NCBI GenBank assembly: GCA_937981585.1
Contig: CALJOA010000064.1
Span: forward strand, 1-64,000
Direction: 5' to 3'
DNA from: an uncultured Pirellulaceae bacterium
GTDB lineage: Bacteria > Planctomycetota > Planctomycetia > Pirellulales > Pirellulaceae
DNA length: 64,000 nt
Position 1 is the stretch's first letter. The number at the start of each line of letters is the position of its first letter. Both the position numbers and the translations under genes were made by a program. Below are positions 1-64,000 of the stretch, piece by piece. Under the pieces are notes generated by a model. That model did no database searches, had not been told where the DNA came from, and worked only from the letters and a program-made list of their open reading frames with translations.

Positions 1-233
1 ACTCAATTTTAGCTTCCCCCTCGCTCACGCGTCGGGTTACCATTTCAGGAGCTTTCGCGACTAACGTGAGCGGCAAGGCGCTAAAAACCACTAGCGCCTT
101 GCCGCCCAGTCCAATATGAAATTGCCAAACAGTGCCTAGTGCTGATTGGTGTTTTCTTTCGGCAAACCAAGTAAGTTTCAGCACCAACAGTCGTCAGCGG
201 TTCTGAATCTATAGAAATACCAAGGAGAGTAAA

Positions 234-1295
234 TTGGCTGAAAAAGTCGTCATCATTGGAAGCGGTCCTGCGGGATGGTCCGCCGCAATCTACGCCGCCC
301 GAGCAAGTCTTTCACCGTTGCTGTTCGAGGGCACCGTAAAACCAGAAATGATTCCGTTGGGCCAACTGGCCTATACCACAGAAGTCGAGAATTACCCCGG
401 TTTCCCATTTGGAAACATTCACGGATTCGTTCAAAGCGCCGTCGATAAGGACCGCCATTGGAACCTGCCCGATCCTCCCGACCATAAAAAGGATGGTCAG
501 TACCACTACGCTGTTCAAGGCACCGAGTTGATGGAGCTGATGAAACAGCAAGCCCTCAACTTCGACACCCGCGTTGTCGAAGACGACATCGTCGACATCG
601 ACGTGACTTCGAGGCCTTACAAAGTCATCCCAGCCGGTGGCGAGCCGATCGAGACTCATGCGATCATCATCGCCACCGGAGCCCGAGCCAATTATCTTGG
701 CCTGCCTTCGGAAGAAGAATACAAGAACAAGGGTGTCAGCGCCTGTGCCGTTTGCGATGGAGCGTTGCCAACCTTCCACGCCAAACCGCTTGCTGTCGTT
801 GGAGCGGGGGATTCGGCGGTTGAAGAAGCCACCTATTTGGCCAACTTGAAATCGGCGGTCAAAGTCCACATGATTGTCCGCCGCGACGAGATGCGAGCCT
901 CCAAAATCATGCAGCAGAGAGCCTTTGATAACCCCAAGATCGAAGTCCACTGGAACCAAGTCGTTGACGAAGTTCTCGGTGACGGCAACTTGGTGACTGG
1001 CCTGAGACTCAAAAGTACCGTCGACGATTCGACCAGCGAATTGGCGGTCGGCGGAATGTTCGTGGCGATCGGCCACACGCCCAACACGAGCTTTTTGGGC
1101 GGAAAAGTCGCAATGAACGACAAGGGCTACATCCAGTGGACTTTGCCATTTCGAACAAACACCAGCGTCGAGGGGGTTTTTGCTGCGGGCGACGTCGCCG
1201 ATGATTATTATAGACAGGCAATTACCTCGGCAGGCACAGGCTGCATGGCGGCACTGGATGTCGAGAGATACTTGGCTGACAAAGGCATTGAGTAG
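234..1295 (+). CDS. trxB: Thioredoxin reductase (FAD/NAD(P)-binding, CAVC redox motif)
   Basis: [15 protein letters not shown] dinucleotide motif, CAVCDGA redox-active site, GHTPNT and [22 protein letters not shown]-terminal motif; TTG start with AAGGAG upstream. Confidence 0.93.
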
Positions 1296-1333
1296 TTCAT
1301 ATTGGAACCGTCGGCACTGGCCCCGATTTTTTA

Positions 1334-1435
1334 TTGAGCCGTTTAGCCCTAGCCCCTGGTTCTTTTGTTGAGCCGTTTGGGAGCTAGCCCCGGTTTTTTT
1401 GTTGAGCCGTTTGGGCGCTAGCCCCGGTTTTTTTA
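1334..1435. repeat. Tandem repeat, 3 x 34 bp (TTGAGCCGTTTGGGCGCTAGCCCCGGTTTTTTTG), partial fourth unit upstream
   Basis: Units start at 1334, 1368 and 1402, exactly 34 bp apart; each ends in a T-tract. Confidence 0.9.
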
Positions 1436-1494
1436 GTCAACTTCATACAACTCAACCGCACCACAACCAGAACAACTGAACCAATTCGAACCTC

Positions 1495-3276
1495 ATGAAC
1501 AATAAAACTTTTCGAGATCGTGAAATTCTTTCGCAAGCCCATGAACGTGGACCGCTTTCGACACTCGGAGCCTACTTTCGATTATCGGGTCCTGGCTGGC
1601 TACAGAGCGCCATTACCCTGGGCGGTGGATCGCTTGGCGGGGCGTTGTATCTCGGTGTGATTGGCGGTAGTAGCATGTTGTGGCTGCAACTGGCGGCGAT
1701 CGTCATCGGTGTCATCATGCTTTCAGCGATCAGCTATGTGACGTTGTCAACGGGCAAACGGCCCTACGGCGCGATCAACGAATATGTGAACCCGGTTCTT
1801 GGTGCCAGTTGGATCACCGCCACAATTTTGGCCAACATGATTTTCATTCTGCCGCAGTTCTCGCTGTGCTACGACGTGCTGGACAAGAACTTTGGGGCCG
1901 TTGATTCGATGGCCATGCAGTTCTCAGACGCCGAGTCGGTTGCCGACCTGACCGAGGAGGCCATTTTTCAGGCCAAAGTCACCATTTCGGTGATCATTGG
2001 ATTTATAGCATTCGTCATCGTTTGTATGAGTTTTAAACCTGGTTGGGCGGCGAAGATGTTTGACTTGCTACTCAAAGCAATTGTCGGCGCGATCGTGATT
2101 TGCTTTGTCGTCGCCGTCGTTTACCTGACACAGCAAAACAAGATTGACTGGCAGCAGGCGTTGCTTGGTTTTATTCCAGATCTTTCGCAGTGGTCCAATC
2201 CGGCGCCGAAAATTGCGGAACTGGTCAACGGTCTTCAGGGTTCTGCAAAACCATTTTGGACCGATCAGCTTGTCGATCGCCAGCAACAGATCATGATCGG
2301 TACAACGGCCACTGCGGTCGGTATCAATATGACATTTCTGTTACCCTACTCGATGCTTGCTCGCGGATGGGACAAGACGTTCCGCGGATTGGCTCGTTGG
2401 GACTTGATCACAGGGATGGCGATTCCGTTCATCGTGGTGACCAGCTGTATCGTGCTGGCATCTGCCAATGCGTTTCACGCCACGATCGACGACGACTTCA
2501 AAAGCAACGATCCGGCAGTAGTTCAAAAAAGCCGACTTTTCAACGGCATCAAAAGCACGGTTAAAAAGCGCATGGAGCGCGGTGATGCAGATGCATTTGC
2601 TGCAATTGCTGCGATGCCCAGTTCGACATCTGAAGAAGTTGCTGCCAAAGACGCGGCCCAAACCCAATTGATTGCAGACTTTGTCGCCGCGATGAGCGAA
2701 GAAGAAAAGACGGTTGCAGCGACATTGGTCAAACCCAACACCCAGCAGTTGGCCAGAACGCTTGAGCCGGTCCTTGGAGACAAAGCCAACGTTGTGTTCG
2801 GTTTGGGAGTTCTGGGGATGGGTTTCTCCACGATCATTATTTTGTCGATGATCAACGGATACGCTTTCGCTGAAATTCTCAACGTTTACGAAAGCACGAT
2901 TGTACGGGTCATTGGTGCGTTGGCCGCGATTCTGGTTGGAGTTGCGTGGTTCTACATTTGGACGGGCGATTCCAAAACTTATCTGGTGATTATCGCGTCG
3001 AGTTTCGCGGCGATCTTATTGCCGATCGCTTACTTTACGTTCATGGCATTGATGAATAATGAAGAACTCTTGGGCGAAGAGAAGCCCACCGGAACTCGAA
3101 TGTCGATCTGGAATCTTCTGATGACGATCGGAGTCATTAGCGCCGTTGCCATGTCGTATGGTTCGATTTCAACCAAGATCGATAGCCCCGACGGACCTTT
3201 CGTAATTGGCGGCGTCGTGACGTTCCTGATTCTTGCGATCGTTGGATTTACCGCGCGGCCAAGGTACGACGATTAG
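1495..3276 (+). CDS. NRAMP-like metal-ion transporter family membrane protein
   Basis: Multiple TM segments; N-terminal SGPGWLQSAITLGGGSLGGALYLG resembles the Nramp TM1 region; large soluble insertion at aa ~330-425. Confidence 0.65.
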   Translation: MNNKTFRDREILSQAHERGPLSTLGAYFRLSGPGWLQSAITLGGGSLGGALYLGVIGGSSMLWLQLAAIVIGVIMLSAISYVTLSTGKRPYGAINEYVNPVLGASWITATILANMIFILPQFSLCYDVLDKNFGAVDSMAMQFSDAESVADLTEEAIFQAKVTISVIIGFIAFVIVCMSFKPGWAAKMFDLLLKAIVGAIVICFVVAVVYLTQQNKIDWQQALLGFIPDLSQWSNPAPKIAELVNGLQGSAKPFWTDQLVDRQQQIMIGTTATAVGINMTFLLPYSMLARGWDKTFRGLARWDLITGMAIPFIVVTSCIVLASANAFHATIDDDFKSNDPAVVQKSRLFNGIKSTVKKRMERGDADAFAAIAAMPSSTSEEVAAKDAAQTQLIADFVAAMSEEEKTVAATLVKPNTQQLARTLEPVLGDKANVVFGLGVLGMGFSTIIILSMINGYAFAEILNVYESTIVRVIGALAAILVGVAWFYIWTGDSKTYLVIIASSFAAILLPIAYFTFMALMNNEELLGEEKPTGTRMSIWNLLMTIGVISAVAMSYGSISTKIDSPDGPFVIGGVVTFLILAIVGFTARPRYDD

Positions 3277-3347
3277 TAGTTCGAACCCAATATCCATCGA
3301 AAATGCCCTTTCGGCTCCAAGGATGTGCCGAGTAATCAATGGTTTTT

Positions 3348-3409
3348 GACAGGATGAACATGATTTACAGGATCGCGCGCTGCATCTTGTTAATCATGTA
3401 AATCCTGTC
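3348..3409. repeat. Interspersed palindromic repeat (GACAGGATGAACATGATTTACAGGAT...ATCTTGTTAATCATGTAAATCCTGTC)
   Basis: 26-bp imperfect inverted arms around a ~10 nt loop; same family as the repeats at 5027, 5248 and 5469. Confidence 0.88.
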
Positions 3410-3574
3410 TTCTACTAAGCTCTGTCCTCACCACCCGTCTGCCCTTCACGAAAAGCGCACGCGCAAAAGTATCTGCTTGTTCGTTAGGGGACTCTCTATG
3501 GAAACTCCGCCCACCCTCCTACAATAAACTCAGCCAAAAACAACTAACTGAGTTTGCAGGAGCTGGGCGGACGT

Positions 3575-4975
3575 ATGGAAAAGATCTCGGTCAAAAACGC
3601 ACGTGATGAGTCATCGATAGGTAAAACTGGGAAACTGCAAGGCTGGGTGCGCACGCGTCGCGATTCCAAAGCCGGTTTCAGCTTTATCGAAATCAATGAC
3701 GGTTCGAGTCAAGGCAACATTCAGATTATCGCCCCCGCGGATTTGGAAAACTACGAATCTGAAATCAAACGCCTGACCGCCGGCTGTAGTATCTCGGCCG
3801 AGGGCGAGATTAAGGAATCTGGTGGCCGCGGTCAAAAGACCGAAATGCAAGCCGCCCAGATTTCCGTACACGGTTGGGCTGACCCAGATGAGTATCCGCT
3901 TCAGAAGAAACGGCATTCAATGGAGAAACTACGAGAGTGGGCTCACCTTCGCCCACGTACCAATACGTTTGGGGCGGTCGCGAGAGTTCGAAATTGCATC
4001 TGCAATTCGATTCACCAGTTTTATCAAGAGCAAGGCTTCCTCTACATCAACACCCCGATCATCACGGCGAGCGATTGTGAAGGCGCCGGCGAGATGTTCC
4101 AAGTCACGACGATGAAGATGGATCAGATTGCCAAGCAGCAAATTGAAAACCTCAACTACAAATTTGACTTTTTTGACAAACCAGCTTACCTGACCGTCAG
4201 CGGACAACTGGCGGCAGAAACTTATGCCTGTGCGCTTGGGAAAGTCTACACGTTCGGGCCAACGTTTCGAGCCGAGAATTCCAATACATCGCGCCATTTG
4301 GCCGAGTTCTGGATGGTAGAGCCGGAAGTCGCGTTCAATGATCTCGACGACAACATGGACTTGGCCGAATCGTTTCTCAAACGAATCTTTACCGACGCGT
4401 TGGAAAAGTGCGGTCAGGACATGGAGTTCTTCAACGAGCGGATCGACCAGGAGAAAACTCTGATCAAGCGGCTTGAGGCAATCATCAACACCGAGTTTGT
4501 TCGACTTCCTTACACAGAGGCCGTCGAGATTCTCGAATCGTCAGGCCAGAAATTCGATTTCCCCGTCAAGTGGGGCATTGACCTGCAATCCGAGCACGAG
4601 CGATTTTTGACTGAGAAACATTTTGAAAAGCCCGTCATCCTTTTCGATTATCCCAACACGATCAAGCCGTTCTACATGTACTGCAACGATGATGACAAAA
4701 CGGTTCGTGCGATGGACGTGCTAGTTCCCGGTGTCGGCGAGATCATTGGTGGAAGCCAACGCGAACACCGACTGGATGTGCTTGAGTCTCGCATGAAAGC
4801 ACAAGACCTCGATATTGAAGAGTATTGGTGGTACGCCGATCTGCGTCGATATGGAACCGTGCCTCACGCCGGGTTTGGATTGGGGCTTGAGCGAGCAGTA
4901 CAGTTCGTGACCAGTATCGGCAACATCCGCGACGTGATCCCGTTTCCTCGAACGCCAGGAAATGCAGAGTTTTAA
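3575..4975 (+). CDS. asnS: Asparaginyl-tRNA synthetase
   Basis: Class II aaRS motifs ([59 protein letters not shown]); N-terminal OB fold. ATG 3575 preferred over the TTG at 3554. Confidence 0.95.
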
Positions 4976-5016
4976 CTACTTCGCTTCCTCCTGCGGCCGT
5001 GGACAGGAAGTTGCTG

Positions 5017-5535
5017 CAGATATTGAGACAGGATGAACATGATTAACAGGATGTCGCGCGCAAATCATTTACCTCCTGTAAATCCTGTCCAAAATCAAGC
5101 ACTGTTCTCCACCAATTCCTACCATACTTTCGCTGATGAGTTAATGGTTAGTGCAGATTAGCGAAGATTAGTGTTCCTTCTTCCCAATCACCATCAACCA
5201 ATTTAGAGTCCAGATCTTCGACTGAATTATCAGAATACAGATATTGAGACAGGATGAACATGATTAACAGGATGTCGCGCGCAAATCATTTACATCCTGT
5301 AAATCCTGTCCAAAATCAAGCACTGTTCTCCACCAATACCTACCATACTTTCGCTGATGAGTTAATGATTAGTGCAGATTAGCGAAGATTAGTGTTCCTT
5401 CTTCCCAATCACCATCTACCAATTTAGAGTCCAGATCTTCGACTGAATTATCAGAACACAGATATTGAGACAGGATGAACATGATTAACAGGATGCCGCG
5501 CGCAAATCATTTACATCCTGTAAATCCTGTCCAAA
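5017..5535. repeat. 221-bp near-identical tandem repeat, 2 full copies + 77-bp partial third, each containing the CAGGAT palindrome
   Basis: Palindrome starts at 5027, 5248 and 5469 (221 bp period); only a few substitutions between copies. Confidence 0.93.
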
Positions 5536-5551
5536 CATCCTCCCTGCCCGA

Positions 5552-6973
5552 TCAAGCGTTCGTCTTAAACGCATCCAGTGCTCGCTGGCGACCGGCCGAG
5601 TACTCGACGACAAAATCGGGATACTCAATCCCCAGTTCCTCGATAGCGTTGGAAAGCTTCTTGGGATCGTGAAGCGATTTTGCCGGGACGGATTCCAACT
5701 CGGGACACATCTGTTTGATGAACTCGCCGTCGGGGTCGAACCGTTTGCTTTGGCTGAACGGATTGAAGATTCGAAAATACGGGACCGCGTCGGTTCCGGT
5801 CGAAGCCGACCACTGCCAGCCGCCATTGTTGGCTGCCAGATCACCGTCGATCAGATTTTCCATAAAGTACTTTTCGCCCAACCGCCAATCGATCAACAGG
5901 TTCTTCGTTAGGAACATCGCCGTCACCATGCGCAGCCGATTGTGCATCCAGCCTGTTTGATTCAGTTGCCGCATCCCGGCGTCAACGATCGGATAGCCGG
6001 TCTGACCGGTTTTCCAAGCCATCAAATCGGATTCACTATCGCGCCACGGAATCGACTCGGTTTTCAATTTGAAGGGTTTGTGTTTTGAGACGCGCGGAAA
6101 CCCTACCATCACGTGGGCGTAGAAATCTCGCCAAGTCAATTCGGAGATCCAAATCGTGGCACCTTGGTTCCCTCCATCAATCTCGCCGCCCTTCGCCTTG
6201 AGCGCCGCGGCCATGCATTGACGCGGCGAAATAACACCGGCGGCCAAATAAGCCGATAGTTCACTGGTGCCTTCCAGCGACGGAATATCGCGGGCTTGGT
6301 CGTAGTCAGAAATTTTGCTGGCAAAATGCTTCAGTCGCTTGGCGGCTTCGGCTTCTCCGGCTGGATAGCAATCGCGAAAGTCGTTCGTAAAATCAAAACC
6401 CGCAACCGATTTCGGGATTGGAGAAGGCTTCACGCCGACGTCCGGTTGCTTGGACGGCTTGCCAACCGGCTGGGAGTACTCAATCGCCTTGGTGTTCCAG
6501 ACTTTTCGATAGGGAGTAAATACTGAGTAGAACTTGCCCTGCTTGGTTTCTATTTCTTTGGGTGGAACGATAACCCGATCATGAAACTGCTGCACGACGA
6601 TATCGTTGGCTCGGCACAACCGAACCATTTCGGAATCCCGATCCAGCTCGTTGACTTCATATTCCCGGTTAAAAGACAAAGCCGAACATCGGTGCTTTTT
6701 CGCGGTCTTGAGAACGACAGCGGGAGCCTCACCGAATGTGTCACACGTTTTGATCAACAGCGGAATGTTCAGTCTGGCCAGTGAAGCGGACAATGATCGC
6801 AGGTTTTCGATCCAGAAACTGACTTTGCAATCCGCGTCATCGTGTTGTTTCCACTGCAGCGGCGTAATCACAAACAACGCAACCACTCCGTCGCTGGAGT
6901 GCTTGGCGGCGTTAAACAAAGCCGAATTGTCGATGATGCGAAGGTCGCGTCGAAACCAAATTAAAGTTCTCAT
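5552..6973 (-). CDS. phrB: Deoxyribodipyrimidine photolyase (cryptochrome/photolyase family)
   Basis: MRTLIWFRRDLRIIDNSALF N-terminus; FAD-binding motifs TGYPIVDAGMRQLNQTGWMHNRLRMVTAMFLTKNLLIDWRLGEKYF and NNGGWQWSASTGTDAVPYFRIFNPFSQSKRFDPDGEFI. Confidence 0.95.
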   Translation of the reverse strand: MRTLIWFRRDLRIIDNSALFNAAKHSSDGVVALFVITPLQWKQHDDADCKVSFWIENLRSLSASLARLNIPLLIKTCDTFGEAPAVVLKTAKKHRCSALSFNREYEVNELDRDSEMVRLCRANDIVVQQFHDRVIVPPKEIETKQGKFYSVFTPYRKVWNTKAIEYSQPVGKPSKQPDVGVKPSPIPKSVAGFDFTNDFRDCYPAGEAEAAKRLKHFASKISDYDQARDIPSLEGTSELSAYLAAGVISPRQCMAAALKAKGGEIDGGNQGATIWISELTWRDFYAHVMVGFPRVSKHKPFKLKTESIPWRDSESDLMAWKTGQTGYPIVDAGMRQLNQTGWMHNRLRMVTAMFLTKNLLIDWRLGEKYFMENLIDGDLAANNGGWQWSASTGTDAVPYFRIFNPFSQSKRFDPDGEFIKQMCPELESVPAKSLHDPKKLSNAIEELGIEYPDFVVEYSAGRQRALDAFKTNA

Positions 6974-7114
6974 CGTTGAGATTAAACCGGAGTAAGCTGA
7001 CCGGTTCAACAGCCCATTCGACACGCAAACGAGATTTGCTAAATTAAAGATTCGTTAACCACCCCTTCGGACCGTCAAGCCAAATATAGCGGGCGTTCCG
7101 AGATGGTTGTGAGC

Positions 7115-7188
7115 GGGCCAGTAGCTCAGTTGGTTAGAGCAGGGGACTCATAATCCCTTTGTCGCGGGTTCGAGTCCTGCCTGGCCTA
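7115..7188 (+). tRNA. tRNA with CAU anticodon (elongator Met, or Ile2 after lysidine modification)
   Basis: Cloverleaf read by eye: acceptor GGGCCAG/CTGGCCT, D-arm GCTCAGTTGGTTAGAGC, anticodon loop CTCATAA, T-arm GCGGGTTCGAGTCCTGC; CCA not encoded. Confidence 0.93.
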
Positions 7189-7199
7189 TTCAGTATGTT

Positions 7200-7525
7200 T
7201 AAGGTTAGCGGGGGTTTTGCACTCACCTCGGTTTTCCCCGTGTTTGATTGCGAGTCGCTGCAAGGCATATCAGTCGTTGCGGCAGGTTTCGCCCCACCCC
7301 CTGCCCACTAACTGCCCCCTTTGTCGATTGCGAGGCTCAAGTGGCCAGGCGTCTTTTAGTTGGCTACCCTTGCGCTATTGCCAAGCCACTTGCAGACAGA
7401 CAACATGCAAAGGTAGGTACTGGTTGAGGTCGGTTTCGAGCGAGCCTCTCAGGTTGTGAAATAGTCGGGGCCAAGGCTCAATCGACTTACGAACCTCCTC
7501 AGCGTTCTTCTGCCCAAGCTGAAAC
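7200..7525 (-). pseudogene. Tyrosine recombinase/integrase C-terminal remnant, frameshifted
   Basis: Minus-strand reading gives ...EEVRKSIEPWPRLFHNLRGSLETDLNQYLPLHVVC, then a frameshift near 7390 into CKWLGNSARVAN*KTPGH, then GAKPAATTDMPCSDSQSN; this matches planctomycete phage-type integrase C-termini (WPRLFHNLRAS...HVV..W.GNS..VA..HY). Confidence 0.75.
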
Positions 7526-7662
7526 GTAACACGCTTCAAACCGATGTGGGGTTGGACAAGCGATGGCTTAAGCTGTGCTTGTATTCTGTTCGTGTTCGTC
7601 CGAATAGTTGTGCTAAACTAACCCTCGCGCGTTTCAATATTGGTTCATTGCTGGAGAGTTAT

Positions 7663-8685
7663 ATGAGTAGTGCTTTTACCTCAGTCAAGTTTGGGAGTCT
7701 GTTTGCTGCAATAATCCTGTGGCCGGTTTTAGGTGTGGCTCAGAAGGTCAAGATTCCGCCGGCAGATGAAACTATCAACGCTGCTACTGTTGTGGCCGCC
7801 AAAGCAGCCCTGCTTGAGGCTGAGCGGATCATCTTTCTCGGTGATTCCAACACCCACAACGGTGAGTTCATCGTTCAGCTTGAAGCCGCGATTCTTGAGA
7901 AGTTCGGAGCGGCGCCGGAGATGATCAACCTTGGGCTTGCCAGCGAAACTTGTAGTGGGGACTCGGAGCCCATTCATCCTTTCCCGCGTCCCAATGTGCA
8001 GGAGCGACTTGATCGGGCTCTCGAGAAAACTAAACCAGATGTTGTGGTTGCGTGTTATGGAATGAACGATGGGATTTATCATCCCTTCGACAAGGTCAGG
8101 TTCGAATCCTATCAAAAAGGAATCATGACGATCATCGATAAGGTCAAAGCTGCCGATGCAAAGCTAATCCTGCTGACGCCTCCACCGTTTGACCCATTGC
8201 CGGGTCGCAATAGAGGCAAGCTTGTGCCGACGGATGCCAAGAAGTTTTCCTGGAAGACGATCTACGAAAACTATGACTCCGAAGTCATCAAGGTGTACGC
8301 GGATTGGGTCCTCCAACAACGGACTGACGTGCTTGGGGTCGTTGATACCCACACGCCGGTTACCGAATATTTGGCGAACAAACGAACTTCAGATCCGGAT
8401 TTTGCGTTTTCCAAAGATGGCGTGCACTTCGACAAAGCGGGACACAAGGTTTTTGCCCAAGCGATATTGGATTCGCTGTCCGAGTTCGGCATCGAGGCAA
8501 AGCTAAGCTCCAATGACGAATTGCTGCAACTAATTCGAGAACGTCAGGCGATTTCACATTTGACTTGGCTGAGCGAAGTCAAGCATCTCAGGCCGGGCGT
8601 CAAAAAGGGATTGCCGCTTGCCCAAGCCGAAGAAAAGATGAAGCCGATTTCTGACAAAATTAATTCACTGGTAGAAAAGAATTGA
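7663..8685 (+). CDS. Secreted SGNH/GDSL-type hydrolase
   Basis: Signal peptide; GDSN block I, GMNDG block III, DGVHFDKAGH block V. ATG 7663 preferred over the upstream ORF start 7546. Confidence 0.8.
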   Translation: MSSAFTSVKFGSLFAAIILWPVLGVAQKVKIPPADETINAATVVAAKAALLEAERIIFLGDSNTHNGEFIVQLEAAILEKFGAAPEMINLGLASETCSGDSEPIHPFPRPNVQERLDRALEKTKPDVVVACYGMNDGIYHPFDKVRFESYQKGIMTIIDKVKAADAKLILLTPPPFDPLPGRNRGKLVPTDAKKFSWKTIYENYDSEVIKVYADWVLQQRTDVLGVVDTHTPVTEYLANKRTSDPDFAFSKDGVHFDKAGHKVFAQAILDSLSEFGIEAKLSSNDELLQLIRERQAISHLTWLSEVKHLRPGVKKGLPLAQAEEKMKPISDKINSLVEKN

Positions 8686-8860
8686 ATTCTTCCAACTCCG
8701 CGGCCTTGTTTGATTGCGTCACCATCGGAGGGGGATACACGGATTGATCATTTGGCGGTGATTGGGTTTTAGAGGTTTCGAGCGGGTCGAAAAGCAGATA
8801 AGTTTATGGGTTTCAATCCGATTGAGTCGGAAACTACTAAACCCCAGACCTCGAATCATC

Positions 8861-10648
8861 ATGCCAATCGTCGTACAGAAATTCGGCGGCACCAGCGTTG
8901 CCGACAGTCAGAAGATCCTTGCGGCGGCTCGTAAAGCCGTTCGTGCCCAGCAGCAGGGCAATCAAGTCGTCATGGTTGTTAGCGCGATGGGCAAGAACAC
9001 CGACACGTTGATTTCCCTAGCCAATGAAATCAATGATCGTCCGCCGGCGCGTGAAATGGACATGTTGCTTTCGACTGGCGAACAGGTAAGCGTTGCCTTG
9101 ATGGCGATGGCGATCGACTCTCTGGGCTACAAGGCAACCAGTTTGACTGGTGCTCAGATTGGAATCAAAACAGACAGCTCCCACACCAAAGCCCGAATTC
9201 AATCAATCTCAACCGATCGGATTAAGGCGTTGTTAGACGATGGCAACATTGTGATTGCCGCCGGTTTTCAAGGCATCGACAAGAACTCAAATATCACGAC
9301 GTTGGGTCGCGGCGGTAGTGACACAACCGCTGTTTCTCTGGCAGCGGTTCTGGAAGCCGATCAGTGCGAAATTTACACTGACGTTGATGGGATCTATACG
9401 ACTGATCCGAGGATTTTGCCCGAGGCATGTCTTGTGCGGCAGGTCAGCTATGACGAAATGCTTGAGCTTGCCAGTCTCGGTGCAGGCGTGATGCACAGTC
9501 GCTCGGTTGAGTTTGGAAAGAAGTTCAATGTTCCGATTCACGTGCGTTCCAGTCTCAGCGACGTTCCCGGTTCGATCATTGCCGATAACGCAGAGACATC
9601 CGGATTGGCAGTCAGTGGCGCCGCGTTAACCAAGGACGAAGCGTTGATTTGTGTCCTCGACGTTCCCGACGTTCCTGGAACGATTTTGAGAATTTTCGAG
9701 CCAATTGCCGAAAAGAAAATCACAGTTGATATGATCGTGCAAAATGTTGCCGACGATGGCACGACGACGATCAGTTTTACCGTTCCGCGCCAAGAAGCCG
9801 ACGAAGCGATCGAATCAGTCAAAGAGTCGATTGGTGAGCTGGGCGGAAAACTCGGGTTAGTCGACCGTGACGTTTCCAAAGTCTCGGTGGTGGGGCTTGG
9901 GATGGCCGAGCAAACTGGAGTCGCGAATCGCATGTTCAAGACGCTTGCCGATGCAGATGTCAACATGGAGATCATCACGACCAGTGAGATCAAGATTTCT
10001 GCTTTGGTCAAGCGTGACAAGTCATTGACGGCGCTTCGCGGCGTTCACTCCGAATTCGGTTTGGACAAGATCGTGGCGTCCGATGCGCCTCAAGTTCCAG
10101 ATCGGGACAAGAGCGCGGGCCCCTCGATGGCTGAAGTCATTCAAAGTTTGAATGATGAAATGGGTATGGAAGCATTGATAATCGATGACATTTCGCTTGA
10201 CCAAACCCAATCGCGAATCACTGTCTCCAAGATCCCCAATCGCCCTGGCGCGGCAGCCCAACTGTTTGATCGCGTCGCGGCTTCAGGCGTTTTCGTGGAC
10301 ATGATCGTCCAAAGCTATGCCAGCGGTCAGCTCGCAGACATTACATTTACGATGCCTCGCGATCAATTCGATGACGCTTTAAAAGTCGCAGAAGAAGTCT
10401 GCAAGGAGTTTCGGGCTCAACGAGTTGAATCAAAACGTTCGATCGCCAAGCTCAGTGTCTCGGGGGTCGGGCTTCGCAGCCACACCGGCGTCGCGATCGG
10501 CGTGTTCAAGGCGCTCGCCGAAGCGAAGATCAATGTCGAGGCACTCAACACAAGCGAAGTGCTTGTCAACGTTGTCGTCGATGGAAGCGAAGGCGAAAAA
10601 GGGCTCAAATGTTTGGGAGTTCAGTTTGCCAACTCGATGCGAAGCTAG
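8861..10648 (+). CDS. lysC: Aspartate kinase with four ACT-like domains
   Basis: KFGGTSVAD, GFQGID..., TLGRGGSDTTAVSLAA kinase motifs; two tandem ACT pairs in the C-terminal half. Confidence 0.95.
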   Translation: MPIVVQKFGGTSVADSQKILAAARKAVRAQQQGNQVVMVVSAMGKNTDTLISLANEINDRPPAREMDMLLSTGEQVSVALMAMAIDSLGYKATSLTGAQIGIKTDSSHTKARIQSISTDRIKALLDDGNIVIAAGFQGIDKNSNITTLGRGGSDTTAVSLAAVLEADQCEIYTDVDGIYTTDPRILPEACLVRQVSYDEMLELASLGAGVMHSRSVEFGKKFNVPIHVRSSLSDVPGSIIADNAETSGLAVSGAALTKDEALICVLDVPDVPGTILRIFEPIAEKKITVDMIVQNVADDGTTTISFTVPRQEADEAIESVKESIGELGGKLGLVDRDVSKVSVVGLGMAEQTGVANRMFKTLADADVNMEIITTSEIKISALVKRDKSLTALRGVHSEFGLDKIVASDAPQVPDRDKSAGPSMAEVIQSLNDEMGMEALIIDDISLDQTQSRITVSKIPNRPGAAAQLFDRVAASGVFVDMIVQSYASGQLADITFTMPRDQFDDALKVAEEVCKEFRAQRVESKRSIAKLSVSGVGLRSHTGVAIGVFKALAEAKINVEALNTSEVLVNVVVDGSEGEKGLKCLGVQFANSMRS

Positions 10649-10802
10649 ACACAGATTGCCAAATGTGATCGCTGCGATGATTGGACAGCAATAAGATTTG
10701 GGTAGCCCCGGTTTGTCACGCGCCTAACCGAGACTACACGGTCGCGTTATCAGCGAGCGTGAATACTCAGTAAACGCTCAGTTCCAGTCGTCAAGAACGA
10801 AT

Positions 10803-11651
10803 CTACTCTCGTTCATATAACGGTGATTTCAGTCTTGTGTATCCGACTCGCCGCAGCGAAGAACGGTTTTGCAATTCATCGGGTGCTGAATAGAGTTGTC
10901 GTGATTCGAGTGACCTTCCCAATTTGATAGTTGACCGGGTAGCTGGATTGCGGCCTGATCTGGTGCCGGAGCCAAGACCTGAGTTTGGACTTGAACTTGG
11001 AACCGAGCCACGATTTCGGACTTCTTCGTCCAGCGGTGGGTAGGGAGCGTTGCGATGCTCGGATTGATATCTGGGTGCCGCTTCCCAGATCAACCGCTTC
11101 TGCTGGTGGCCTTTCCAATCAACGAACTCCAGCAAGCCGTCTTTCTCGAGCTCGGCTCCATACTGAGCGTTGTGATACTCCTCAGATGACTTATGAACTT
11201 GGTCGAAAATCTGATTGGAATAACCAAGCCGATCTCCAAACGTGCTTTGATTCGGGCCGCTGCGGGACTCGTCGATGTGAGGCGGCACATGAAAATCGTT
11301 GTACGGGCGACGGTAATAGTACATCTGCGTTGCCTGATACGGGAAATGCAAACCCATGTTTCCCGGCGGTGTTTCCCGATGGCTCAACATCGCTGCGTTG
11401 CGCTTGACGCCTGAGACAAGGGCACCGACCTTGCCGTTGCAGCCTTGACATGGAGCCCTGGCCCCGGCGGCAACCGTGGGGCACGTTTGGCATCCACACT
11501 GCGAAACGTAGTCACTGTGTGACGTGATCAATGATGCTTGTCCAGCGAATTGGCCCTGAGCGATCGAGGGAATTCCGAATGAAATGGCCGCAAGCAAAGC
11601 GACACAAATTCGCTGAACCCAATTTTCAAGAAGAGAGTTCATTTTCATCAT
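10803..11651 (-). CDS. Hypothetical secreted protein with Cys-rich N-terminal segment (CGCQTC...CQGC)
   Basis: Signal peptide-like N-terminus; no recognised domain. Confidence 0.6.
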   Translation of the reverse strand: MMKMNSLLENWVQRICVALLAAISFGIPSIAQGQFAGQASLITSHSDYVSQCGCQTCPTVAAGARAPCQGCNGKVGALVSGVKRNAAMLSHRETPPGNMGLHFPYQATQMYYYRRPYNDFHVPPHIDESRSGPNQSTFGDRLGYSNQIFDQVHKSSEEYHNAQYGAELEKDGLLEFVDWKGHQQKRLIWEAAPRYQSEHRNAPYPPLDEEVRNRGSVPSSSPNSGLGSGTRSGRNPATRSTIKLGRSLESRQLYSAPDELQNRSSLRRVGYTRLKSPLYERE

Positions 11652-11897
11652 GTCGGATTTATCGGTAGTCTGGGCTGTTTCGTGTCGGCTAAATCACGAC
11701 ACTCGCCAGAAACTCAAAACGCGGTTTTTTGTTTGTTAGCCGTGGTGATCTGCAGAATTTATTCGGGCTCTTGTCCCGCCTGATTGCTAGCAATGAATCA
11801 CTTTCAGCCATAACGTTGCGATAATCACTCTCAGTGATGAGTTCGTTTGGATGAGTTCTTTAATAGCGAGTAAAAAATTAGGGGATCTGGTCTAGCG

Positions 11898-13766
11898 GTG
11901 AAGCGGACATTTCGGCAGACTCCGCCTCCTCATCGACCCTCTACTCCACACGGTGTTGCTTTGGTCAGGCGCTCTTTAATTCAGTTTCATCTCAATATTA
12001 GTACCAACAATTTGTGGGGGAGTCTCGGTTTGCGCTTTGCCGTTTTGATTCTTTTGATTTTCGCGTCTGAGATCTCGGAAAATCATTTGGCATGCGCACA
12101 GAACAGTCAACCGCCTCCACGCCCTACAACGCAAATTAGCTCGCGCCCAGCGTCTTCTGCAAAACGACTGGTTGGCCAACCTGCCAAGCCGCATGCGGCA
12201 ACGAAGGAATTGGCTTTGATTCGGGAAATCATCGAGCCCGAAATTTTGATGAACATCGAGCCGACCCAATCCAAAATTATTCGTACCAACTATCCGATCG
12301 TTCGATCTGCAATCAGTGATCCTGGAGTCGTGGACATTCAAACATTCGGCTCCAACGAATTTGAAATCATCGGCAAGGGGATCGGCGAAACGTCATTGAC
12401 GTTTTGGTATGAGCTTCCCAACGGTCAAATCGACTACCTGCGATATCTCGTAGAAGTCAACGACGAAGGCCAAAAGCAGAAGAGAAAAGAGCGGCGATAC
12501 TTGAAACTGCAATCTCGAATCAACGAGATGTTTCCCAACAGCCAGGTCTTCCTGGTCCCGATCGAAGACAAAGTGATCGTTCGCGGGCAGGCTCGTGATT
12601 CCAAAGAAGCTGCGGATATTATGCAGATGCTTGGACAGTTCGCGGGCGGTGGTCGAGGTGGTGCTGGCGGTGGAGGTGGTGGGCAATACCTGTACGGTGG
12701 CACGCGAAACGGTGGAAATCAATATTGGCTTAACGACATCCAATCGACTCGCGCAGACGGACGCGACAGGCAAAACGGAAATTTCGAAGACGATGACTAC
12801 GAGGACATAAACCCACAGGACTTCATCAATCTTCTCGAAGTACCTGGTGTTCAACAAGTGATGTTGAAAGTCAGGATCGCAGAACTAGTGCGCAACTCAA
12901 ACCGATCCGTTGGCGCCGACATTTCGACTTTGTTCGACTCGGGATCATTTAGTCACCTGCTCTCAGGAGGAGGCGGTAATGTTTCGGCGATACTCAGTGA
13001 CGGAGACGTGCAGTTCTTTCTGACTGCTGTGGGAACCCATGGATATGGCAAGATCCTTGCTGAGCCAACTTTGATTACGATCAGCGGTAAGTCTGCACGG
13101 TTTCAAGCAGGCGGCGAGTTTGCAGTTCCAACAACCGTTGGAGTCGGTGGCGTTGGCGGGATTGCGACGACGTTCCGTGGTTTTGGAACCGAGTTGGAAT
13201 TCACGCCTGTCGTGGTCGACAAAGACTTGATTCGGTTGCAGGTTTCGCCATCATTCAGCACGCTTAACAATGACGCTTCGGTTGCCGGGATACCCGGACT
13301 TAACCGCCGCTCGGTCGATACAACGGTCGACTTGCGAGAAGGCCAATGGCTCGCCGTGGCAGGTTTGATTCAAGACGAACAGGGCGGACAGAAAACGCGA
13401 ACGCCTTACATCGGCGATCTTCCATTCATCGGCGGCTTGTTTTCACATCGGGACACGTCGAGATTCGAAACCGAACTGATTGTCCTTGTCAGCCCAGAGT
13501 TAATCCACCCCATGGAGAGAGAACAGGTCCCGCTATTGTTACCGGGCATGGAAGTCACCGATCCCACCGATGACGATTTTTTCCTCCGACGCCAAACGGA
13601 AGGCTACCGCGGTTTCGATCATCGCAGCACATTGTGGACTGAGATGCAGTCGCACAATCGAGGAATCATCGAATCGCAATTCCTTGATGAGGTCACTTCA
13701 GGAACAAGACGTCAAATGCAAGTCCAGCGGTCCTACATTTCCGGACCATGCGGTTTTTCGGACTAA
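11898..13766 (+). CDS. cpaC: Type II/III-type secretin of a Tad pilus (RcpA/CpaC-like)
   Basis: BON/N1-like region and secretin core (VQQVMLKVRIAELVRNSNRSVGADI..., GGEFAVPTTVG, RLQVSPSFS, RSVDTTVDLREGQWLAVAGL, TELIVLVSPELIHPM). Confidence 0.88.
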   Translation: MKRTFRQTPPPHRPSTPHGVALVRRSLIQFHLNISTNNLWGSLGLRFAVLILLIFASEISENHLACAQNSQPPPRPTTQISSRPASSAKRLVGQPAKPHAATKELALIREIIEPEILMNIEPTQSKIIRTNYPIVRSAISDPGVVDIQTFGSNEFEIIGKGIGETSLTFWYELPNGQIDYLRYLVEVNDEGQKQKRKERRYLKLQSRINEMFPNSQVFLVPIEDKVIVRGQARDSKEAADIMQMLGQFAGGGRGGAGGGGGGQYLYGGTRNGGNQYWLNDIQSTRADGRDRQNGNFEDDDYEDINPQDFINLLEVPGVQQVMLKVRIAELVRNSNRSVGADISTLFDSGSFSHLLSGGGGNVSAILSDGDVQFFLTAVGTHGYGKILAEPTLITISGKSARFQAGGEFAVPTTVGVGGVGGIATTFRGFGTELEFTPVVVDKDLIRLQVSPSFSTLNNDASVAGIPGLNRRSVDTTVDLREGQWLAVAGLIQDEQGGQKTRTPYIGDLPFIGGLFSHRDTSRFETELIVLVSPELIHPMEREQVPLLLPGMEVTDPTDDDFFLRRQTEGYRGFDHRSTLWTEMQSHNRGIIESQFLDEVTSGTRRQMQVQRSYISGPCGFSD

Positions 13767-13772
13767 CAGAAA

Positions 13773-14516
13773 ATGAATTCAACAATATCTATGACACTAA
13801 GCTCGGGTTACGCAGCATTAAGGTTGAGCGTTGTCTCAATCTGTTTCGCCGCGCTAGCGGTGGGTTGTCGAGTCCAGCCGCCTGGCGGAACGCCAATCCA
13901 ACCGGGCTTGCTGGGCAGTGTTGTTGATGAAGCCAATCGGACGCAGGAAGAAAACGCTGAAGCCGCAAAGTTCATCGTTTACATGCACGAGTTTGAACCT
14001 AACACACCCAATCATGCCCATCTGCTCAATGGCCAGTCTACGATTGTTGGCGAGTTCGAATATCAAACCCAAGACAGAGTTCAAGGGTTTCGCTTGACTC
14101 CTCACGGACAAGACCACGTGCGTCAAATTGCCAGACATTTGATTTCAACTCAACCTCAACAACCCAATCAGAGTTACCTTCCTCATCGCTATGTCGTTAT
14201 CGAACGAAGTGATACCAGCAAGCATTGGAGCACGGTCCACCGGTTTCCGGTCCATTTCAATGACGAGCTTGACGCCGCACGGCGGCAGGTTGTTGTTAAC
14301 GCTTTGACGATGTTAGGTGTTGTTAACGCTTCTCAGATTGTGGTCGTTGCTCCCGCGTTTCCTGAAGGTCTCAACTCAGGAGAAGCCAGCCAAGCATACG
14401 GTCGGGCGTTTAATTACGGCGGCGGTGGACAAAACGGCGGAGGGAACTTTGGTGGCGGATTTGGCGGTGGAGGAGGATTTGGTGGCGGTGGATTTGGTGG
14501 AGGTTTTGGTAATTGA
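13773..14516 (+). CDS. Lipoprotein, possible CpaD-like pilus component, Gly-rich C-terminus
   Basis: Lipobox-like LAVGC; position between secretin and TadD; FRLTPHGQDHVRQIARHL and VVNALTMLGV segments; GGGFGGGG tail. Confidence 0.55.
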   Translation: MNSTISMTLSSGYAALRLSVVSICFAALAVGCRVQPPGGTPIQPGLLGSVVDEANRTQEENAEAAKFIVYMHEFEPNTPNHAHLLNGQSTIVGEFEYQTQDRVQGFRLTPHGQDHVRQIARHLISTQPQQPNQSYLPHRYVVIERSDTSKHWSTVHRFPVHFNDELDAARRQVVVNALTMLGVVNASQIVVVAPAFPEGLNSGEASQAYGRAFNYGGGGQNGGGNFGGGFGGGGGFGGGGFGGGFGN

Positions 14517-14553
14517 CGTTCTTCGCATCTCTGACTTTACCAATTAGAAGACA

Positions 14554-15630
14554 ATGAATACCCGAATTGCAAAACTAGCTTTAGCAACAATTGCCCTGGT
14601 GGCGTTTGTGTCGGGTTGCGCTTCGGTCTCACATCCACTTGCTGGCAGGAAGGCGCTTCCTGTTAAACCCGATTCAAACTCGCTTGAAATTCAGTTTGGG
14701 ATGGCCAGACTGCTTGAAAGAAACGGAAAGCTCGAAGACGCACGAAACGCCTACTTGAATATTCTTGCCAATGGTCCGCACACTCCATCGCTTCACCGAC
14801 TGGGCGTGACTGCCGTTCGGCAAAATCGTCTCGACGCTGGTTTGCAGCATATGTCCAAAGCAATCGCCGCCGGAGCTCCGACGGCTGAGCTTTTAGGAGA
14901 CTACGGGTACGCTCAGCTTTTGGCTGGCGAATTGGAAGAAGCAGAAACAACGCTTAAAAAAGCAGTCACACTTGACCCCAGCCAAAAAAGAAACGTCAAC
15001 AATTTGGCGATCGTAGTTGGAAAGCAGAATCGGCTCAACGAATCGTTTCAACTGTTTCGCCAAGCCAATCCTGAAGCCGAGGCGATTGCCAACCTAGCGT
15101 TCATCCAAGCCCAATCGGAAGACCTTTCAAGGGCGAGGTTGAACTACAACCGTGCTCTGGATCTCGACCCCCAGCTTAAAATCGCGGCCATCGGTCTGAT
15201 GGAAGTCCACAAGCACATCCAAACCGGCGAGGCGGACTTAAATCAATCGATAGAAACAGGCACCCAATCCGCCTTGCCCCAACAAAGAATCGCTCAGGCC
15301 CCACGGACAAAAGCCAAACGGGTTCAATTGGCCAATCGAATTACTGGGTCCAGCCACTACGAAAGTCATGACCGAGTTCTCGCCAAAATGAAACGTCCGA
15401 TCCAACTACCCGATCGAGATCCTGCCAAACCTAAACCGCAGACAGTAAATCAAAGCATGGCGTCCACCAATGGACGGCGTGGGATTTTCCAGCCTCGCCC
15501 ATTGAGCCCGCCTAACGCGATTCAAACCGTCGCGCAGGTTTCTTACCAAGAACCGATCCAAGAAGATTCGGTCTCAGAGATGCCAGTCAACAGCCAAGAG
15601 ATAATCAATCACCCGCCACCGGGCAGCTAA
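14554..15630 (+). CDS. tadD: TadD-like TPR lipoprotein
   Basis: Lipobox FVSGCASV; TPR repeats; Tad locus context. Confidence 0.75.
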   Translation: MNTRIAKLALATIALVAFVSGCASVSHPLAGRKALPVKPDSNSLEIQFGMARLLERNGKLEDARNAYLNILANGPHTPSLHRLGVTAVRQNRLDAGLQHMSKAIAAGAPTAELLGDYGYAQLLAGELEEAETTLKKAVTLDPSQKRNVNNLAIVVGKQNRLNESFQLFRQANPEAEAIANLAFIQAQSEDLSRARLNYNRALDLDPQLKIAAIGLMEVHKHIQTGEADLNQSIETGTQSALPQQRIAQAPRTKAKRVQLANRITGSSHYESHDRVLAKMKRPIQLPDRDPAKPKPQTVNQSMASTNGRRGIFQPRPLSPPNAIQTVAQVSYQEPIQEDSVSEMPVNSQEIINHPPPGS

Positions 15631-15702
15631 CAGGCGGTTCGGCGGTTTACGCTAACCACCACTATTAACGTGGCTATCGCCCGCGTGACAAGCGAACAAT
15701 CG

Positions 15703-15978
15703 CTAGTCAACCAGGCCCTGTAAATCGGCGGCTTGGAAGCTTTGGACCTCGGCCTGAATCACTTCAGATTTAGGCGCTACAGGCGTTTCCATCTTGGTGG
15801 TCTGCTTGATCCGATCCCCCAGCTGTTGAAACTCGCTTTCGACGCTTGATCGGAAAGTGCTTAGTGCAGCCAAAAGTCCCGCCACAACCACGGAGGAAAT
15901 GAGCAGAAGTTCGGTCGTGATAATACCACCGTTACAATCGTTCCAGAGCAATTTTGGCATGTTGATTCCTTTGATCAA
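15703..15978 (-). CDS. Small Flp-pilin-like protein, divergent, on the opposite strand
   Basis: LWNDCNGGIITTELLLISSVVVAGLLAAL: prepilin-like signal with hydrophobic helix, aligns with the neighbouring pilins. Confidence 0.6.
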   Translation of the reverse strand: MIKGINMPKLLWNDCNGGIITTELLLISSVVVAGLLAALSTFRSSVESEFQQLGDRIKQTTKMETPVAPKSEVIQAEVQSFQAADLQGLVD

Positions 15979-16151
15979 GAAAAGTTTGAAAGTAGGAATT
16001 CATGGTGGTTGGAAACCAGTTTTTGTCAATCGGGAAAAAATTTACAGAATTTGAATTTATTCACATCATGCGGGTTAAGGAAACCTACTGTTGCGTAACA
16101 AGTGAACATTTTGTTCGTTACTCTTCAATCACGTTTCTTTTGGATTTCAAA

Positions 16152-16484
16152 ATGAAAAACCCTGCCCAAACACTTTGGAATGATGAAGCTGGTTTCATCG
16201 TTTCTATTGAGTTGATCTTGATCGCTACAATCGCCATTATCGGTTTGATTACCGGAATGACAGCCGTCCGTGACGCTGTTGTTTCTGAGTTGTCAGACGT
16301 TGCTGGTGCTGTTCAAGATCTTAACCAGTGCTACTCATTCAATGGCGTTGTTGGTCACTCTGCAAGCACATGTGGAAGTGATTTCATTGATGCTACTGAT
16401 CACTGCGATGACGCAGATGACATCGCTGGACAAGCCGACAACTGCATTACTTTTGACGGTGCTCCAGAGCAAGAAGGCAGCTAA
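16152..16484 (+). CDS. Flp-type pilin-like protein (paralog 1)
   Basis: LWNDEAGFIVSIELILIATIAIIGLITG + YSFNGVVGHS + NCITFDGAPEQE; ATG 16152 preferred over ORF start 16002. Confidence 0.75.
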   Translation: MKNPAQTLWNDEAGFIVSIELILIATIAIIGLITGMTAVRDAVVSELSDVAGAVQDLNQCYSFNGVVGHSASTCGSDFIDATDHCDDADDIAGQADNCITFDGAPEQEGS

Positions 16485-16516
16485 GCTGACTTTGGTATAG
16501 TTGGAATTCAACTGGA

Positions 16517-16549
16517 AAAGGCTGGCCTCATTTGAGGTCAGCCTTTTTT
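16517..16549 (+). terminator. Rho-independent terminator after pilin paralog 1
   Basis: AAAAGGCTGGCCTCA-TTT-GAGGTCAGCCTTTTTT hairpin with T-run. Confidence 0.85.
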
Positions 16550-16883
16550 GCGCGCGTTTTCAGAGGCAAAAAGCCCTGATAGATGTGACCTCGTAGCCTC
16601 CGTGGGTTGATCAAAGGGGAGGCATTTCGGAGTTTGCGAGGTGAGACTTGAGAAGAAATTCTGAGTCGGTTTCAATCCAGCCAGTTATTACATTCTCTTT
16701 CCAAACTGGACCAAAAGGGTACTCATCTGCGAAATTTTCACTAGAGCCAAAAACGGCGCGTTATGGTTTCGAGCTTTTCTAATGGGGCCTTCAGTTGTCC
16801 CATCATGTAACTCACACTTGCGACTACGGATTCTTCGCAACAGTGCAACGGATGCACTGGCAATAAATTAAGGATATAAAATC

Positions 16884-17210
16884 ATGGAAGTCATCAAGTC
16901 AATTTGGATCGACGAAGCCGGATTCATTGTCTCAATCGAGTTGATTCTCATCGCAACCATCATGGTCATTGGGTTGATCACTGGATTTACCGCCGTTCGT
17001 GACGCGGTCGTCGCGGAACTGTCGGATGTCGGAGGCGCAATTCAAGACCTGAACCAGTCTTACTCTTTCAACGGAGTAACAGGGCACTCCGGGTTTACTC
17101 AGGGAAGTAGCTACCTCGACGCACGCGATTTTTGTGATGTTGCTGAGGATCCTATCAACCAAGCAGACAACTGCATTGTCTTCACGCGGCGCCCAGCGAA
17201 CGAACGCTAG
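16884..17210 (+). CDS. Flp-type pilin-like protein (paralog 2)
   Basis: DEAGFIVSIELILIATIMVIGLITGF; SYSFNGVTGHSGFTQGSSYLDARDFCD; NCIVFTRRPANER. Confidence 0.75.
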   Translation: MEVIKSIWIDEAGFIVSIELILIATIMVIGLITGFTAVRDAVVAELSDVGGAIQDLNQSYSFNGVTGHSGFTQGSSYLDARDFCDVAEDPINQADNCIVFTRRPANER

Positions 17211-17337
17211 TCACGTGGAGCAATGGGCCGTTTATCACAAGAGACTTATCAATTGATAGCCTTACCAGACCACTTCTCTTGGGCTGGACAATTTTTTCAC
17301 TTTTAAGCCCCCAAACTCTGCATACAAGGATATAGCC

Positions 17338-17664
17338 ATGCAAGTATCAGTTTTACTTTGGCAGGACGATTCGGGATTCATCGTTTCAATCGAGCTTATT
17401 TTGATAGCGACGATCATGGTTATCGGCTTGATTACCGGCTTCACTGCCGTGCGAGATGCAGTGGTTAGTGAGTTGTCTGACGTCGGTGGAGCCATCCAGG
17501 ATCTGACTCAGTCATACTCGTTCAACGGAGTAACCGGTCACTCGGGGTTCACCCAAGGCAGTAGCTACCTCGACGCACGGGATTTTTGTGACGCTTTCGA
17601 GGACCCAATCAGCCAAGCCGACAATTGCATCCTGTTCAATCGGGCTCCAGCGAACGAGCGATAG
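17338..17664 (+). CDS. Flp-type pilin-like protein (paralog 3)
   Basis: Near-identical protein to paralog 2, with shared upstream AAGGATATA. Confidence 0.75.
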   Translation: MQVSVLLWQDDSGFIVSIELILIATIMVIGLITGFTAVRDAVVSELSDVGGAIQDLTQSYSFNGVTGHSGFTQGSSYLDARDFCDAFEDPISQADNCILFNRAPANER

Positions 17665-17687
17665 TACTGCGTCACACCTGAATTCTG

Positions 17688-17771
17688 GGGTTAGCCGTTT
17701 TGGCATTTTGGCGATAGCCACGGTTGAGTCCCGAACCGTGGCTATCGCCAAAACGGCTGATTTTTTAACCC
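17688..17771. repeat. Long palindromic element (AGCCGTTTTGGC...AACCGTGGCTATCGCCAAAACGGCT), terminator-like
   Basis: Perfect complementarity of CCGTGGCTATCGCCAAAA arms with a short loop; left arm contains an internal TTTTGGCA/TTTTGGCG duplication; followed by a T-run. Confidence 0.9.
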
Positions 17772-18093
17772 TCACTTTTAGTTCTAACAAAGCGCCAGTC
17801 TTCAGCCAGCACTCGCGAACGACTCGCTCCTACTATGCGGCGAATTCAACAAATACGGCTCCAACTGGCACCGTTTGAAGCAGCTCATCTGAATAACCGA
17901 GTGCTTCGGGTTGGGGCGGTTACGGTGAGCCTGTTCATTGGAAGTTCGTCAACTCCATAAGAGAATCAGGACGTCCGAGTCTAACTATAGGTTCCACCGT
18001 TGCTTGAGGTAGAAAGCTTCCAACTTCCTCAGTTGGAACATTTGCTTTTAAAGGGGCAATGGCACCATCTCATCTGAGCTCGGGCTTTTTCCA

Positions 18094-20034
18094 ATGTCAG
18101 CAACTGCGCAAGAAGGCACCGCCGACAAAAGCGGGCATCAACTACAAGCTATTCTGCCGGACTGGTGCGCGCTGAGTTGGCAACACGCGCTGATTTGCTT
18201 CACTTTTTTGATTCTGTTTTTGCATTTGAGCTATCTACCGGTACCCACCGGCCAGATCTGGCATGAAGTCGCCAACGGTCGAACAATTGTTAGCAGTGGA
18301 ACCACCGCGGCGGATCCAGCTCTACCCTACTCCGAAGGCATTCGAAAACTGCAGACTAGTTGGCTGGGCCAGTCGCTCGTCTATCGAATCTACAGTTTCG
18401 GCGGCGCCGAGTGGCTCAGCTGCGCCTTTGCGCTGCTTCAGATGTTCACCCTCGCGATCTGGGCATTTGTCTTTCAAAGAATCTCCGGTAGAAGATGGAC
18501 GGCGCTGCTTGTCGCGCCAATCGTCCTGGCGAGTTCAATCGATGTCAACTCATTGGGAGCATCAACATTCGGGCTCCTAATGTTCGCGTTGATCGCTCTA
18601 ACGATGGTCGGGACTGTTTCAAGACGAGATCAGCCGGCGGCGGCCGACATGGTTTGGTCGTCAGCTTCGACTTGGAGGTGGATTGTAGTCATTGGACTTT
18701 TCATTCTCTGGGCCAACTTTGACGTCAGCGTGTTGATAGGAGTCGGTTTGTTGGCAATGCTAACGGCGTCTCGCTTGGTCGGCGTCTTGAGCAAGCGAGA
18801 TAATCACGAATCTGTTTTAGCGGACAAAGAACTGCACCACCGAACGTGGCTATTCGAACTTTGTCTGGTCGCCACGCTGATACAGCCAGCCGGTTTGGGG
18901 CTATGGAAAGCCGTGTTCTGGTCCGCCAATAATCCCATCGTCCACGCGCTTGGAGGTTGGTCGCCGGTCGCGATCGCGAGTTGGCGCGGGGCCTGGATCG
19001 CGATCGCTTGGCTCGGATGGATTGTTGCGTCTCGAAAGACTCACAGGATTCCGTATTGGAACACCGCCTGTGCGATTTTTGTAACCGTGGTCGTAGCGTG
19101 TTTTCAAAGCCAGATCATTTGGTTCGCCACTACGATGTGTCTTCTTTCGGTGTCGCTGTTGCCCCAACTCGCTAACCCCCGATTTGGCAATCGAAGGCCT
19201 GCTCAGAGTAAGGAACCTCAGAGCAACTCTAACTCTTCGTTAAAGTTTGCGTTTACGTTGGTTTGTGGTTTGCTGATTTGGATGGCTTTCACCCTTTCAC
19301 CGATCGGCAGCATGGCGATGGCAGGAAAGTCACGCACCACAGCCCAGGTTTTTGGGAGCAAGACGCCTTTGGGCGCAACTGCGTATCTGAAGGGAAACCG
19401 CCCAGCGAAAGTCGTTTGGACTCCGAAGTACTGGGCCGACCATCTACAAGTCGAAGGGGAGCCGACCAAGGTCTTGGCCAATCTCAACGACGCGGCGCTG
19501 ACTCCGAGAATCGAGAAAGACTACCAGTCAATCTATTACGGCGGAAAAAACTGGCAGCGACTCTTGCGGCGATATCAGATTGACGATCTCGTCGTGGACA
19601 AGGAAAACCAGACCGACCTGATGCGTGAACTGCGAGTCGACGCCGGGCCATTCAAGAAGGTGTTCGAAGATGAAATTTCGGTCGTCTATCGCCGCACCAA
19701 AGTTGTCTCCAATCTGGACAAGCCAACTGAAACGGCAAAAACGAAATCCAAGCTGAACTCGAACCCGGAAAAACCGGTAGCCGGCGGCGTCAGATTTCGG
19801 CTTTCCAAAGTCGGATCGGCCAAATTCGACACCGAGGATACCGATTGGATCAGAGACGAAGACCAACCCGTCGTTCAACAAAACGTTGACCAAAACGCTG
19901 GGGAACAATCGAATTTGAACGCCACTTTAACCACCAGCTCGAAAGCCCAATGGGCTCCCGCCAAACCCAAACCCGCTGCCGCCAAACTGTTCGGCGACCG
20001 ACCGACCAGCTCAACATCAGTTTTTGAGGACTGA
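18094..20034 (+). CDS. Polytopic membrane protein, GT-C glycosyltransferase-like N-terminal region
   Basis: WHEVANGRTIVSSGTTAADPALPYSEG...SWLGQSLVYRIYSFGG resembles the GT-C pattern (W.HL..GR.I...G..P..D......W..Q.LLY..Y..GG); many TM segments. Confidence 0.5.
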   Translation: MSATAQEGTADKSGHQLQAILPDWCALSWQHALICFTFLILFLHLSYLPVPTGQIWHEVANGRTIVSSGTTAADPALPYSEGIRKLQTSWLGQSLVYRIYSFGGAEWLSCAFALLQMFTLAIWAFVFQRISGRRWTALLVAPIVLASSIDVNSLGASTFGLLMFALIALTMVGTVSRRDQPAAADMVWSSASTWRWIVVIGLFILWANFDVSVLIGVGLLAMLTASRLVGVLSKRDNHESVLADKELHHRTWLFELCLVATLIQPAGLGLWKAVFWSANNPIVHALGGWSPVAIASWRGAWIAIAWLGWIVASRKTHRIPYWNTACAIFVTVVVACFQSQIIWFATTMCLLSVSLLPQLANPRFGNRRPAQSKEPQSNSNSSLKFAFTLVCGLLIWMAFTLSPIGSMAMAGKSRTTAQVFGSKTPLGATAYLKGNRPAKVVWTPKYWADHLQVEGEPTKVLANLNDAALTPRIEKDYQSIYYGGKNWQRLLRRYQIDDLVVDKENQTDLMRELRVDAGPFKKVFEDEISVVYRRTKVVSNLDKPTETAKTKSKLNSNPEKPVAGGVRFRLSKVGSAKFDTEDTDWIRDEDQPVVQQNVDQNAGEQSNLNATLTTSSKAQWAPAKPKPAAAKLFGDRPTSSTSVFED

Positions 20035-21333
20035 GTGATGAATCAAAACAGTGGCCAACAAAACCAGCTGGAACCAAACCGAGGAAAGAATCGGAATCGA
20101 TCGGGCAGAATATTCTTGCTCTCTCAGTTGGTTTTTCTTCCGGTGATCATTGGTGTGCTGAGCCTTAGCGCCGCCACGGTCAACAATCGACCTTTGATGC
20201 CAGTGCTGCATGAGAACCCCAGAACGGTTCGGCCTCAGCACGATTACGATTTTGTCATTACCGATCGCCAACTGAACGAAGTCCTGTATAAACTGCGGCC
20301 CAACTTCTCTCCCGACAAACCACCAAAGACGAATTACGTCGATCACGCGCTTCGATTTTGGGGGACCAAGATCGAATTTGACGATCAGTCGCTTGACGGT
20401 GTCCAACTCAGGGAACTTCTGGTAGACCACAAAGCATTTGCCGCAGCCTGGGGCGAAAACGAAACTCCGCTTTTGTCGGTAACGCCAAATGGAATCGCAG
20501 TTCGAACTCAGCAAGGTCGTTCAACGGTCAGCCACGTCGATCACCTGCTGGGAAGCTTGGCCGAAGTCGGAACGCCGCTCAGCTACAAGATCTCCGCTGC
20601 CAACGTCGAGGGTAGGTTGATCGACATGGTCCGGGACGGCGTGATGAATTTTAGCTTGAACCAGCGCGAGTACGAATGGACAACGTTGGCGTTGGCGTTT
20701 TACGCGGCCGACAATTCACCGTGGTATTCCCCCGAAGGCCAGGAGATCAGCTACGACTATCTGGCCAAGCGAATCATGCGCGAGACTCAGCCAGACGGCG
20801 TTTGCTACGGTCAACACCGGCTTTACACGCTGACGATTCTGCTTCGCATCGACGATCAAATGCGAACACAGGAAAAAGCAAGAAGCCCAAACGGCCCCGC
20901 TGGCTTAATTTCACCAGAAATGCGCAGCAGCATCATGAGCTATCTCGGTGATATGACCAGTCGAGCCTACCAGAGCCAGTCCGCTGAGGGATCGTGGGAT
21001 GGCAACTGGCCTGATGCGACGATCCCGGTGCGGGATCCTGACACCGATCAACTCAGCCGAAAAGTGCTGGCAACTGGCCATATGCTTGAGTGGTGGGCCA
21101 TGGCGCCACGTGAGCTTCACCCTCCACGTGAAACGATTGTGCGGGCGGCGCAATGGTTATCGCGCGTCATCATCGAGATGGAACCTGAGCGAATTGAACG
21201 CAACTATACATTCTTGACCCATGCAGGCAGGGCTTTGGCGCTTTGGCGCGGCGGATTCGCTGACGAGCTTTATCGAACGAAAATGATATCTGGCGAAAAT
21301 GATCAGCTACTGCCGTTTGAAGGGAGCAAATAG
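20035..21333 (+). CDS. Membrane-anchored protein, putative alpha/alpha-toroid (prenyltransferase/terpenoid-cyclase-like) fold
   Basis: N-terminal TM; CYGQHRLYTLTILLR, GSWDGNWPD, LATGHMLEWWAMAPRELHPP...AAQWL repeats resemble toroid helices. Confidence 0.4.
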   Translation: MMNQNSGQQNQLEPNRGKNRNRSGRIFLLSQLVFLPVIIGVLSLSAATVNNRPLMPVLHENPRTVRPQHDYDFVITDRQLNEVLYKLRPNFSPDKPPKTNYVDHALRFWGTKIEFDDQSLDGVQLRELLVDHKAFAAAWGENETPLLSVTPNGIAVRTQQGRSTVSHVDHLLGSLAEVGTPLSYKISAANVEGRLIDMVRDGVMNFSLNQREYEWTTLALAFYAADNSPWYSPEGQEISYDYLAKRIMRETQPDGVCYGQHRLYTLTILLRIDDQMRTQEKARSPNGPAGLISPEMRSSIMSYLGDMTSRAYQSQSAEGSWDGNWPDATIPVRDPDTDQLSRKVLATGHMLEWWAMAPRELHPPRETIVRAAQWLSRVIIEMEPERIERNYTFLTHAGRALALWRGGFADELYRTKMISGENDQLLPFEGSK

Positions 21334-21506
21334 ATTGATTGAAATCGGACACTCAATTGGCTCGAACCAAGTAGATAGGTATTGCATCATCAGTCAAAGC
21401 GAGGTTGGTTTCGGCGTTTAAGATTCGCGGCACCAGCTACATCAACGATCAAAGCCATCCCAAACATTTCCATCACCTAAAGAATTTTCGCTTCGGAGCT
21501 ACCTAA

Positions 21507-22046
21507 ATGGGTTTACTCGACCAAGCCTTGTTGCCGTTTGTCGGAATTGCAATTCTGATGACCATCGCCGTCGTCATCGACGTCAGGACTCGGCGCATCC
21601 CCAACTGGTTGACAGTTTCGGCTTTCACCGGCGGCGTGCTTTACCACACGGTCACCAGTGGATGGGAAGGACTTGGTTACGCGATGGGCGGATTCGCTGT
21701 CGGTTTTGGCATCCTGTTGGTGCTGTGGCTGGTCGGCGGTGGCGGTGGCGGTGATGTAAAGCTCATGGGGGCAGTGGGCGCCTGGGTGGGGCCGCTTTGT
21801 ACGTTGCTTATATTTCTTGGCAGCGCCGTATTTGCGGTCTTCTGCGTGATCGTTCTGGTTACCAGGAACAAACTCAAAGGCAGACGCAACGAGGACTTCA
21901 AGCCAACTCCGGCGACAGTGCCCGATGTTCCAACCAATAGCAGAACGGCGATCAAGCAGTACATCCCCTACGCGGTACCGGTTGCGATGGCGTCGTGGAT
22001 GGTATTTCTGTTTCAGTTACTCAAGGCAACCACAAACAACCAGTAG
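21507..22046 (+). CDS. tadV: Prepilin peptidase (TadV/CpaA family)
   Basis: VIDVRTRRIPNWLT and GGGGDVKLMGAVGAWVG (GxGD-type aspartyl protease motifs). Confidence 0.88.
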   Translation: MGLLDQALLPFVGIAILMTIAVVIDVRTRRIPNWLTVSAFTGGVLYHTVTSGWEGLGYAMGGFAVGFGILLVLWLVGGGGGGDVKLMGAVGAWVGPLCTLLIFLGSAVFAVFCVIVLVTRNKLKGRRNEDFKPTPATVPDVPTNSRTAIKQYIPYAVPVAMASWMVFLFQLLKATTNNQ

Positions 22047-22215
22047 GCAAGAGGAAGTACTACCACGCTTTTGATTCAAACTCAGCCAATCAATAAGTCG
22101 GAAGGATCCGACTTGAGGCAGTTGAGACCGATTCGATTTCCTTTTGCAGTTTCAAGTTCACTCTTCTCCAAGGCAAATATTATTCGGTAACCACCGCAAT
22201 ACAATTTGAACAAAC

Positions 22216-23721
22216 ATGTCACGCATTGATTCAGGGACGATATTAGTTGCGTTTTTCGCCATTCTATTTGGGTTGGTCGGAGCTTTTCTGCTTCGAAAAA
22301 CTCTGCAAAAAAAGCCAGTCGCGCAGGCGCCGCCGGAGGTTCGCCGTGGGCCTGCGAAGATCACGGTTCCGCTAGCCAGTCGAAACTTACCGTCGGGAAC
22401 TCGAATCACGCTCGACGATGTCGCGCTGTTCAGCTTGACTCGGGAGGAAATGAAAGAGCATGGTATCAAACGCGTTTTCATGTCCAATCCCGATCAGATT
22501 ATCGGAAAAACGGTCGCCGTCGATTTGCAGCGCGGATCGACGTTCGACACCAAAGACTTTTATCCCCCCGGAACCGGCCCCGGGATTGCTGATAAGCTCC
22601 AGCCCGGTCAACGCGCAGTGACGATCGATGTGACTGCGACCAGTGCGTTGTTAGGGTTCGCTGGCGCCGGACAAAATGTCGATGTGTTGTTTCACTACGG
22701 TCTCAATTCCCGAAGTGCGAACGGGCATACTGGTGATCAGGATTTAAACGATCGCTATCAAAACAACTCAGACTACTGGGAACCTGAACACTTTCAATAC
22801 AACTCGCCCAGAGGCTTGAACGCTCAACAAGGTAGTGGTCGACGCCACCGACACTATGATGACGACCGCCGTGCTGGCATTTCAGCAGCCAAGTACCACA
22901 ACGCAACGGTCACACTTGTTCAAAAGGCAACCATCCTCGCGCTTGGTCAGCGGGTCAATCAGACGGGCCACTCCAGTCAGCTTGGTTTCGACGAGCGTGT
23001 TCGGGTGACACTGGCGGTAAAGCCCGAATCGGCTGAGCTGATTCGAGTTGCTGAGGGTCACGGGGAATTGTCGCTGACACTGCGGGGATCTGACGATGAA
23101 GAGATCATCAAAATCGACGAGCCGGCCACGCTGAGCAACATCATCGTTGTGGAAGAGGAGCCAGTTCAGATCGCGCGGCGGGAAGTTCGCGACATGGATA
23201 TTTACCGAGGCCAAAACCGATCAAGTGTTCGATTTTTGCGTGATCGGGATACGGGAAAAGACGACTTCCAAAAATGGATTCTTCTCAAAGAGAATCCGCA
23301 GAGCGATCAGCAAGAGCCTAAGCAGCAACAGGGCGACGAAGTTAAACTCGATCTCGATCCCCAGCGTTTATCGGGACCGAACATAGAGCCCAACAAAAGA
23401 CCCAACCTGGGGCCTAACTTTGAGCAAAATTTTGGACCCAATACCGAGCGCAATCGAGGCTATCGAAATCTTGAAACGGCTGACGGATTCCTGATCGACC
23501 CGCGCGAAAAGTCAGAGCTTGAGCGGCTCAGATCAGATTTCAGAAAGATCAAAACTCTCTTCAACCAGGAACCCGAATTGCGAGATCGTCTCGAGGATTC
23601 AGGACCAATCAATATCGATGCACCCCAACCCATTGATTTGGACGAGGTTTCGTCCAAGGCAACTGAAGACGAACTGCGGTCGGCGACAGCTGTTGAACTT
23701 TACGATCCGAGGTGGGAATGA
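22216..23721 (+). CDS. cpaB: RcpC/CpaB Flp pilus assembly protein with Asn/Pro-rich C-terminal extension
   Basis: SAF-like region VPLASRNLPSGTRITLDDVAL; KLQPGQRAVTIDVTATSALLGFAGAGQNVDVL; locus context. Confidence 0.85.
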   Translation: MSRIDSGTILVAFFAILFGLVGAFLLRKTLQKKPVAQAPPEVRRGPAKITVPLASRNLPSGTRITLDDVALFSLTREEMKEHGIKRVFMSNPDQIIGKTVAVDLQRGSTFDTKDFYPPGTGPGIADKLQPGQRAVTIDVTATSALLGFAGAGQNVDVLFHYGLNSRSANGHTGDQDLNDRYQNNSDYWEPEHFQYNSPRGLNAQQGSGRRHRHYDDDRRAGISAAKYHNATVTLVQKATILALGQRVNQTGHSSQLGFDERVRVTLAVKPESAELIRVAEGHGELSLTLRGSDDEEIIKIDEPATLSNIIVVEEEPVQIARREVRDMDIYRGQNRSSVRFLRDRDTGKDDFQKWILLKENPQSDQQEPKQQQGDEVKLDLDPQRLSGPNIEPNKRPNLGPNFEQNFGPNTERNRGYRNLETADGFLIDPREKSELERLRSDFRKIKTLFNQEPELRDRLEDSGPINIDAPQPIDLDEVSSKATEDELRSATAVELYDPRWE

Positions 23722-25127
23722 TCGATGACTCAACCACGATTGCCCCGGCACCGATCTACTCGGTGAAAAATACGCATGAAAAACCGCAGGGCAGTTCGTT
23801 TGCAAATTCAACGTCGAACCAAGAAATTCAGTTTCAGGTTCTCAAACAGGCGATCCATCAAGAGCTTGTCGGTTCGCTTGACTTGGCTTCTGCAGAAGGT
23901 CTAACTCCACAGCAGTTTCAGGAACAGCTCAAACCCTACGTCAGTCGCAGCATCAACGACTGCCGCGGCGAACTGGCAGACGGGCAACGCGAGCGACTGG
24001 AAACCGAACTCTATGAAGAGATGTTCGGAATCGGACCGCTGGAGAAACTGATGGCCGATCCGTCGGTCAACGATATTCTTGTAAATCATCCGCACGAAGT
24101 GTTCATCGAACGCGATGGACAATTGGAACTGACTGATGTTGTTTTCGCTGATACCACGCATTTGCTGCGTATCATTCAGAGAATCGCTTCGTCGGTCGGG
24201 AGGAGAATCGACGAAGTCAGTCCAATGGTAGACGCCCGTCTGCCAGACGGATCACGTGTCAACGCAGTGATTCCGCCGCTGGCGCTGGACGGCCCAAAAC
24301 TTTCGATTCGCCGTTTTGCCAAAGTACATTTGACCCTGGACCGCTTGGTTGAAAACTCAACCATGACTCGTCCGATCGCCGACTTTCTCAAAGCCGCAGT
24401 TGAGGCGCGGATTAGCGTTTTGATCTCAGGTGGAACTGGTGCAGGAAAGACGACGTTGCTCAACGCACTTTCATCCTGCATTCCCGATGACGAGCGAGTT
24501 ATCACGATCGAGGACTCTGCTGAATTGATTCTGCAGCATCGGCATGTCGCACGACTGGAGACCCGGCCTGCCAATAGCGAAGGTGCAGGCGAGTTTACCC
24601 AGCGTGACCTTGTTCGCAACAGCCTGAGAATGAGACCCGACCGGATCATCGTTGGTGAGGTACGTGGTGTTGAAGCGTTCGACATGCTGCAAGCGATGAA
24701 CACCGGTCATGAAGGTTCACTAACGACGATTCACGCCAACGATGCCAACGACGCCCTGATGCGACTGGAGATGATGGTCGCAATGGCTGGGCTTGAATTA
24801 CCCCACGAAGTCGTCCGGTCCTACATCGGATCGGGAATCGGAATCGTCGTTCAGATCTCTCGTCTCAAAGGCGGTTTGCGACGGGTCATGCGAGTTGCCG
24901 AACTTAATCCGTTTCAGGAAAACGGTCGACCATCGTATCAGCTCAACGACGTGTTCACATTCAAGCGGGATGGTATTGATGCAGATGGGAATGTCCGCGG
25001 AGCTTTTGAGACTTCCTTTGACGCACCTCGCGCCATAAGCCGTTTCAATGAACTGGGCATCGATTACGATGCGTCGACCTTTACGAAACTCCGTCAGAAG
25101 TTCAATCGGAACAAAGGAAAATCGTGA
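23718..25127 (+). CDS. tadA: Tad secretion ATPase (TadA/CpaF)
   Basis: Walker A SGGTGAGKTTLLNAL; RMRPDRIIVGEVRG; GHEGSLTTIHAND. ATG 23718 overlaps the RcpC stop (ATGA). Confidence 0.95.
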   Translation: MIDDSTTIAPAPIYSVKNTHEKPQGSSFANSTSNQEIQFQVLKQAIHQELVGSLDLASAEGLTPQQFQEQLKPYVSRSINDCRGELADGQRERLETELYEEMFGIGPLEKLMADPSVNDILVNHPHEVFIERDGQLELTDVVFADTTHLLRIIQRIASSVGRRIDEVSPMVDARLPDGSRVNAVIPPLALDGPKLSIRRFAKVHLTLDRLVENSTMTRPIADFLKAAVEARISVLISGGTGAGKTTLLNALSSCIPDDERVITIEDSAELILQHRHVARLETRPANSEGAGEFTQRDLVRNSLRMRPDRIIVGEVRGVEAFDMLQAMNTGHEGSLTTIHANDANDALMRLEMMVAMAGLELPHEVVRSYIGSGIGIVVQISRLKGGLRRVMRVAELNPFQENGRPSYQLNDVFTFKRDGIDADGNVRGAFETSFDAPRAISRFNELGIDYDASTFTKLRQKFNRNKGKS

Positions 25128-26038
25128 GCGCGCTCGAGTTTTCAGTTTTTGCTTCGCTGGCCGGATTCTTCATGTTGTCCGCCGTATTTGTTCGTCGTTT
25201 GATGACGCCCAGCGGTCCAGCGGAAATTGCGCTTAGGCGACTTCCTCAACGAGTGATCACGCCACCCTCCGACACCGACTCGATCGCTGTTCGTTTCGAT
25301 CGCTGGATGCATTCTACGTTGATAGGATCGGGAGTCGGAATGTCGATTGGAACAATCGTCTTGCTTTCAATCCTTGCGGCAGTCCTGACCGCGACGGCAA
25401 CATTTCTCTACGGGGCTTCGTTGCCGGTGCAGTTGTTGTTGTCGCTGGGTGTATTGTTTGTGGTTCCATTCGTATTAACTCTGATCCGGCGAAGAAGGAT
25501 CAAAGAGTTTTCAGATCAGCTTCCTCCGACGCTGGACCTTGTCGCTCGAGCGGTTCGCGCGGGAGAGAGTTTTGAAAGCGCTATCGAGATCGCAGCCAAA
25601 GCAGCCAAAGACCCGGTTAAGAACGAATTAAATCAATGCGTGCGTCAGTTTGAGCTGGGAACGCCCGTCGCGTCCGTTATGGCTGCGTTCGCCCAACGAA
25701 TTCCAACGATGGAAGTTCGCATTTTTGCTCACACCGTTACGGTCCATCGTGAGCTTGGTGGGCGACTGGCCGAAGGTTTGGAGCGATTGGCGACCGTAAT
25801 TCGTGACCGTCGCGAATACATTCAAAAAGTAAACTCAATGACGAGTCTGGGGCGGTTTGCAATCGGGGCGATCAGCCTGATGGGAGTGTTTGTTCTTGCT
25901 TATCTGACGATCTTCCATCCAGAGTATTTGCGGAAACTGCTTTCGTCGGAGCTGGGGCTCAAGATGGTGGCCTACGGTGTGATCTCCGAGATCGTCGGGC
26001 TTTGCTGGGTCGCGATGACGTTAAAGATGGAGTACTAA
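25124..26038 (+). CDS. tadB: Tad inner-membrane protein TadB (type II secretion F family)
   Basis: DQLPPTLDLVARAVRAGESFESAIEIAA; TM pattern; GTGA overlap with tadA stop. Confidence 0.88.
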   Translation: MSALEFSVFASLAGFFMLSAVFVRRLMTPSGPAEIALRRLPQRVITPPSDTDSIAVRFDRWMHSTLIGSGVGMSIGTIVLLSILAAVLTATATFLYGASLPVQLLLSLGVLFVVPFVLTLIRRRRIKEFSDQLPPTLDLVARAVRAGESFESAIEIAAKAAKDPVKNELNQCVRQFELGTPVASVMAAFAQRIPTMEVRIFAHTVTVHRELGGRLAEGLERLATVIRDRREYIQKVNSMTSLGRFAIGAISLMGVFVLAYLTIFHPEYLRKLLSSELGLKMVAYGVISEIVGLCWVAMTLKMEY

Positions 26039-26041
26039 GCC

Positions 26042-27037
26042 ATGCAGTTACTCCCTTACCTTTTGATTTTCACCAGTATCGCAATGGTTGTCTTTCTGCT
26101 GGGGCAGCGATTACGAAAACCGAAAACCCAGACCAACCAATTTGATTTTCTTCGGCCCGATGCGTTTGGACCGTTGACCAAACCTCTTTCCAATGTATTT
26201 CCCGTTAGCGAAAAGAAGCAAACCATCTTGCGGATTGAATTGCTCGGAGCCGGCCAGTTTCATACAAACGCGCTTTCCAACTACCTCGCCCGGCGAAACG
26301 TTTGTGTCATGATTGTGATCTTGGGTGCGGCGTTGCTGTTCATAAGCGAAGAAATCGCTCCTGCTTACAAAATTTACATTCTTATTGGTGGACTAGTTGC
26401 AACGATTTTCGCCTACGGACTGCCTCGATTGATTCTCAGCTCGATTGCGTCAAGACGTCGGCGCGGAATTGAAAATGCATTTCCCGATGCACTGGACATG
26501 ATTGCGATGTCGGTCGAAGGCGGTTTGCCGATCCAGGACGCGGTTCGACGAGTTTCAGATGAATTTAAACTGACACACCGGGCGTTGTCGAAAGAGTTGT
26601 TGATCATCTCACGCCAAACCGATACCGGTTCGGTTCAACAGGCGATGTCGTCGTTTGCCGAACGAATCGACATGCCCGAGATCGGAGCTTGGGCTGCGCT
26701 GATGTCGCAAAGCCAACGGTTGGGCGGAAAGGTGGCTGGGTCATTGTTGCAATGCGCCGATCGAATGCGACACAATCGGAAAACACGGGCCGAGCAGGCT
26801 GGCAATACCGCTTCGATCAAGCTCCTGTTGCCGACTGTTTTGTGTCTTGCCCCGCCCGTTTTTATTCTTCTGATCGGTCCGGCAGCACTCGATTTTCGAG
26901 ACTTCATGAATCGGGAGCGAGACGAAAGCACACAGTTGGTCGAGCAGGCCAACGCGATCACGGGTCCCAATGGTCGACCGGTTCCGCGAGCAATGGACCG
27001 TTTGATGCCTGCTCGAACCGACACGAATATCAATTGA
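26042..27037 (+). CDS. tadC: Tad inner-membrane protein TadC (type II secretion F family)
   Basis: NAFPDALDMIAMSVEGGLPIQDAVRRV; LGGKVAGSLLQCADRMRHNRKTRAEQAG; C-terminal TM. Confidence 0.88.
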   Translation: MQLLPYLLIFTSIAMVVFLLGQRLRKPKTQTNQFDFLRPDAFGPLTKPLSNVFPVSEKKQTILRIELLGAGQFHTNALSNYLARRNVCVMIVILGAALLFISEEIAPAYKIYILIGGLVATIFAYGLPRLILSSIASRRRRGIENAFPDALDMIAMSVEGGLPIQDAVRRVSDEFKLTHRALSKELLIISRQTDTGSVQQAMSSFAERIDMPEIGAWAALMSQSQRLGGKVAGSLLQCADRMRHNRKTRAEQAGNTASIKLLLPTVLCLAPPVFILLIGPAALDFRDFMNRERDESTQLVEQANAITGPNGRPVPRAMDRLMPARTDTNIN

Positions 27038-27095
27038 TTTGTTTGGGCGTCCGAACTGCATGGAACTAAGAGGCTGCGATTACCTGCTCGTCAGC

Positions 27096-28106
27096 TTATT
27101 GAGCCGGTGCGGCCAGTTCAGCATCGGTTAAGACTCGATTGAAGATGCTTACATCATCAATCGTACCGGTAAAGAAGTTGTCATCACTGCTACTGCCAGT
27201 GTGAAGATTGGTTCTGCCGTTAGTGCCACCGATACCAATACCTCCACCGTGTTGCCAAAGTTGCGATCCAGGAGCCGAACCAAACAATGCTCCGTTGAGG
27301 TATCCACTAAGCGCATCCGGCTGAACCGTCGCGTCGCCATCCAAGACCAGCGAAACGGTGTTGTCGACGCCTGCAGAAATTGGAACGGAGATAAACTCGG
27401 GATCCCAGCCAGATTCACCATCGGGAATGTTCCAGCCGCCAATGTAAAGCATCCCGTCGTCGATGTAGATGACAAGCCCGCGTACTGTCGCGCCTTCTTC
27501 GTAGAGAACCTGCGTTGACGTCACATCGTCTGCATTGAATGTCAGCGTGATCGTACGCTCTTCGTGAATTCCAAGATTAATATCGTCAGAATTTGGTAGA
27601 TAGATCGCGTCGTCTCCATCAAACTCGACGACGCCATCGGTGAAGTTGGGATCACCAACGGCCACACCGCTGTTATCGGAACCAAAGGGCGATGTGTCGC
27701 TCGCGTCACCACCATCAAAGCTCAGACTCGTAACCAGTTCGTCTGGGGCAATCACAGTCGCTATTTCGTTAGTTGGCGGTCCATCAAACACAATGCAGTT
27801 ATCGGCGACACCTGGAGCATCGTCGGAATTGTCGCAGTGGTCGAGCGAGTCACCGTATGACATTCCGGCGACATGAGAGCTGTGTCCACGTAGACCATTG
27901 ACGGAATAGCATCCCTGCAAGTCCTGAACCGCTCCACCGACATCCGAAAGCTCACTAATGACTGCATCGCGTAATGCGGTCGAACTTGTAGCCAGCCCAA
28001 TCAAGACGACAGTTGCAACCAGAATCAGCTCAGTAGAAAGAGCCGTTCCGTAAGTGTCGCCTTGGAGACGCTTCAAGAAGCGAGATGTGAACTCAGAAAA
28101 CCGCAT
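27096..28106 (-). CDS. Large pilin-like protein: Flp-like N-terminal helix + pilin-family domain + LamG/concanavalin-like domain
   Basis: GTALSTELILVATVVLIGLATS; GCYSVNGLRGHS...HCDNSDDAPGVADNCIVFDGPPTNE as in neighbouring pilins; LamG-like HEERTITLTFNADD...VLYEEGATVRGLVIYIDDGMLYIGGWN...GTIDDVSIFNRVLTDAEL. Confidence 0.75.
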   Translation of the reverse strand: MRFSEFTSRFLKRLQGDTYGTALSTELILVATVVLIGLATSSTALRDAVISELSDVGGAVQDLQGCYSVNGLRGHSSHVAGMSYGDSLDHCDNSDDAPGVADNCIVFDGPPTNEIATVIAPDELVTSLSFDGGDASDTSPFGSDNSGVAVGDPNFTDGVVEFDGDDAIYLPNSDDINLGIHEERTITLTFNADDVTSTQVLYEEGATVRGLVIYIDDGMLYIGGWNIPDGESGWDPEFISVPISAGVDNTVSLVLDGDATVQPDALSGYLNGALFGSAPGSQLWQHGGGIGIGGTNGRTNLHTGSSSDDNFFTGTIDDVSIFNRVLTDAELAAPAQ

Positions 28107-28429
28107 GTGTCACTGTCTGAAAAACACTAAAGGGATGTTCGAAATTCTAGGTTGCAGTTAAAGCGAACAAGCTTTTTTCTCAGCGTTTAAGAGTCTGGTT
28201 ATCAGGAAGTTACGGGTTGTCTCAGGCATTTCGAGGTACTTCAAATGGGCTTCCTGAGTTGACGCTTTGAACCTAGCGATTACTGACAGGGTGAGTGATT
28301 CACAACTGCCTGTTCAACTTATGCAAATCGTAGAAGCGCATATTTTTTGAATGTCAAATCACTTGCCGACCAAATTCCGATAAATAGAGAGTTGGAAGAT
28401 AGTTTCACAGAATAAGTGGAGTTGGCGGA

Positions 28430-28720
28430 ATGGATTCCCAAAATCGCTCTTTGTTGATGGCTTTTAAACGTTTCTGGTGCAACGACGAAGGCTTCGTAAT
28501 TACGATCGAATTGATTTTGATCGCAACGATTGTTGGTATCGGGTCAATCGTTGGGCTGACCACGCTGCGTGACGCGATCAACAGTGAAATGGCAGATATA
28601 GCCGACGCGATCCAGAACATGGATGGAGGCAACGGGAATGGGAATGGCAATGGTAACGGCAATAGTAACGCCAACAGTTGCATCACTTTTTCAACTCCGC
28701 CGGCCGATGAGGCGCAATAG
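28430..28720 (+). CDS. Flp-type pilin-like protein with (Gly-Asn)n linker
   Basis: NDEGFVITIELILIATIVGIGSIVG; GGNGNGNGNGNGNSNANS; C-terminal SCITFSTPPADE as in other paralogs. Confidence 0.7.
   Translation: MDSQNRSLLMAFKRFWCNDEGFVITIELILIATIVGIGSIVGLTTLRDAINSEMADIADAIQNMDGGNGNGNGNGNGNSNANSCITFSTPPADEAQ
28628..28675 (+). repeat. In-gene hexanucleotide repeat (GGNAAY)n encoding (Gly-Asn)n
   Basis: GGCAACGGGAATGGGAATGGCAATGGTAACGGCAAT... Confidence 0.85.
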
Positions 28721-28980
28721 ATTCTACGCGACGTGAATCGGGACGCGTGAGCATCTAAACAAAGCGACAACTCATGCTGCTGGTTGGTTTGAACCAAAAT
28801 TGGAAACCAAAATCAAAAAGTGGTGCCAAGCTTACGTCTATTGAAACTGCTTCAATTGAGACAGCAGGCTGGAATCGACGTTCGTCTATTCTTATGGAAG
28901 CGTTATACTTTTGAGAGCGAATCCACCAGATTTTTCGCGGTGATTTCTTTGGTGCGAGTATCTGCCATCACGGCTAGAAA

Positions 28981-29997
28981 ATGTTCGAACGTTCTTGGAA
29001 ATTACTGACGCGCACCTGCTCGATTTGGATCGACGTTAACGCGTCGCGGATGTCTGCAGCGCTGACGTACTTCACGATGCTCTCGCTGGCCCCCACGCTG
29101 ATGGTCGCGGTCGCAATCGCTGGATACATCTACAAAGAAGATTTGGTGAAAGCCGAAATCGTTCAGCGTTTATCCACGATCACAACCCCAGATATCGCCA
29201 ACTACGTGGCGGGTTTGATTGAAAACGCCGTTTCGCCGGGGTCGGGATTTGTTGCTGGTGCGATCAGTATCGCGGTTTTGTTGTTCGCTGCCTCGGGCGT
29301 GTTTACTCAGTTGTGCGATACGTTTGACGATATCTGGAATGTGTCGCTCGACGACAAAACGTTCCTCTATTCGATTCAAAAACGGCTGGTCGGTGTGGGA
29401 ATGGTGATCGTCGTGGGGTTGTTATTGATCGCGGCGTTGGTTCTCGATTCAGTGATCGCGTATCTCAATGAACTGGCCGGAGCGTATCCGCAACTCGTAA
29501 CGTGGTTGGGGCTGGCTGACCGAAGCCTTTCATTTCTGCTGATGCCGATCGTGTTTGCGATGCTGTTCTGGTTTCTGCCGTCGACGAAAATTCAATGGCG
29601 AGACATCTGGCCAGCGGCGGTGCTGACGGCGTGTCTGGTGGCGGCAAGTCGTTATCTGATTGGTTTTTATTTGAAGTTCTCAACCACCAGCGAGATCTAT
29701 GCTGCCTCGAGTACGTTGGTAGTGCTGTTGATCTGGGTTTACATGACTGGGCTGGTCGTCTTTTTCGGGGCCTCGTTCAGCCATGCTTGGGCGGAAGTCT
29801 ACGGTTCCAGGAGCGAGTTTGCCGAAGGCAATTCCAAAAACGATTCGTCAGGCGACGATGACTCTGGCAGTGGCCAAGATGGTGGCGGAGTTGCGGTGAA
29901 AACGAATGCCGGTTCTGCGAAAGAAGTTGCAACCAGGCCGACTGCCGCTCCGGCAGTTCTCAAGCCCGACCCACTGGTTCCGCAGAGACGGGTTTAG
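28981..29997 (+). CDS. YihY/virulence factor BrkB family membrane protein
   Basis: SAALTYFTMLSLAPTLMVAVAIAG; GSEFA-like GSRSEFAEGNS; six-TM pattern. Confidence 0.85.
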   Translation: MFERSWKLLTRTCSIWIDVNASRMSAALTYFTMLSLAPTLMVAVAIAGYIYKEDLVKAEIVQRLSTITTPDIANYVAGLIENAVSPGSGFVAGAISIAVLLFAASGVFTQLCDTFDDIWNVSLDDKTFLYSIQKRLVGVGMVIVVGLLLIAALVLDSVIAYLNELAGAYPQLVTWLGLADRSLSFLLMPIVFAMLFWFLPSTKIQWRDIWPAAVLTACLVAASRYLIGFYLKFSTTSEIYAASSTLVVLLIWVYMTGLVVFFGASFSHAWAEVYGSRSEFAEGNSKNDSSGDDDSGSGQDGGGVAVKTNAGSAKEVATRPTAAPAVLKPDPLVPQRRV

Positions 29998-30184
29998 GCG
30001 AAGTAAATGGCCATGCCATTTCTTCGAGGCTTAGCGTCTCATAGGACTCATCACTGTGCTCCAAACTATGCCGTGGTGCTAAACCCGATTTCAAAATACA
30101 ATCTTGACTCACTTGCCGCCGATCGCGATGGGCGATCTCCAATGCGGCTTTTTCAGGCACAGGTTGAATCAGGTAACGAGGCAC

Positions 30185-31276
30185 ATGGAAGCCGGAATTG
30201 TCGGGCTGCCCAACGTGGGCAAGAGCACTTTGTTTAACGCGTTGACGCTTTCCAAAGCGGCCGCCAGCGAGAACTATCCGTTTTGCACGATCGAACCCAA
30301 CGAAGGGATCGTCAGTGTTCCGGACGATCGGCTGGAGCGGATCACAAACTACATCACTCCCCAAAAAGTCATTCCTGCGACGCTAAAGCTGGTTGACATC
30401 GCGGGGATCGTCAAAGGGGCCAGCGAAGGCGAAGGGCTCGGCAACAAGTTCCTTAGCCACATTCGTCAGGTTGATGCAATCCTTCAAGTCGTCCGATGTT
30501 TTGAAGACGAAGACGTGATTCATGTCAGCGGCGAGGTCAATCCGATTGATGATATTGAAATCATCGAGATGGAGTTGATGCTGGCCGACATCGAGACGCT
30601 ACAAAATGCGCTCGCCAAAGCCGAACGTACGGCACGGTCAGGCGACAAGGAAGCCATCGCAACCACCGTCGCGATCAAGAAGTGCCTAGAGCATCTCGAA
30701 ACCGAGGCGCCGCTTCGTAGTCTTTCGCTTAACGAACCCGAGCTCAAATCGATCAAGAGTTACGGTTTGTTGACCCACAAACCGATCATGTACGTCGCCA
30801 ATGTTTCCGAAGAAGATCTGGAAGGAAAGTCGCCACTTGTGGCCAAGGTTAAAGCGCACGCTGAGAAGGTAAACGCCGGTTTCGTAATCGTGTGCGCGAA
30901 GATCGAAGCCGAAATTGCCGAGCTGGACCCGGAGGACCGTCCGGAAATGCTGGAAGCCGTCGGGTTGAGCGAGCCGGCACTCAGCGTCCTAGCAAGAACG
31001 GCTTATGCGACTCTCGGTTTGGAAAGCTATTTCACGGCCGGCGAAAAAGAAGTGCGGGCTTGGACCATCAAAAAAGGCTTCACTGGCCCGCAAGCCGCCG
31101 GAGTGATTCACACCGATTTCGAACGAGGCTTTATTCGCGCCGAAGTCTACACGATTGACGACCTCGAGACTCACAAGACCGAAGCCGCCATTCGTCAGAA
31201 CGGAAAGTTGCGAGTCGAAGGAAAAAGCTATGTTGTTCAAGATGGCGATATTTGCCACTTCCTGTTCAACGTTTAA
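30185..31276 (+). CDS. ychF: Redox-regulated ATPase YchF (Obg-like)
   Basis: [38 protein letters not shown]-terminal TGS domain [17 protein letters not shown] 30185 preferred over ORF start 30104. Confidence 0.97.
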
Positions 31277-31407
31277 CTCAACTGCGGACCTTGTATGGGG
31301 CGGCTGTGGTTGAGCGCAGTGAGCCCACAGTTGATAGACTCACATGACACAATGAACTCACATAGCAGAATGCTCTGGGGGCTCACTACGCTCGACCCCA
31401 GCCACCC

Positions 31408-31491
31408 AATCTCAAATCTCAAATCTCAAATCTCAAATCTCAATTCTCAATTCTCAATTCTCAATTCTCAATTCTCAATTCTCAATTCTCA
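31408..31491. repeat. Heptanucleotide microsatellite: 5 x AATCTCA followed by 7 x ATTCTCA
   Basis: Direct reading, 12 x 7 bp = 84 bp in the ychF / M28 peptidase intergenic region. Confidence 0.95.
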
Positions 31492-31524
31492 TGACCCTTG
31501 AGTTTCCAAAACTCAAGTACCCGC

Positions 31525-33423
31525 CTACTTCTTCAGCTCCACGTTCAACGTGATCTCGTCATCGCCGCGTTTGAGTTTCATCTTAACCGTCTTGCCAGCG
31601 TCCCGGCGAAGCACTTTCACAAGATCTCGGCGTTTCTCCATTTTTTCGCCATCGACGTCCAGGATAATGTCGCCTTCGAGAAGCCCCGCCTTTTCGGCGA
31701 CCGAATCCTCTGACACGCCCTCGATTTTGACTCCGCCCTCTTCGTCGTCGAGCATAACGCCCAGCCTAAACGGCTTTGGTGTACCGAACGTTGGTTTGGT
31801 TTCGAGTTCAGCCAGCATATCGACCACACGCTCAGAGTAATCGATCACGCGTAGTGCACCTTCGCAATTGATTTCTTCGAAATCGTCTTCTGGAGTGTGA
31901 TAGACCGGATTGGTTCCGGTGTGAATAAACATATTGGGAACTTCACGTTCGTTGAACGGAAGATGGTCACTGCCGCCGAACGCCCGCGTGGGCTTGTTAA
32001 GATCGAACCCAAGCCCCTCGTTCGCGGCTTCGAAGATCGGATCGAGCTGCGGCGAGGTATTCCAGTTGTAAAGCGTCAGTTTGTTTTCACGCAGCCATCC
32101 AATCATGTCGAAGTTCATCATCGCGGCTGTGGATTCGAGCGGATAGATCGGGTTCTCACAGTAGTGAATTGCTCCCAATAACCCCATTTCTTCGGCAGTG
32201 AAGCAAACGAAGACCAGTCGTCGGCCAGGCTTTTTGTCGCGAGCGCTGAACCGACGAGCAAGCTCAATTACAGCAGCGGTTCCGGTGGCGTTGTCGTCTG
32301 CGCCGTTGTGTACCTCACGTCGACCGCCAGCCCGAGAACCGTAGGCTCCCATGCCAAGGTGATCGTAGTGGGCGCCGATAACGATTGTTTCATCGGCGTT
32401 GGGCCCTTCGCCCTCGATGATTCCGATGATGTTGTTGGTTTTGGTTTTCTTGACAGGGAAAGCCGATTTGAACTCGCAGGACCAATCTTTGATTGGTTGT
32501 GAAATAGGTTCGAGATTCGAGTCGATCAGTTTTTCGATCTCCGATACGGTGGAAAGTTCTTTTCCCAGTGGCGACGTCAGTGAAGAAGCTTTAAGCATTT
32601 TGTCGAAAACGTCGCGTTTGATTTGAGCGAACGGCAGTGAGTTGGAGCCGAAACGATCCGGGAGAATCAATCCGTCTTCACCTTCTTCGTCGAGTCGGGA
32701 TTGATCGTTGACCATGATGATGCCTGCCGCACCGGCACGACGGGCAGCTGAGACCTTTTGGCGACCAGTTGCGTGCCGAGAAGTGTCCTCGCCGTCAAAG
32801 ACGCTTTGTGGGTCTCCCGGTTGAGGTTCGTACCGAATCAGAACGACGACTTTGTCCTTTACATCAACGTTGGCATACTCATCAAAGTTGTGCTCTTCAG
32901 CGGAAATTCCATAACCGACGAATACCAGATCCGAGCTGAGGTCAAAGTTCTTCCGACCGACAAGCTGTTGAAAATCTTTACCGAGGTCAAGTTCGAGCTT
33001 AGTATCGTTGGGGCCTTTTAGAATCAAAGCCGTCGCATCTTTGTCAACCGATCGAGTTTGACCGACTTCGAGTTCTTGCAGGTAGGTACCGTTCTCCAAC
33101 GGTTGAAGGCCAGCCTTACGGTATTCTTCAACGATGTAGTCTTCGCAAAGCTGAATTCCTGGCGTTCCAGGTTGGCGACCGCCCATTTCGTCGGATGACA
33201 TGTACTCGATGTCATAAGTGACTTGCTTGAGCGCGGCTTGGTTGAGTTTGGGTTGAGCTTCTTGCTCGGTGGCTTGTTTAGCAGGCGGCTCGAGCACGGC
33301 ACTGTCTTGTCCGGTCGCAAGACCACAACTCTGTGCCAACGACAGTGCTAAAATTAAAATCAACCCGGAAACAAGATTTCGGGTTGGCAACAACTGCGCC
33401 GCAAAGAAATTCAAATGAGCCAC
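31525..33423 (-). CDS. Secreted M28-family (Zn aminopeptidase-like) peptidase with PA-like insert and C-terminal PDZ domain
   Basis: GAHYDHLGMG, VHNGADDNATGTAAVIELAR, FTAEEMGLLGAIHY, GGSDHLPFNEREVPNMFIHTG; PDZ EGDIILDVDGEKMEKRRDL. GTG at 33423 has GGAG upstream and gives a signal peptide. Confidence 0.88.
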   Translation of the reverse strand: MAHLNFFAAQLLPTRNLVSGLILILALSLAQSCGLATGQDSAVLEPPAKQATEQEAQPKLNQAALKQVTYDIEYMSSDEMGGRQPGTPGIQLCEDYIVEEYRKAGLQPLENGTYLQELEVGQTRSVDKDATALILKGPNDTKLELDLGKDFQQLVGRKNFDLSSDLVFVGYGISAEEHNFDEYANVDVKDKVVVLIRYEPQPGDPQSVFDGEDTSRHATGRQKVSAARRAGAAGIIMVNDQSRLDEEGEDGLILPDRFGSNSLPFAQIKRDVFDKMLKASSLTSPLGKELSTVSEIEKLIDSNLEPISQPIKDWSCEFKSAFPVKKTKTNNIIGIIEGEGPNADETIVIGAHYDHLGMGAYGSRAGGRREVHNGADDNATGTAAVIELARRFSARDKKPGRRLVFVCFTAEEMGLLGAIHYCENPIYPLESTAAMMNFDMIGWLRENKLTLYNWNTSPQLDPIFEAANEGLGFDLNKPTRAFGGSDHLPFNEREVPNMFIHTGTNPVYHTPEDDFEEINCEGALRVIDYSERVVDMLAELETKPTFGTPKPFRLGVMLDDEEGGVKIEGVSEDSVAEKAGLLEGDIILDVDGEKMEKRRDLVKVLRRDAGKTVKMKLKRGDDEITLNVELKK

Positions 33424-34141
33424 GCGTTTCTCCTCTACAGGACGCTGAATATAAGCGTCCTTGAAAATAAAATTAGATAAACTCAGGTCAACACTGCACG
33501 TAAATTTACGCTTTTTCAAACCGAATTGACACTGGTAAGGACGTCTTAGTTGTAACCCATACGCCAGCAACATGTTTCGGAATGATTTTAATTGAATATT
33601 TGGTATGAAAGTCAGGTGGAGTACCAGATAATCGCCGTGTTTTTTGCGCTTTGTGCTTATCAAATTGGCGAATCCGAACGCGTACCATACCCGCATGGGT
33701 AGCTCAATTCGAAGGTGTCCGGCTTACTGGGTGTGGATTGATGGTCGTTAGCGCCAGCGAAATCGCATTAGAACTTTCTTCGCCAAATTATGAGTAAGTT
33801 TTTGCTGAGCTCGGATTTTTAAGGGCTTTATTAGCCTGCTTTTGGTGATTGTGTTTGGTTTTGGTATCGCTTTGAAATATACAATTCGGATAAACCTACG
33901 GTAATTAATCTGTCGCTTGGCGGACTTAAAGTGCCAGGCGAGAGAAATAACTAACGGACGTGGAAAATTAGCTATCGAAATTCGACACCCAACTCATAGA
34001 TTGAGTTGGTTGTTCGCGATTGATGATAGGACTTTGAACGACAGAATTCCGCTGCATGCGACACGGATAGTCGCGACGCAATTGATCGCTTCACTGAGTC
34101 GTTGTTGAGACATTGCAGACACTGTCCAACGCTCATGTCGC

Positions 34142-36187
34142 TTGAGGAACAACAGAAATATTGCGATGATAAGAAAACGTGACTCGCCTCGTTCGGATGG
34201 AGCCGAAAGTAGTGGTATGAAGCCCCAAGCACAAATGACTTACAATCGTCTCGATCTTTTGAAACTGATGTATCTCAGTCGAGAAGGTGATCGACGTGAA
34301 GGTGTGCTGCTTCGTCAATCCAAAGGCTGGTTTCAAGTTGCCGGAATGGGGCACGAGTCACTTGCGGCAATTCCATTGATGCTTGAGCGTGACGACTATC
34401 TGTTCCCCTATTACCGTGATCGGGCGATGGTTCTGGCTCGTGGAGTCACCAACGCCGAACTGGCAAGTGTGTATTTTGCCAAGCTCGGTTCTTCGAGCGG
34501 CGGACGACAGATGCCCGGGCACTACTCGGATCGCAATCGAAACATCTGGAGTGTGCCAACACCAACCGGCGCCAATACGCTGCCGGCGTGCGGAGTCGCA
34601 TGGGCGATGAAGCTTGGCGGAGAGCCCGGAGTCGTCGTCGCGACGCTCGGTGATGCTGCGTCTCGACAAGGCGAATTCTATGAGGCGATCTCGTTTGCGA
34701 TCGAACGTCAACTGCCAATCGTATTCGTAGTCGAAGACAACAACTACGGAATCAGCACTAATACCGAAAAGTTTAATCCGTTCAAGCTGGACGTCTTCAA
34801 CGAAAAGCACTTGTTGCAGATTGATGCCCGACATCCCGATCGCGTTTTTGAGGCGGTCGGGCCAGTGATTGAGAAAGCTCGAAATGGCGGCGGCCCGACT
34901 GTCGTGATCGCCGAACTGGATCGGCTTTGCTCTCACACCAGTTCCGATGACCACCGCGTTTATCGTCCGCATGACGAAATCGACGAGATGTATGACCGTG
35001 ATCCGATTCTCGTCTTGGCTCGTGAATTGATTGAGTCTGGCGAGTTGACCGAAGGAGAATGGGAGCTGGCGAAATTGGAGATCAACGAACAGGTTGATCG
35101 CGAATACATTGCCGCCGAATCAGAGCCCGACCCGACTCCAGACGATTTGATGACTCACTTGTTGGACATGCCACCGATCCCAGAGTCACCTCCGATCCAA
35201 GGCGGTAAAAAATGGCGAATCGTCGACGCGCTCAATCATGTGTTCAAGCACGGCCTCAACACTGATGAGTCATACTTCTTTTTCGGCGAAGATATTGAAG
35301 CACCCAAGGGTGGCGTGTTTGGATTGACGGCTGACCTTTCCGACGAGCACCCGACTCGCGTTTTCAATTCGCCACTGGCCGAAGCCACGATCGCAGGCGT
35401 CGGTATCGGAATGGCTTGCTACGGCAAACGGCCAGTATTCGAAATCCAGTTTATTGATTTCGTTGGCCCGGCGATGAACCAAATCACACAGAATCTCGCC
35501 ACGCTGCGATGGCGAACCAACGGCCAGTGGATCTGCCCGATGGTGATGTACGCTCCTTACGGCGCATATCTGCCAGGTGGATCGCTTTGGCATTCACAAG
35601 CCAATGAGTCGGTGTTTGCTCACTTTCCGGGTATTCGCGTGGTCGTTCCCAGCACGCCAGAGGATGCAACGGCGCTGATGTGGACGGCGATGCACTCCAA
35701 CGATCCGACTTTGTTTTTGATTCCGAAACACATGTTCCGCCAGCAGATGCAGGTCCCCGAAACCGTTCCGCCAGTGGGCTTTGGAGAAGCTCGTGTTCGG
35801 CGAGAGGGTGAAGACGTCACCGTCGTCGCGTGGGGCAACTGCATCGAGCAGGCCTTTGCGGCCGCCGATGCTTTGGTTGACGAGTGTTCGGTCGAGATTA
35901 TTGACCTCCGGTCGATTCAACCGTGGGACAAAGAAGCGATCCTCGATTCAGTTGAAAAGACCGGACGGTTGGTGATCGTTCAGGAAGATGGTCGGTCGTG
36001 CAGTGTCGGCCAGATGATCATCGCAGAGATCATGAGTGATATCGAGAGTTTCTGCTACTTCGTGAGTGCACCTCAGTTGGTTTCCAAGCCGGATGTTCAC
36101 ATCGGCTACAACCCAATTCTTGAGTACGCCGCATTACCAGATACCGATCAAGTGGTCGCGGCGATTCGACACACGATGGAGGATTGA
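34142..36187 (+). CDS. Fused alpha-beta E1 component of a 2-oxoacid (branched-chain type) dehydrogenase, TPP-dependent
   Basis: N-terminal TPP-binding GEPGVVVATLGDAASRQGEFYEAISFAIERQLPIVFVVEDNNYGIST; C-terminal beta-like FFFGEDIEAPKGGVFG...SPLAEATIAGVGIGMA... Confidence 0.88.
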   Translation: MRNNRNIAMIRKRDSPRSDGAESSGMKPQAQMTYNRLDLLKLMYLSREGDRREGVLLRQSKGWFQVAGMGHESLAAIPLMLERDDYLFPYYRDRAMVLARGVTNAELASVYFAKLGSSSGGRQMPGHYSDRNRNIWSVPTPTGANTLPACGVAWAMKLGGEPGVVVATLGDAASRQGEFYEAISFAIERQLPIVFVVEDNNYGISTNTEKFNPFKLDVFNEKHLLQIDARHPDRVFEAVGPVIEKARNGGGPTVVIAELDRLCSHTSSDDHRVYRPHDEIDEMYDRDPILVLARELIESGELTEGEWELAKLEINEQVDREYIAAESEPDPTPDDLMTHLLDMPPIPESPPIQGGKKWRIVDALNHVFKHGLNTDESYFFFGEDIEAPKGGVFGLTADLSDEHPTRVFNSPLAEATIAGVGIGMACYGKRPVFEIQFIDFVGPAMNQITQNLATLRWRTNGQWICPMVMYAPYGAYLPGGSLWHSQANESVFAHFPGIRVVVPSTPEDATALMWTAMHSNDPTLFLIPKHMFRQQMQVPETVPPVGFGEARVRREGEDVTVVAWGNCIEQAFAAADALVDECSVEIIDLRSIQPWDKEAILDSVEKTGRLVIVQEDGRSCSVGQMIIAEIMSDIESFCYFVSAPQLVSKPDVHIGYNPILEYAALPDTDQVVAAIRHTMED

Positions 36188-37344
36188 TCGAAGTGCCTGT
36201 TATTCCAGTTCGAATTCCACAGCTTGGCGAAGGCCTCCAAGAGGCTTTGCTGGTCGAGTTTCTCAAACAGCCGGGTGATGCGATCACCCGCGATGAACCG
36301 ATCTACGTCATGGAGACCGACAAGGCGACGACCGACGTTGAATCGCCTTATGACGGTACGTTGGTCGAGTGGATGGTAGAGCCCGGAGCCGTGCTGTCGA
36401 TCGGCGCCGAAATCGGCAAGATCGAAGTCGCCGAAGGCGTCGAGGAGATGAAGGCATTCCACACGCCCGCAGAAGTCGCAGCTGCGCCTAACGCGGCAGG
36501 ATCCAAGCCCAAACCGGTCCGCTCTACCGGAGCTTTGATTCCTCCCAAGACAAGAAAGTACCTCAAGGAGTTGAATCTTCTGGAGCGAGTCGATGAGATT
36601 CCCTGTGCTGGTCGCAAATTGATGCCCGCCGACGTCGACGCGTTTTTGGCGGCCGTCAACGCAAGCGTCTCGGCGGAGCTGTTCAAAATTCAGCCGCTGC
36701 CAAAATCCCAAATCGTGTTGAACTATCGGATGGGACGGGGCGCGCAAGCTTGTATTCCCGTCACCGTAATGAACGATATCAACTGGTCCAACATTCGGGC
36801 AGAGCGTGAACGCGTTCGCAAGTCCGGCGGTCCGACCGGATTTGCGATGGCCTGCTGGGCAGTCGTTGATTCACTGACTCGGCATCCCAAATTTCGTAGT
36901 TCGATTTCGGTTGATGGAAATTCACTGAAGGTTTTTCATCGCGTTAATCTTGGCGTCGCGGTGGCGCTTGCCGAAGACCGATTGGTGACCGCGGTCATCC
37001 ACGATGCCGATAAAATGACCGCCGACGAGTTCTTTGCGGCTTACGTTGCACAAGTCAAACTCGCCCGCAACGGTGAAGATCAAGCCGATGAATCGACAAC
37101 GGTTACTGTTTCCAACATCGGCAAAGCCGGGATGCGAGTTGGCATTCCGGCGATCGTTGCTCCGGCCGTCGCGACGTTGGCGTTTGGAGAAGTGTTCTCA
37201 TACCCCGTACCTGACGGCGATTCTTTCAAGTTCCAACCGACCGTGACGACGACATTGAGCTTCGACCATCGAATCGCCAACGGGATCGGCGCGGCGAACT
37301 TCATGAATGATCTGCAGAAGAATCTCGAATCGTTTGAGCTTTAG
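36184..37344 (+). CDS. Dihydrolipoamide acyltransferase E2 component
   Basis: Lipoyl domain ETDKATTDVESPYDG; E3-binding-like RKYLKELNL; catalytic C-terminal TTTLSFDHRIANGIGAANFMNDL. TTGA start/stop overlap with E1. Confidence 0.88.
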   Translation: MIEVPVIPVRIPQLGEGLQEALLVEFLKQPGDAITRDEPIYVMETDKATTDVESPYDGTLVEWMVEPGAVLSIGAEIGKIEVAEGVEEMKAFHTPAEVAAAPNAAGSKPKPVRSTGALIPPKTRKYLKELNLLERVDEIPCAGRKLMPADVDAFLAAVNASVSAELFKIQPLPKSQIVLNYRMGRGAQACIPVTVMNDINWSNIRAERERVRKSGGPTGFAMACWAVVDSLTRHPKFRSSISVDGNSLKVFHRVNLGVAVALAEDRLVTAVIHDADKMTADEFFAAYVAQVKLARNGEDQADESTTVTVSNIGKAGMRVGIPAIVAPAVATLAFGEVFSYPVPDGDSFKFQPTVTTTLSFDHRIANGIGAANFMNDLQKNLESFEL

Positions 37345-37379
37345 TGATCACGTGCTAGATAAACGCTCAATTGGAAAAG

Positions 37380-37558
37380 AGTAGCTCGGCTCTCCGAGCC
37401 GAGACCGAAAGCCCACTTCACGGCTCGAAGAGGCCGTGATTTTCATAAGCCGTTTTGGCGTTAGCCACGGTTGAATCGCCGTTAACCGTGGCTAGAGCCA
37501 AAACGGCTGGTGTTGTTAGGGCGTGTTTGGAAATCACGGCTGGGACAGCCGAGCTACT
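37380..37558. repeat. Nested ~180-bp palindromic element; core AGCCGTTTTGGCGTTAGCCACGGTT...AACCGTGGCTAGAGCCAAAACGGCT
   Basis: Outer AGTAGCTCGGCT/AGCCGAGCTACT (37380-37391 / 37547-37558), middle GGCCGTGATTTTC/GGAAATCACGGCT, inner 37448-37508. Confidence 0.9.
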
Positions 37559-37596
37559 AAACAACATATCGCGAGCTCGTATTTTTACCCATCGCG

Positions 37597-40587
37597 CTAC
37601 CTCAATGCTGCTCGCAGAATCTCAACCGGATGCAGCGCTATTCGACCTGTTCCGTCGGCGATTTGATGACGACACGATGTACCGGGAGCCGCGATCAAAC
37701 TGTCACTCGGCTCGGATCTGACGGTCGGGAACAAAACCAGCTCGCCGATTTGCATTGAAATCTCGTAGTGCTCTTTTTCGTAACCAAACGAACCCGCCAT
37801 TCCACAACAGCCCGAGGGGATCAAACGAACTCGATAGCCACGTGGCAATTGCAGCATTTGAATCGTTGGCTTGAGCGACGCGAGGGCTTTTTGGTGACAG
37901 TGGCCGTGAAGCCGGATGGTTTGCTCGCGCTCGATGAACAGACTGGAATCAATTTCGTTTCGCTCAATCAGTTGGCCGAAGAACTCGTCCACCATCAAAA
38001 CGTTGGCAGCAAGACCGGTCGCCGAGTCACGTAGATCGGGATCGACGAGTTGAGGGTACTCATCCCGAAAACTCAAAATTGCCGAGGGTTCAATCCCAAT
38101 CAGTGGCGTCGATTCATCGACCAGCGGTGATAGAAGATTCACGTTTTCGTTGGCCAGAGATTTCGCAGTTCGAAGTAAGCCCTTCGACATCGCGGCTCGA
38201 CCGCTTTCAACGTGCTTGGGAATTTCAACCGCGAACCCAATTCGTTCGAGCAGTTCGACGGCCGCGATACCGACTAGTGTGTCGTTGTAGTTGGTAAACT
38301 CGTCGGCAAACAAAAAGACCTTTCCTTTGGAGCCGGCATTGCGGTGTGGAGAACGTGACGCGAACCATGACTCTAGCGTTTGCTTGTGAAGCCGAGGCAA
38401 CGAACGATGTTTTGAGAATCCGGCAAACCGCTTGACCAGGGACCGGGTTGCAAAGCTGGAAGCCAGAAAGTTAAACAGCCAAGGTGCTTTGGACGCCTTC
38501 TTCATATTGCTGGCGAAGTCTGCAATCCGCCGAGCCCGAGCCGGCACACCATGAACGTCGTAGTAACCTTGGAGAAACTCCGCTTTCATCTTTCCAACAT
38601 CAACGTTGGAGGGGCATTCGCGTTTGCAACCTTTACACGACAAACACAGGTCCATCACATCCTTGAGGCTTTCGTTGTCAAACGGCTGTGACTCGTTGGT
38701 GGGGCTGGTCAACACGTGGCGAAGCATGTTGGCACGCCCGCGCGTGGAGTCTTTCTCGTCGCGAGTCGCTTGAAAGCTCGGGCACATGGTTCCGCCGGCA
38801 AGCTCCGTTTTTCGGCAGTCCCCGGAACCACTGCAAAGCTCGGCGGCACGTTGGATTCCCTGCTCGTGGGAAAAGTCAAACACCGTTTCGAGTTCTCGAG
38901 TTTCCTGCCCCGGAGCAAATCGAAGCTGCGTGTTCATCGGCGGCGTGTCAACGATTTTGTTCGGGTTAAAAACGTTGTTCGGATCCCACATCTGCTTGAT
39001 CCGCCGCGTCAATTGATAGTTCTTTTCTCCAATCATCGTTTCGAGAAACTCACCGCGCAGGCGACCATCGCCGTGCTCGCCACTTAAAGAACCGCGGTAC
39101 TTTTTGACCAGCGGAGCAATCGCGGCGGCGACGTCTCGAAATTGTTGGTTGCCTTTTTCGGTTTTCAAATTCAAAATCGGCCGCAGGTGAATCTCGCCCG
39201 ATCCGGCGTGGGCGTAGTGGACGCACTGAAATCCAAACCGATTCTCGAGGATCTCGTTGAACTCGCGGATGAACTCGGGCAGATCGGCAACGGCGACCGC
39301 CGTGTCCTCGATGACGGCGCACGGTTTTTCATCACCGGGAATGTTTGCCACAATTCCCAGGCCGGCTTTGCGGAGCTCCCAGACTTTTTTGGTCTGTTCG
39401 CCAAAGAGGACCGGATAGGCATAACCAAGTTTTGCAGATTTGAGCTTGGACTGGAGTTGGTCGGTAATTGCTGTGACTTCCGACTCGGACTGCCCGCGAA
39501 TTTCGGTGACCAGAATCGCGCCCGGTTGGCCTTCGACAAACTCGGCATTGCGTCTTTGTTCAATGTTCCGCGCGGCGCCTTCAAGGATGAAGCGGTCAAT
39601 CAGCTCTACCGCATACGGAGAATGATTGACGGCGATCAGTGTAGCCCTGAGTGCTTCATCGACCGACTCGAAATGAGCGCATTGCAAACCCGAAACTGGC
39701 GGCGGAAGCGGCAGCAGGTTGAGTTTGACTTCGGTGGTGAAACAAAGCGTTCCCTCGGAGCCAGACAACAGTTTGCAAAAGTCGAAATCTTTGTCGCTGT
39801 TGGAATCCAGAACGGCCGCGTCCATCAACAAGTCAATCGCGTAGCCCGTGTTGCGCCGAGGGATTTCTGGTTTGGGGAACTCTCTTCGAATCTCAGCGCG
39901 AACCGCTTGGTCGCTGAGAATCGTTTGTGTCTGGCGGTAGAGGATTGATTCGAAATCAAGCCCGTCGTCTTTCGCGTTTGCGGCGTTCGAGTCGACTCCC
40001 GACTCACACTTGTCTGCAAATCGGGATTTGTCGATCGCGCTGAAACTTGCAACGCTGCCGTCACTCAATACGCCTTTGATTTCGAGCGTGTGATCCCGCG
40101 TGCTGCCGTAGACAACCGAGTTGGAACCGCAGGAGTTGTTGCCAACCATCCCGCCGATCATAGCTCGATTGGAAGTCGAAGTTTCGGGACCGAACAGCAG
40201 CCCATGAGCTTCCAACTCCCGGTTCAGTTCATCTCGAATCACGCCGGGCTGAACACGGACCCATTTCTCATCCGCGTTGATCTCTAGAATCCTGGTGAAA
40301 TGCCTTGAGACATCGACCACGATCCCCGCCCCGACGACTTGGCCGGCAAGCGAGGTACCAGCTGTTCGCGGGATCAATCCGACGCCTTGTTCGGCGGCCA
40401 GTTTTACGAGCGAAACAATATCCGATTCGTTTTTCGGATAGGCGACCGCGAGCGGCGTTTCCTGGTAGGCCGACGCATCGGTAGAAAAAAGGGTGCGGGT
40501 TAGCGCATCGACGTGAATCTCGCCAGCAAAATTCGTTTCCAATGCCGTCAACGCGACGTGTACGGCTTTGAGGCTGACGGGGTTCAT
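37597..40587 (-). CDS. FAD-linked oxidase fused to 4Fe-4S/CCG-domain subunit (GlcD-GlcF/YdiJ-like)
   Basis: FAD_binding_4 PRTAGTSLAGQVVGAGIVVDVSRHF; LSGEHGDGRLRGEFLETMIG; CLSCKGCKRECPSNVDVGKMKAEFL; CCG motif HCHQKAL...PSGCCGMAGSFGYEKEHYEIS. Confidence 0.92.
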   Translation of the reverse strand: MNPVSLKAVHVALTALETNFAGEIHVDALTRTLFSTDASAYQETPLAVAYPKNESDIVSLVKLAAEQGVGLIPRTAGTSLAGQVVGAGIVVDVSRHFTRILEINADEKWVRVQPGVIRDELNRELEAHGLLFGPETSTSNRAMIGGMVGNNSCGSNSVVYGSTRDHTLEIKGVLSDGSVASFSAIDKSRFADKCESGVDSNAANAKDDGLDFESILYRQTQTILSDQAVRAEIRREFPKPEIPRRNTGYAIDLLMDAAVLDSNSDKDFDFCKLLSGSEGTLCFTTEVKLNLLPLPPPVSGLQCAHFESVDEALRATLIAVNHSPYAVELIDRFILEGAARNIEQRRNAEFVEGQPGAILVTEIRGQSESEVTAITDQLQSKLKSAKLGYAYPVLFGEQTKKVWELRKAGLGIVANIPGDEKPCAVIEDTAVAVADLPEFIREFNEILENRFGFQCVHYAHAGSGEIHLRPILNLKTEKGNQQFRDVAAAIAPLVKKYRGSLSGEHGDGRLRGEFLETMIGEKNYQLTRRIKQMWDPNNVFNPNKIVDTPPMNTQLRFAPGQETRELETVFDFSHEQGIQRAAELCSGSGDCRKTELAGGTMCPSFQATRDEKDSTRGRANMLRHVLTSPTNESQPFDNESLKDVMDLCLSCKGCKRECPSNVDVGKMKAEFLQGYYDVHGVPARARRIADFASNMKKASKAPWLFNFLASSFATRSLVKRFAGFSKHRSLPRLHKQTLESWFASRSPHRNAGSKGKVFLFADEFTNYNDTLVGIAAVELLERIGFAVEIPKHVESGRAAMSKGLLRTAKSLANENVNLLSPLVDESTPLIGIEPSAILSFRDEYPQLVDPDLRDSATGLAANVLMVDEFFGQLIERNEIDSSLFIEREQTIRLHGHCHQKALASLKPTIQMLQLPRGYRVRLIPSGCCGMAGSFGYEKEHYEISMQIGELVLFPTVRSEPSDSLIAAPGTSCRHQIADGTGRIALHPVEILRAALR

Positions 40588-40810
40588 AAGCGGCTAACGT
40601 TAGAATACTGGTCGACTTTGGAGCGGGCTGGGCTCCTCTGATCTTATTTTAACCGGCTGCAATTGTTCGGTCGACAGACGAAAGCAAGCGGCTCTGAACC
40701 AATCTTCGCGGTCAGTTTCGCAAACTCGATCTGGCTGTTCACAACCGCGAGGCCGCGCAAGCCGTTGGGTAAGAGTTTTTCACAAGTCAGACGCTCTCGC
40801 TCGCCCACCT

Positions 40811-41140
40811 TCAGCGGGTTTTCCTGGCCGACGATTTCACCGTCTTAAACAACAAAAACAGACCTAAAAGAAACGGGACGACAGCGGTCAGAAAGACCAT
40901 CAGGCAGGTTATCCACCACACCGGCTCTGCTTCGCCGGTCTGCAAAACAACGTCGGCTTGCTTTGCGTTTGCAGCGAAGAACTGGAGCACGTTGAGCCAA
41001 ATATTGAAAACGCTCCACATCAAAATCAGGCAAGCCGCTCCGACCGTCGTCACGTAACTAATCATCGAGTCAATCCGTTTGTTGGCTTGACGCTTCTGTT
41101 TCGAAGTCTGGCCGTTGGGCTCGAGAGATTCAGAATTCAT
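40811..41140 (-). CDS. Hypothetical small membrane protein
   Basis: Two predicted TM segments; no recognised domain. Confidence 0.5.
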   Translation of the reverse strand: MNSESLEPNGQTSKQKRQANKRIDSMISYVTTVGAACLILMWSVFNIWLNVLQFFAANAKQADVVLQTGEAEPVWWITCLMVFLTAVVPFLLGLFLLFKTVKSSARKTR

Positions 41141-41188
41141 AGGATGATTGCAAAGTAAAATTGTAGTGCGGCTTGCAGCAGGCCCAAG

Positions 41189-42760
41189 CTAATCCCGGTT
41201 TTCCAACTGATCCGGGTTTTCTAACGATTCAACAAGTCGCCCGCAATGCCACCCGCAAACCGGCGCGAACAGTAACGTGACAATCACACAGATTCCGATC
41301 GCCAGAATGATCACCGGCAAACCGAGAAAGAATGGAAGAAATGCTCGCATCCAAAAAATCAGCCCCGCCACAAAACCCAGGAAAGCCAGCCCGCTGGCAA
41401 ATAAATAGAACTTCTTCCATTGGCTCACACTCTCGGAAGTCGATTGAAACGCATCAACACTGACGATGGCAAATGGCGATTGGCTGTACCACGCGCTGAG
41501 TAGGAAAAGCGGACTCAGCAAGATTCGTAGCGGCAAGATCGCCAAACTGAACATTGCCGCAGGAAGTCCACCCATAAAAAAGCCGAATCCAAAAAGCAAA
41601 ACCGTGGGAAGCACTTCATTGGATCCCAAGGTTCCCCAACTGGTTACGTTGGCTTTGCCACGTGCCGCATCCCGAAACAGAAAGCCGCTTGTCATCCACA
41701 GCACGCCTAAGCCAGCTAAATAGATTGCTGCTGCGACCAACCACCGGGCCGAACTCATCAACCGAGTCAACATCGAGCGCTCAGTTGCTTCTTCGAAAGA
41801 ATGATAGGCTGGTGCAATCCACTCCATCGAGATGGCGCCCAAACACATCAACCCAAACGCAACCCCGACACGCAGAAAAACTCCGGGGCTCTTTATCATC
41901 TCAATCGCCGAATCCAGTAGCGTGGGCAAATCAAAATCGGGAAAGTCCTTGGGGCCGTTAGAGTCAAAGTGCTGCTCGGGTCGCGAATATTTGGAGTCGG
42001 TTTTACGTTTCGCGGGTGTTGTGTCAAAGTTGTCGGAGTCGACTTTTTGACCTTGTTTCTTTGCCGATTTCTTTGCCGATTTCTTTTGCGTTGCTTGCTT
42101 GGGTTGCCCTACAACGCTTGCCGCACCGGTCACCCCATTGCCTTGACCATCGTCGACGACAATCAGCTCGGGCACGTCGTCAAATGAAGTCGGAGTGTTT
42201 TTTGGTTGATGTTGACCCAACTCGTCATACGTTTTTGGTTTGGGGGCGAGCAAGTCATCTTGGACTGGCGCCAACCCCCAAGCCGGATCAATTTCGACTT
42301 TTGGTCGTTCGACCGGAGGACTCAGCTTTAGTTCTTCGTCGGGGACGATGTGGCTCTTGGTCGACCTGGAGGTCGTTTCGCCTTTCCGGTGCTGTTTGGG
42401 CGCGTTTACCTTGACCTTTGAGTAGCAGATCGGACACTCGACCTCCGTTCCAATTTGCTTTGGACTGACATGAATTCGAGTATCGCAAACGTGACACTTA
42501 ACTCCGTACACATCGGTAGGAGGTGTGTCGAATAGGTCATCGACGAATCCGCCATCGGCTGATTGGCTGGGAACAGTAAGCGACCTATTGCACTTAGGGC
42601 AGTCGATGCGATTTCCGGCTTGGTCCCTCGCGACACGCAAATCTTGCAGGCAATGAGGACAGTCGAAAATGATCACTTCCAAATTTGACAACTCGGCGCT
42701 CCGCCTTGCAATGACTCCAATATTAGACTTGATTTTGACCCAAACTCGACTGTTGCTCAA
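41189..42760 (-). CDS. Zinc-ribbon-containing polytopic membrane protein
   Basis: Two CPHC/CPKC and CHVC/CPIC ribbons at the N-terminus, then a low-complexity linker and ~5-6 TM helices; exact start uncertain. Confidence 0.65.
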   Translation of the reverse strand: MSNSRVWVKIKSNIGVIARRSAELSNLEVIIFDCPHCLQDLRVARDQAGNRIDCPKCNRSLTVPSQSADGGFVDDLFDTPPTDVYGVKCHVCDTRIHVSPKQIGTEVECPICYSKVKVNAPKQHRKGETTSRSTKSHIVPDEELKLSPPVERPKVEIDPAWGLAPVQDDLLAPKPKTYDELGQHQPKNTPTSFDDVPELIVVDDGQGNGVTGAASVVGQPKQATQKKSAKKSAKKQGQKVDSDNFDTTPAKRKTDSKYSRPEQHFDSNGPKDFPDFDLPTLLDSAIEMIKSPGVFLRVGVAFGLMCLGAISMEWIAPAYHSFEEATERSMLTRLMSSARWLVAAAIYLAGLGVLWMTSGFLFRDAARGKANVTSWGTLGSNEVLPTVLLFGFGFFMGGLPAAMFSLAILPLRILLSPLFLLSAWYSQSPFAIVSVDAFQSTSESVSQWKKFYLFASGLAFLGFVAGLIFWMRAFLPFFLGLPVIILAIGICVIVTLLFAPVCGWHCGRLVESLENPDQLENRD

Positions 42761-42933
42761 TCCAAATGCCGATTTTTGTTGAAGAAGAAACCGCTTAACT
42801 GAAGTTTGCCGGCAGTTGATCGAACATGAGCAGCAAGCTCAGCCACAAACTCTATTCAGAGTATCCAGACTACGGAGTATTGAAACCACGGAGTATTGAA
42901 ACCACGGAGTATTAAAACTACGGATGGCCCAGC

Positions 42934-43998
42934 TCACTCCGATGATGCTTCGCCGTCTTCATCCTTGACCAACCAGCCTTTGACGCTGCTCCAGACTTGG
43001 CCGACCATCTTGCCCGAGACGAAGTCTTCGGTGATCGTGGGACGGTCTTCGGAAAAGTTGTACCAAACCGCATCGAGGTACGGCTGGCTTGTTTGCGCAA
43101 CCATGGCATAGATTCCTTGCTCGTTGATCTGCTCAAGCCCTTGACGATAGTGATCGAACAAATGCCGATCGACCAAATCCCCGGTTACACGGATCGTCGT
43201 CAGCGCACCCTTACTGACCGTGTTGACCTGCTCCAGCGTATACATTGTCATTGCGCTGGAGATCTCAAACACGTTGACGTCCTGGCGCGTTGCCATCGCC
43301 TGCATGTCGTCCCACAGACTTTCGATCTCCGACTGTGGGATCAATAGCGCAGGATCAATATCTGCAACCGCGGCTTGCGTTTGCTGAATCGTCTCCCGCA
43401 GTCCTTCAACACTCATCGGCGGCAGATCCAATGCATCAGCGGTCTGAGAGGAAGCGTTACCGATCGCGTCAAGTAAATCAGCAGCGTTGTTGATGACCGA
43501 TTGATCGTCGATAACGCCTTCCTTGACCAACTCTTCGGTCAACTCATCGAGATAGGTTTTGCTCCCGTAGGCAACGTCGCTGACGATTGCCAAGACGGTC
43601 AGCGGAGAAACATGCATCGTAGCCATTCCAGCCAGGTCGATGAACGAACTGACCGCTTTCTTGGCGACGAACTGTTCGATCTCTGGGCCTTCTCCTTCAC
43701 CAGCTTCGGCGCCGTTTTCGGTCTCGGCTGCATCGGCTCCAACGCCACCAACATCGTTTGCCATCACGTCGAGCATTTGCTTGACGAAGGTGTTGTAAGT
43801 TTTTGAATCGCGAAATGCCTGTGGCACCAACAGATTGGCGGACTGGTCGATCGCCCCACCGACCATTGCAGCGGTGCTGCGAACGGTTCGCTCGGGAAGA
43901 GAAAGCCCAAACATCAAATACTTGTAAACTTGATCGACACTCGGGACCGAATCCGGGGTTGTATTGTCGTCGGGATTGCTGCTCATACTCTCCTGCAA
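42934..43998 (-). CDS. Hypothetical protein
   Basis: Long ORF with consistent composition, no recognised domain. Confidence 0.55.
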   Translation of the reverse strand: MQESMSSNPDDNTTPDSVPSVDQVYKYLMFGLSLPERTVRSTAAMVGGAIDQSANLLVPQAFRDSKTYNTFVKQMLDVMANDVGGVGADAAETENGAEAGEGEGPEIEQFVAKKAVSSFIDLAGMATMHVSPLTVLAIVSDVAYGSKTYLDELTEELVKEGVIDDQSVINNAADLLDAIGNASSQTADALDLPPMSVEGLRETIQQTQAAVADIDPALLIPQSEIESLWDDMQAMATRQDVNVFEISSAMTMYTLEQVNTVSKGALTTIRVTGDLVDRHLFDHYRQGLEQINEQGIYAMVAQTSQPYLDAVWYNFSEDRPTITEDFVSGKMVGQVWSSVKGWLVKDEDGEASSE

Positions 43999-44264
43999 AT
44001 TGAAAACAGTGGTTTGTTAAAACGGTATTCGATTCGAACGATTCGTTATTGTCGAAAATCGCACATTGGTTTGAAGGCGGAAAGACCGAGTCGAAACAGG
44101 ATACTGGGTCACTGGGACTCAGCTCACAGTCGTCGAAAATTCGGTTTTGATTGGCTTGCTGGTTTTATGTACCGGCTTGATCCAAGATAATAGTTGATTC
44201 CGGATCGGCTTGTGGCGTCGTCGCCAGGTGTTCCTTGGTTCTTGAAAAGCAAAGGGTTTGAATA

Positions 44265-45590
44265 ATGAGACTTAATCACTTTATCACCGCGATTGCGGCT
44301 GTCGTCTTCGTGGTAACGATCACTGTTTCGATTTGCCAAGCTCAGGACTGGTTGCGATTCCGCGGTTCAGATGGATCGGGCGTTTCGCCCGAAAGCGCCA
44401 CCACAGCGACTGAGTTTTCGGCTGACAAGAATCTCGCTTGGAAAGTTGAACTTCCTGGAGCGGGCGCTTCAGCGCCGATCATCGTTGGCGACAAAGTCAT
44501 TTTGACTTGCTACACAGGCTACGGGCAAGACCGAAGGGCGCCCGGCAATATTGGCGACCTTAAGCGACACGTCATTTGTTACAACAAGAAGACCGGCAAA
44601 AAAATCTGGCAGAACGATTTCAATAATTCCGTTGCTGAAGACCCGTTTAGAGGCATGGGAGTTCCGGAGCACGGTTATGCCAGCAGCACTCCAGTTTCGG
44701 ACGGCAAACATGTATTTGTCTTTTTTGGAAAGACGGGTGTAATGGCGTTCGACCTTGCCAACGGGAATGAAGTTTGGAAGAAAAGCGTTGGCACTGGCTC
44801 AGGAAGAATGAAGTGGGGATCGGGAGCCAGTCCGGTTCTTCACAACGACGTTTTGGTAGTCAATGCGTCAGATGAAAACAGCAATCTTGTAGGCTTGGAC
44901 AAATCGACTGGAGAGCAAGTCTGGAAAGCCGATGACATTACCAATGTCTGGTCAACGCCACTGGTCGTAGGCGACAAAGACGACGCGGTAATGGTGTTTT
45001 CGATTCCCTCTGAAGTTTGGGGACTGAATCCAAAAAACGGTAAATTGAAATGGTATTCAACCAATGGCGTTAGCGACATGTCGGTGTCAACAAGCCCAGT
45101 AGTTAGCGACAACGTCGTCTATGCGATGGGCGGTCGTTCTGGAACCGCAGTTGCAATTAAGCTTGGTGGCAAAAGCGATGTCACTAAATCGCATACCGTT
45201 TGGGAAGGCAAAGCGACGGGGCGGATTGTCAGTCCAATCATTGTTGACAAACACATATTCGGTTTCAGTCGCGGACTGGCCACGTGTCTTGACGCGAAGT
45301 CAGGAGAAGAGGTTTACAAAAAACGGCTTCCCAACGATCCGTCTGGATCGGCAGGCGGTGGTGGACGCCGCGGCCCCAGCAGTGACTATTGCTCTCCGGT
45401 ATCCGCCGACGGCAAGATCTATCAGTTTGTCAAATCTGGTACGTGCTATGTGATTGAAGCCAGTCCCAAATTTAAGGTCTTGGCAGTCAACAGCCTTAAC
45501 GACGGCTCGGAGTTCAATTCGACTCCCGCGATCTCCGAAGGCAAGATCTACGTTCGCTCAAACAAGAATCTTTATTGCATCGGCGGTTGA
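44265..45590 (+). CDS. Secreted PQQ-like beta-propeller protein
   Basis: Signal peptide; DWLRFRGSDGSGVSPES..., repeated W-x-G/Y blade motifs (KKIWQNDF, EVWKKSVG, EQVWKADDITN, LKWYSTNGV). Confidence 0.82.
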   Translation: MRLNHFITAIAAVVFVVTITVSICQAQDWLRFRGSDGSGVSPESATTATEFSADKNLAWKVELPGAGASAPIIVGDKVILTCYTGYGQDRRAPGNIGDLKRHVICYNKKTGKKIWQNDFNNSVAEDPFRGMGVPEHGYASSTPVSDGKHVFVFFGKTGVMAFDLANGNEVWKKSVGTGSGRMKWGSGASPVLHNDVLVVNASDENSNLVGLDKSTGEQVWKADDITNVWSTPLVVGDKDDAVMVFSIPSEVWGLNPKNGKLKWYSTNGVSDMSVSTSPVVSDNVVYAMGGRSGTAVAIKLGGKSDVTKSHTVWEGKATGRIVSPIIVDKHIFGFSRGLATCLDAKSGEEVYKKRLPNDPSGSAGGGGRRGPSSDYCSPVSADGKIYQFVKSGTCYVIEASPKFKVLAVNSLNDGSEFNSTPAISEGKIYVRSNKNLYCIGG

Positions 45591-45660
45591 ATCGCCGTTA
45601 ACCGTGGCTAGCGCCAAAACGGCTGGTGTTTGTTATTAGGGCGTTTTTTGAAAAAATCAC
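45586..45660. repeat. Half-copy of the palindromic family at 37448-37545, overlapping the 3' end of the PQQ gene
   Basis: CGGTTGAATCGCCGTTAACCGTGGCTAGCGCCAAAACGGCTGGTGTT matches 37469-37515 nearly base for base. Confidence 0.88.
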
Positions 45661-45793
45661 AGCCTCGGATTGTGAAAAATGAGTTTTAGCCGCTACATCC
45701 GCCTTTTAGTTGCAATAACGTTCTTGGCAAAACGTCTTAGTCTATACAAAGTTTCTTGTCAGAAATTGCTTCCTCTTTCACTTGTATTTCCTA

Positions 45794-48250
45794 ATGCAGA
45801 CCATCGTTGGCGCTGGATTGAATCGAATCCGATATCGCTGGATTGTCATAAACCTGGCGATAGCAATCTCCCTGCCGACGTTGTTGTTCGGTGAAACGTT
45901 TGCTCAGGACAAGCAGGCCACAAAAACGAACACGGCTCCGGAAATATCCCTAGAGTTCCTTCAGGAGAATTGTTTCGACTGTCACGCCGGCGGCGGGGCG
46001 GAAGCTGGTCTTGATCTTGAGAAACTATCCGACCAATTGACCGATGCCAACACCGCCCGATGGGTCCAGATATTTGATCGAGTTGATCATGGTGAAATGC
46101 CACCACCCAACGGCGACGAAGTCGACCCTAAATCACGCGGTTCTTTTTTGAAAGCGACATCGCGCTGGATCGAGACAACGCAGAAAGAGGAACACCAAAC
46201 CAACGGCCGCGTCAAAGCCAGACGGCTGACGAACCTTCAGCTTGAACGAACGCTGCATGATTTGCTGGGCATCGACATTCCCTTGGCAAGCCAGATGCCA
46301 GATGAGCCGCGTGCGTCCGGGTTTTACACCGTCGCCGACCGCCAGGCCATGTCGCATTTCCAACTGGAGCAGCACCTCAAGGTCGTCGACGCGGCGCTTG
46401 ATGAAGCCTTTCGGCGCGCCGGAAACATTGCCAACGGCGACAAGCTCAAACGGAATTTAAAAGCGAGAGATATTGTCAGAAAGGATCCAAAACGCAGGAC
46501 TCGTGAACCCGAGATGCTCAACGGCCATGCCGTCACCTGGTCGGCCTTTCTTATTTTTTACGGTCGTACTCCCGCAACAACTGCCAGCCAGGATGGATGG
46601 TATCGTTTCAAGATTCGCGGCAAAGGACTCAAAGTTCCCGAGGATAAGAACATCTGGTGCACGGTACGATCCGGCGAATGCTATTCGGGTTCACCATTGA
46701 TGGCTGGAATCACAGCGTTCGAACTGGATGAGAACTACAAAGAGATCACCTTCGACGCTTGGTTGCCCAAAGATCACATGCTGGAGATTCGCCCCGGAGA
46801 CGTAACGCTAAAGCGGGCCAAGTTCCGAGGCGGGCAAGTCGGCGCAGGCGAAGGCGGACCGCAGGACGTTCCGGGGATTGCGATCCAATCGATCGTTATG
46901 GAACGAATTCACAAAGGCCCAAATGACGACGGGATTCGAACGCTGTTGTTGGGCGACCTTGGTTACGAACTTGACCAAAAAAAGAATCGGCGAACCGTCG
47001 CCACGAAGAATCCACAACCCGATCTTGCGAAACTGATTCAACGCTTCGCCCAAAAGGCGTTTCGGCGACCGACGGAAAACTCAACGGTCAAGCCGTTTGT
47101 TGACTTGGCAATTGAGTCTTACAAAAAGGACAAGAATTTCCTAGCCGCGCTTCGTGTTGGCTATCGCGCGGTATTGTGTTCGCCTCGTTTTCTTTATTTC
47201 CGCGAGCAACCAGGCGAGCTGGATGACTATTCGATTGCTTCTCGGTTGAGCTACTTGATTTGGAATCGAATGCCAGACAAGCAGTTGATGAATCTTGCCT
47301 CGAAAAAGAAACTATCGAATGAGCAAACGCTGCTTCGTCAGGTCGACCGAATGCTTGACCATCCCCAAGGAAAAAACTTTGTCGCCGACCTTGCCGACCA
47401 GTGGCTTGATTTGAACTTGATCGACTTTACCGAACCTGACAAGCGACTTTATGGCGGGTTCGATTTGATCGTGCAGGATTCGATGCTCGACGAAACGCAT
47501 TCGTTTTTGCAGTCAATGCTGGACGAGGATTTGAGCGTTGGCAATTTGATCGATGCGGATTTTACTTTTCTCAACAGCCGGCTTGCAAAATACTATGGCA
47601 TCAATGGCGTTAGTGGCGATAAAGTTCAAAAGGTCTTGCTGAACAAGAAGGGCGACAACCCAACCAACTACGGCGGACTGCTAACCCAAGGAGCGATCAT
47701 GAAAGTGACCGCCAACGGAACGACAACTTCGCCAGTGATTCGAGGGGTTTGGGTTTCAGAGCGTTTGCTCGGTCAGGAAATTCCACCACCACCGGAAAAT
47801 ATCCCTGCGATCGAACCAGACATTCGAGGTGCCAAATCGATTCGTGAAATGCTCTCCAAACACACGGAGAATGGAGACTGTGCGTCGTGTCATCGAAAAA
47901 TTGATCCTCCCGGATTTGCGCTGGAACACTTTGATCCGTCCGGTCGATGGCGTGACTCTTATGCCTCTCAAAATAAAAAGAATAAACTCAAGATCGACAG
48001 CAGTTTTCAAATGCCCGATGGAAAGGCATTCAGCAACCTCGAGGAGTTCAAGGCACTTGTTTTGGCGGACAAAGAGCAACTGGCCAGAAACGTTTGCGAA
48101 AAACTGGTCGTCTACGGCACCGGACAGACGGTGCAATTCGCCGACCGGAAAGTGATCCAGGCATCCGTCAAGCAAACTGCCAAAACTGATTATGGATTTC
48201 GAGCGATTTTGAAATCATTTGTGACAAGCGACATCTTTCTGAGTAAGTGA
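45794..48250 (+). CDS. Planctomycete DUF1592/DUF1588/DUF1587/DUF1585 family protein with cytochrome-like N-terminus
   Basis: NCFDCHAGGGAEAGLDLEKL; RRLTNLQLERTLHDLLGI; FAQKAFRRPTE; SRLSYLIWNRMPD; CASCHRKIDPPGFALEHFDPSGRWRD. Confidence 0.88.
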   Translation: MQTIVGAGLNRIRYRWIVINLAIAISLPTLLFGETFAQDKQATKTNTAPEISLEFLQENCFDCHAGGGAEAGLDLEKLSDQLTDANTARWVQIFDRVDHGEMPPPNGDEVDPKSRGSFLKATSRWIETTQKEEHQTNGRVKARRLTNLQLERTLHDLLGIDIPLASQMPDEPRASGFYTVADRQAMSHFQLEQHLKVVDAALDEAFRRAGNIANGDKLKRNLKARDIVRKDPKRRTREPEMLNGHAVTWSAFLIFYGRTPATTASQDGWYRFKIRGKGLKVPEDKNIWCTVRSGECYSGSPLMAGITAFELDENYKEITFDAWLPKDHMLEIRPGDVTLKRAKFRGGQVGAGEGGPQDVPGIAIQSIVMERIHKGPNDDGIRTLLLGDLGYELDQKKNRRTVATKNPQPDLAKLIQRFAQKAFRRPTENSTVKPFVDLAIESYKKDKNFLAALRVGYRAVLCSPRFLYFREQPGELDDYSIASRLSYLIWNRMPDKQLMNLASKKKLSNEQTLLRQVDRMLDHPQGKNFVADLADQWLDLNLIDFTEPDKRLYGGFDLIVQDSMLDETHSFLQSMLDEDLSVGNLIDADFTFLNSRLAKYYGINGVSGDKVQKVLLNKKGDNPTNYGGLLTQGAIMKVTANGTTTSPVIRGVWVSERLLGQEIPPPPENIPAIEPDIRGAKSIREMLSKHTENGDCASCHRKIDPPGFALEHFDPSGRWRDSYASQNKKNKLKIDSSFQMPDGKAFSNLEEFKALVLADKEQLARNVCEKLVVYGTGQTVQFADRKVIQASVKQTAKTDYGFRAILKSFVTSDIFLSK

Positions 48251-48262
48251 TTCGAGGCAATT

Positions 48263-49555
48263 GTGGACAACAAGAATTCCGTCAACTTTAGTTTTCGCCA
48301 AAGCGTCAGTCGCCGCACGATTCTGCGCGGCACGGGCGTTTCGCTTGCGCTACCGTGGCTTGGTGCAATGCAACCTGCATTCGCTACCCAACAGGAACAG
48401 ACACGCCCCAAGCGATTTGTCGCGATGACGTTGGGACTGGGACTGCATGGCCCAAATCTCAATCCGAAAGATGCCGGGCGAAACTACACGGCTTCTCGAT
48501 ACCTCAAATCAATCGATGACATCCGGGACAAGTTCACTGTAATTTCAGGTGTGTCCCATCCCGGAGTCAGTGGCGGGCATCGCGCCGAAGCCAGTATCCT
48601 GACGGCCAACCCCGCTGGTAGTTCAGGACGTGCCAAGAACACGATTTCCATCGACCAATTGATGGCCAAACATCTTGGCGGGCATACGCGATTTCCGTCA
48701 TTGGTTCTCAGTAGCAACGGGTCGAGCAGTCCGTCTTACACCGAAAACGGCTCAATGATTCCTGCCGAGAAATCTCCGTCCAAGTTGTTCAAAATGTTGT
48801 TCGTCAACAATTCTCCCAAAGAGCGTGAGCAACATGCGCAGCGCGTTCGCGAGGGCAGAAGCATCATGGATCTGGTCAACGCCGATGCAAAGCGTTTACA
48901 AAACGAACTTGGCACCGGCGATCAACAACGACTCGATGCCTACTTCACCAGCGTCCGCGATCTCGAGAAACGCATGGCTGCTTCGGAGGCTTGGGCCAAA
49001 CGAACTAAACCCAAAGTCGATGCCAACAAGCCGATCGACGTTTCGGATTCAAGAGACTTTATTGGACGGCAGAAATTGATGTCCGACATGATCCGATTGG
49101 CGCTGCAAACCGACTCTAGCCGGTTCATCGTTTATCATCTCGGCGGAAGCGGCGGCGTTGTTCCGCTTCCCGGCGTTGAACAAGGCTATCACGGGCTCAG
49201 TCACCACGGTAAGGATGAAGAAAAGCTCGAGCAGCTCGCGCTAGTCGAAGCAGCAATCATCAGCCAGTGGGGCCAGTTCCTTCGCGGGCTTGATTCGATC
49301 GACGACCAAGGGGCCAGCCTGCTAGATCAGACTTCTGTCCTGCTGACCAGCAATCTGGGTAACGCCTCCAATCACAGTAACAAGAACATGCCAGTGCTGC
49401 TCGCTGGAGGCGGATTTAGGCACGGACAGCATTTGGCGTTTGATCAAAAGCGGAACTATCCGTTGCCCAACCTCTTCGTCAGTGTGCTGCAAAATCTTGG
49501 ACTGGAGTCGGATCAGTTCATGAGCAGCACTGGGACGATGACGGGGCTGAGTTAG
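48263..49555 (+). CDS. DUF1552 family protein (Tat signal)
   Basis: [28 protein letters not shown]; pairs with the DUF1592 protein upstream. Confidence 0.88.
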
Positions 49556-49611
49556 CAGACTCCTTAACCGCGCAAGCGTCATTGCTGCGCAACCATCATT
49601 CTCGTTACCCC

Positions 49612-49725
49612 GTGGGAGTGACTCGTCGCGAGTTTGCATATAAATTGAGTTCAGAGCTTAACCACCTGATAAACGTTGAGTTTGACGAAGACGGTAATGT
49701 GCTCAGCATCTCGATGGAAAGCTAA
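49612..49725 (+). CDS. Possible 37-aa small protein (MGVTRREFAYKLSSELNHLINVEFDEDGNVLSISMES)
   Basis: GTG-started ORF, just upstream of map; below the size limit of the supplied ORF track. Confidence 0.3.
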   Translation: MGVTRREFAYKLSSELNHLINVEFDEDGNVLSISMES

Positions 49726-49730
49726 TTTCA

Positions 49731-50588
49731 ATGAACATTCCTGCCAAACGCGAGCTTCGATCGCCGCGTGAAATTCGAAAAATGCGAACCGCCGGGTTGG
49801 TGGTTTGGCAAGCCCACCAGGCTGCGGCTCGATTGCTCGCTCCGGGAGTCACGACAGAAGAAATCAACGCGGCTTACCGAGACACCTTCAAACAGTACGA
49901 CGCCAAACCTTTGTTTCTCGGATACGGCGCACGTCCGGGCGTACCGGCTTTTCCGGCCGAGACTTGTATTTCAATCAATGAGGAAGTCGTCCATGGAATC
50001 CCGGGGCCGCGAAAGCTCTTAGAAGGCGATATCGTTTCGTTGGACACGGGTTGCAAGATCGCTGGTTGGTGTGGAGACGCTGCCGTTACCCATGCAATTG
50101 GCAAGATCGACGCTCAGTCGCAAAAGCTGATGGAGGTCACGTTGGGCGTGCTGGACTATTCGATCGAGCTGATGTCGACCAAGACAAAATGGAGCGAGAT
50201 TTGCAAGTTGATGGAGAGCTACGTTGTTGACCGCGGTTTTTTCGTCGTCGAAGACATGGTCGGACACGGAATCGGAAAAGAACTTCACGAGCCGCCACAA
50301 GTGCCCAATTACTTCAACGATCTCTTGATGCAAACCGAGGATTTTGATTTGAAGCCGGGTGTCGTCATCGCGGTTGAACCGATGGTCAACATCGGAACCA
50401 AGGATTTAGTGACGCTGGACGATGGCTGGACGGTTGTTACGGAAACCCGCGAGAACAGCGCCCATTTCGAACACACAATTGCGATCACAAAAGATGGTCC
50501 GGTGAGGCTGACCGGTCCGCCCAACGATGAAGAGCTTGAACAGATGCCGCAGTGGCTTCACGACAAATCAAGGTGGAAGCTTTGGTAA
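49731..50588 (+). CDS. map: Type I methionine aminopeptidase
   Basis: MRTAGLVVWQAHQAA; CISINEEVVHGIPG; SLDTGCKIAGWCGDAAVTH; GHGIGKELHEPPQVPNY; EPMVNIG; FEHTIAIT. Confidence 0.95.
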   Translation: MNIPAKRELRSPREIRKMRTAGLVVWQAHQAAARLLAPGVTTEEINAAYRDTFKQYDAKPLFLGYGARPGVPAFPAETCISINEEVVHGIPGPRKLLEGDIVSLDTGCKIAGWCGDAAVTHAIGKIDAQSQKLMEVTLGVLDYSIELMSTKTKWSEICKLMESYVVDRGFFVVEDMVGHGIGKELHEPPQVPNYFNDLLMQTEDFDLKPGVVIAVEPMVNIGTKDLVTLDDGWTVVTETRENSAHFEHTIAITKDGPVRLTGPPNDEELEQMPQWLHDKSRWKLW

Positions 50589-50743
50589 GGTTGGCCCCAA
50601 TTCCAAGATAGTGGCATGGCTATCGGAGCCGAGAAGCGAATTTGGTCTCGGCTTGAAAAGTCGAGCTACTATATTCGGCTGGTGCCTTAACTCGAAGACA
50701 TTGGTTCGATATGCTGTTCGATTCACCAATCCCGGAGTAAGAC

Positions 50744-51619
50744 ATGACTGCCCAACGACTTGACGGCAAAGCGATTTCGAAACAGATCCAAGCCGAAACG
50801 AAAACCAAGGTTGCCGAGTTTGTATCTCAATCTGGCCGCGCCCCAGTGCTCGCGGCGGTTCTGGTCGGCGATGATCCGGCCAGCCAAGTCTACGTTCGCA
50901 ACAAGGAACGGGCTTGCAAGCGAGTCGGTATCGAAAGCCGGTTGATTCGCATGTCAGGTGAAAGTTCCACCGAGGACTTGCTCGCCAAAGTCAATGAGCT
51001 CAACAACGCCCCAGAAGTGAGTGGAATCCTCGTTCAGTTGCCGCTTCCCGATCAATGCGATTCGCGGACGATTCTCGATGCAATCAATCCCAACAAAGAC
51101 GTCGACGCATTCCATCCGCACAACGTTGGTTTGATTTCTCAGGGACGACCGAGGTTCTTGCCGTGCACACCACACGGCATTGTTCAAATGCTCAGACGTT
51201 ACGACATCGAAACGACCGGAAAACATGTTTGCGTGATCGGCCGCAGTGACATCGTTGGAAAGCCGATGGCGATGATGCTTGGCCAACGTGATTCAGGACT
51301 TGGTCCGGAAATGGCTAACGCGACTGTTACGCTTTGTCACAGTCGAACTGCCAATCTTGCCGAGATAACCAAGCAAGCCGACATTCTGATCGCTGCGATT
51401 GGGCGTCCGAACTTTGTTACGCCGGACATGATCAAACCCGGCGCAACCGTGGTAGACGTTGGTATCAACCGAACCGATGACGGATTGGTCGGCGATGTAG
51501 ATTTTGATGCTGCGATGGAGGTCGCCAGCTACGTGACTCCAGTCCCGGGAGGCGTTGGCCCATTGACTGTAGCAATGCTTTTAGAGAACACCTTGATGGC
51601 GGCCTTGCAGGGGCAATGA
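50744..51619 (+). CDS. folD: Methylenetetrahydrofolate dehydrogenase/cyclohydrolase
   Basis: VGDDPASQVYVRNKERACKRVGI; LVQLPLPDQ; PNKDVDAFHPHNVG; CVIGRSDIVGKPMAMML; VTPVPGGVGPLTVAMLLENT. Confidence 0.97.
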   Translation: MTAQRLDGKAISKQIQAETKTKVAEFVSQSGRAPVLAAVLVGDDPASQVYVRNKERACKRVGIESRLIRMSGESSTEDLLAKVNELNNAPEVSGILVQLPLPDQCDSRTILDAINPNKDVDAFHPHNVGLISQGRPRFLPCTPHGIVQMLRRYDIETTGKHVCVIGRSDIVGKPMAMMLGQRDSGLGPEMANATVTLCHSRTANLAEITKQADILIAAIGRPNFVTPDMIKPGATVVDVGINRTDDGLVGDVDFDAAMEVASYVTPVPGGVGPLTVAMLLENTLMAALQGQ

Positions 51620-51627
51620 GGTAACGG

Positions 51628-51755
51628 CGCTAGGCCGCGTTTTACAAATCTGCCAATACAAGCTCTAAGCGCAGGCGAGTGAGGCTTTCCGATGCTAGGT
51701 CCCAACTCGCTTGAGCGTCGAGCTTGTACTTGAATTTATAAAACGCCGCCCAGCG
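51628..51755. repeat. 128-bp imperfect palindrome downstream of folD
   Basis: Outer CGCTAGGCCGCGTTTTACAAAT / ATTTATAAAACGCCGCCCAGCG, inner TACAAGCTC...GCGAGTG / AACTCGC...GAGCTTGTA. Confidence 0.85.
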
Positions 51756-51830
51756 ACAAAGTAAATTTCGGATCACACCATTGCAGTTTCCAAATTTAGC
51801 TCTGATTCAACTTCTTTTGAACTGGAATTG

Positions 51831-53237
51831 TCAATTTTGCAGCGTCTGAATCTTTTTTTTGGATTGGGAATCAAATACTTGCAACTCTCCGTCAAACGTG
51901 CCGGCAAAAATTTTCTTCTCGCCCACCACAAACGCTCCAGTGGGGAGACTCGATTCGATCTTCAACTCCATTTTTTTCTTACCGTTGGTGTCCCAACTCC
52001 GAATCGCGCCGTCTCGACCTGCCGTCAAAATGTCGCCCGCATGGAAAACTGCTGAGAGCACTCCAGTTTTCCGAGTATAGCGTGACTCACTTTTCCCAGC
52101 GTGAGCACGAACGTTTTGCAACGGGAACCCGTCTTTGATATCCCAAAGCACGAGGTTGCCGTCCTCTGCTCCGCTTGCCAGGATCCGGCTGTCGCTTCGC
52201 CAACTCAAACTGTTGATCTGGACTTTGTGTTCATCAAGCGTGAACACGATCAAACCCTTATCGGGTTCCCAAACGTGTAAGCCGCCACTGCGATCCCCCG
52301 TCGCCACGTACTTGCCATCAGGGCTGAAAGCGATCGCAGTAATCCAATCGGTGTGTTTCTTGATTTTGTGAAGCGTGTTGCCAGTTGAAGCGTCAATGAT
52401 TTTGACGATCTTGTTTGAATTGCCCAGCGCGATGTACTTGTGATCAGGCGATATGTCGGCTGCCAGAACCGAATCGACTTCATCGCCGAAGGCGCCCAAA
52501 CGATTTCCCGATTTGACATCGTACAGGACGACTGTTCCGGAGTGTGCACCGCGCCCACCGGCCGCTAAAACGAGCGTGCCGTTGCGGCTGAACTTGACGT
52601 CATGAATGTTTCCCTCGGGAAAGGGAAGCGTGCCAACGATCTTGAATTCGGCCTCCTCATTTTCACGGTCTCCGAAAAGCAGGACTTGTTCGTGGCCCGA
52701 TGTCGCAACCAATGGAGCTCCGGGGCTGACCGCGATGGCTTGTGGGATTGGGGCTCGGTTGACGGTGTTCCTGTTGGGTTTCAGATTCTCAGGCATCGGC
52801 GAAACCATTGGCGCACCGTCGGCCGGCTGAACAGCAGCGACCGTTTTCAGTTTGGACTTGCCACCTTTTCCGTCAATCAATCCGCCACGAATCCACTGAT
52901 CAACGATCTTGATCTCGGCTTCGGACAACTTTGGGTTGTCGGGAGGCATCGGCTCAACGTTCTCTCCATGAATGATGGCTTGATAAAGAGAACTTGCTGC
53001 CGGCCGACCGGCTTTTACGATCTCTCCGGACGATCCTCCGCGCAGCACCGACTCAAACGTGGACAGGTCAACGTCGGCTTCTTTGTCTGTTTCGTTGTGG
53101 CAACTGGAACAGTGTTGGCGAAAGATCGGTTTGACGTGCTCCTGAAAGTTTGGAGCCTGGGCAAAGGCGGATTGGTTTAAGCCAATCCACAGGTAGAAGA
53201 ATAAAGCGGTTTTCAATATTGGATTTTTTGTGGTCAT
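51831..53237 (-). CDS. Cytochrome-like (planctomycete c-type) + WD40 beta-propeller secreted protein
   Basis: CSSCHNETDKEADVDLSTFESVLRGG; repeated WD40 units (TDWITAIAFSPDGKYVATGDRSGGLHVWE). Confidence 0.85.
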   Translation of the reverse strand: MTTKNPILKTALFFYLWIGLNQSAFAQAPNFQEHVKPIFRQHCSSCHNETDKEADVDLSTFESVLRGGSSGEIVKAGRPAASSLYQAIIHGENVEPMPPDNPKLSEAEIKIVDQWIRGGLIDGKGGKSKLKTVAAVQPADGAPMVSPMPENLKPNRNTVNRAPIPQAIAVSPGAPLVATSGHEQVLLFGDRENEEAEFKIVGTLPFPEGNIHDVKFSRNGTLVLAAGGRGAHSGTVVLYDVKSGNRLGAFGDEVDSVLAADISPDHKYIALGNSNKIVKIIDASTGNTLHKIKKHTDWITAIAFSPDGKYVATGDRSGGLHVWEPDKGLIVFTLDEHKVQINSLSWRSDSRILASGAEDGNLVLWDIKDGFPLQNVRAHAGKSESRYTRKTGVLSAVFHAGDILTAGRDGAIRSWDTNGKKKMELKIESSLPTGAFVVGEKKIFAGTFDGELQVFDSQSKKKIQTLQN

Positions 53238-53280
53238 CTTTTTATTTATGTGTCGTGCAGGAAAGTCTCGTAGGAAAACC

Positions 53281-53320
53281 GCTAATGAACGCTAATAGAC
53301 GCTAATAAAGGCTACTGCTT
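53281..53320. repeat. 10-bp-period repeat GCTAATNNAC
   Basis: GCTAATGAAC-GCTAATAGAC-GCTAATAAAG-GCTACTGCTT; inverted version ATTAGCGCCGATTAG near 53402. Confidence 0.75.
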
Positions 53321-53487
53321 GCTGAAGTGACGCGGGCCCAGGCAATCTCTCCGGAAACCAATAAGAATCTAAGCAATCTATGGAGCGCTACTGCGCTAGT
53401 CATTAGCGCCGATTAGTGGTTAAAACATCCTCACTGCCGTCCCTCCAAAAAACACCCGCACTGCCGCCTTCCAATAAACCAACCGTT

Positions 53488-55719
53488 CTAATGGTTAAAC
53501 ATAAACTCGTTTGAATTCAGTAACGCCCAAACGAGGCTGTCAAAATACTCTCGACTGGCTTTCTTGTCCAAAAACTCAGGCGCCAGTTCCAAGCACTTTT
53601 TCAGTTCATCATCACTTGGTTTTCGTGACAGGATTTGAACGTATAGCGCCGATACAATTTCCTCAGACGACTCATGTTTCTCCATCAATCGAGGAACCAG
53701 GATTGGATTTCTTTTGATTGTGTCGTTGATCGTTTTGCCATTGATCAAATGCAACGCCTGCGAAAGATTGGCATCGGACTTGGTCTCACATGTACAAACG
53801 CTTTCCCGTTTGGCTTGTCCAAATGTTGAAAAGAAATAGGAATTGTGGTTGTCGGTGCTGCCGCCCTGAAACATTGCAATCGCCTTTTGGGCTGTCGAAC
53901 GTCGAAACTTTGGCTGCACCTCGAGAGCTTGGTGCAAGCAATCGAACATCACATCGGCTCGCATTCGTCGCAGGTAGGCATGAGAGAACCTCGCGTTGTC
54001 ACCGCTGTTGGACGCGTTAGCTGCTGGGGAAAGCTGATAGGTTCGGGACAGGCAAATATCTCGCATCAATTTTTTTGGATCGAACTTGTAGTCGACCGCA
54101 AGTTTTTTCCCAAGCTTCTCCAACAAAGCTTCATTGCTGGCAGGATTGGAAACTCGCACATCGTCGATCGGGTGAATGATTCCACGACCGAAAAAGTTGG
54201 CCCAAATTCGATTCGCCAAATTCCGGCGGAACAATTCGTTATCCGAAGCCGTCATCCAGCCAGCGAGGACTTTTCTGGGATCTTTATTTTTCACGTCAGC
54301 GGTGTCGCCTCCGAGAAAACGATGCGGCATCGGGCGCCCGTCAACCAAGTGCTTTGCCGGGGGGGCTTCCACGTCAACAAACGTCAGGTACTCACGGGCT
54401 TCGGTGCCGTGCTTGCGCCGCACACCGGTGAAGAACGAAGTGAAACTGTAGTAGTCGTCGATCGTCCAGCGATCAAACGGATGGTTGTGGCACTGGGCAC
54501 ACTGGGTCCGCAACCCAAGGAAGACCTGAGCTGTGTCTTCGCCGAGCTTCATCGGTTCCAGCTTTCCCTGCGGCAGCATCGTGTAAAAGTTTGAAGGCGG
54601 ATCACGAAAATTGGATCCACTGCCGGTCAATAATTCGTTGGCCAGTCGATCCCAAGGCCGATTGTTGAGCAACTGTTCATGAAGCCAAAAGTAATAGTTC
54701 CAACCCGCCTTCATCGCGGTTCCTTTTTCCGGGTTGGTGTCTGTTTTGATCCGCAACCATTCGCCCCATTGCGCCGCCCAAACGTCAGCGACCTCTGGAT
54801 TACTCAAAAGCCGATCGACGAGTTTGCTTCTCTTGTCCTTCGACTGATCAGCCATAAATGATTCGAACTCCTGGGCTGTCGGAAGCTTGCCATTCAAATC
54901 GATCATGACTCGCCGTAAAAACTGCTGGTCGTTGCAAATCTCTGACGGCAGAATCTGTAGTTCTTTCAACTTGTCATCAACCAACTCGTCGATGTAATTC
55001 ATTTGCGGCGGAGCAACCCAATCGAATTGGCCATCGGGCAAGACGATGACTTCCGTACCGACGGTGAAGCGGTCGAAGCGAGCGAACACATGGGTGCCAC
55101 CGGGCTGGGCGCCGTGAATCGTCGCTTGATCATCAAACCTGGCGATCGCCTCGTTGTTGGTCATGTAAAGGGCAAGCGAAGAAACATCCCGCGAGGATCC
55201 GTCTGAGTAGCGAGCCATGACTTTGGCCTGAAGCTTCTCGCCCTTCTTCTTGAACGTGACCTTGCTTGGTTCGATCTCAAGCCCGATTGGCTCTACCGCT
55301 CCATCGTCGTCGCGATGCGCGCCTTCGTTGATCCACTTTAGCAACGTTTTATAGTGCGGGCTGTCGGTTTCGAAGATCTTCCCACCGGTGTGCGACACCT
55401 GACCAGCGGCCTTTTCGAGTAGCAGGCTTTTCTCCGGAGCAGCCAAGTTGATTCGACGCCCGAAATGTTCTTCCAACAGCCGATAGTAGTCGCCTTGCGG
55501 GTCGTAGCCGAAGAGAGAAAGCTTGAACCCGTCTTTTCCTCGAGCCGAGCCGTGACAGGCGCCGCCGTTGCAACCACCACGCATGAAGACAGGCATCACG
55601 TCGTTTTTGAAACTTGTTTTGGCCTCGGCATTGCCAGCGATCGAATTGTCGGCGATGCAAACTGCTGCGAGCGCATTTACACCAAGCATGAAACTGAGTA
55701 TTGAAATGAGAATTTTCAT
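53488..55719 (-). CDS. DUF1549/DUF1553 planctomycete protein with cytochrome-like N-terminus and Ig-like domain
   Basis: GCNGGACHGSARGKDGFKLSLFGYDP; RRVMIDLNGKLPTAQEFESFMAD; QCAQCHNHPFDRWTIDDYYSF; RRNLANRIWANFFGRGIIHPIDD. Confidence 0.9.
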   Translation of the reverse strand: MKILISILSFMLGVNALAAVCIADNSIAGNAEAKTSFKNDVMPVFMRGGCNGGACHGSARGKDGFKLSLFGYDPQGDYYRLLEEHFGRRINLAAPEKSLLLEKAAGQVSHTGGKIFETDSPHYKTLLKWINEGAHRDDDGAVEPIGLEIEPSKVTFKKKGEKLQAKVMARYSDGSSRDVSSLALYMTNNEAIARFDDQATIHGAQPGGTHVFARFDRFTVGTEVIVLPDGQFDWVAPPQMNYIDELVDDKLKELQILPSEICNDQQFLRRVMIDLNGKLPTAQEFESFMADQSKDKRSKLVDRLLSNPEVADVWAAQWGEWLRIKTDTNPEKGTAMKAGWNYYFWLHEQLLNNRPWDRLANELLTGSGSNFRDPPSNFYTMLPQGKLEPMKLGEDTAQVFLGLRTQCAQCHNHPFDRWTIDDYYSFTSFFTGVRRKHGTEAREYLTFVDVEAPPAKHLVDGRPMPHRFLGGDTADVKNKDPRKVLAGWMTASDNELFRRNLANRIWANFFGRGIIHPIDDVRVSNPASNEALLEKLGKKLAVDYKFDPKKLMRDICLSRTYQLSPAANASNSGDNARFSHAYLRRMRADVMFDCLHQALEVQPKFRRSTAQKAIAMFQGGSTDNHNSYFFSTFGQAKRESVCTCETKSDANLSQALHLINGKTINDTIKRNPILVPRLMEKHESSEEIVSALYVQILSRKPSDDELKKCLELAPEFLDKKASREYFDSLVWALLNSNEFMFNH

Positions 55720-55724
55720 CGGCG

Positions 55725-58304
55725 TTACTTTCTCTCCGTATCAACACGCAAAATTCCGCTTCCCGACTGTTGACGGATCTTCTGATCGCCTTCATCGACG
55801 ATGACTTCGCAGAATATGTCTTTGTACTGCCCTGTCAAGCAATCGGCGGTTACCTGCACTGGAATCGAAACCGTTTTTTGTCCAGGTTTGATTTTTGGGA
55901 ACGGAGCAACTTGCTTGGTTCCAAACGGCAGTCGCCCCAGTTGCAACTCAGCCGTCCCGTTGAATTTTTTCAAGTGTTCAATCTCGGCCGTGATGGAACC
56001 GACTTTTCCGCGTTCGATCGCGGTCCTGACCAATTTGACATTCACGTAAGGGTCGCTCACCTCAAGCGTCACAAAAGGCGAACTGACAAAGTGGAAACCC
56101 GCCCCGGTCCGGACATTGCCGGGCTCGACTTCTCGACCGCAGATTGAAATCGGGTACTTTCCGAATTTCGCATTTGCCCTGGCGCCCAGCTTGTAGGTAC
56201 CCGACGTCTGACCGGCAGGAATGATCAACGGCGGTTGCTTTGTCACTCCATTGGGCACCCAGTCCATCTCGCAGTAGACGTCACCTTCAAAACCGGGCGA
56301 CCGCTCGACCTCAACATCGAGCTGCAACTCGCCGTTTTGCACCAGCGGAACCGATGGCGGATTGATTCGAAGGTCGAAGCTGGCTCCTTTCACCACCGCG
56401 AGCGACATTTTGCGAGTTCGATTGAAACACATCGCAAAATCTCCGCGTCGATTCGTTGCCGGAGTGACCTGGACGAATCCACCTCGAAAATTTGCACGAT
56501 CCTTGGGTTCAACCGGCTCGACAACTAAATCAACCGTCACCGCGCCGACCTTAGTGGGATCAACGTCTTTGGATGCAGTGAACTGAACTGGAATCAACCT
56601 GTCGTTTTGTGTGAAAGCCGGAGCGTCCATCGTTAACCCATGGGGCAGATTGAGCGCTTTGAGTTGCAGCGGCTTGCTGTATTTCGAACCGAACCCTTTT
56701 TGAATCGCCACGGGTCGCGAATAGCTACGCCCGGGAAACAGAACGATCCGATCCCGCACAATCATTTGCGAAGAAGGATAAGCAGGAAAGTGAACAAACA
56801 CGCTGTCTACGTGCGGCTGAATTTCGACTCGATAAACGTTTCGTGGTCCAAACTTCCGTTGTGTGTCCGCAATCCCGATCAACCATTCGCCATCCTGATC
56901 CGGCTCAAACATGAAAATCGGGTCCATTCGATCTTTGATCTGCCAACGCTGACGGTTACCAACCAGGTCGTGCGGCTCCCAGTTCGAATCGTCTTCATCC
57001 CAACTCCGGTTGCTTTTATTGCCCGGGGCAGGGCGAATAAAGACTCTTCCGTCCAAATCTGAATCAAGCGTTTTTCCAAAAATGCGTACTCTGTAGCGGT
57101 CGCCTTTCTTGGCGGCAAAGCGATACCAATCGACCTCTCCTTCTGATTCGATTCTTCCGTTGATCGCCAGTGGCAATTGCCCAGTGATCTCCTGGGCCGA
57201 CTCAGGAGAATTGTGTTTACCTGCTTCAAACACATCAGGAAGCTTGCTGACATGGACCCGGTTGGGAGATGGCGGCGAAGGTGCACCGTCGGCGCGGTAA
57301 AAGACGTTCTGATAAGCGGCCTCGAAATCTCCGACGTCGTTTTTAAGTTTGACCTCGATCAGTTCTTTATCGAGCGCCGTGCCCAGCATCTCAAACTTGA
57401 CCGTCTTTCCGGCTTGCCCGCCCAGCGGGAACAATACCATCGGCCGGGCGAATACACCGACATGCATCAGGTAATGACAGAGCAAATTTTCATAGTCCAT
57501 CTGCTGACGCATGTGGATGTAGTAAGTACCATCCTGCGGTGCGATGATTGAGACAACGGGGTCCTGAGTAAACATCGAATTGTCGTCGTTGCGCGCCAGC
57601 TCTTTTCCATCTGGACCGTGGATCGAAATCGACGGATCATTCATGCCGCCATAGTTCCACGTCCCCAGCCGAGATGCGACGACTTCGACCGTCAGTCGCT
57701 GGCCCTTTTTGGATTGCAAGCGATACCAATCGTGATCCTGGGCAGAGCCCTTGGCCTTGTAACCGGAAACGGTGCAGTTGTTGGGTATCGGCTGAGCGTA
57801 TTTAAGAAGATCGTTTCGCGTTTTCGGGTCATCAAGCTCAACCTTGTCAACAAACGGATTGGCTTCCCGGATGACTGGAAACCGCGTCACCCAAAACGTC
57901 ATGACTTCAGAGAGATTATCTCGAGTTTTGATTCTCAATCGATGCTCGCCAACACGAGCGTCTTTTGCAATCACAAGCGTCATTGTGATGTCTTGGCCTG
58001 GCTTGGGCTCCCTTGGCCGAGCCGCGGGATTGTCGTAGATATGCTCGGCGGTGGCTTTGCCAAATCCGGAACAGCGAATGCCAGGACTGTTGTAGAACAA
58101 GACCTGCTCAGGATGCTCGAGAAATGCCCCTTTGACTGTCACTTCAACCGACGTCCCGAGCTGTCCGACTTGCGGGTACATGCCATCGACGGTGTGTTGC
58201 TGCTGGGCGATTGCTGACCGGCTTGAAAGCAAAAACACGGTCAGCGCAATCACCGAAACAATTCGCCAAGCTTTCAGCGCTTGCTGCGTTTTCAAATTGT
58301 TCAC
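55725..58304 (-). CDS. Secreted protein with bacterial pre-peptidase C-terminal (PPC)-type domains
   Basis: Signal peptide; VDWYRFAAKKGDRYRVRIFGKTLDSDLDGRVFI and HDWYRLQSKKGQRLTVEVVASRLG repeats; GTGA overlap with the upstream DUF1501 gene. Confidence 0.8.
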   Translation of the reverse strand: MNNLKTQQALKAWRIVSVIALTVFLLSSRSAIAQQQHTVDGMYPQVGQLGTSVEVTVKGAFLEHPEQVLFYNSPGIRCSGFGKATAEHIYDNPAARPREPKPGQDITMTLVIAKDARVGEHRLRIKTRDNLSEVMTFWVTRFPVIREANPFVDKVELDDPKTRNDLLKYAQPIPNNCTVSGYKAKGSAQDHDWYRLQSKKGQRLTVEVVASRLGTWNYGGMNDPSISIHGPDGKELARNDDNSMFTQDPVVSIIAPQDGTYYIHMRQQMDYENLLCHYLMHVGVFARPMVLFPLGGQAGKTVKFEMLGTALDKELIEVKLKNDVGDFEAAYQNVFYRADGAPSPPSPNRVHVSKLPDVFEAGKHNSPESAQEITGQLPLAINGRIESEGEVDWYRFAAKKGDRYRVRIFGKTLDSDLDGRVFIRPAPGNKSNRSWDEDDSNWEPHDLVGNRQRWQIKDRMDPIFMFEPDQDGEWLIGIADTQRKFGPRNVYRVEIQPHVDSVFVHFPAYPSSQMIVRDRIVLFPGRSYSRPVAIQKGFGSKYSKPLQLKALNLPHGLTMDAPAFTQNDRLIPVQFTASKDVDPTKVGAVTVDLVVEPVEPKDRANFRGGFVQVTPATNRRGDFAMCFNRTRKMSLAVVKGASFDLRINPPSVPLVQNGELQLDVEVERSPGFEGDVYCEMDWVPNGVTKQPPLIIPAGQTSGTYKLGARANAKFGKYPISICGREVEPGNVRTGAGFHFVSSPFVTLEVSDPYVNVKLVRTAIERGKVGSITAEIEHLKKFNGTAELQLGRLPFGTKQVAPFPKIKPGQKTVSIPVQVTADCLTGQYKDIFCEVIVDEGDQKIRQQSGSGILRVDTERK

Positions 58305-59686
58305 GCAATCAAGTCCTTTATGACTTTTCCGCCGTCAACGATCTCGATTGGCCGGTCCCCGGCAGCCATCAACTCTTTGTTGGAATTGATGCCAAGCAAA
58401 CTGTACATCGTGGCATGAAGGTCACGCAGTGGTACAGCGCTGTTGGACGGCTCGGACGAAGTCGCATCGGAGTCGCCGTAGAAAAGTCCTTTTTTGAGTC
58501 CGCCGCCAGCCATCGCAATCGAGAACACACGCGACCAGTGATCACGTCCGGCTGAAGCATTAATTTTCGGTGTGCGACCAAACTCACTCGCGACCCAAAC
58601 CAGCGTGCTGTCGAGCATGCCTCGCTGTTCAAGATCGTTAATCAATGCGGCGATGGCGTTATCAAGTGCCGGCATCCGCATTTCGTAATTCTCGCGAATC
58701 CGAGTGTGTGTGTCCCAGTCGCCATAGGTGAGCGTTACGAACCGTGCGCCGGCTTCGACAAGCCGACGGGCAAGCAACATTCGCATCCCGGCTTTGGAAC
58801 CGTATGAGTCTCCGTAAGTAACGCGTTCGAGAAACTGCCCATGACCGTAGGCTTTTTTGATCGACTCGGGTTCCTTGGAAACATCAAACGCCTCACGAAC
58901 CTTTTCGGAGCTGATCATCTGATAGGCTTGTCGATAAAACGAGTCCATCGTATCGAGGCGCTGAGTGTCAGCCTCGAGCTTTCGAAACTCGCCGTTGACG
59001 ATCTCTCGAAGACTCTGCCGACGCGAAAACTCCTTGTCGGACAATCCGCCAGGCAATCGCATGTCACGGACTTGAAATGACTTATCTCCAGCTGGATCAC
59101 CGCCGACCGAAAAGGAACCGTACTTTGGACTCAGGTAACCAGTTCCAGATCCATCCAAGTTGATTCCGGGTACCGAAATGTAGCCGGGCAAATTGTTCCG
59201 TGAACCGAACTCGTGATTCACGACCGAGCCGACGCTGGGATGTTTGATAGCGGTGCTTGGTTTGTGTCCCGAAAGCATGTGGTACATCGCCAGTCCATGA
59301 TCGGGAATCGAACCAACGACTGAACGGACAACGCACAACTTGTCTGCGATCTTGGCACACTGCTGCATCGTTTCGCTTAAGACGACTCCGGGGATCGGAG
59401 TTTTGGCGACTCCAAATGGACCTCGATACTCCAGAGGAGCTTCGGGTTTGGGGTTCCAGGCTTCCTGAGCCGAAATGCCACCACCGCAAACGATCTGGAT
59501 AACGCTCTTGGCTTTTCCTTCCTTGGACTCAAACCATTTTTGATCTGCGTGGGCAGATTTCAATCCAAGAAAGTGACCAAGCGTCAGTCCACCCATCGCC
59601 AGCGAACCTACGCGAATAAAATCGCGCCGCGACGTGGTTGAACGATAGCCGGAGCATCCGTGTCGTTGAGAAGCCATAAAACTCAA
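58301..59686 (-). CDS. DUF1501 family protein (Tat signal)
   Basis: TTSRRDFIRVGSLAMGGLTLGHFLGL; GGISAQEAWNPKPEAPLEYRGPFG; GDWDTH; DSTLVWVASEFGRTPKINASAGRDHW. Confidence 0.93.
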   Translation of the reverse strand: MSFMASQRHGCSGYRSTTSRRDFIRVGSLAMGGLTLGHFLGLKSAHADQKWFESKEGKAKSVIQIVCGGGISAQEAWNPKPEAPLEYRGPFGVAKTPIPGVVLSETMQQCAKIADKLCVVRSVVGSIPDHGLAMYHMLSGHKPSTAIKHPSVGSVVNHEFGSRNNLPGYISVPGINLDGSGTGYLSPKYGSFSVGGDPAGDKSFQVRDMRLPGGLSDKEFSRRQSLREIVNGEFRKLEADTQRLDTMDSFYRQAYQMISSEKVREAFDVSKEPESIKKAYGHGQFLERVTYGDSYGSKAGMRMLLARRLVEAGARFVTLTYGDWDTHTRIRENYEMRMPALDNAIAALINDLEQRGMLDSTLVWVASEFGRTPKINASAGRDHWSRVFSIAMAGGGLKKGLFYGDSDATSSEPSNSAVPLRDLHATMYSLLGINSNKELMAAGDRPIEIVDGGKVIKDLIA

Positions 59687-60060
59687 ACCTGTCTTCGATC
59701 TCTTGGCGTTTGTCTTTGTCGCTTAATACTTCGTCATTCGGCGGCCAACCGCTCAAGCCGATTGGACAACGCCATCAGTCCGTCAGTCGCGCTGAAATTC
59801 GGCTTTTCGCTCTCACGCAGGGGGGAGTGATTAATCGACCGCTAATTCTTCCACGCCCCTTAATATAAGACGGCCACACCTAGAGTAAACAGTTTAAGTT
59901 GTCGTCAAACAGTCTCTTCGCGCCATCGAGTTGATCACGAAAATTTCGTGATCTACGGCCAAAACCCAAACAATCGTCGGTAAATAGGCTTTGGCGCGAC
60001 GATTGCTGAGTTCTCCTACTGTCTCAACGGCCCAAACACACCCCCTCTCGGAGAACCCAA

Positions 60061-60477
60061 ATGAACTTTTTCAAATTCGGCTTCACAGCCATCGCTGTCG
60101 CTTTAATGGCAATCCCGTCGGCCAACGCCCAAGCACAAGATCTCAGCACGCGACGCGGCGCAGTTGCCGGAGCAATCATCGGCGGGCTCATCGGTGATCA
60201 AAATGATCGAGCTTTCACAGGAGTCGTCGTCGGCGGTCTAGTCGGCGCAGCTGCCGGAAACGCAGTCAGCCGAACAAGGCAAGCCCAGCAATTTGGCTAC
60301 GGCGGATATGGCGGCGGCTACGGCTACGCTCCACGAACTTACGGTGGCGGTGGCTACGGCGGCGGATTCGGAGGAACTCCGGTCCAAGTTGTCCCGTCAG
60401 TTTATCGCGGCGGGGGCGGATTCTACGGCGGTGGGTTCGGTGGCCGAAGCACCTGCCCCTACAGTCGCGGCTGGTAA
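60061..60477 (+). CDS. Glycine-zipper secreted protein with Gly/Tyr-rich tail
   Basis: Signal peptide; RRGAVAGAIIGGLIGDQNDRAFTGVVVGGLVGAAAGNAVS; YGGYGGGYGY tail. Confidence 0.75.
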   Translation: MNFFKFGFTAIAVALMAIPSANAQAQDLSTRRGAVAGAIIGGLIGDQNDRAFTGVVVGGLVGAAAGNAVSRTRQAQQFGYGGYGGGYGYAPRTYGGGGYGGGFGGTPVQVVPSVYRGGGGFYGGGFGGRSTCPYSRGW

Positions 60478-60512
60478 CGACCGAAATAATTCAAACATCA
60501 ACCCGAAACGAA

Positions 60513-60549
60513 GAACCGGCAGTCCTCTTGGGCTGTCGGTTTCTTTTTG
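60513..60549 (+). terminator. Rho-independent terminator
   Basis: GAACCGGCAGTCC-TCTT-GGGCTGTCGGTTTCTTTTT. Confidence 0.75.
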
Positions 60550-60774
60550 TTGGATACCTCGACCGTCCTGCCCGTGAATCAGAAAAGGCGCACCATCGTT
60601 TTACGGCGCCGACTCAAAAGCGATATTCTTCAACTCGCATCATTACTCCTTCTCCTTGGGTAGAAGGTACCCGCATGGTGGATGACGTCGTCCGGTCGAG
60701 TCCCTATTCTGCAAGAACGACCAAGGAATTCCCAACTGCTTACACTCCAACTTCTTTGATTCGCTGTTGCAATC

Positions 60775-61293
60775 TTAGATCTCTTGCACAAGATCCTTTT
60801 CCATCCGAACGTGTTGAATCGAAACCTCTTCGAAATACTCGCCGACCGCTTGATAGCCCAAGCGAACATAAAACGGCACCGCGACATCGCGAGAGTGACA
60901 ATAGATTTTCGTAGCGCCAATTGACGCAACATAACGATGGGCAAACTCCATGAGCTGCTGGCCATAGCCGCAGCGCTGAAAATCAAAATCAACCGCGACT
61001 TGGCGGGCTTGAAACCAGCCTTGGTCCCGCTGAGCCAGCACACAGCAAGCCATGATTTGATCCTCGATAGATCCAACCACATGAACGTTAGATGATTCTG
61101 CCGAGAGCTGCTCAGCCGTAAACTGCAAACCTAACGGTTGTCTCAGCACACGATCCCGTAACACGACGGCCAAGTCGTACTCGTGTCCGCCGTGTTCAAT
61201 GATTGATAATTGCATTTTTGTCTTTCCGATCTCCCAACCCGACAACCCGGACATCGCTTCAAAATGCAATTGTGTTGATCGATGCGACTCCAA
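60775..61293 (-). CDS. GNAT-family N-acetyltransferase
   Basis: VDFDFQRCGYGQQLMEFAHRYVASIGATKIYCHSRDVAVPFYVRLGYQAVGEYFEEVSI. Confidence 0.85.
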   Translation of the reverse strand: MESHRSTQLHFEAMSGLSGWEIGKTKMQLSIIEHGGHEYDLAVVLRDRVLRQPLGLQFTAEQLSAESSNVHVVGSIEDQIMACCVLAQRDQGWFQARQVAVDFDFQRCGYGQQLMEFAHRYVASIGATKIYCHSRDVAVPFYVRLGYQAVGEYFEEVSIQHVRMEKDLVQEI

Positions 61294-61434
61294 CCAATAT
61301 CGAATTTGCCGTGATCAGATTTGTGATACTTGACGGAGTAATCACTGATGAATGGGTGAAACGTTTTTCGCGCCAAAAGTTTAGCGCCAAAAGTTTGGCA
61401 GAAAATCGCTTGAAGAATTTAGGATGAATCCGAT

Positions 61435-62523
61435 TCACCTCAACTGCGGGCTCGCTTGGCTCCGTGCCCAATCGGAGATGACTTTAATGGTAAAGCCGCC
61501 GAAAGTTGTGTCGTTATGAGTGTAGAGCCAATCGTTTAATTTGGAAACCGGAACTCGAACTCGATCGCCTTGACTCAGCCCCGGCAAACCGACCGGTTTG
61601 TTGTCGAGCGTCCCATAGAGAATTTCGTTTTCGATTGCTGTCGTAGTGACCCAAATGAATTCCGTCCGGCCGTCCACTGAAATCGGAGCCTTTACAACAA
61701 ATTGTTGATTTGGATCACGGTCCTCATCGCGTTGATGGTTTTCGAAAGCCGTTACAAACTGTTGAAATCGCTCTCTGGCGGTCGCAACTGCAGCCACTAG
61801 CTTGGGATGATTGTCATCGATTGGAATGACAGGAGGCTGACTCGGGGTCAGGTTCTCAAGCAGATTTTCTGAAACCAGCGCGGCTTCGATTGATTTGTCC
61901 CAAGGCACCAGTTTCATCCCATCGGGCAATAGCAGTGCAACGCAATCCTCATTTGCCAACTGTCGCAGCAGTCGCCCGATCCGGGCGTAATGAAAATCGG
62001 AATCAAGCCCTAGAGAATCTGAAACCAGATCGACCGAGATCCAGCCCAAGTGAGAACGGATCACGCTAGTCAAGCGAAGCTCGGTGACTTCTTCCAGCAC
62101 TTCGTCGACGTTGTCAAAGTAGTTTTTATTGAGATAGTTGACCGCGTAAATTTGATGCTCTGTCTTGATGACAAACAACGGTGCGGCGCCGGCAACGAAA
62201 GAGCCAGCCAACTGATTGTTTCGTATTTCCCGACCCCAGGCTGAATTCACATGCGTGGACAGAATCGCGTCGTCCAAAAATGGCAGTCGGTCAAAAAAAG
62301 CGACCATCGAAATCATAGGGGCCTCCTTGCTCAAAATCGTATCGGTTTCCTGATTGAGAGGTCGATTCTTGGCCAGACAAACAACCAACGCGAACAGGCC
62401 AACACATGCTGTTGACAAAACAAACGTAAGTGAGTGGGTAGTCAACCCAGCCGCAGCGATGGCGACTGAAAACAGCGTGGCGATGAGGACAATCCCAAAC
62501 CGCGAAGCAAAAAAATGGTTCAT
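61435..62523 (-). CDS. Hypothetical protein with two N-terminal TM helices
   Basis: Two TM segments in the first ~55 aa; no recognised domain. Confidence 0.55.
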   Translation of the reverse strand: MNHFFASRFGIVLIATLFSVAIAAAGLTTHSLTFVLSTACVGLFALVVCLAKNRPLNQETDTILSKEAPMISMVAFFDRLPFLDDAILSTHVNSAWGREIRNNQLAGSFVAGAAPLFVIKTEHQIYAVNYLNKNYFDNVDEVLEEVTELRLTSVIRSHLGWISVDLVSDSLGLDSDFHYARIGRLLRQLANEDCVALLLPDGMKLVPWDKSIEAALVSENLLENLTPSQPPVIPIDDNHPKLVAAVATARERFQQFVTAFENHQRDEDRDPNQQFVVKAPISVDGRTEFIWVTTTAIENEILYGTLDNKPVGLPGLSQGDRVRVPVSKLNDWLYTHNDTTFGGFTIKVISDWARSQASPQLR

Positions 62524-62922
62524 ATCGTGGACTCAGAAAAGGAAAGAAGAAAAGCCGGAGGGTAGGTGCGTGAATCCAAGCCTGATCTCAGATGCGCAAA
62601 AGGGTGTTGTACTTGGATGTTGTACTGTTAAAGGTGTTGCATTTGGACTCTGCACCAAAGCTGCTGATCAAGAACACATGAATCTGAGCGATTGTATCGT
62701 CGGGGCTCAACTCTTCTACAGAGTTTCCTCGAACCTCCTGAATTAGGGAAACCAATTCCTGCGTAACTGGCGGTCGAAGCGCTCAACTTCACTTGTTACA
62801 GCGAGCGTCCAATTCGCTACCAAGAATATTTCTCATCGGACTGGGGGAAGAAGTTTTTTCCATGAAGCAGTGCGACAATTTGGAGGCTGTGATTTTTTCA
62901 AAACACTTCCTAACAACATCGG

Positions 62923-62954
62923 CCGTTTGGCTAATGCCCCGTTTGGCTAATGCC
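62923..62954. repeat. Tandem 2 x 16 bp CCGTTTGGCTAATGCC
   Basis: Units at 62923 and 62939. Confidence 0.8.
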
Positions 62955-63060
62955 ATAACTGCTAGTTCAAATCGCGAGCTCGTGGCACTGAGATTGACCC
63001 CAAGCCCGCGCGCTTCGACGGTGTACCAAACGTTGCGGCTAGAGCTGTGTAAGAGTCGGC

Positions 63061-63960
63061 TTAGAGCTGGATGAGAGTCGAGTTACTTAGGAACTCAATC
63101 TCGATAGAAATCAGTTCGTTGAGAACCGAGCGAAAAGAAGGGCGGCGGATCGGGTCTTTGGCAAGCATTTGTTTGACGAGGCTTCCCAGGCGTCCGGGAC
63201 ATTCGCATTGTAAAACCACGAGGTCTTCGGGAATGTGGTTTCGATGGCGCTCGGCAATTTCTTCAAACGTCTGACCATCGAACGCAAATTCCTTCGCCAT
63301 TGCATGATGGATCATTGCCCCCAGTGAATACACATCACTGGCTTGGATTGCCTGATAGTTTTCCTCGAAACACTCTGGAGCACAATAGCGAGCCAGTTGA
63401 AGCTGGTCCTTAGGTAGCTCGACTTTTTCGTCAATTGCATGTGAGTGTGACCACCCGACCAAAGTGACTCGTCCGGTTCGCCCAATGAGAATGTGGGCCG
63501 GGTCCATTCCCAGATAGGCTCTGCCCTTCTCGTGCCCCGCACGGACTCCCTCCGCTGTTTGCCGCAACACCCAGAGCAAGCGAGACAGTGAAAGGTGCGG
63601 GGCTCGAGAAAGCAGACAATCCAAACTGCGGCCGTAGATCCAAGGTTGAACCAGAAAAAATGGAGCGCGGTCTAGTTCTGCGTCCAACAGCCGTATTACG
63701 TTTGGGTGACAAATCTGTTCCGTAGCCATGGCTTCGCGGCCAAGTCGGGAAATCGCGGTGGGAACCAATTCCTCGGGGAGATCAGGATTGATGACTTTGA
63801 TGACGTAGTCTTGTTGAGAATCGGTCGCCAACGTTTTGGGAGCTGCGCGAAAGATATTGTAGAATCGACCGCTACCGATAACTTGATCGCCCAGTCGCCA
63901 AACTGAAATCACGTTATTCGGGCTATCGGAATTGTCATTCACAACGTTTCTTAGATGCAT
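63061..63960 (-). CDS. Protein-kinase-fold protein, probable pseudokinase
   Basis: VIKVINP, E in RLGREAMATEQICHPNVIRL, APE in YCAPECF, SDVYSLGAMIHHAM; HRD and DFG motifs replaced (YLGMDPAHIL and LVGWSHS). Confidence 0.75.
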   Translation of the reverse strand: MHLRNVVNDNSDSPNNVISVWRLGDQVIGSGRFYNIFRAAPKTLATDSQQDYVIKVINPDLPEELVPTAISRLGREAMATEQICHPNVIRLLDAELDRAPFFLVQPWIYGRSLDCLLSRAPHLSLSRLLWVLRQTAEGVRAGHEKGRAYLGMDPAHILIGRTGRVTLVGWSHSHAIDEKVELPKDQLQLARYCAPECFEENYQAIQASDVYSLGAMIHHAMAKEFAFDGQTFEEIAERHRNHIPEDLVVLQCECPGRLGSLVKQMLAKDPIRRPSFRSVLNELISIEIEFLSNSTLIQL

Positions 63961-64000
63961 AGCTGATGTTGGAAAATGTGGCTGGCAGCGTTCTGCAGCC

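Follow-up and report, generated by a model that had tools for sequence, protein, structure and literature searches.

Putative Tad pilins with exchangeable modules on a common stem in one class of planctomycetes

Introduction

What are the six small proteins encoded in and around a Tad locus of this uncultured Pirellulaceae bacterium, and what purpose might the extra domain on one of them serve? An earlier note on the 64 kb stretch of DNA analysed here (hereafter the window) had described six open reading frames as a group of pilin-like proteins, and all six are indeed present (Table 1). We propose, with a probability of roughly 0.7, that they are Tad pilins of a class-specific prepilin family whose minor, module-bearing members are adhesins; glycan binding by these members is predicted. 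In the open-licence papers searched, we found no description of this stem family.

Results

The Tad locus and its pilin genes

TadA, TadB, TadC, CpaB/RcpC, a secretin and an A24 peptidase lie in one cluster in the window. The unnamed genes at 18094 and 20035 are retained in most related Tad islands. No match to TadE (PF07811) or to the TadE/G-like family (PF13400) was found in the window, and the matches of this genome are all on other contigs. TadE/TadG-like proteins are accessory parts of a Tad locus, and the core is complete here. The same genome encodes a Flp_Fap pilin on contig 17; therefore, a second Tad system of the conventional type is probable. Base composition gave no signal of recent transfer (GC of 0.515 in the island against 0.518 in the window), and a comparison with plasmids returned no match.

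Table 1. Genes of the Tad locus and its pilins, in window coordinates
Feature	Position	Strand	Evidence
Secretin (RcpA/CpaC type)	11898..13766	+	PF00263 2.9e-36, PF13629 1.3e-10
Conserved Tad-island protein, Gly-rich end	13773..14516	+	no Pfam match over cut-off; syntenic orthologues
TadD-like TPR protein	14554..15630	+	TPR families
P0006, divergent small pilin without Cys motif	15703..15960	-	orthologues, hhalign 99% to family
P0001, short pilin, candidate major subunit	16152..16484	+	HMM E 9e-58; motif 16440-16475
P0002, short pilin	16884..17210	+	motif 17169-17204; 85% identical to P0003
P0003, short pilin, recent duplicate of P0002	17338..17664	+	motif 17623-17658
Conserved membrane protein	18094..20034	+	no Pfam/NCBIfam match
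Conserved protein, partner gene of 18094	20035..21333	+	no Pfam/NCBIfam match
A24 prepilin peptidase (TadV/CpaA)	21507..22046	+	PF01478 9.8e-21
CpaB/RcpC	22216..23721	+	PF16976 3.6e-15; TIGR03177 2.2e-38, over cut-off
TadA/CpaF ATPase	23712..25127	+	PF00437 6e-63; TIGR03819 7e-105, just under cut-off
TadB	25124..26038	+	PF00482 1.4e-15
TadC	26042..27037	+	PF00482 5.9e-15
P0005, modular pilin: stem and LamG	27096..28106	-	motif 27765-27800; LamG 27111-27620
P0004, pilin with Gly/Asn repeat replacing the conserved middle	28430..28720	+	HMM E 1e-30; motif 28676-28711

A six-frame scan of the window for (N/S)CIxFxxxPxxE returned exactly five matches, all within P0001 to P0005 (starting at 16440, 17169, 17623 and 28676 on the forward strand and at 27800 on the reverse), while none of 100 shuffled windows contained the motif. 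The helix pattern G-F/T-(x)3-I/T-ELIL-I/V-AT identified the same five proteins and, more weakly, the product of the gene at 15703. The proposal that five proteins combine a common helix start with this Cys-containing end is thus confirmed, both patterns being otherwise absent from the window apart from that weaker helix. The N-terminal pattern is present in all five, but the spacer between GF/GT and I/T-E has three residues, not four as originally written. The middle segment YS(F/V)NGxxGHS...D...CD...ADNC occurs in four proteins (P0001, P0002, P0003 and P0005), as had been reported.

P0001, with four cysteines after its helix, has syntenic copies that are 92.6, 76 and 75% identical in G013, G014 and G020, and 82% identical in L049. 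G013 also contains a tandem pair of the P0002/P0003 type, together with an orthologue of P0004 at the identical position (60% identity). P0006 has neither the Cys motif nor the conserved tail, yet it is a family member by HMM (E 6e-9) and by profile-profile comparison (probability 99%), with orthologues at the corresponding place in G013, G014, G020 and G024. An alternative TTG start exists for this gene at 15978; judging from an orthologue (L043:8837-9091), the ATG at 15960 (MPKLLWND) is the more likely start.

Conserved residues and predicted structure

Across 137 members, the leader is conserved at Gly (98%) and Glu (94%), the second half of the helix at Arg (99%), Glu (100%) and Asp (99%), with Gln at its end (93%), and the tail at three aspartates (95, 81 and 85%) around a Cys (62%), with a second Cys, at the column of the Cys motif, in 72%. 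The strict Cys motif was found in 21 of 158 members, among them pilins from other genera that resemble P0001 (NCITFDGAPANE and similar). The suggestion that this motif is the signature of the family therefore did not hold, since the Arg/Glu/Asp of the helix and the aspartate triad of the tail are more conserved. Judged from these residue frequencies, the family is marked by helix charges and tail aspartates, not by the Cys motif; the strict motif is genuine and, in one clade, shows where the pilin part ends.

The two main cysteines are both present in 71 members, both absent in 35, and represented by one only in 31 (Fisher p 4e-10, kinship ignored); a tree-based test of paired cysteines found only 1-3 supported independent pairs. 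A disulfide between the motif Cys and the upstream DxCD is plausible, and so is metal binding by the aspartate triad of the tail.

Structure prediction had been put forward as a check; AF2 bore out the long helix of the short pilin (residues 12-57, block means of up to 96 pLDDT), but it did not resolve the tail (pLDDT of about 41-51) and gave a weak model of P0005 (overall pLDDT 47.5). Given these low values, the models lend no structural support to a tail fold or to a disulfide. A Foldseek search of the short-pilin model against the PDB returned no match. The prepilin-like leader and the single long predicted helix are part of the evidence for a pilin role.

Relation to Flp_Fap pilins and other described families

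The stems of the window proteins have no Pfam match, and none of 26 family members tested matched any Pfam family at E 0.1, and hence none matched Flp_Fap (PF04964). NCBIfam yielded weak stem matches only, far under cut-off. As judged from Pfam rather than InterPro, the stem has no N-terminal methylation motif of the IPR012902 type. Sequence searches of the PDB found no credible relative of the stem; with the LamG pilin as query, they returned 4qvs alone (E 0.064).

Flp_Fap pilins occur in 166 of the 247 genomes of the order and read GPTAVEY, GATAVEY or GASLVEY at the cleavage region, whereas the window pilins have Gly, five residues and Glu-Leu. The Flp_Fap spacing of Gly, four residues and Glu-Tyr is thus not found in them, and the extra residue is shared by 123 of 137 relatives. 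When the family was aligned by hhalign with 13 Flp_Fap pilins of the same order, the leader alone aligned (E 4e-4, probability 36%). The absent PF04964 match and this leader-only alignment speak against Flp_Fap membership. The earlier view that these pilin-like proteins belong to a Tad locus and differ from Flp_Fap pilins is supported.

Distribution of the family

The earlier note had recommended an HMM search, and this found the family in 53 of the 247 genomes of the order. All 53 carriers have CpaB, compared with 118 of the other 194 genomes of the order (p 2e-10, kinship ignored). A further CpaB place was present in 48 of 53 carriers and in 13 of the 118 CpaB-bearing non-carriers (p 1e-24, unadjusted for relatedness), a count possibly somewhat inflated by split matches. 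In many genomes, the distance between a CpaB gene and a pilin of the family is about 1.5-3 kb. In a sample of the phylum, 19 of 294 genomes were positive, every one of them inside the class. Blastopirellula marina DSM 3645 (L045) is a cultured carrier.

Within the genus of the window, 5 of 28 genomes carry the family. The islands of the other genus members share just one neighbour gene with that of the window, directly upstream of the secretin, and their neighbourhoods otherwise differ. In family f21, the stretches that hold arrays of stem-family members contain no recognised Tad gene; therefore, these members need not all serve the same machine.

Modules on the common stem

Homologues repeat the proposed layout of helix, middle, Cys end and optional extra domain, and they do so with several different extra domains. 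As in modular pilins, a pilin helix is followed by a non-pilus domain, which is LamG in P0005 (PF13385, Laminin_G_3, E 2.6e-9, 37.8 bits against a curated cut-off of 27.6) and CBM60 or leucine-rich repeats (LRR) in relatives. LamG domains are not always lectins. LamG pilins were found in G000, G014 and G020; the slot occupied by P0005, convergent and after tadC, holds them in G014 and G020, and no LamG pilin was found in this slot of G013. Another slot lies past the gene that diverges from the secretin; in G013 and G014 it is occupied by a pilin with a different domain, here called X, and in G000 by no such pilin. G020 encodes its X-domain pilin and a CBM60 pilin (E 8.7e-13) on other contigs.

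The X domain, which has no Pfam match, is single-copy and always pilin-borne in its three carriers (G013, G014 and G020); it is absent from the 119 class genomes sampled, a sample that missed those three carriers. Leucine-rich repeats follow the stem in two scanned members of family f13, and four more are alike by sequence. Tails rich in Gly/Asn/His or in Cys/Pro occur on other members (L044, L126 and L127). Neither the X domain nor the low-complexity tails have a binding annotation.

Exchange of modules on the common stem was observed between relatives. Pilin parts are 37-51% alike whether their modules match or differ, while modules are 49-67% alike within a type; moreover, the LamG of P0005 is found again in G250, within an open frame of 1366 aa (40-43% identity), and in G024, within one of 1287 aa (36%). 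This pattern is as module grafting predicts. The branches leading to stems of the P0005 type are long, at 0.7-1.2, the median being near 0.2. Tree tests neither established nor rejected a single origin of the modular pilins (p-AU 0.34), or one of the LamG and X types; the history of the modular pilins may have been a single lineage that swapped its modules or repeated, separate fusions.

Discussion

Proposed role of the family

According to our preferred reading, each prepilin would enter the inner membrane via its N-terminal helix and be cleaved by the A24 peptidase encoded at 21507, after which TadA/B/C would polymerise the pilins into a fibre leaving through the secretin. These steps are carried over from established Tad biology. 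The shaft would consist mostly of short proteins, namely P0001 with the duplicates P0002 and P0003. As the protein best conserved from island to island, P0001 is the strongest candidate for major subunit. P0005, P0004 and P0006 would be minor subunits. P0005 would be inserted into the fibre or at its tip via the common stem and display its lectin-like module, so that the pilus could bind glycans. The CIxFxxxPxxE stretch closes the pilin part. The faster evolution of P0005-type stems, together with a lectin-like domain, is what one would expect if this minor subunit binds a ligand. A bolder version, in which planctomycetes use a dedicated Tad pilus, its subunits drawn from one stem family with exchangeable carbohydrate-binding modules, to catch polysaccharides and carry them to the cell by retraction, seems to us doubtful at present.

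Alternative explanations

The modular pilins might instead be structural tip initiators, their extra domain replacing the TadE/F/G complex for assembly or sealing and not binding any ligand. Consistent with this, TadEFG have been described as tip complexes needed for pilus formation (PMC12075869), and TadE and TadE/G-like matches are missing from the window. We nevertheless regard the idea as unlikely: the extra domains come from unrelated families (LamG, CBM60, LRR and X), which ligand display fits better than a single assembly role, and the Tad-locus stretch examined in some carriers, such as that of B. marina, has no modular pilin.

Less probable still is an array for glycan capture or surface display in the manner of archaeal bindosomes, in which binding proteins with prepilin leaders work without a long pilus. 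The placement of carbohydrate-binding modules on prepilin stems and the tandem stem arrays distant from Tad genes in f21 would suit such an array, and TadA matches the bindosome ATPase model (4e-39), although its match to the TadA model is far stronger. A match to the bindosome model is expected of any ATPase in the superfamily of TadA. The pilus machine is, however, complete (secretin, CpaB and TadA/B/C), and each locus is dominated by short subunits without modules. Most improbable, in our view, is that these are ordinary Flp pilins with meaningless extra residues. A Tad locus and the leader signature recovered by hhalign are what such pilins would share, whereas Flp_Fap was matched by 0 of 26 members, the Flp_Fap match listed for this genome lies on another contig, and the tail aspartates are 81-95% conserved across 137 members. 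We continue to favour Tad pilins whose minor members bear modules and act as adhesins.

Comparison with known systems

Like the Flp_Fap type IVb/c pilins (PF04964), the family consists of small hydrophobic prepilins associated with a Tad locus, which have a Gly leader and an early-helix Glu. It differs in lacking a PF04964 match, in its length of 96-110 aa or more and in its conserved tail; Gly and Glu are six positions apart in most members, compared with five in Flp_Fap, and Leu replaces the Tyr after Glu.

Modular pilins as such are known already. In Streptococcus sanguinis, the type IV pilins PilB and PilC carry a vWA and a ConA-like lectin module, respectively, the latter shown to bind glycans, and PF13385 is among the commonest modules listed for modular pilins (PMC8179133, PMC9934059). 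As in PilB and PilC, the functional module here is C-terminal on a pilin stem. Theirs carries the N-terminal IPR012902 motif, whereas the present stem has no Pfam match and belongs to a Tad machine, and here one stem family also yields the short, presumably major, subunits. In Myxococcus, the Kil system customises a Tad pilus through variable domains on minor pilins, and variable tips have been shown (PMC12075869). The Tad setting and the variable domains on pilins are alike; Kil tips, however, are multi-pilin complexes resembling TadEFG, of which no TadE/TadG-like match exists in the window, while here the module-bearing and the short pilins share one stem family. Modules are thus grafted onto the stem family that also makes the short Tad-pilus subunits. 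Judging from the open-licence papers searched, three things appear to be new: the stem family, the set of modules that it carries, and its association with the Tad machine in a single planctomycete class.

Planctomycetes are polysaccharide degraders, and the family suggests a possible route by which these bacteria adhere to or catch polysaccharides. A prepilin family linked to a Tad machine, whose LamG and CBM60 modules are exchangeable, offers a concrete candidate for such a role, testable in a cultured strain. In Planctopirus limnophila and Gemmata, pili-like fibres bind dextran, with gold-labelled dextran found mainly on the fibres, and the parts of that report available to us identify no fibre subunit (PMC5394234). 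The planctomycete setting is alike, and the present family may supply such fibres; if the reading of retraction and polysaccharide catching were true, it would put a name to the subunits of those pili-like, glycan-binding fibres that microscopy has revealed.

Organization of the Tad Island

A pair of adjoining genes that lies between the pilins and the prepilin peptidase in the window is retained in most related Tad islands. Pilin modification is one guess at a role for this pair. A counterpart of the protein encoded divergently from the secretin was also observed at the same position beside the Tad secretins of relatives. The window has no TadE or TadG-like genes; those of the same genome are all on other contigs (27, 136, 116, and 3).

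Features of the Tad island in the window
Feature	Position	Strand	Remarks
Uncharacterised protein	10803-11651	-	Divergent from secretin
Multi-pass membrane protein	18094-20034		No Pfam or NCBIfam match
Partner gene of membrane protein	20035-21333		Adjoins membrane protein gene; no Pfam or NCBIfam match
Pilin P0004	28430-28720	+	(GN)n repeat
Six-position Gly-Glu leader	16191, 16920, 17374, 28049, 28490		

Variation among Family Pilins

In P0004, the repeat replaces the conserved middle, and the mature part has only one Cys. The middle of its orthologue in the related genome G013 is also low-complexity, but different. Low-complexity tails, Cys-rich or Pro-rich, follow family stems at two loci of relatives (L126:4854-5840 and L127:1722-2792), with sequences such as GCGTGCGSGC and CETPCETPC, and possibly serve in cross-linking. 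In the carrier group f13 (L063, L074, L075, L076, L077, and L078), the stem is followed by a His/Pro-rich linker and then leucine-rich repeats; at the loci where both leucine-rich-repeat and short family pilins were found (L063, L074, L076, and L077), the two lie on opposite strands. Within the group f21, nine family pilins stand in tandem inside 6 kb (L124:2670-8669, genome G513). The 14 kb stretch inspected at this locus contains no gene recognised as Tad, and copy number reaches at least 16 in further f21 genomes.

Most family members have six positions from the leader Gly to the conserved Glu, one more than the five of Flp_Fap pilins, and their cleavage site or register may be displaced by one residue.
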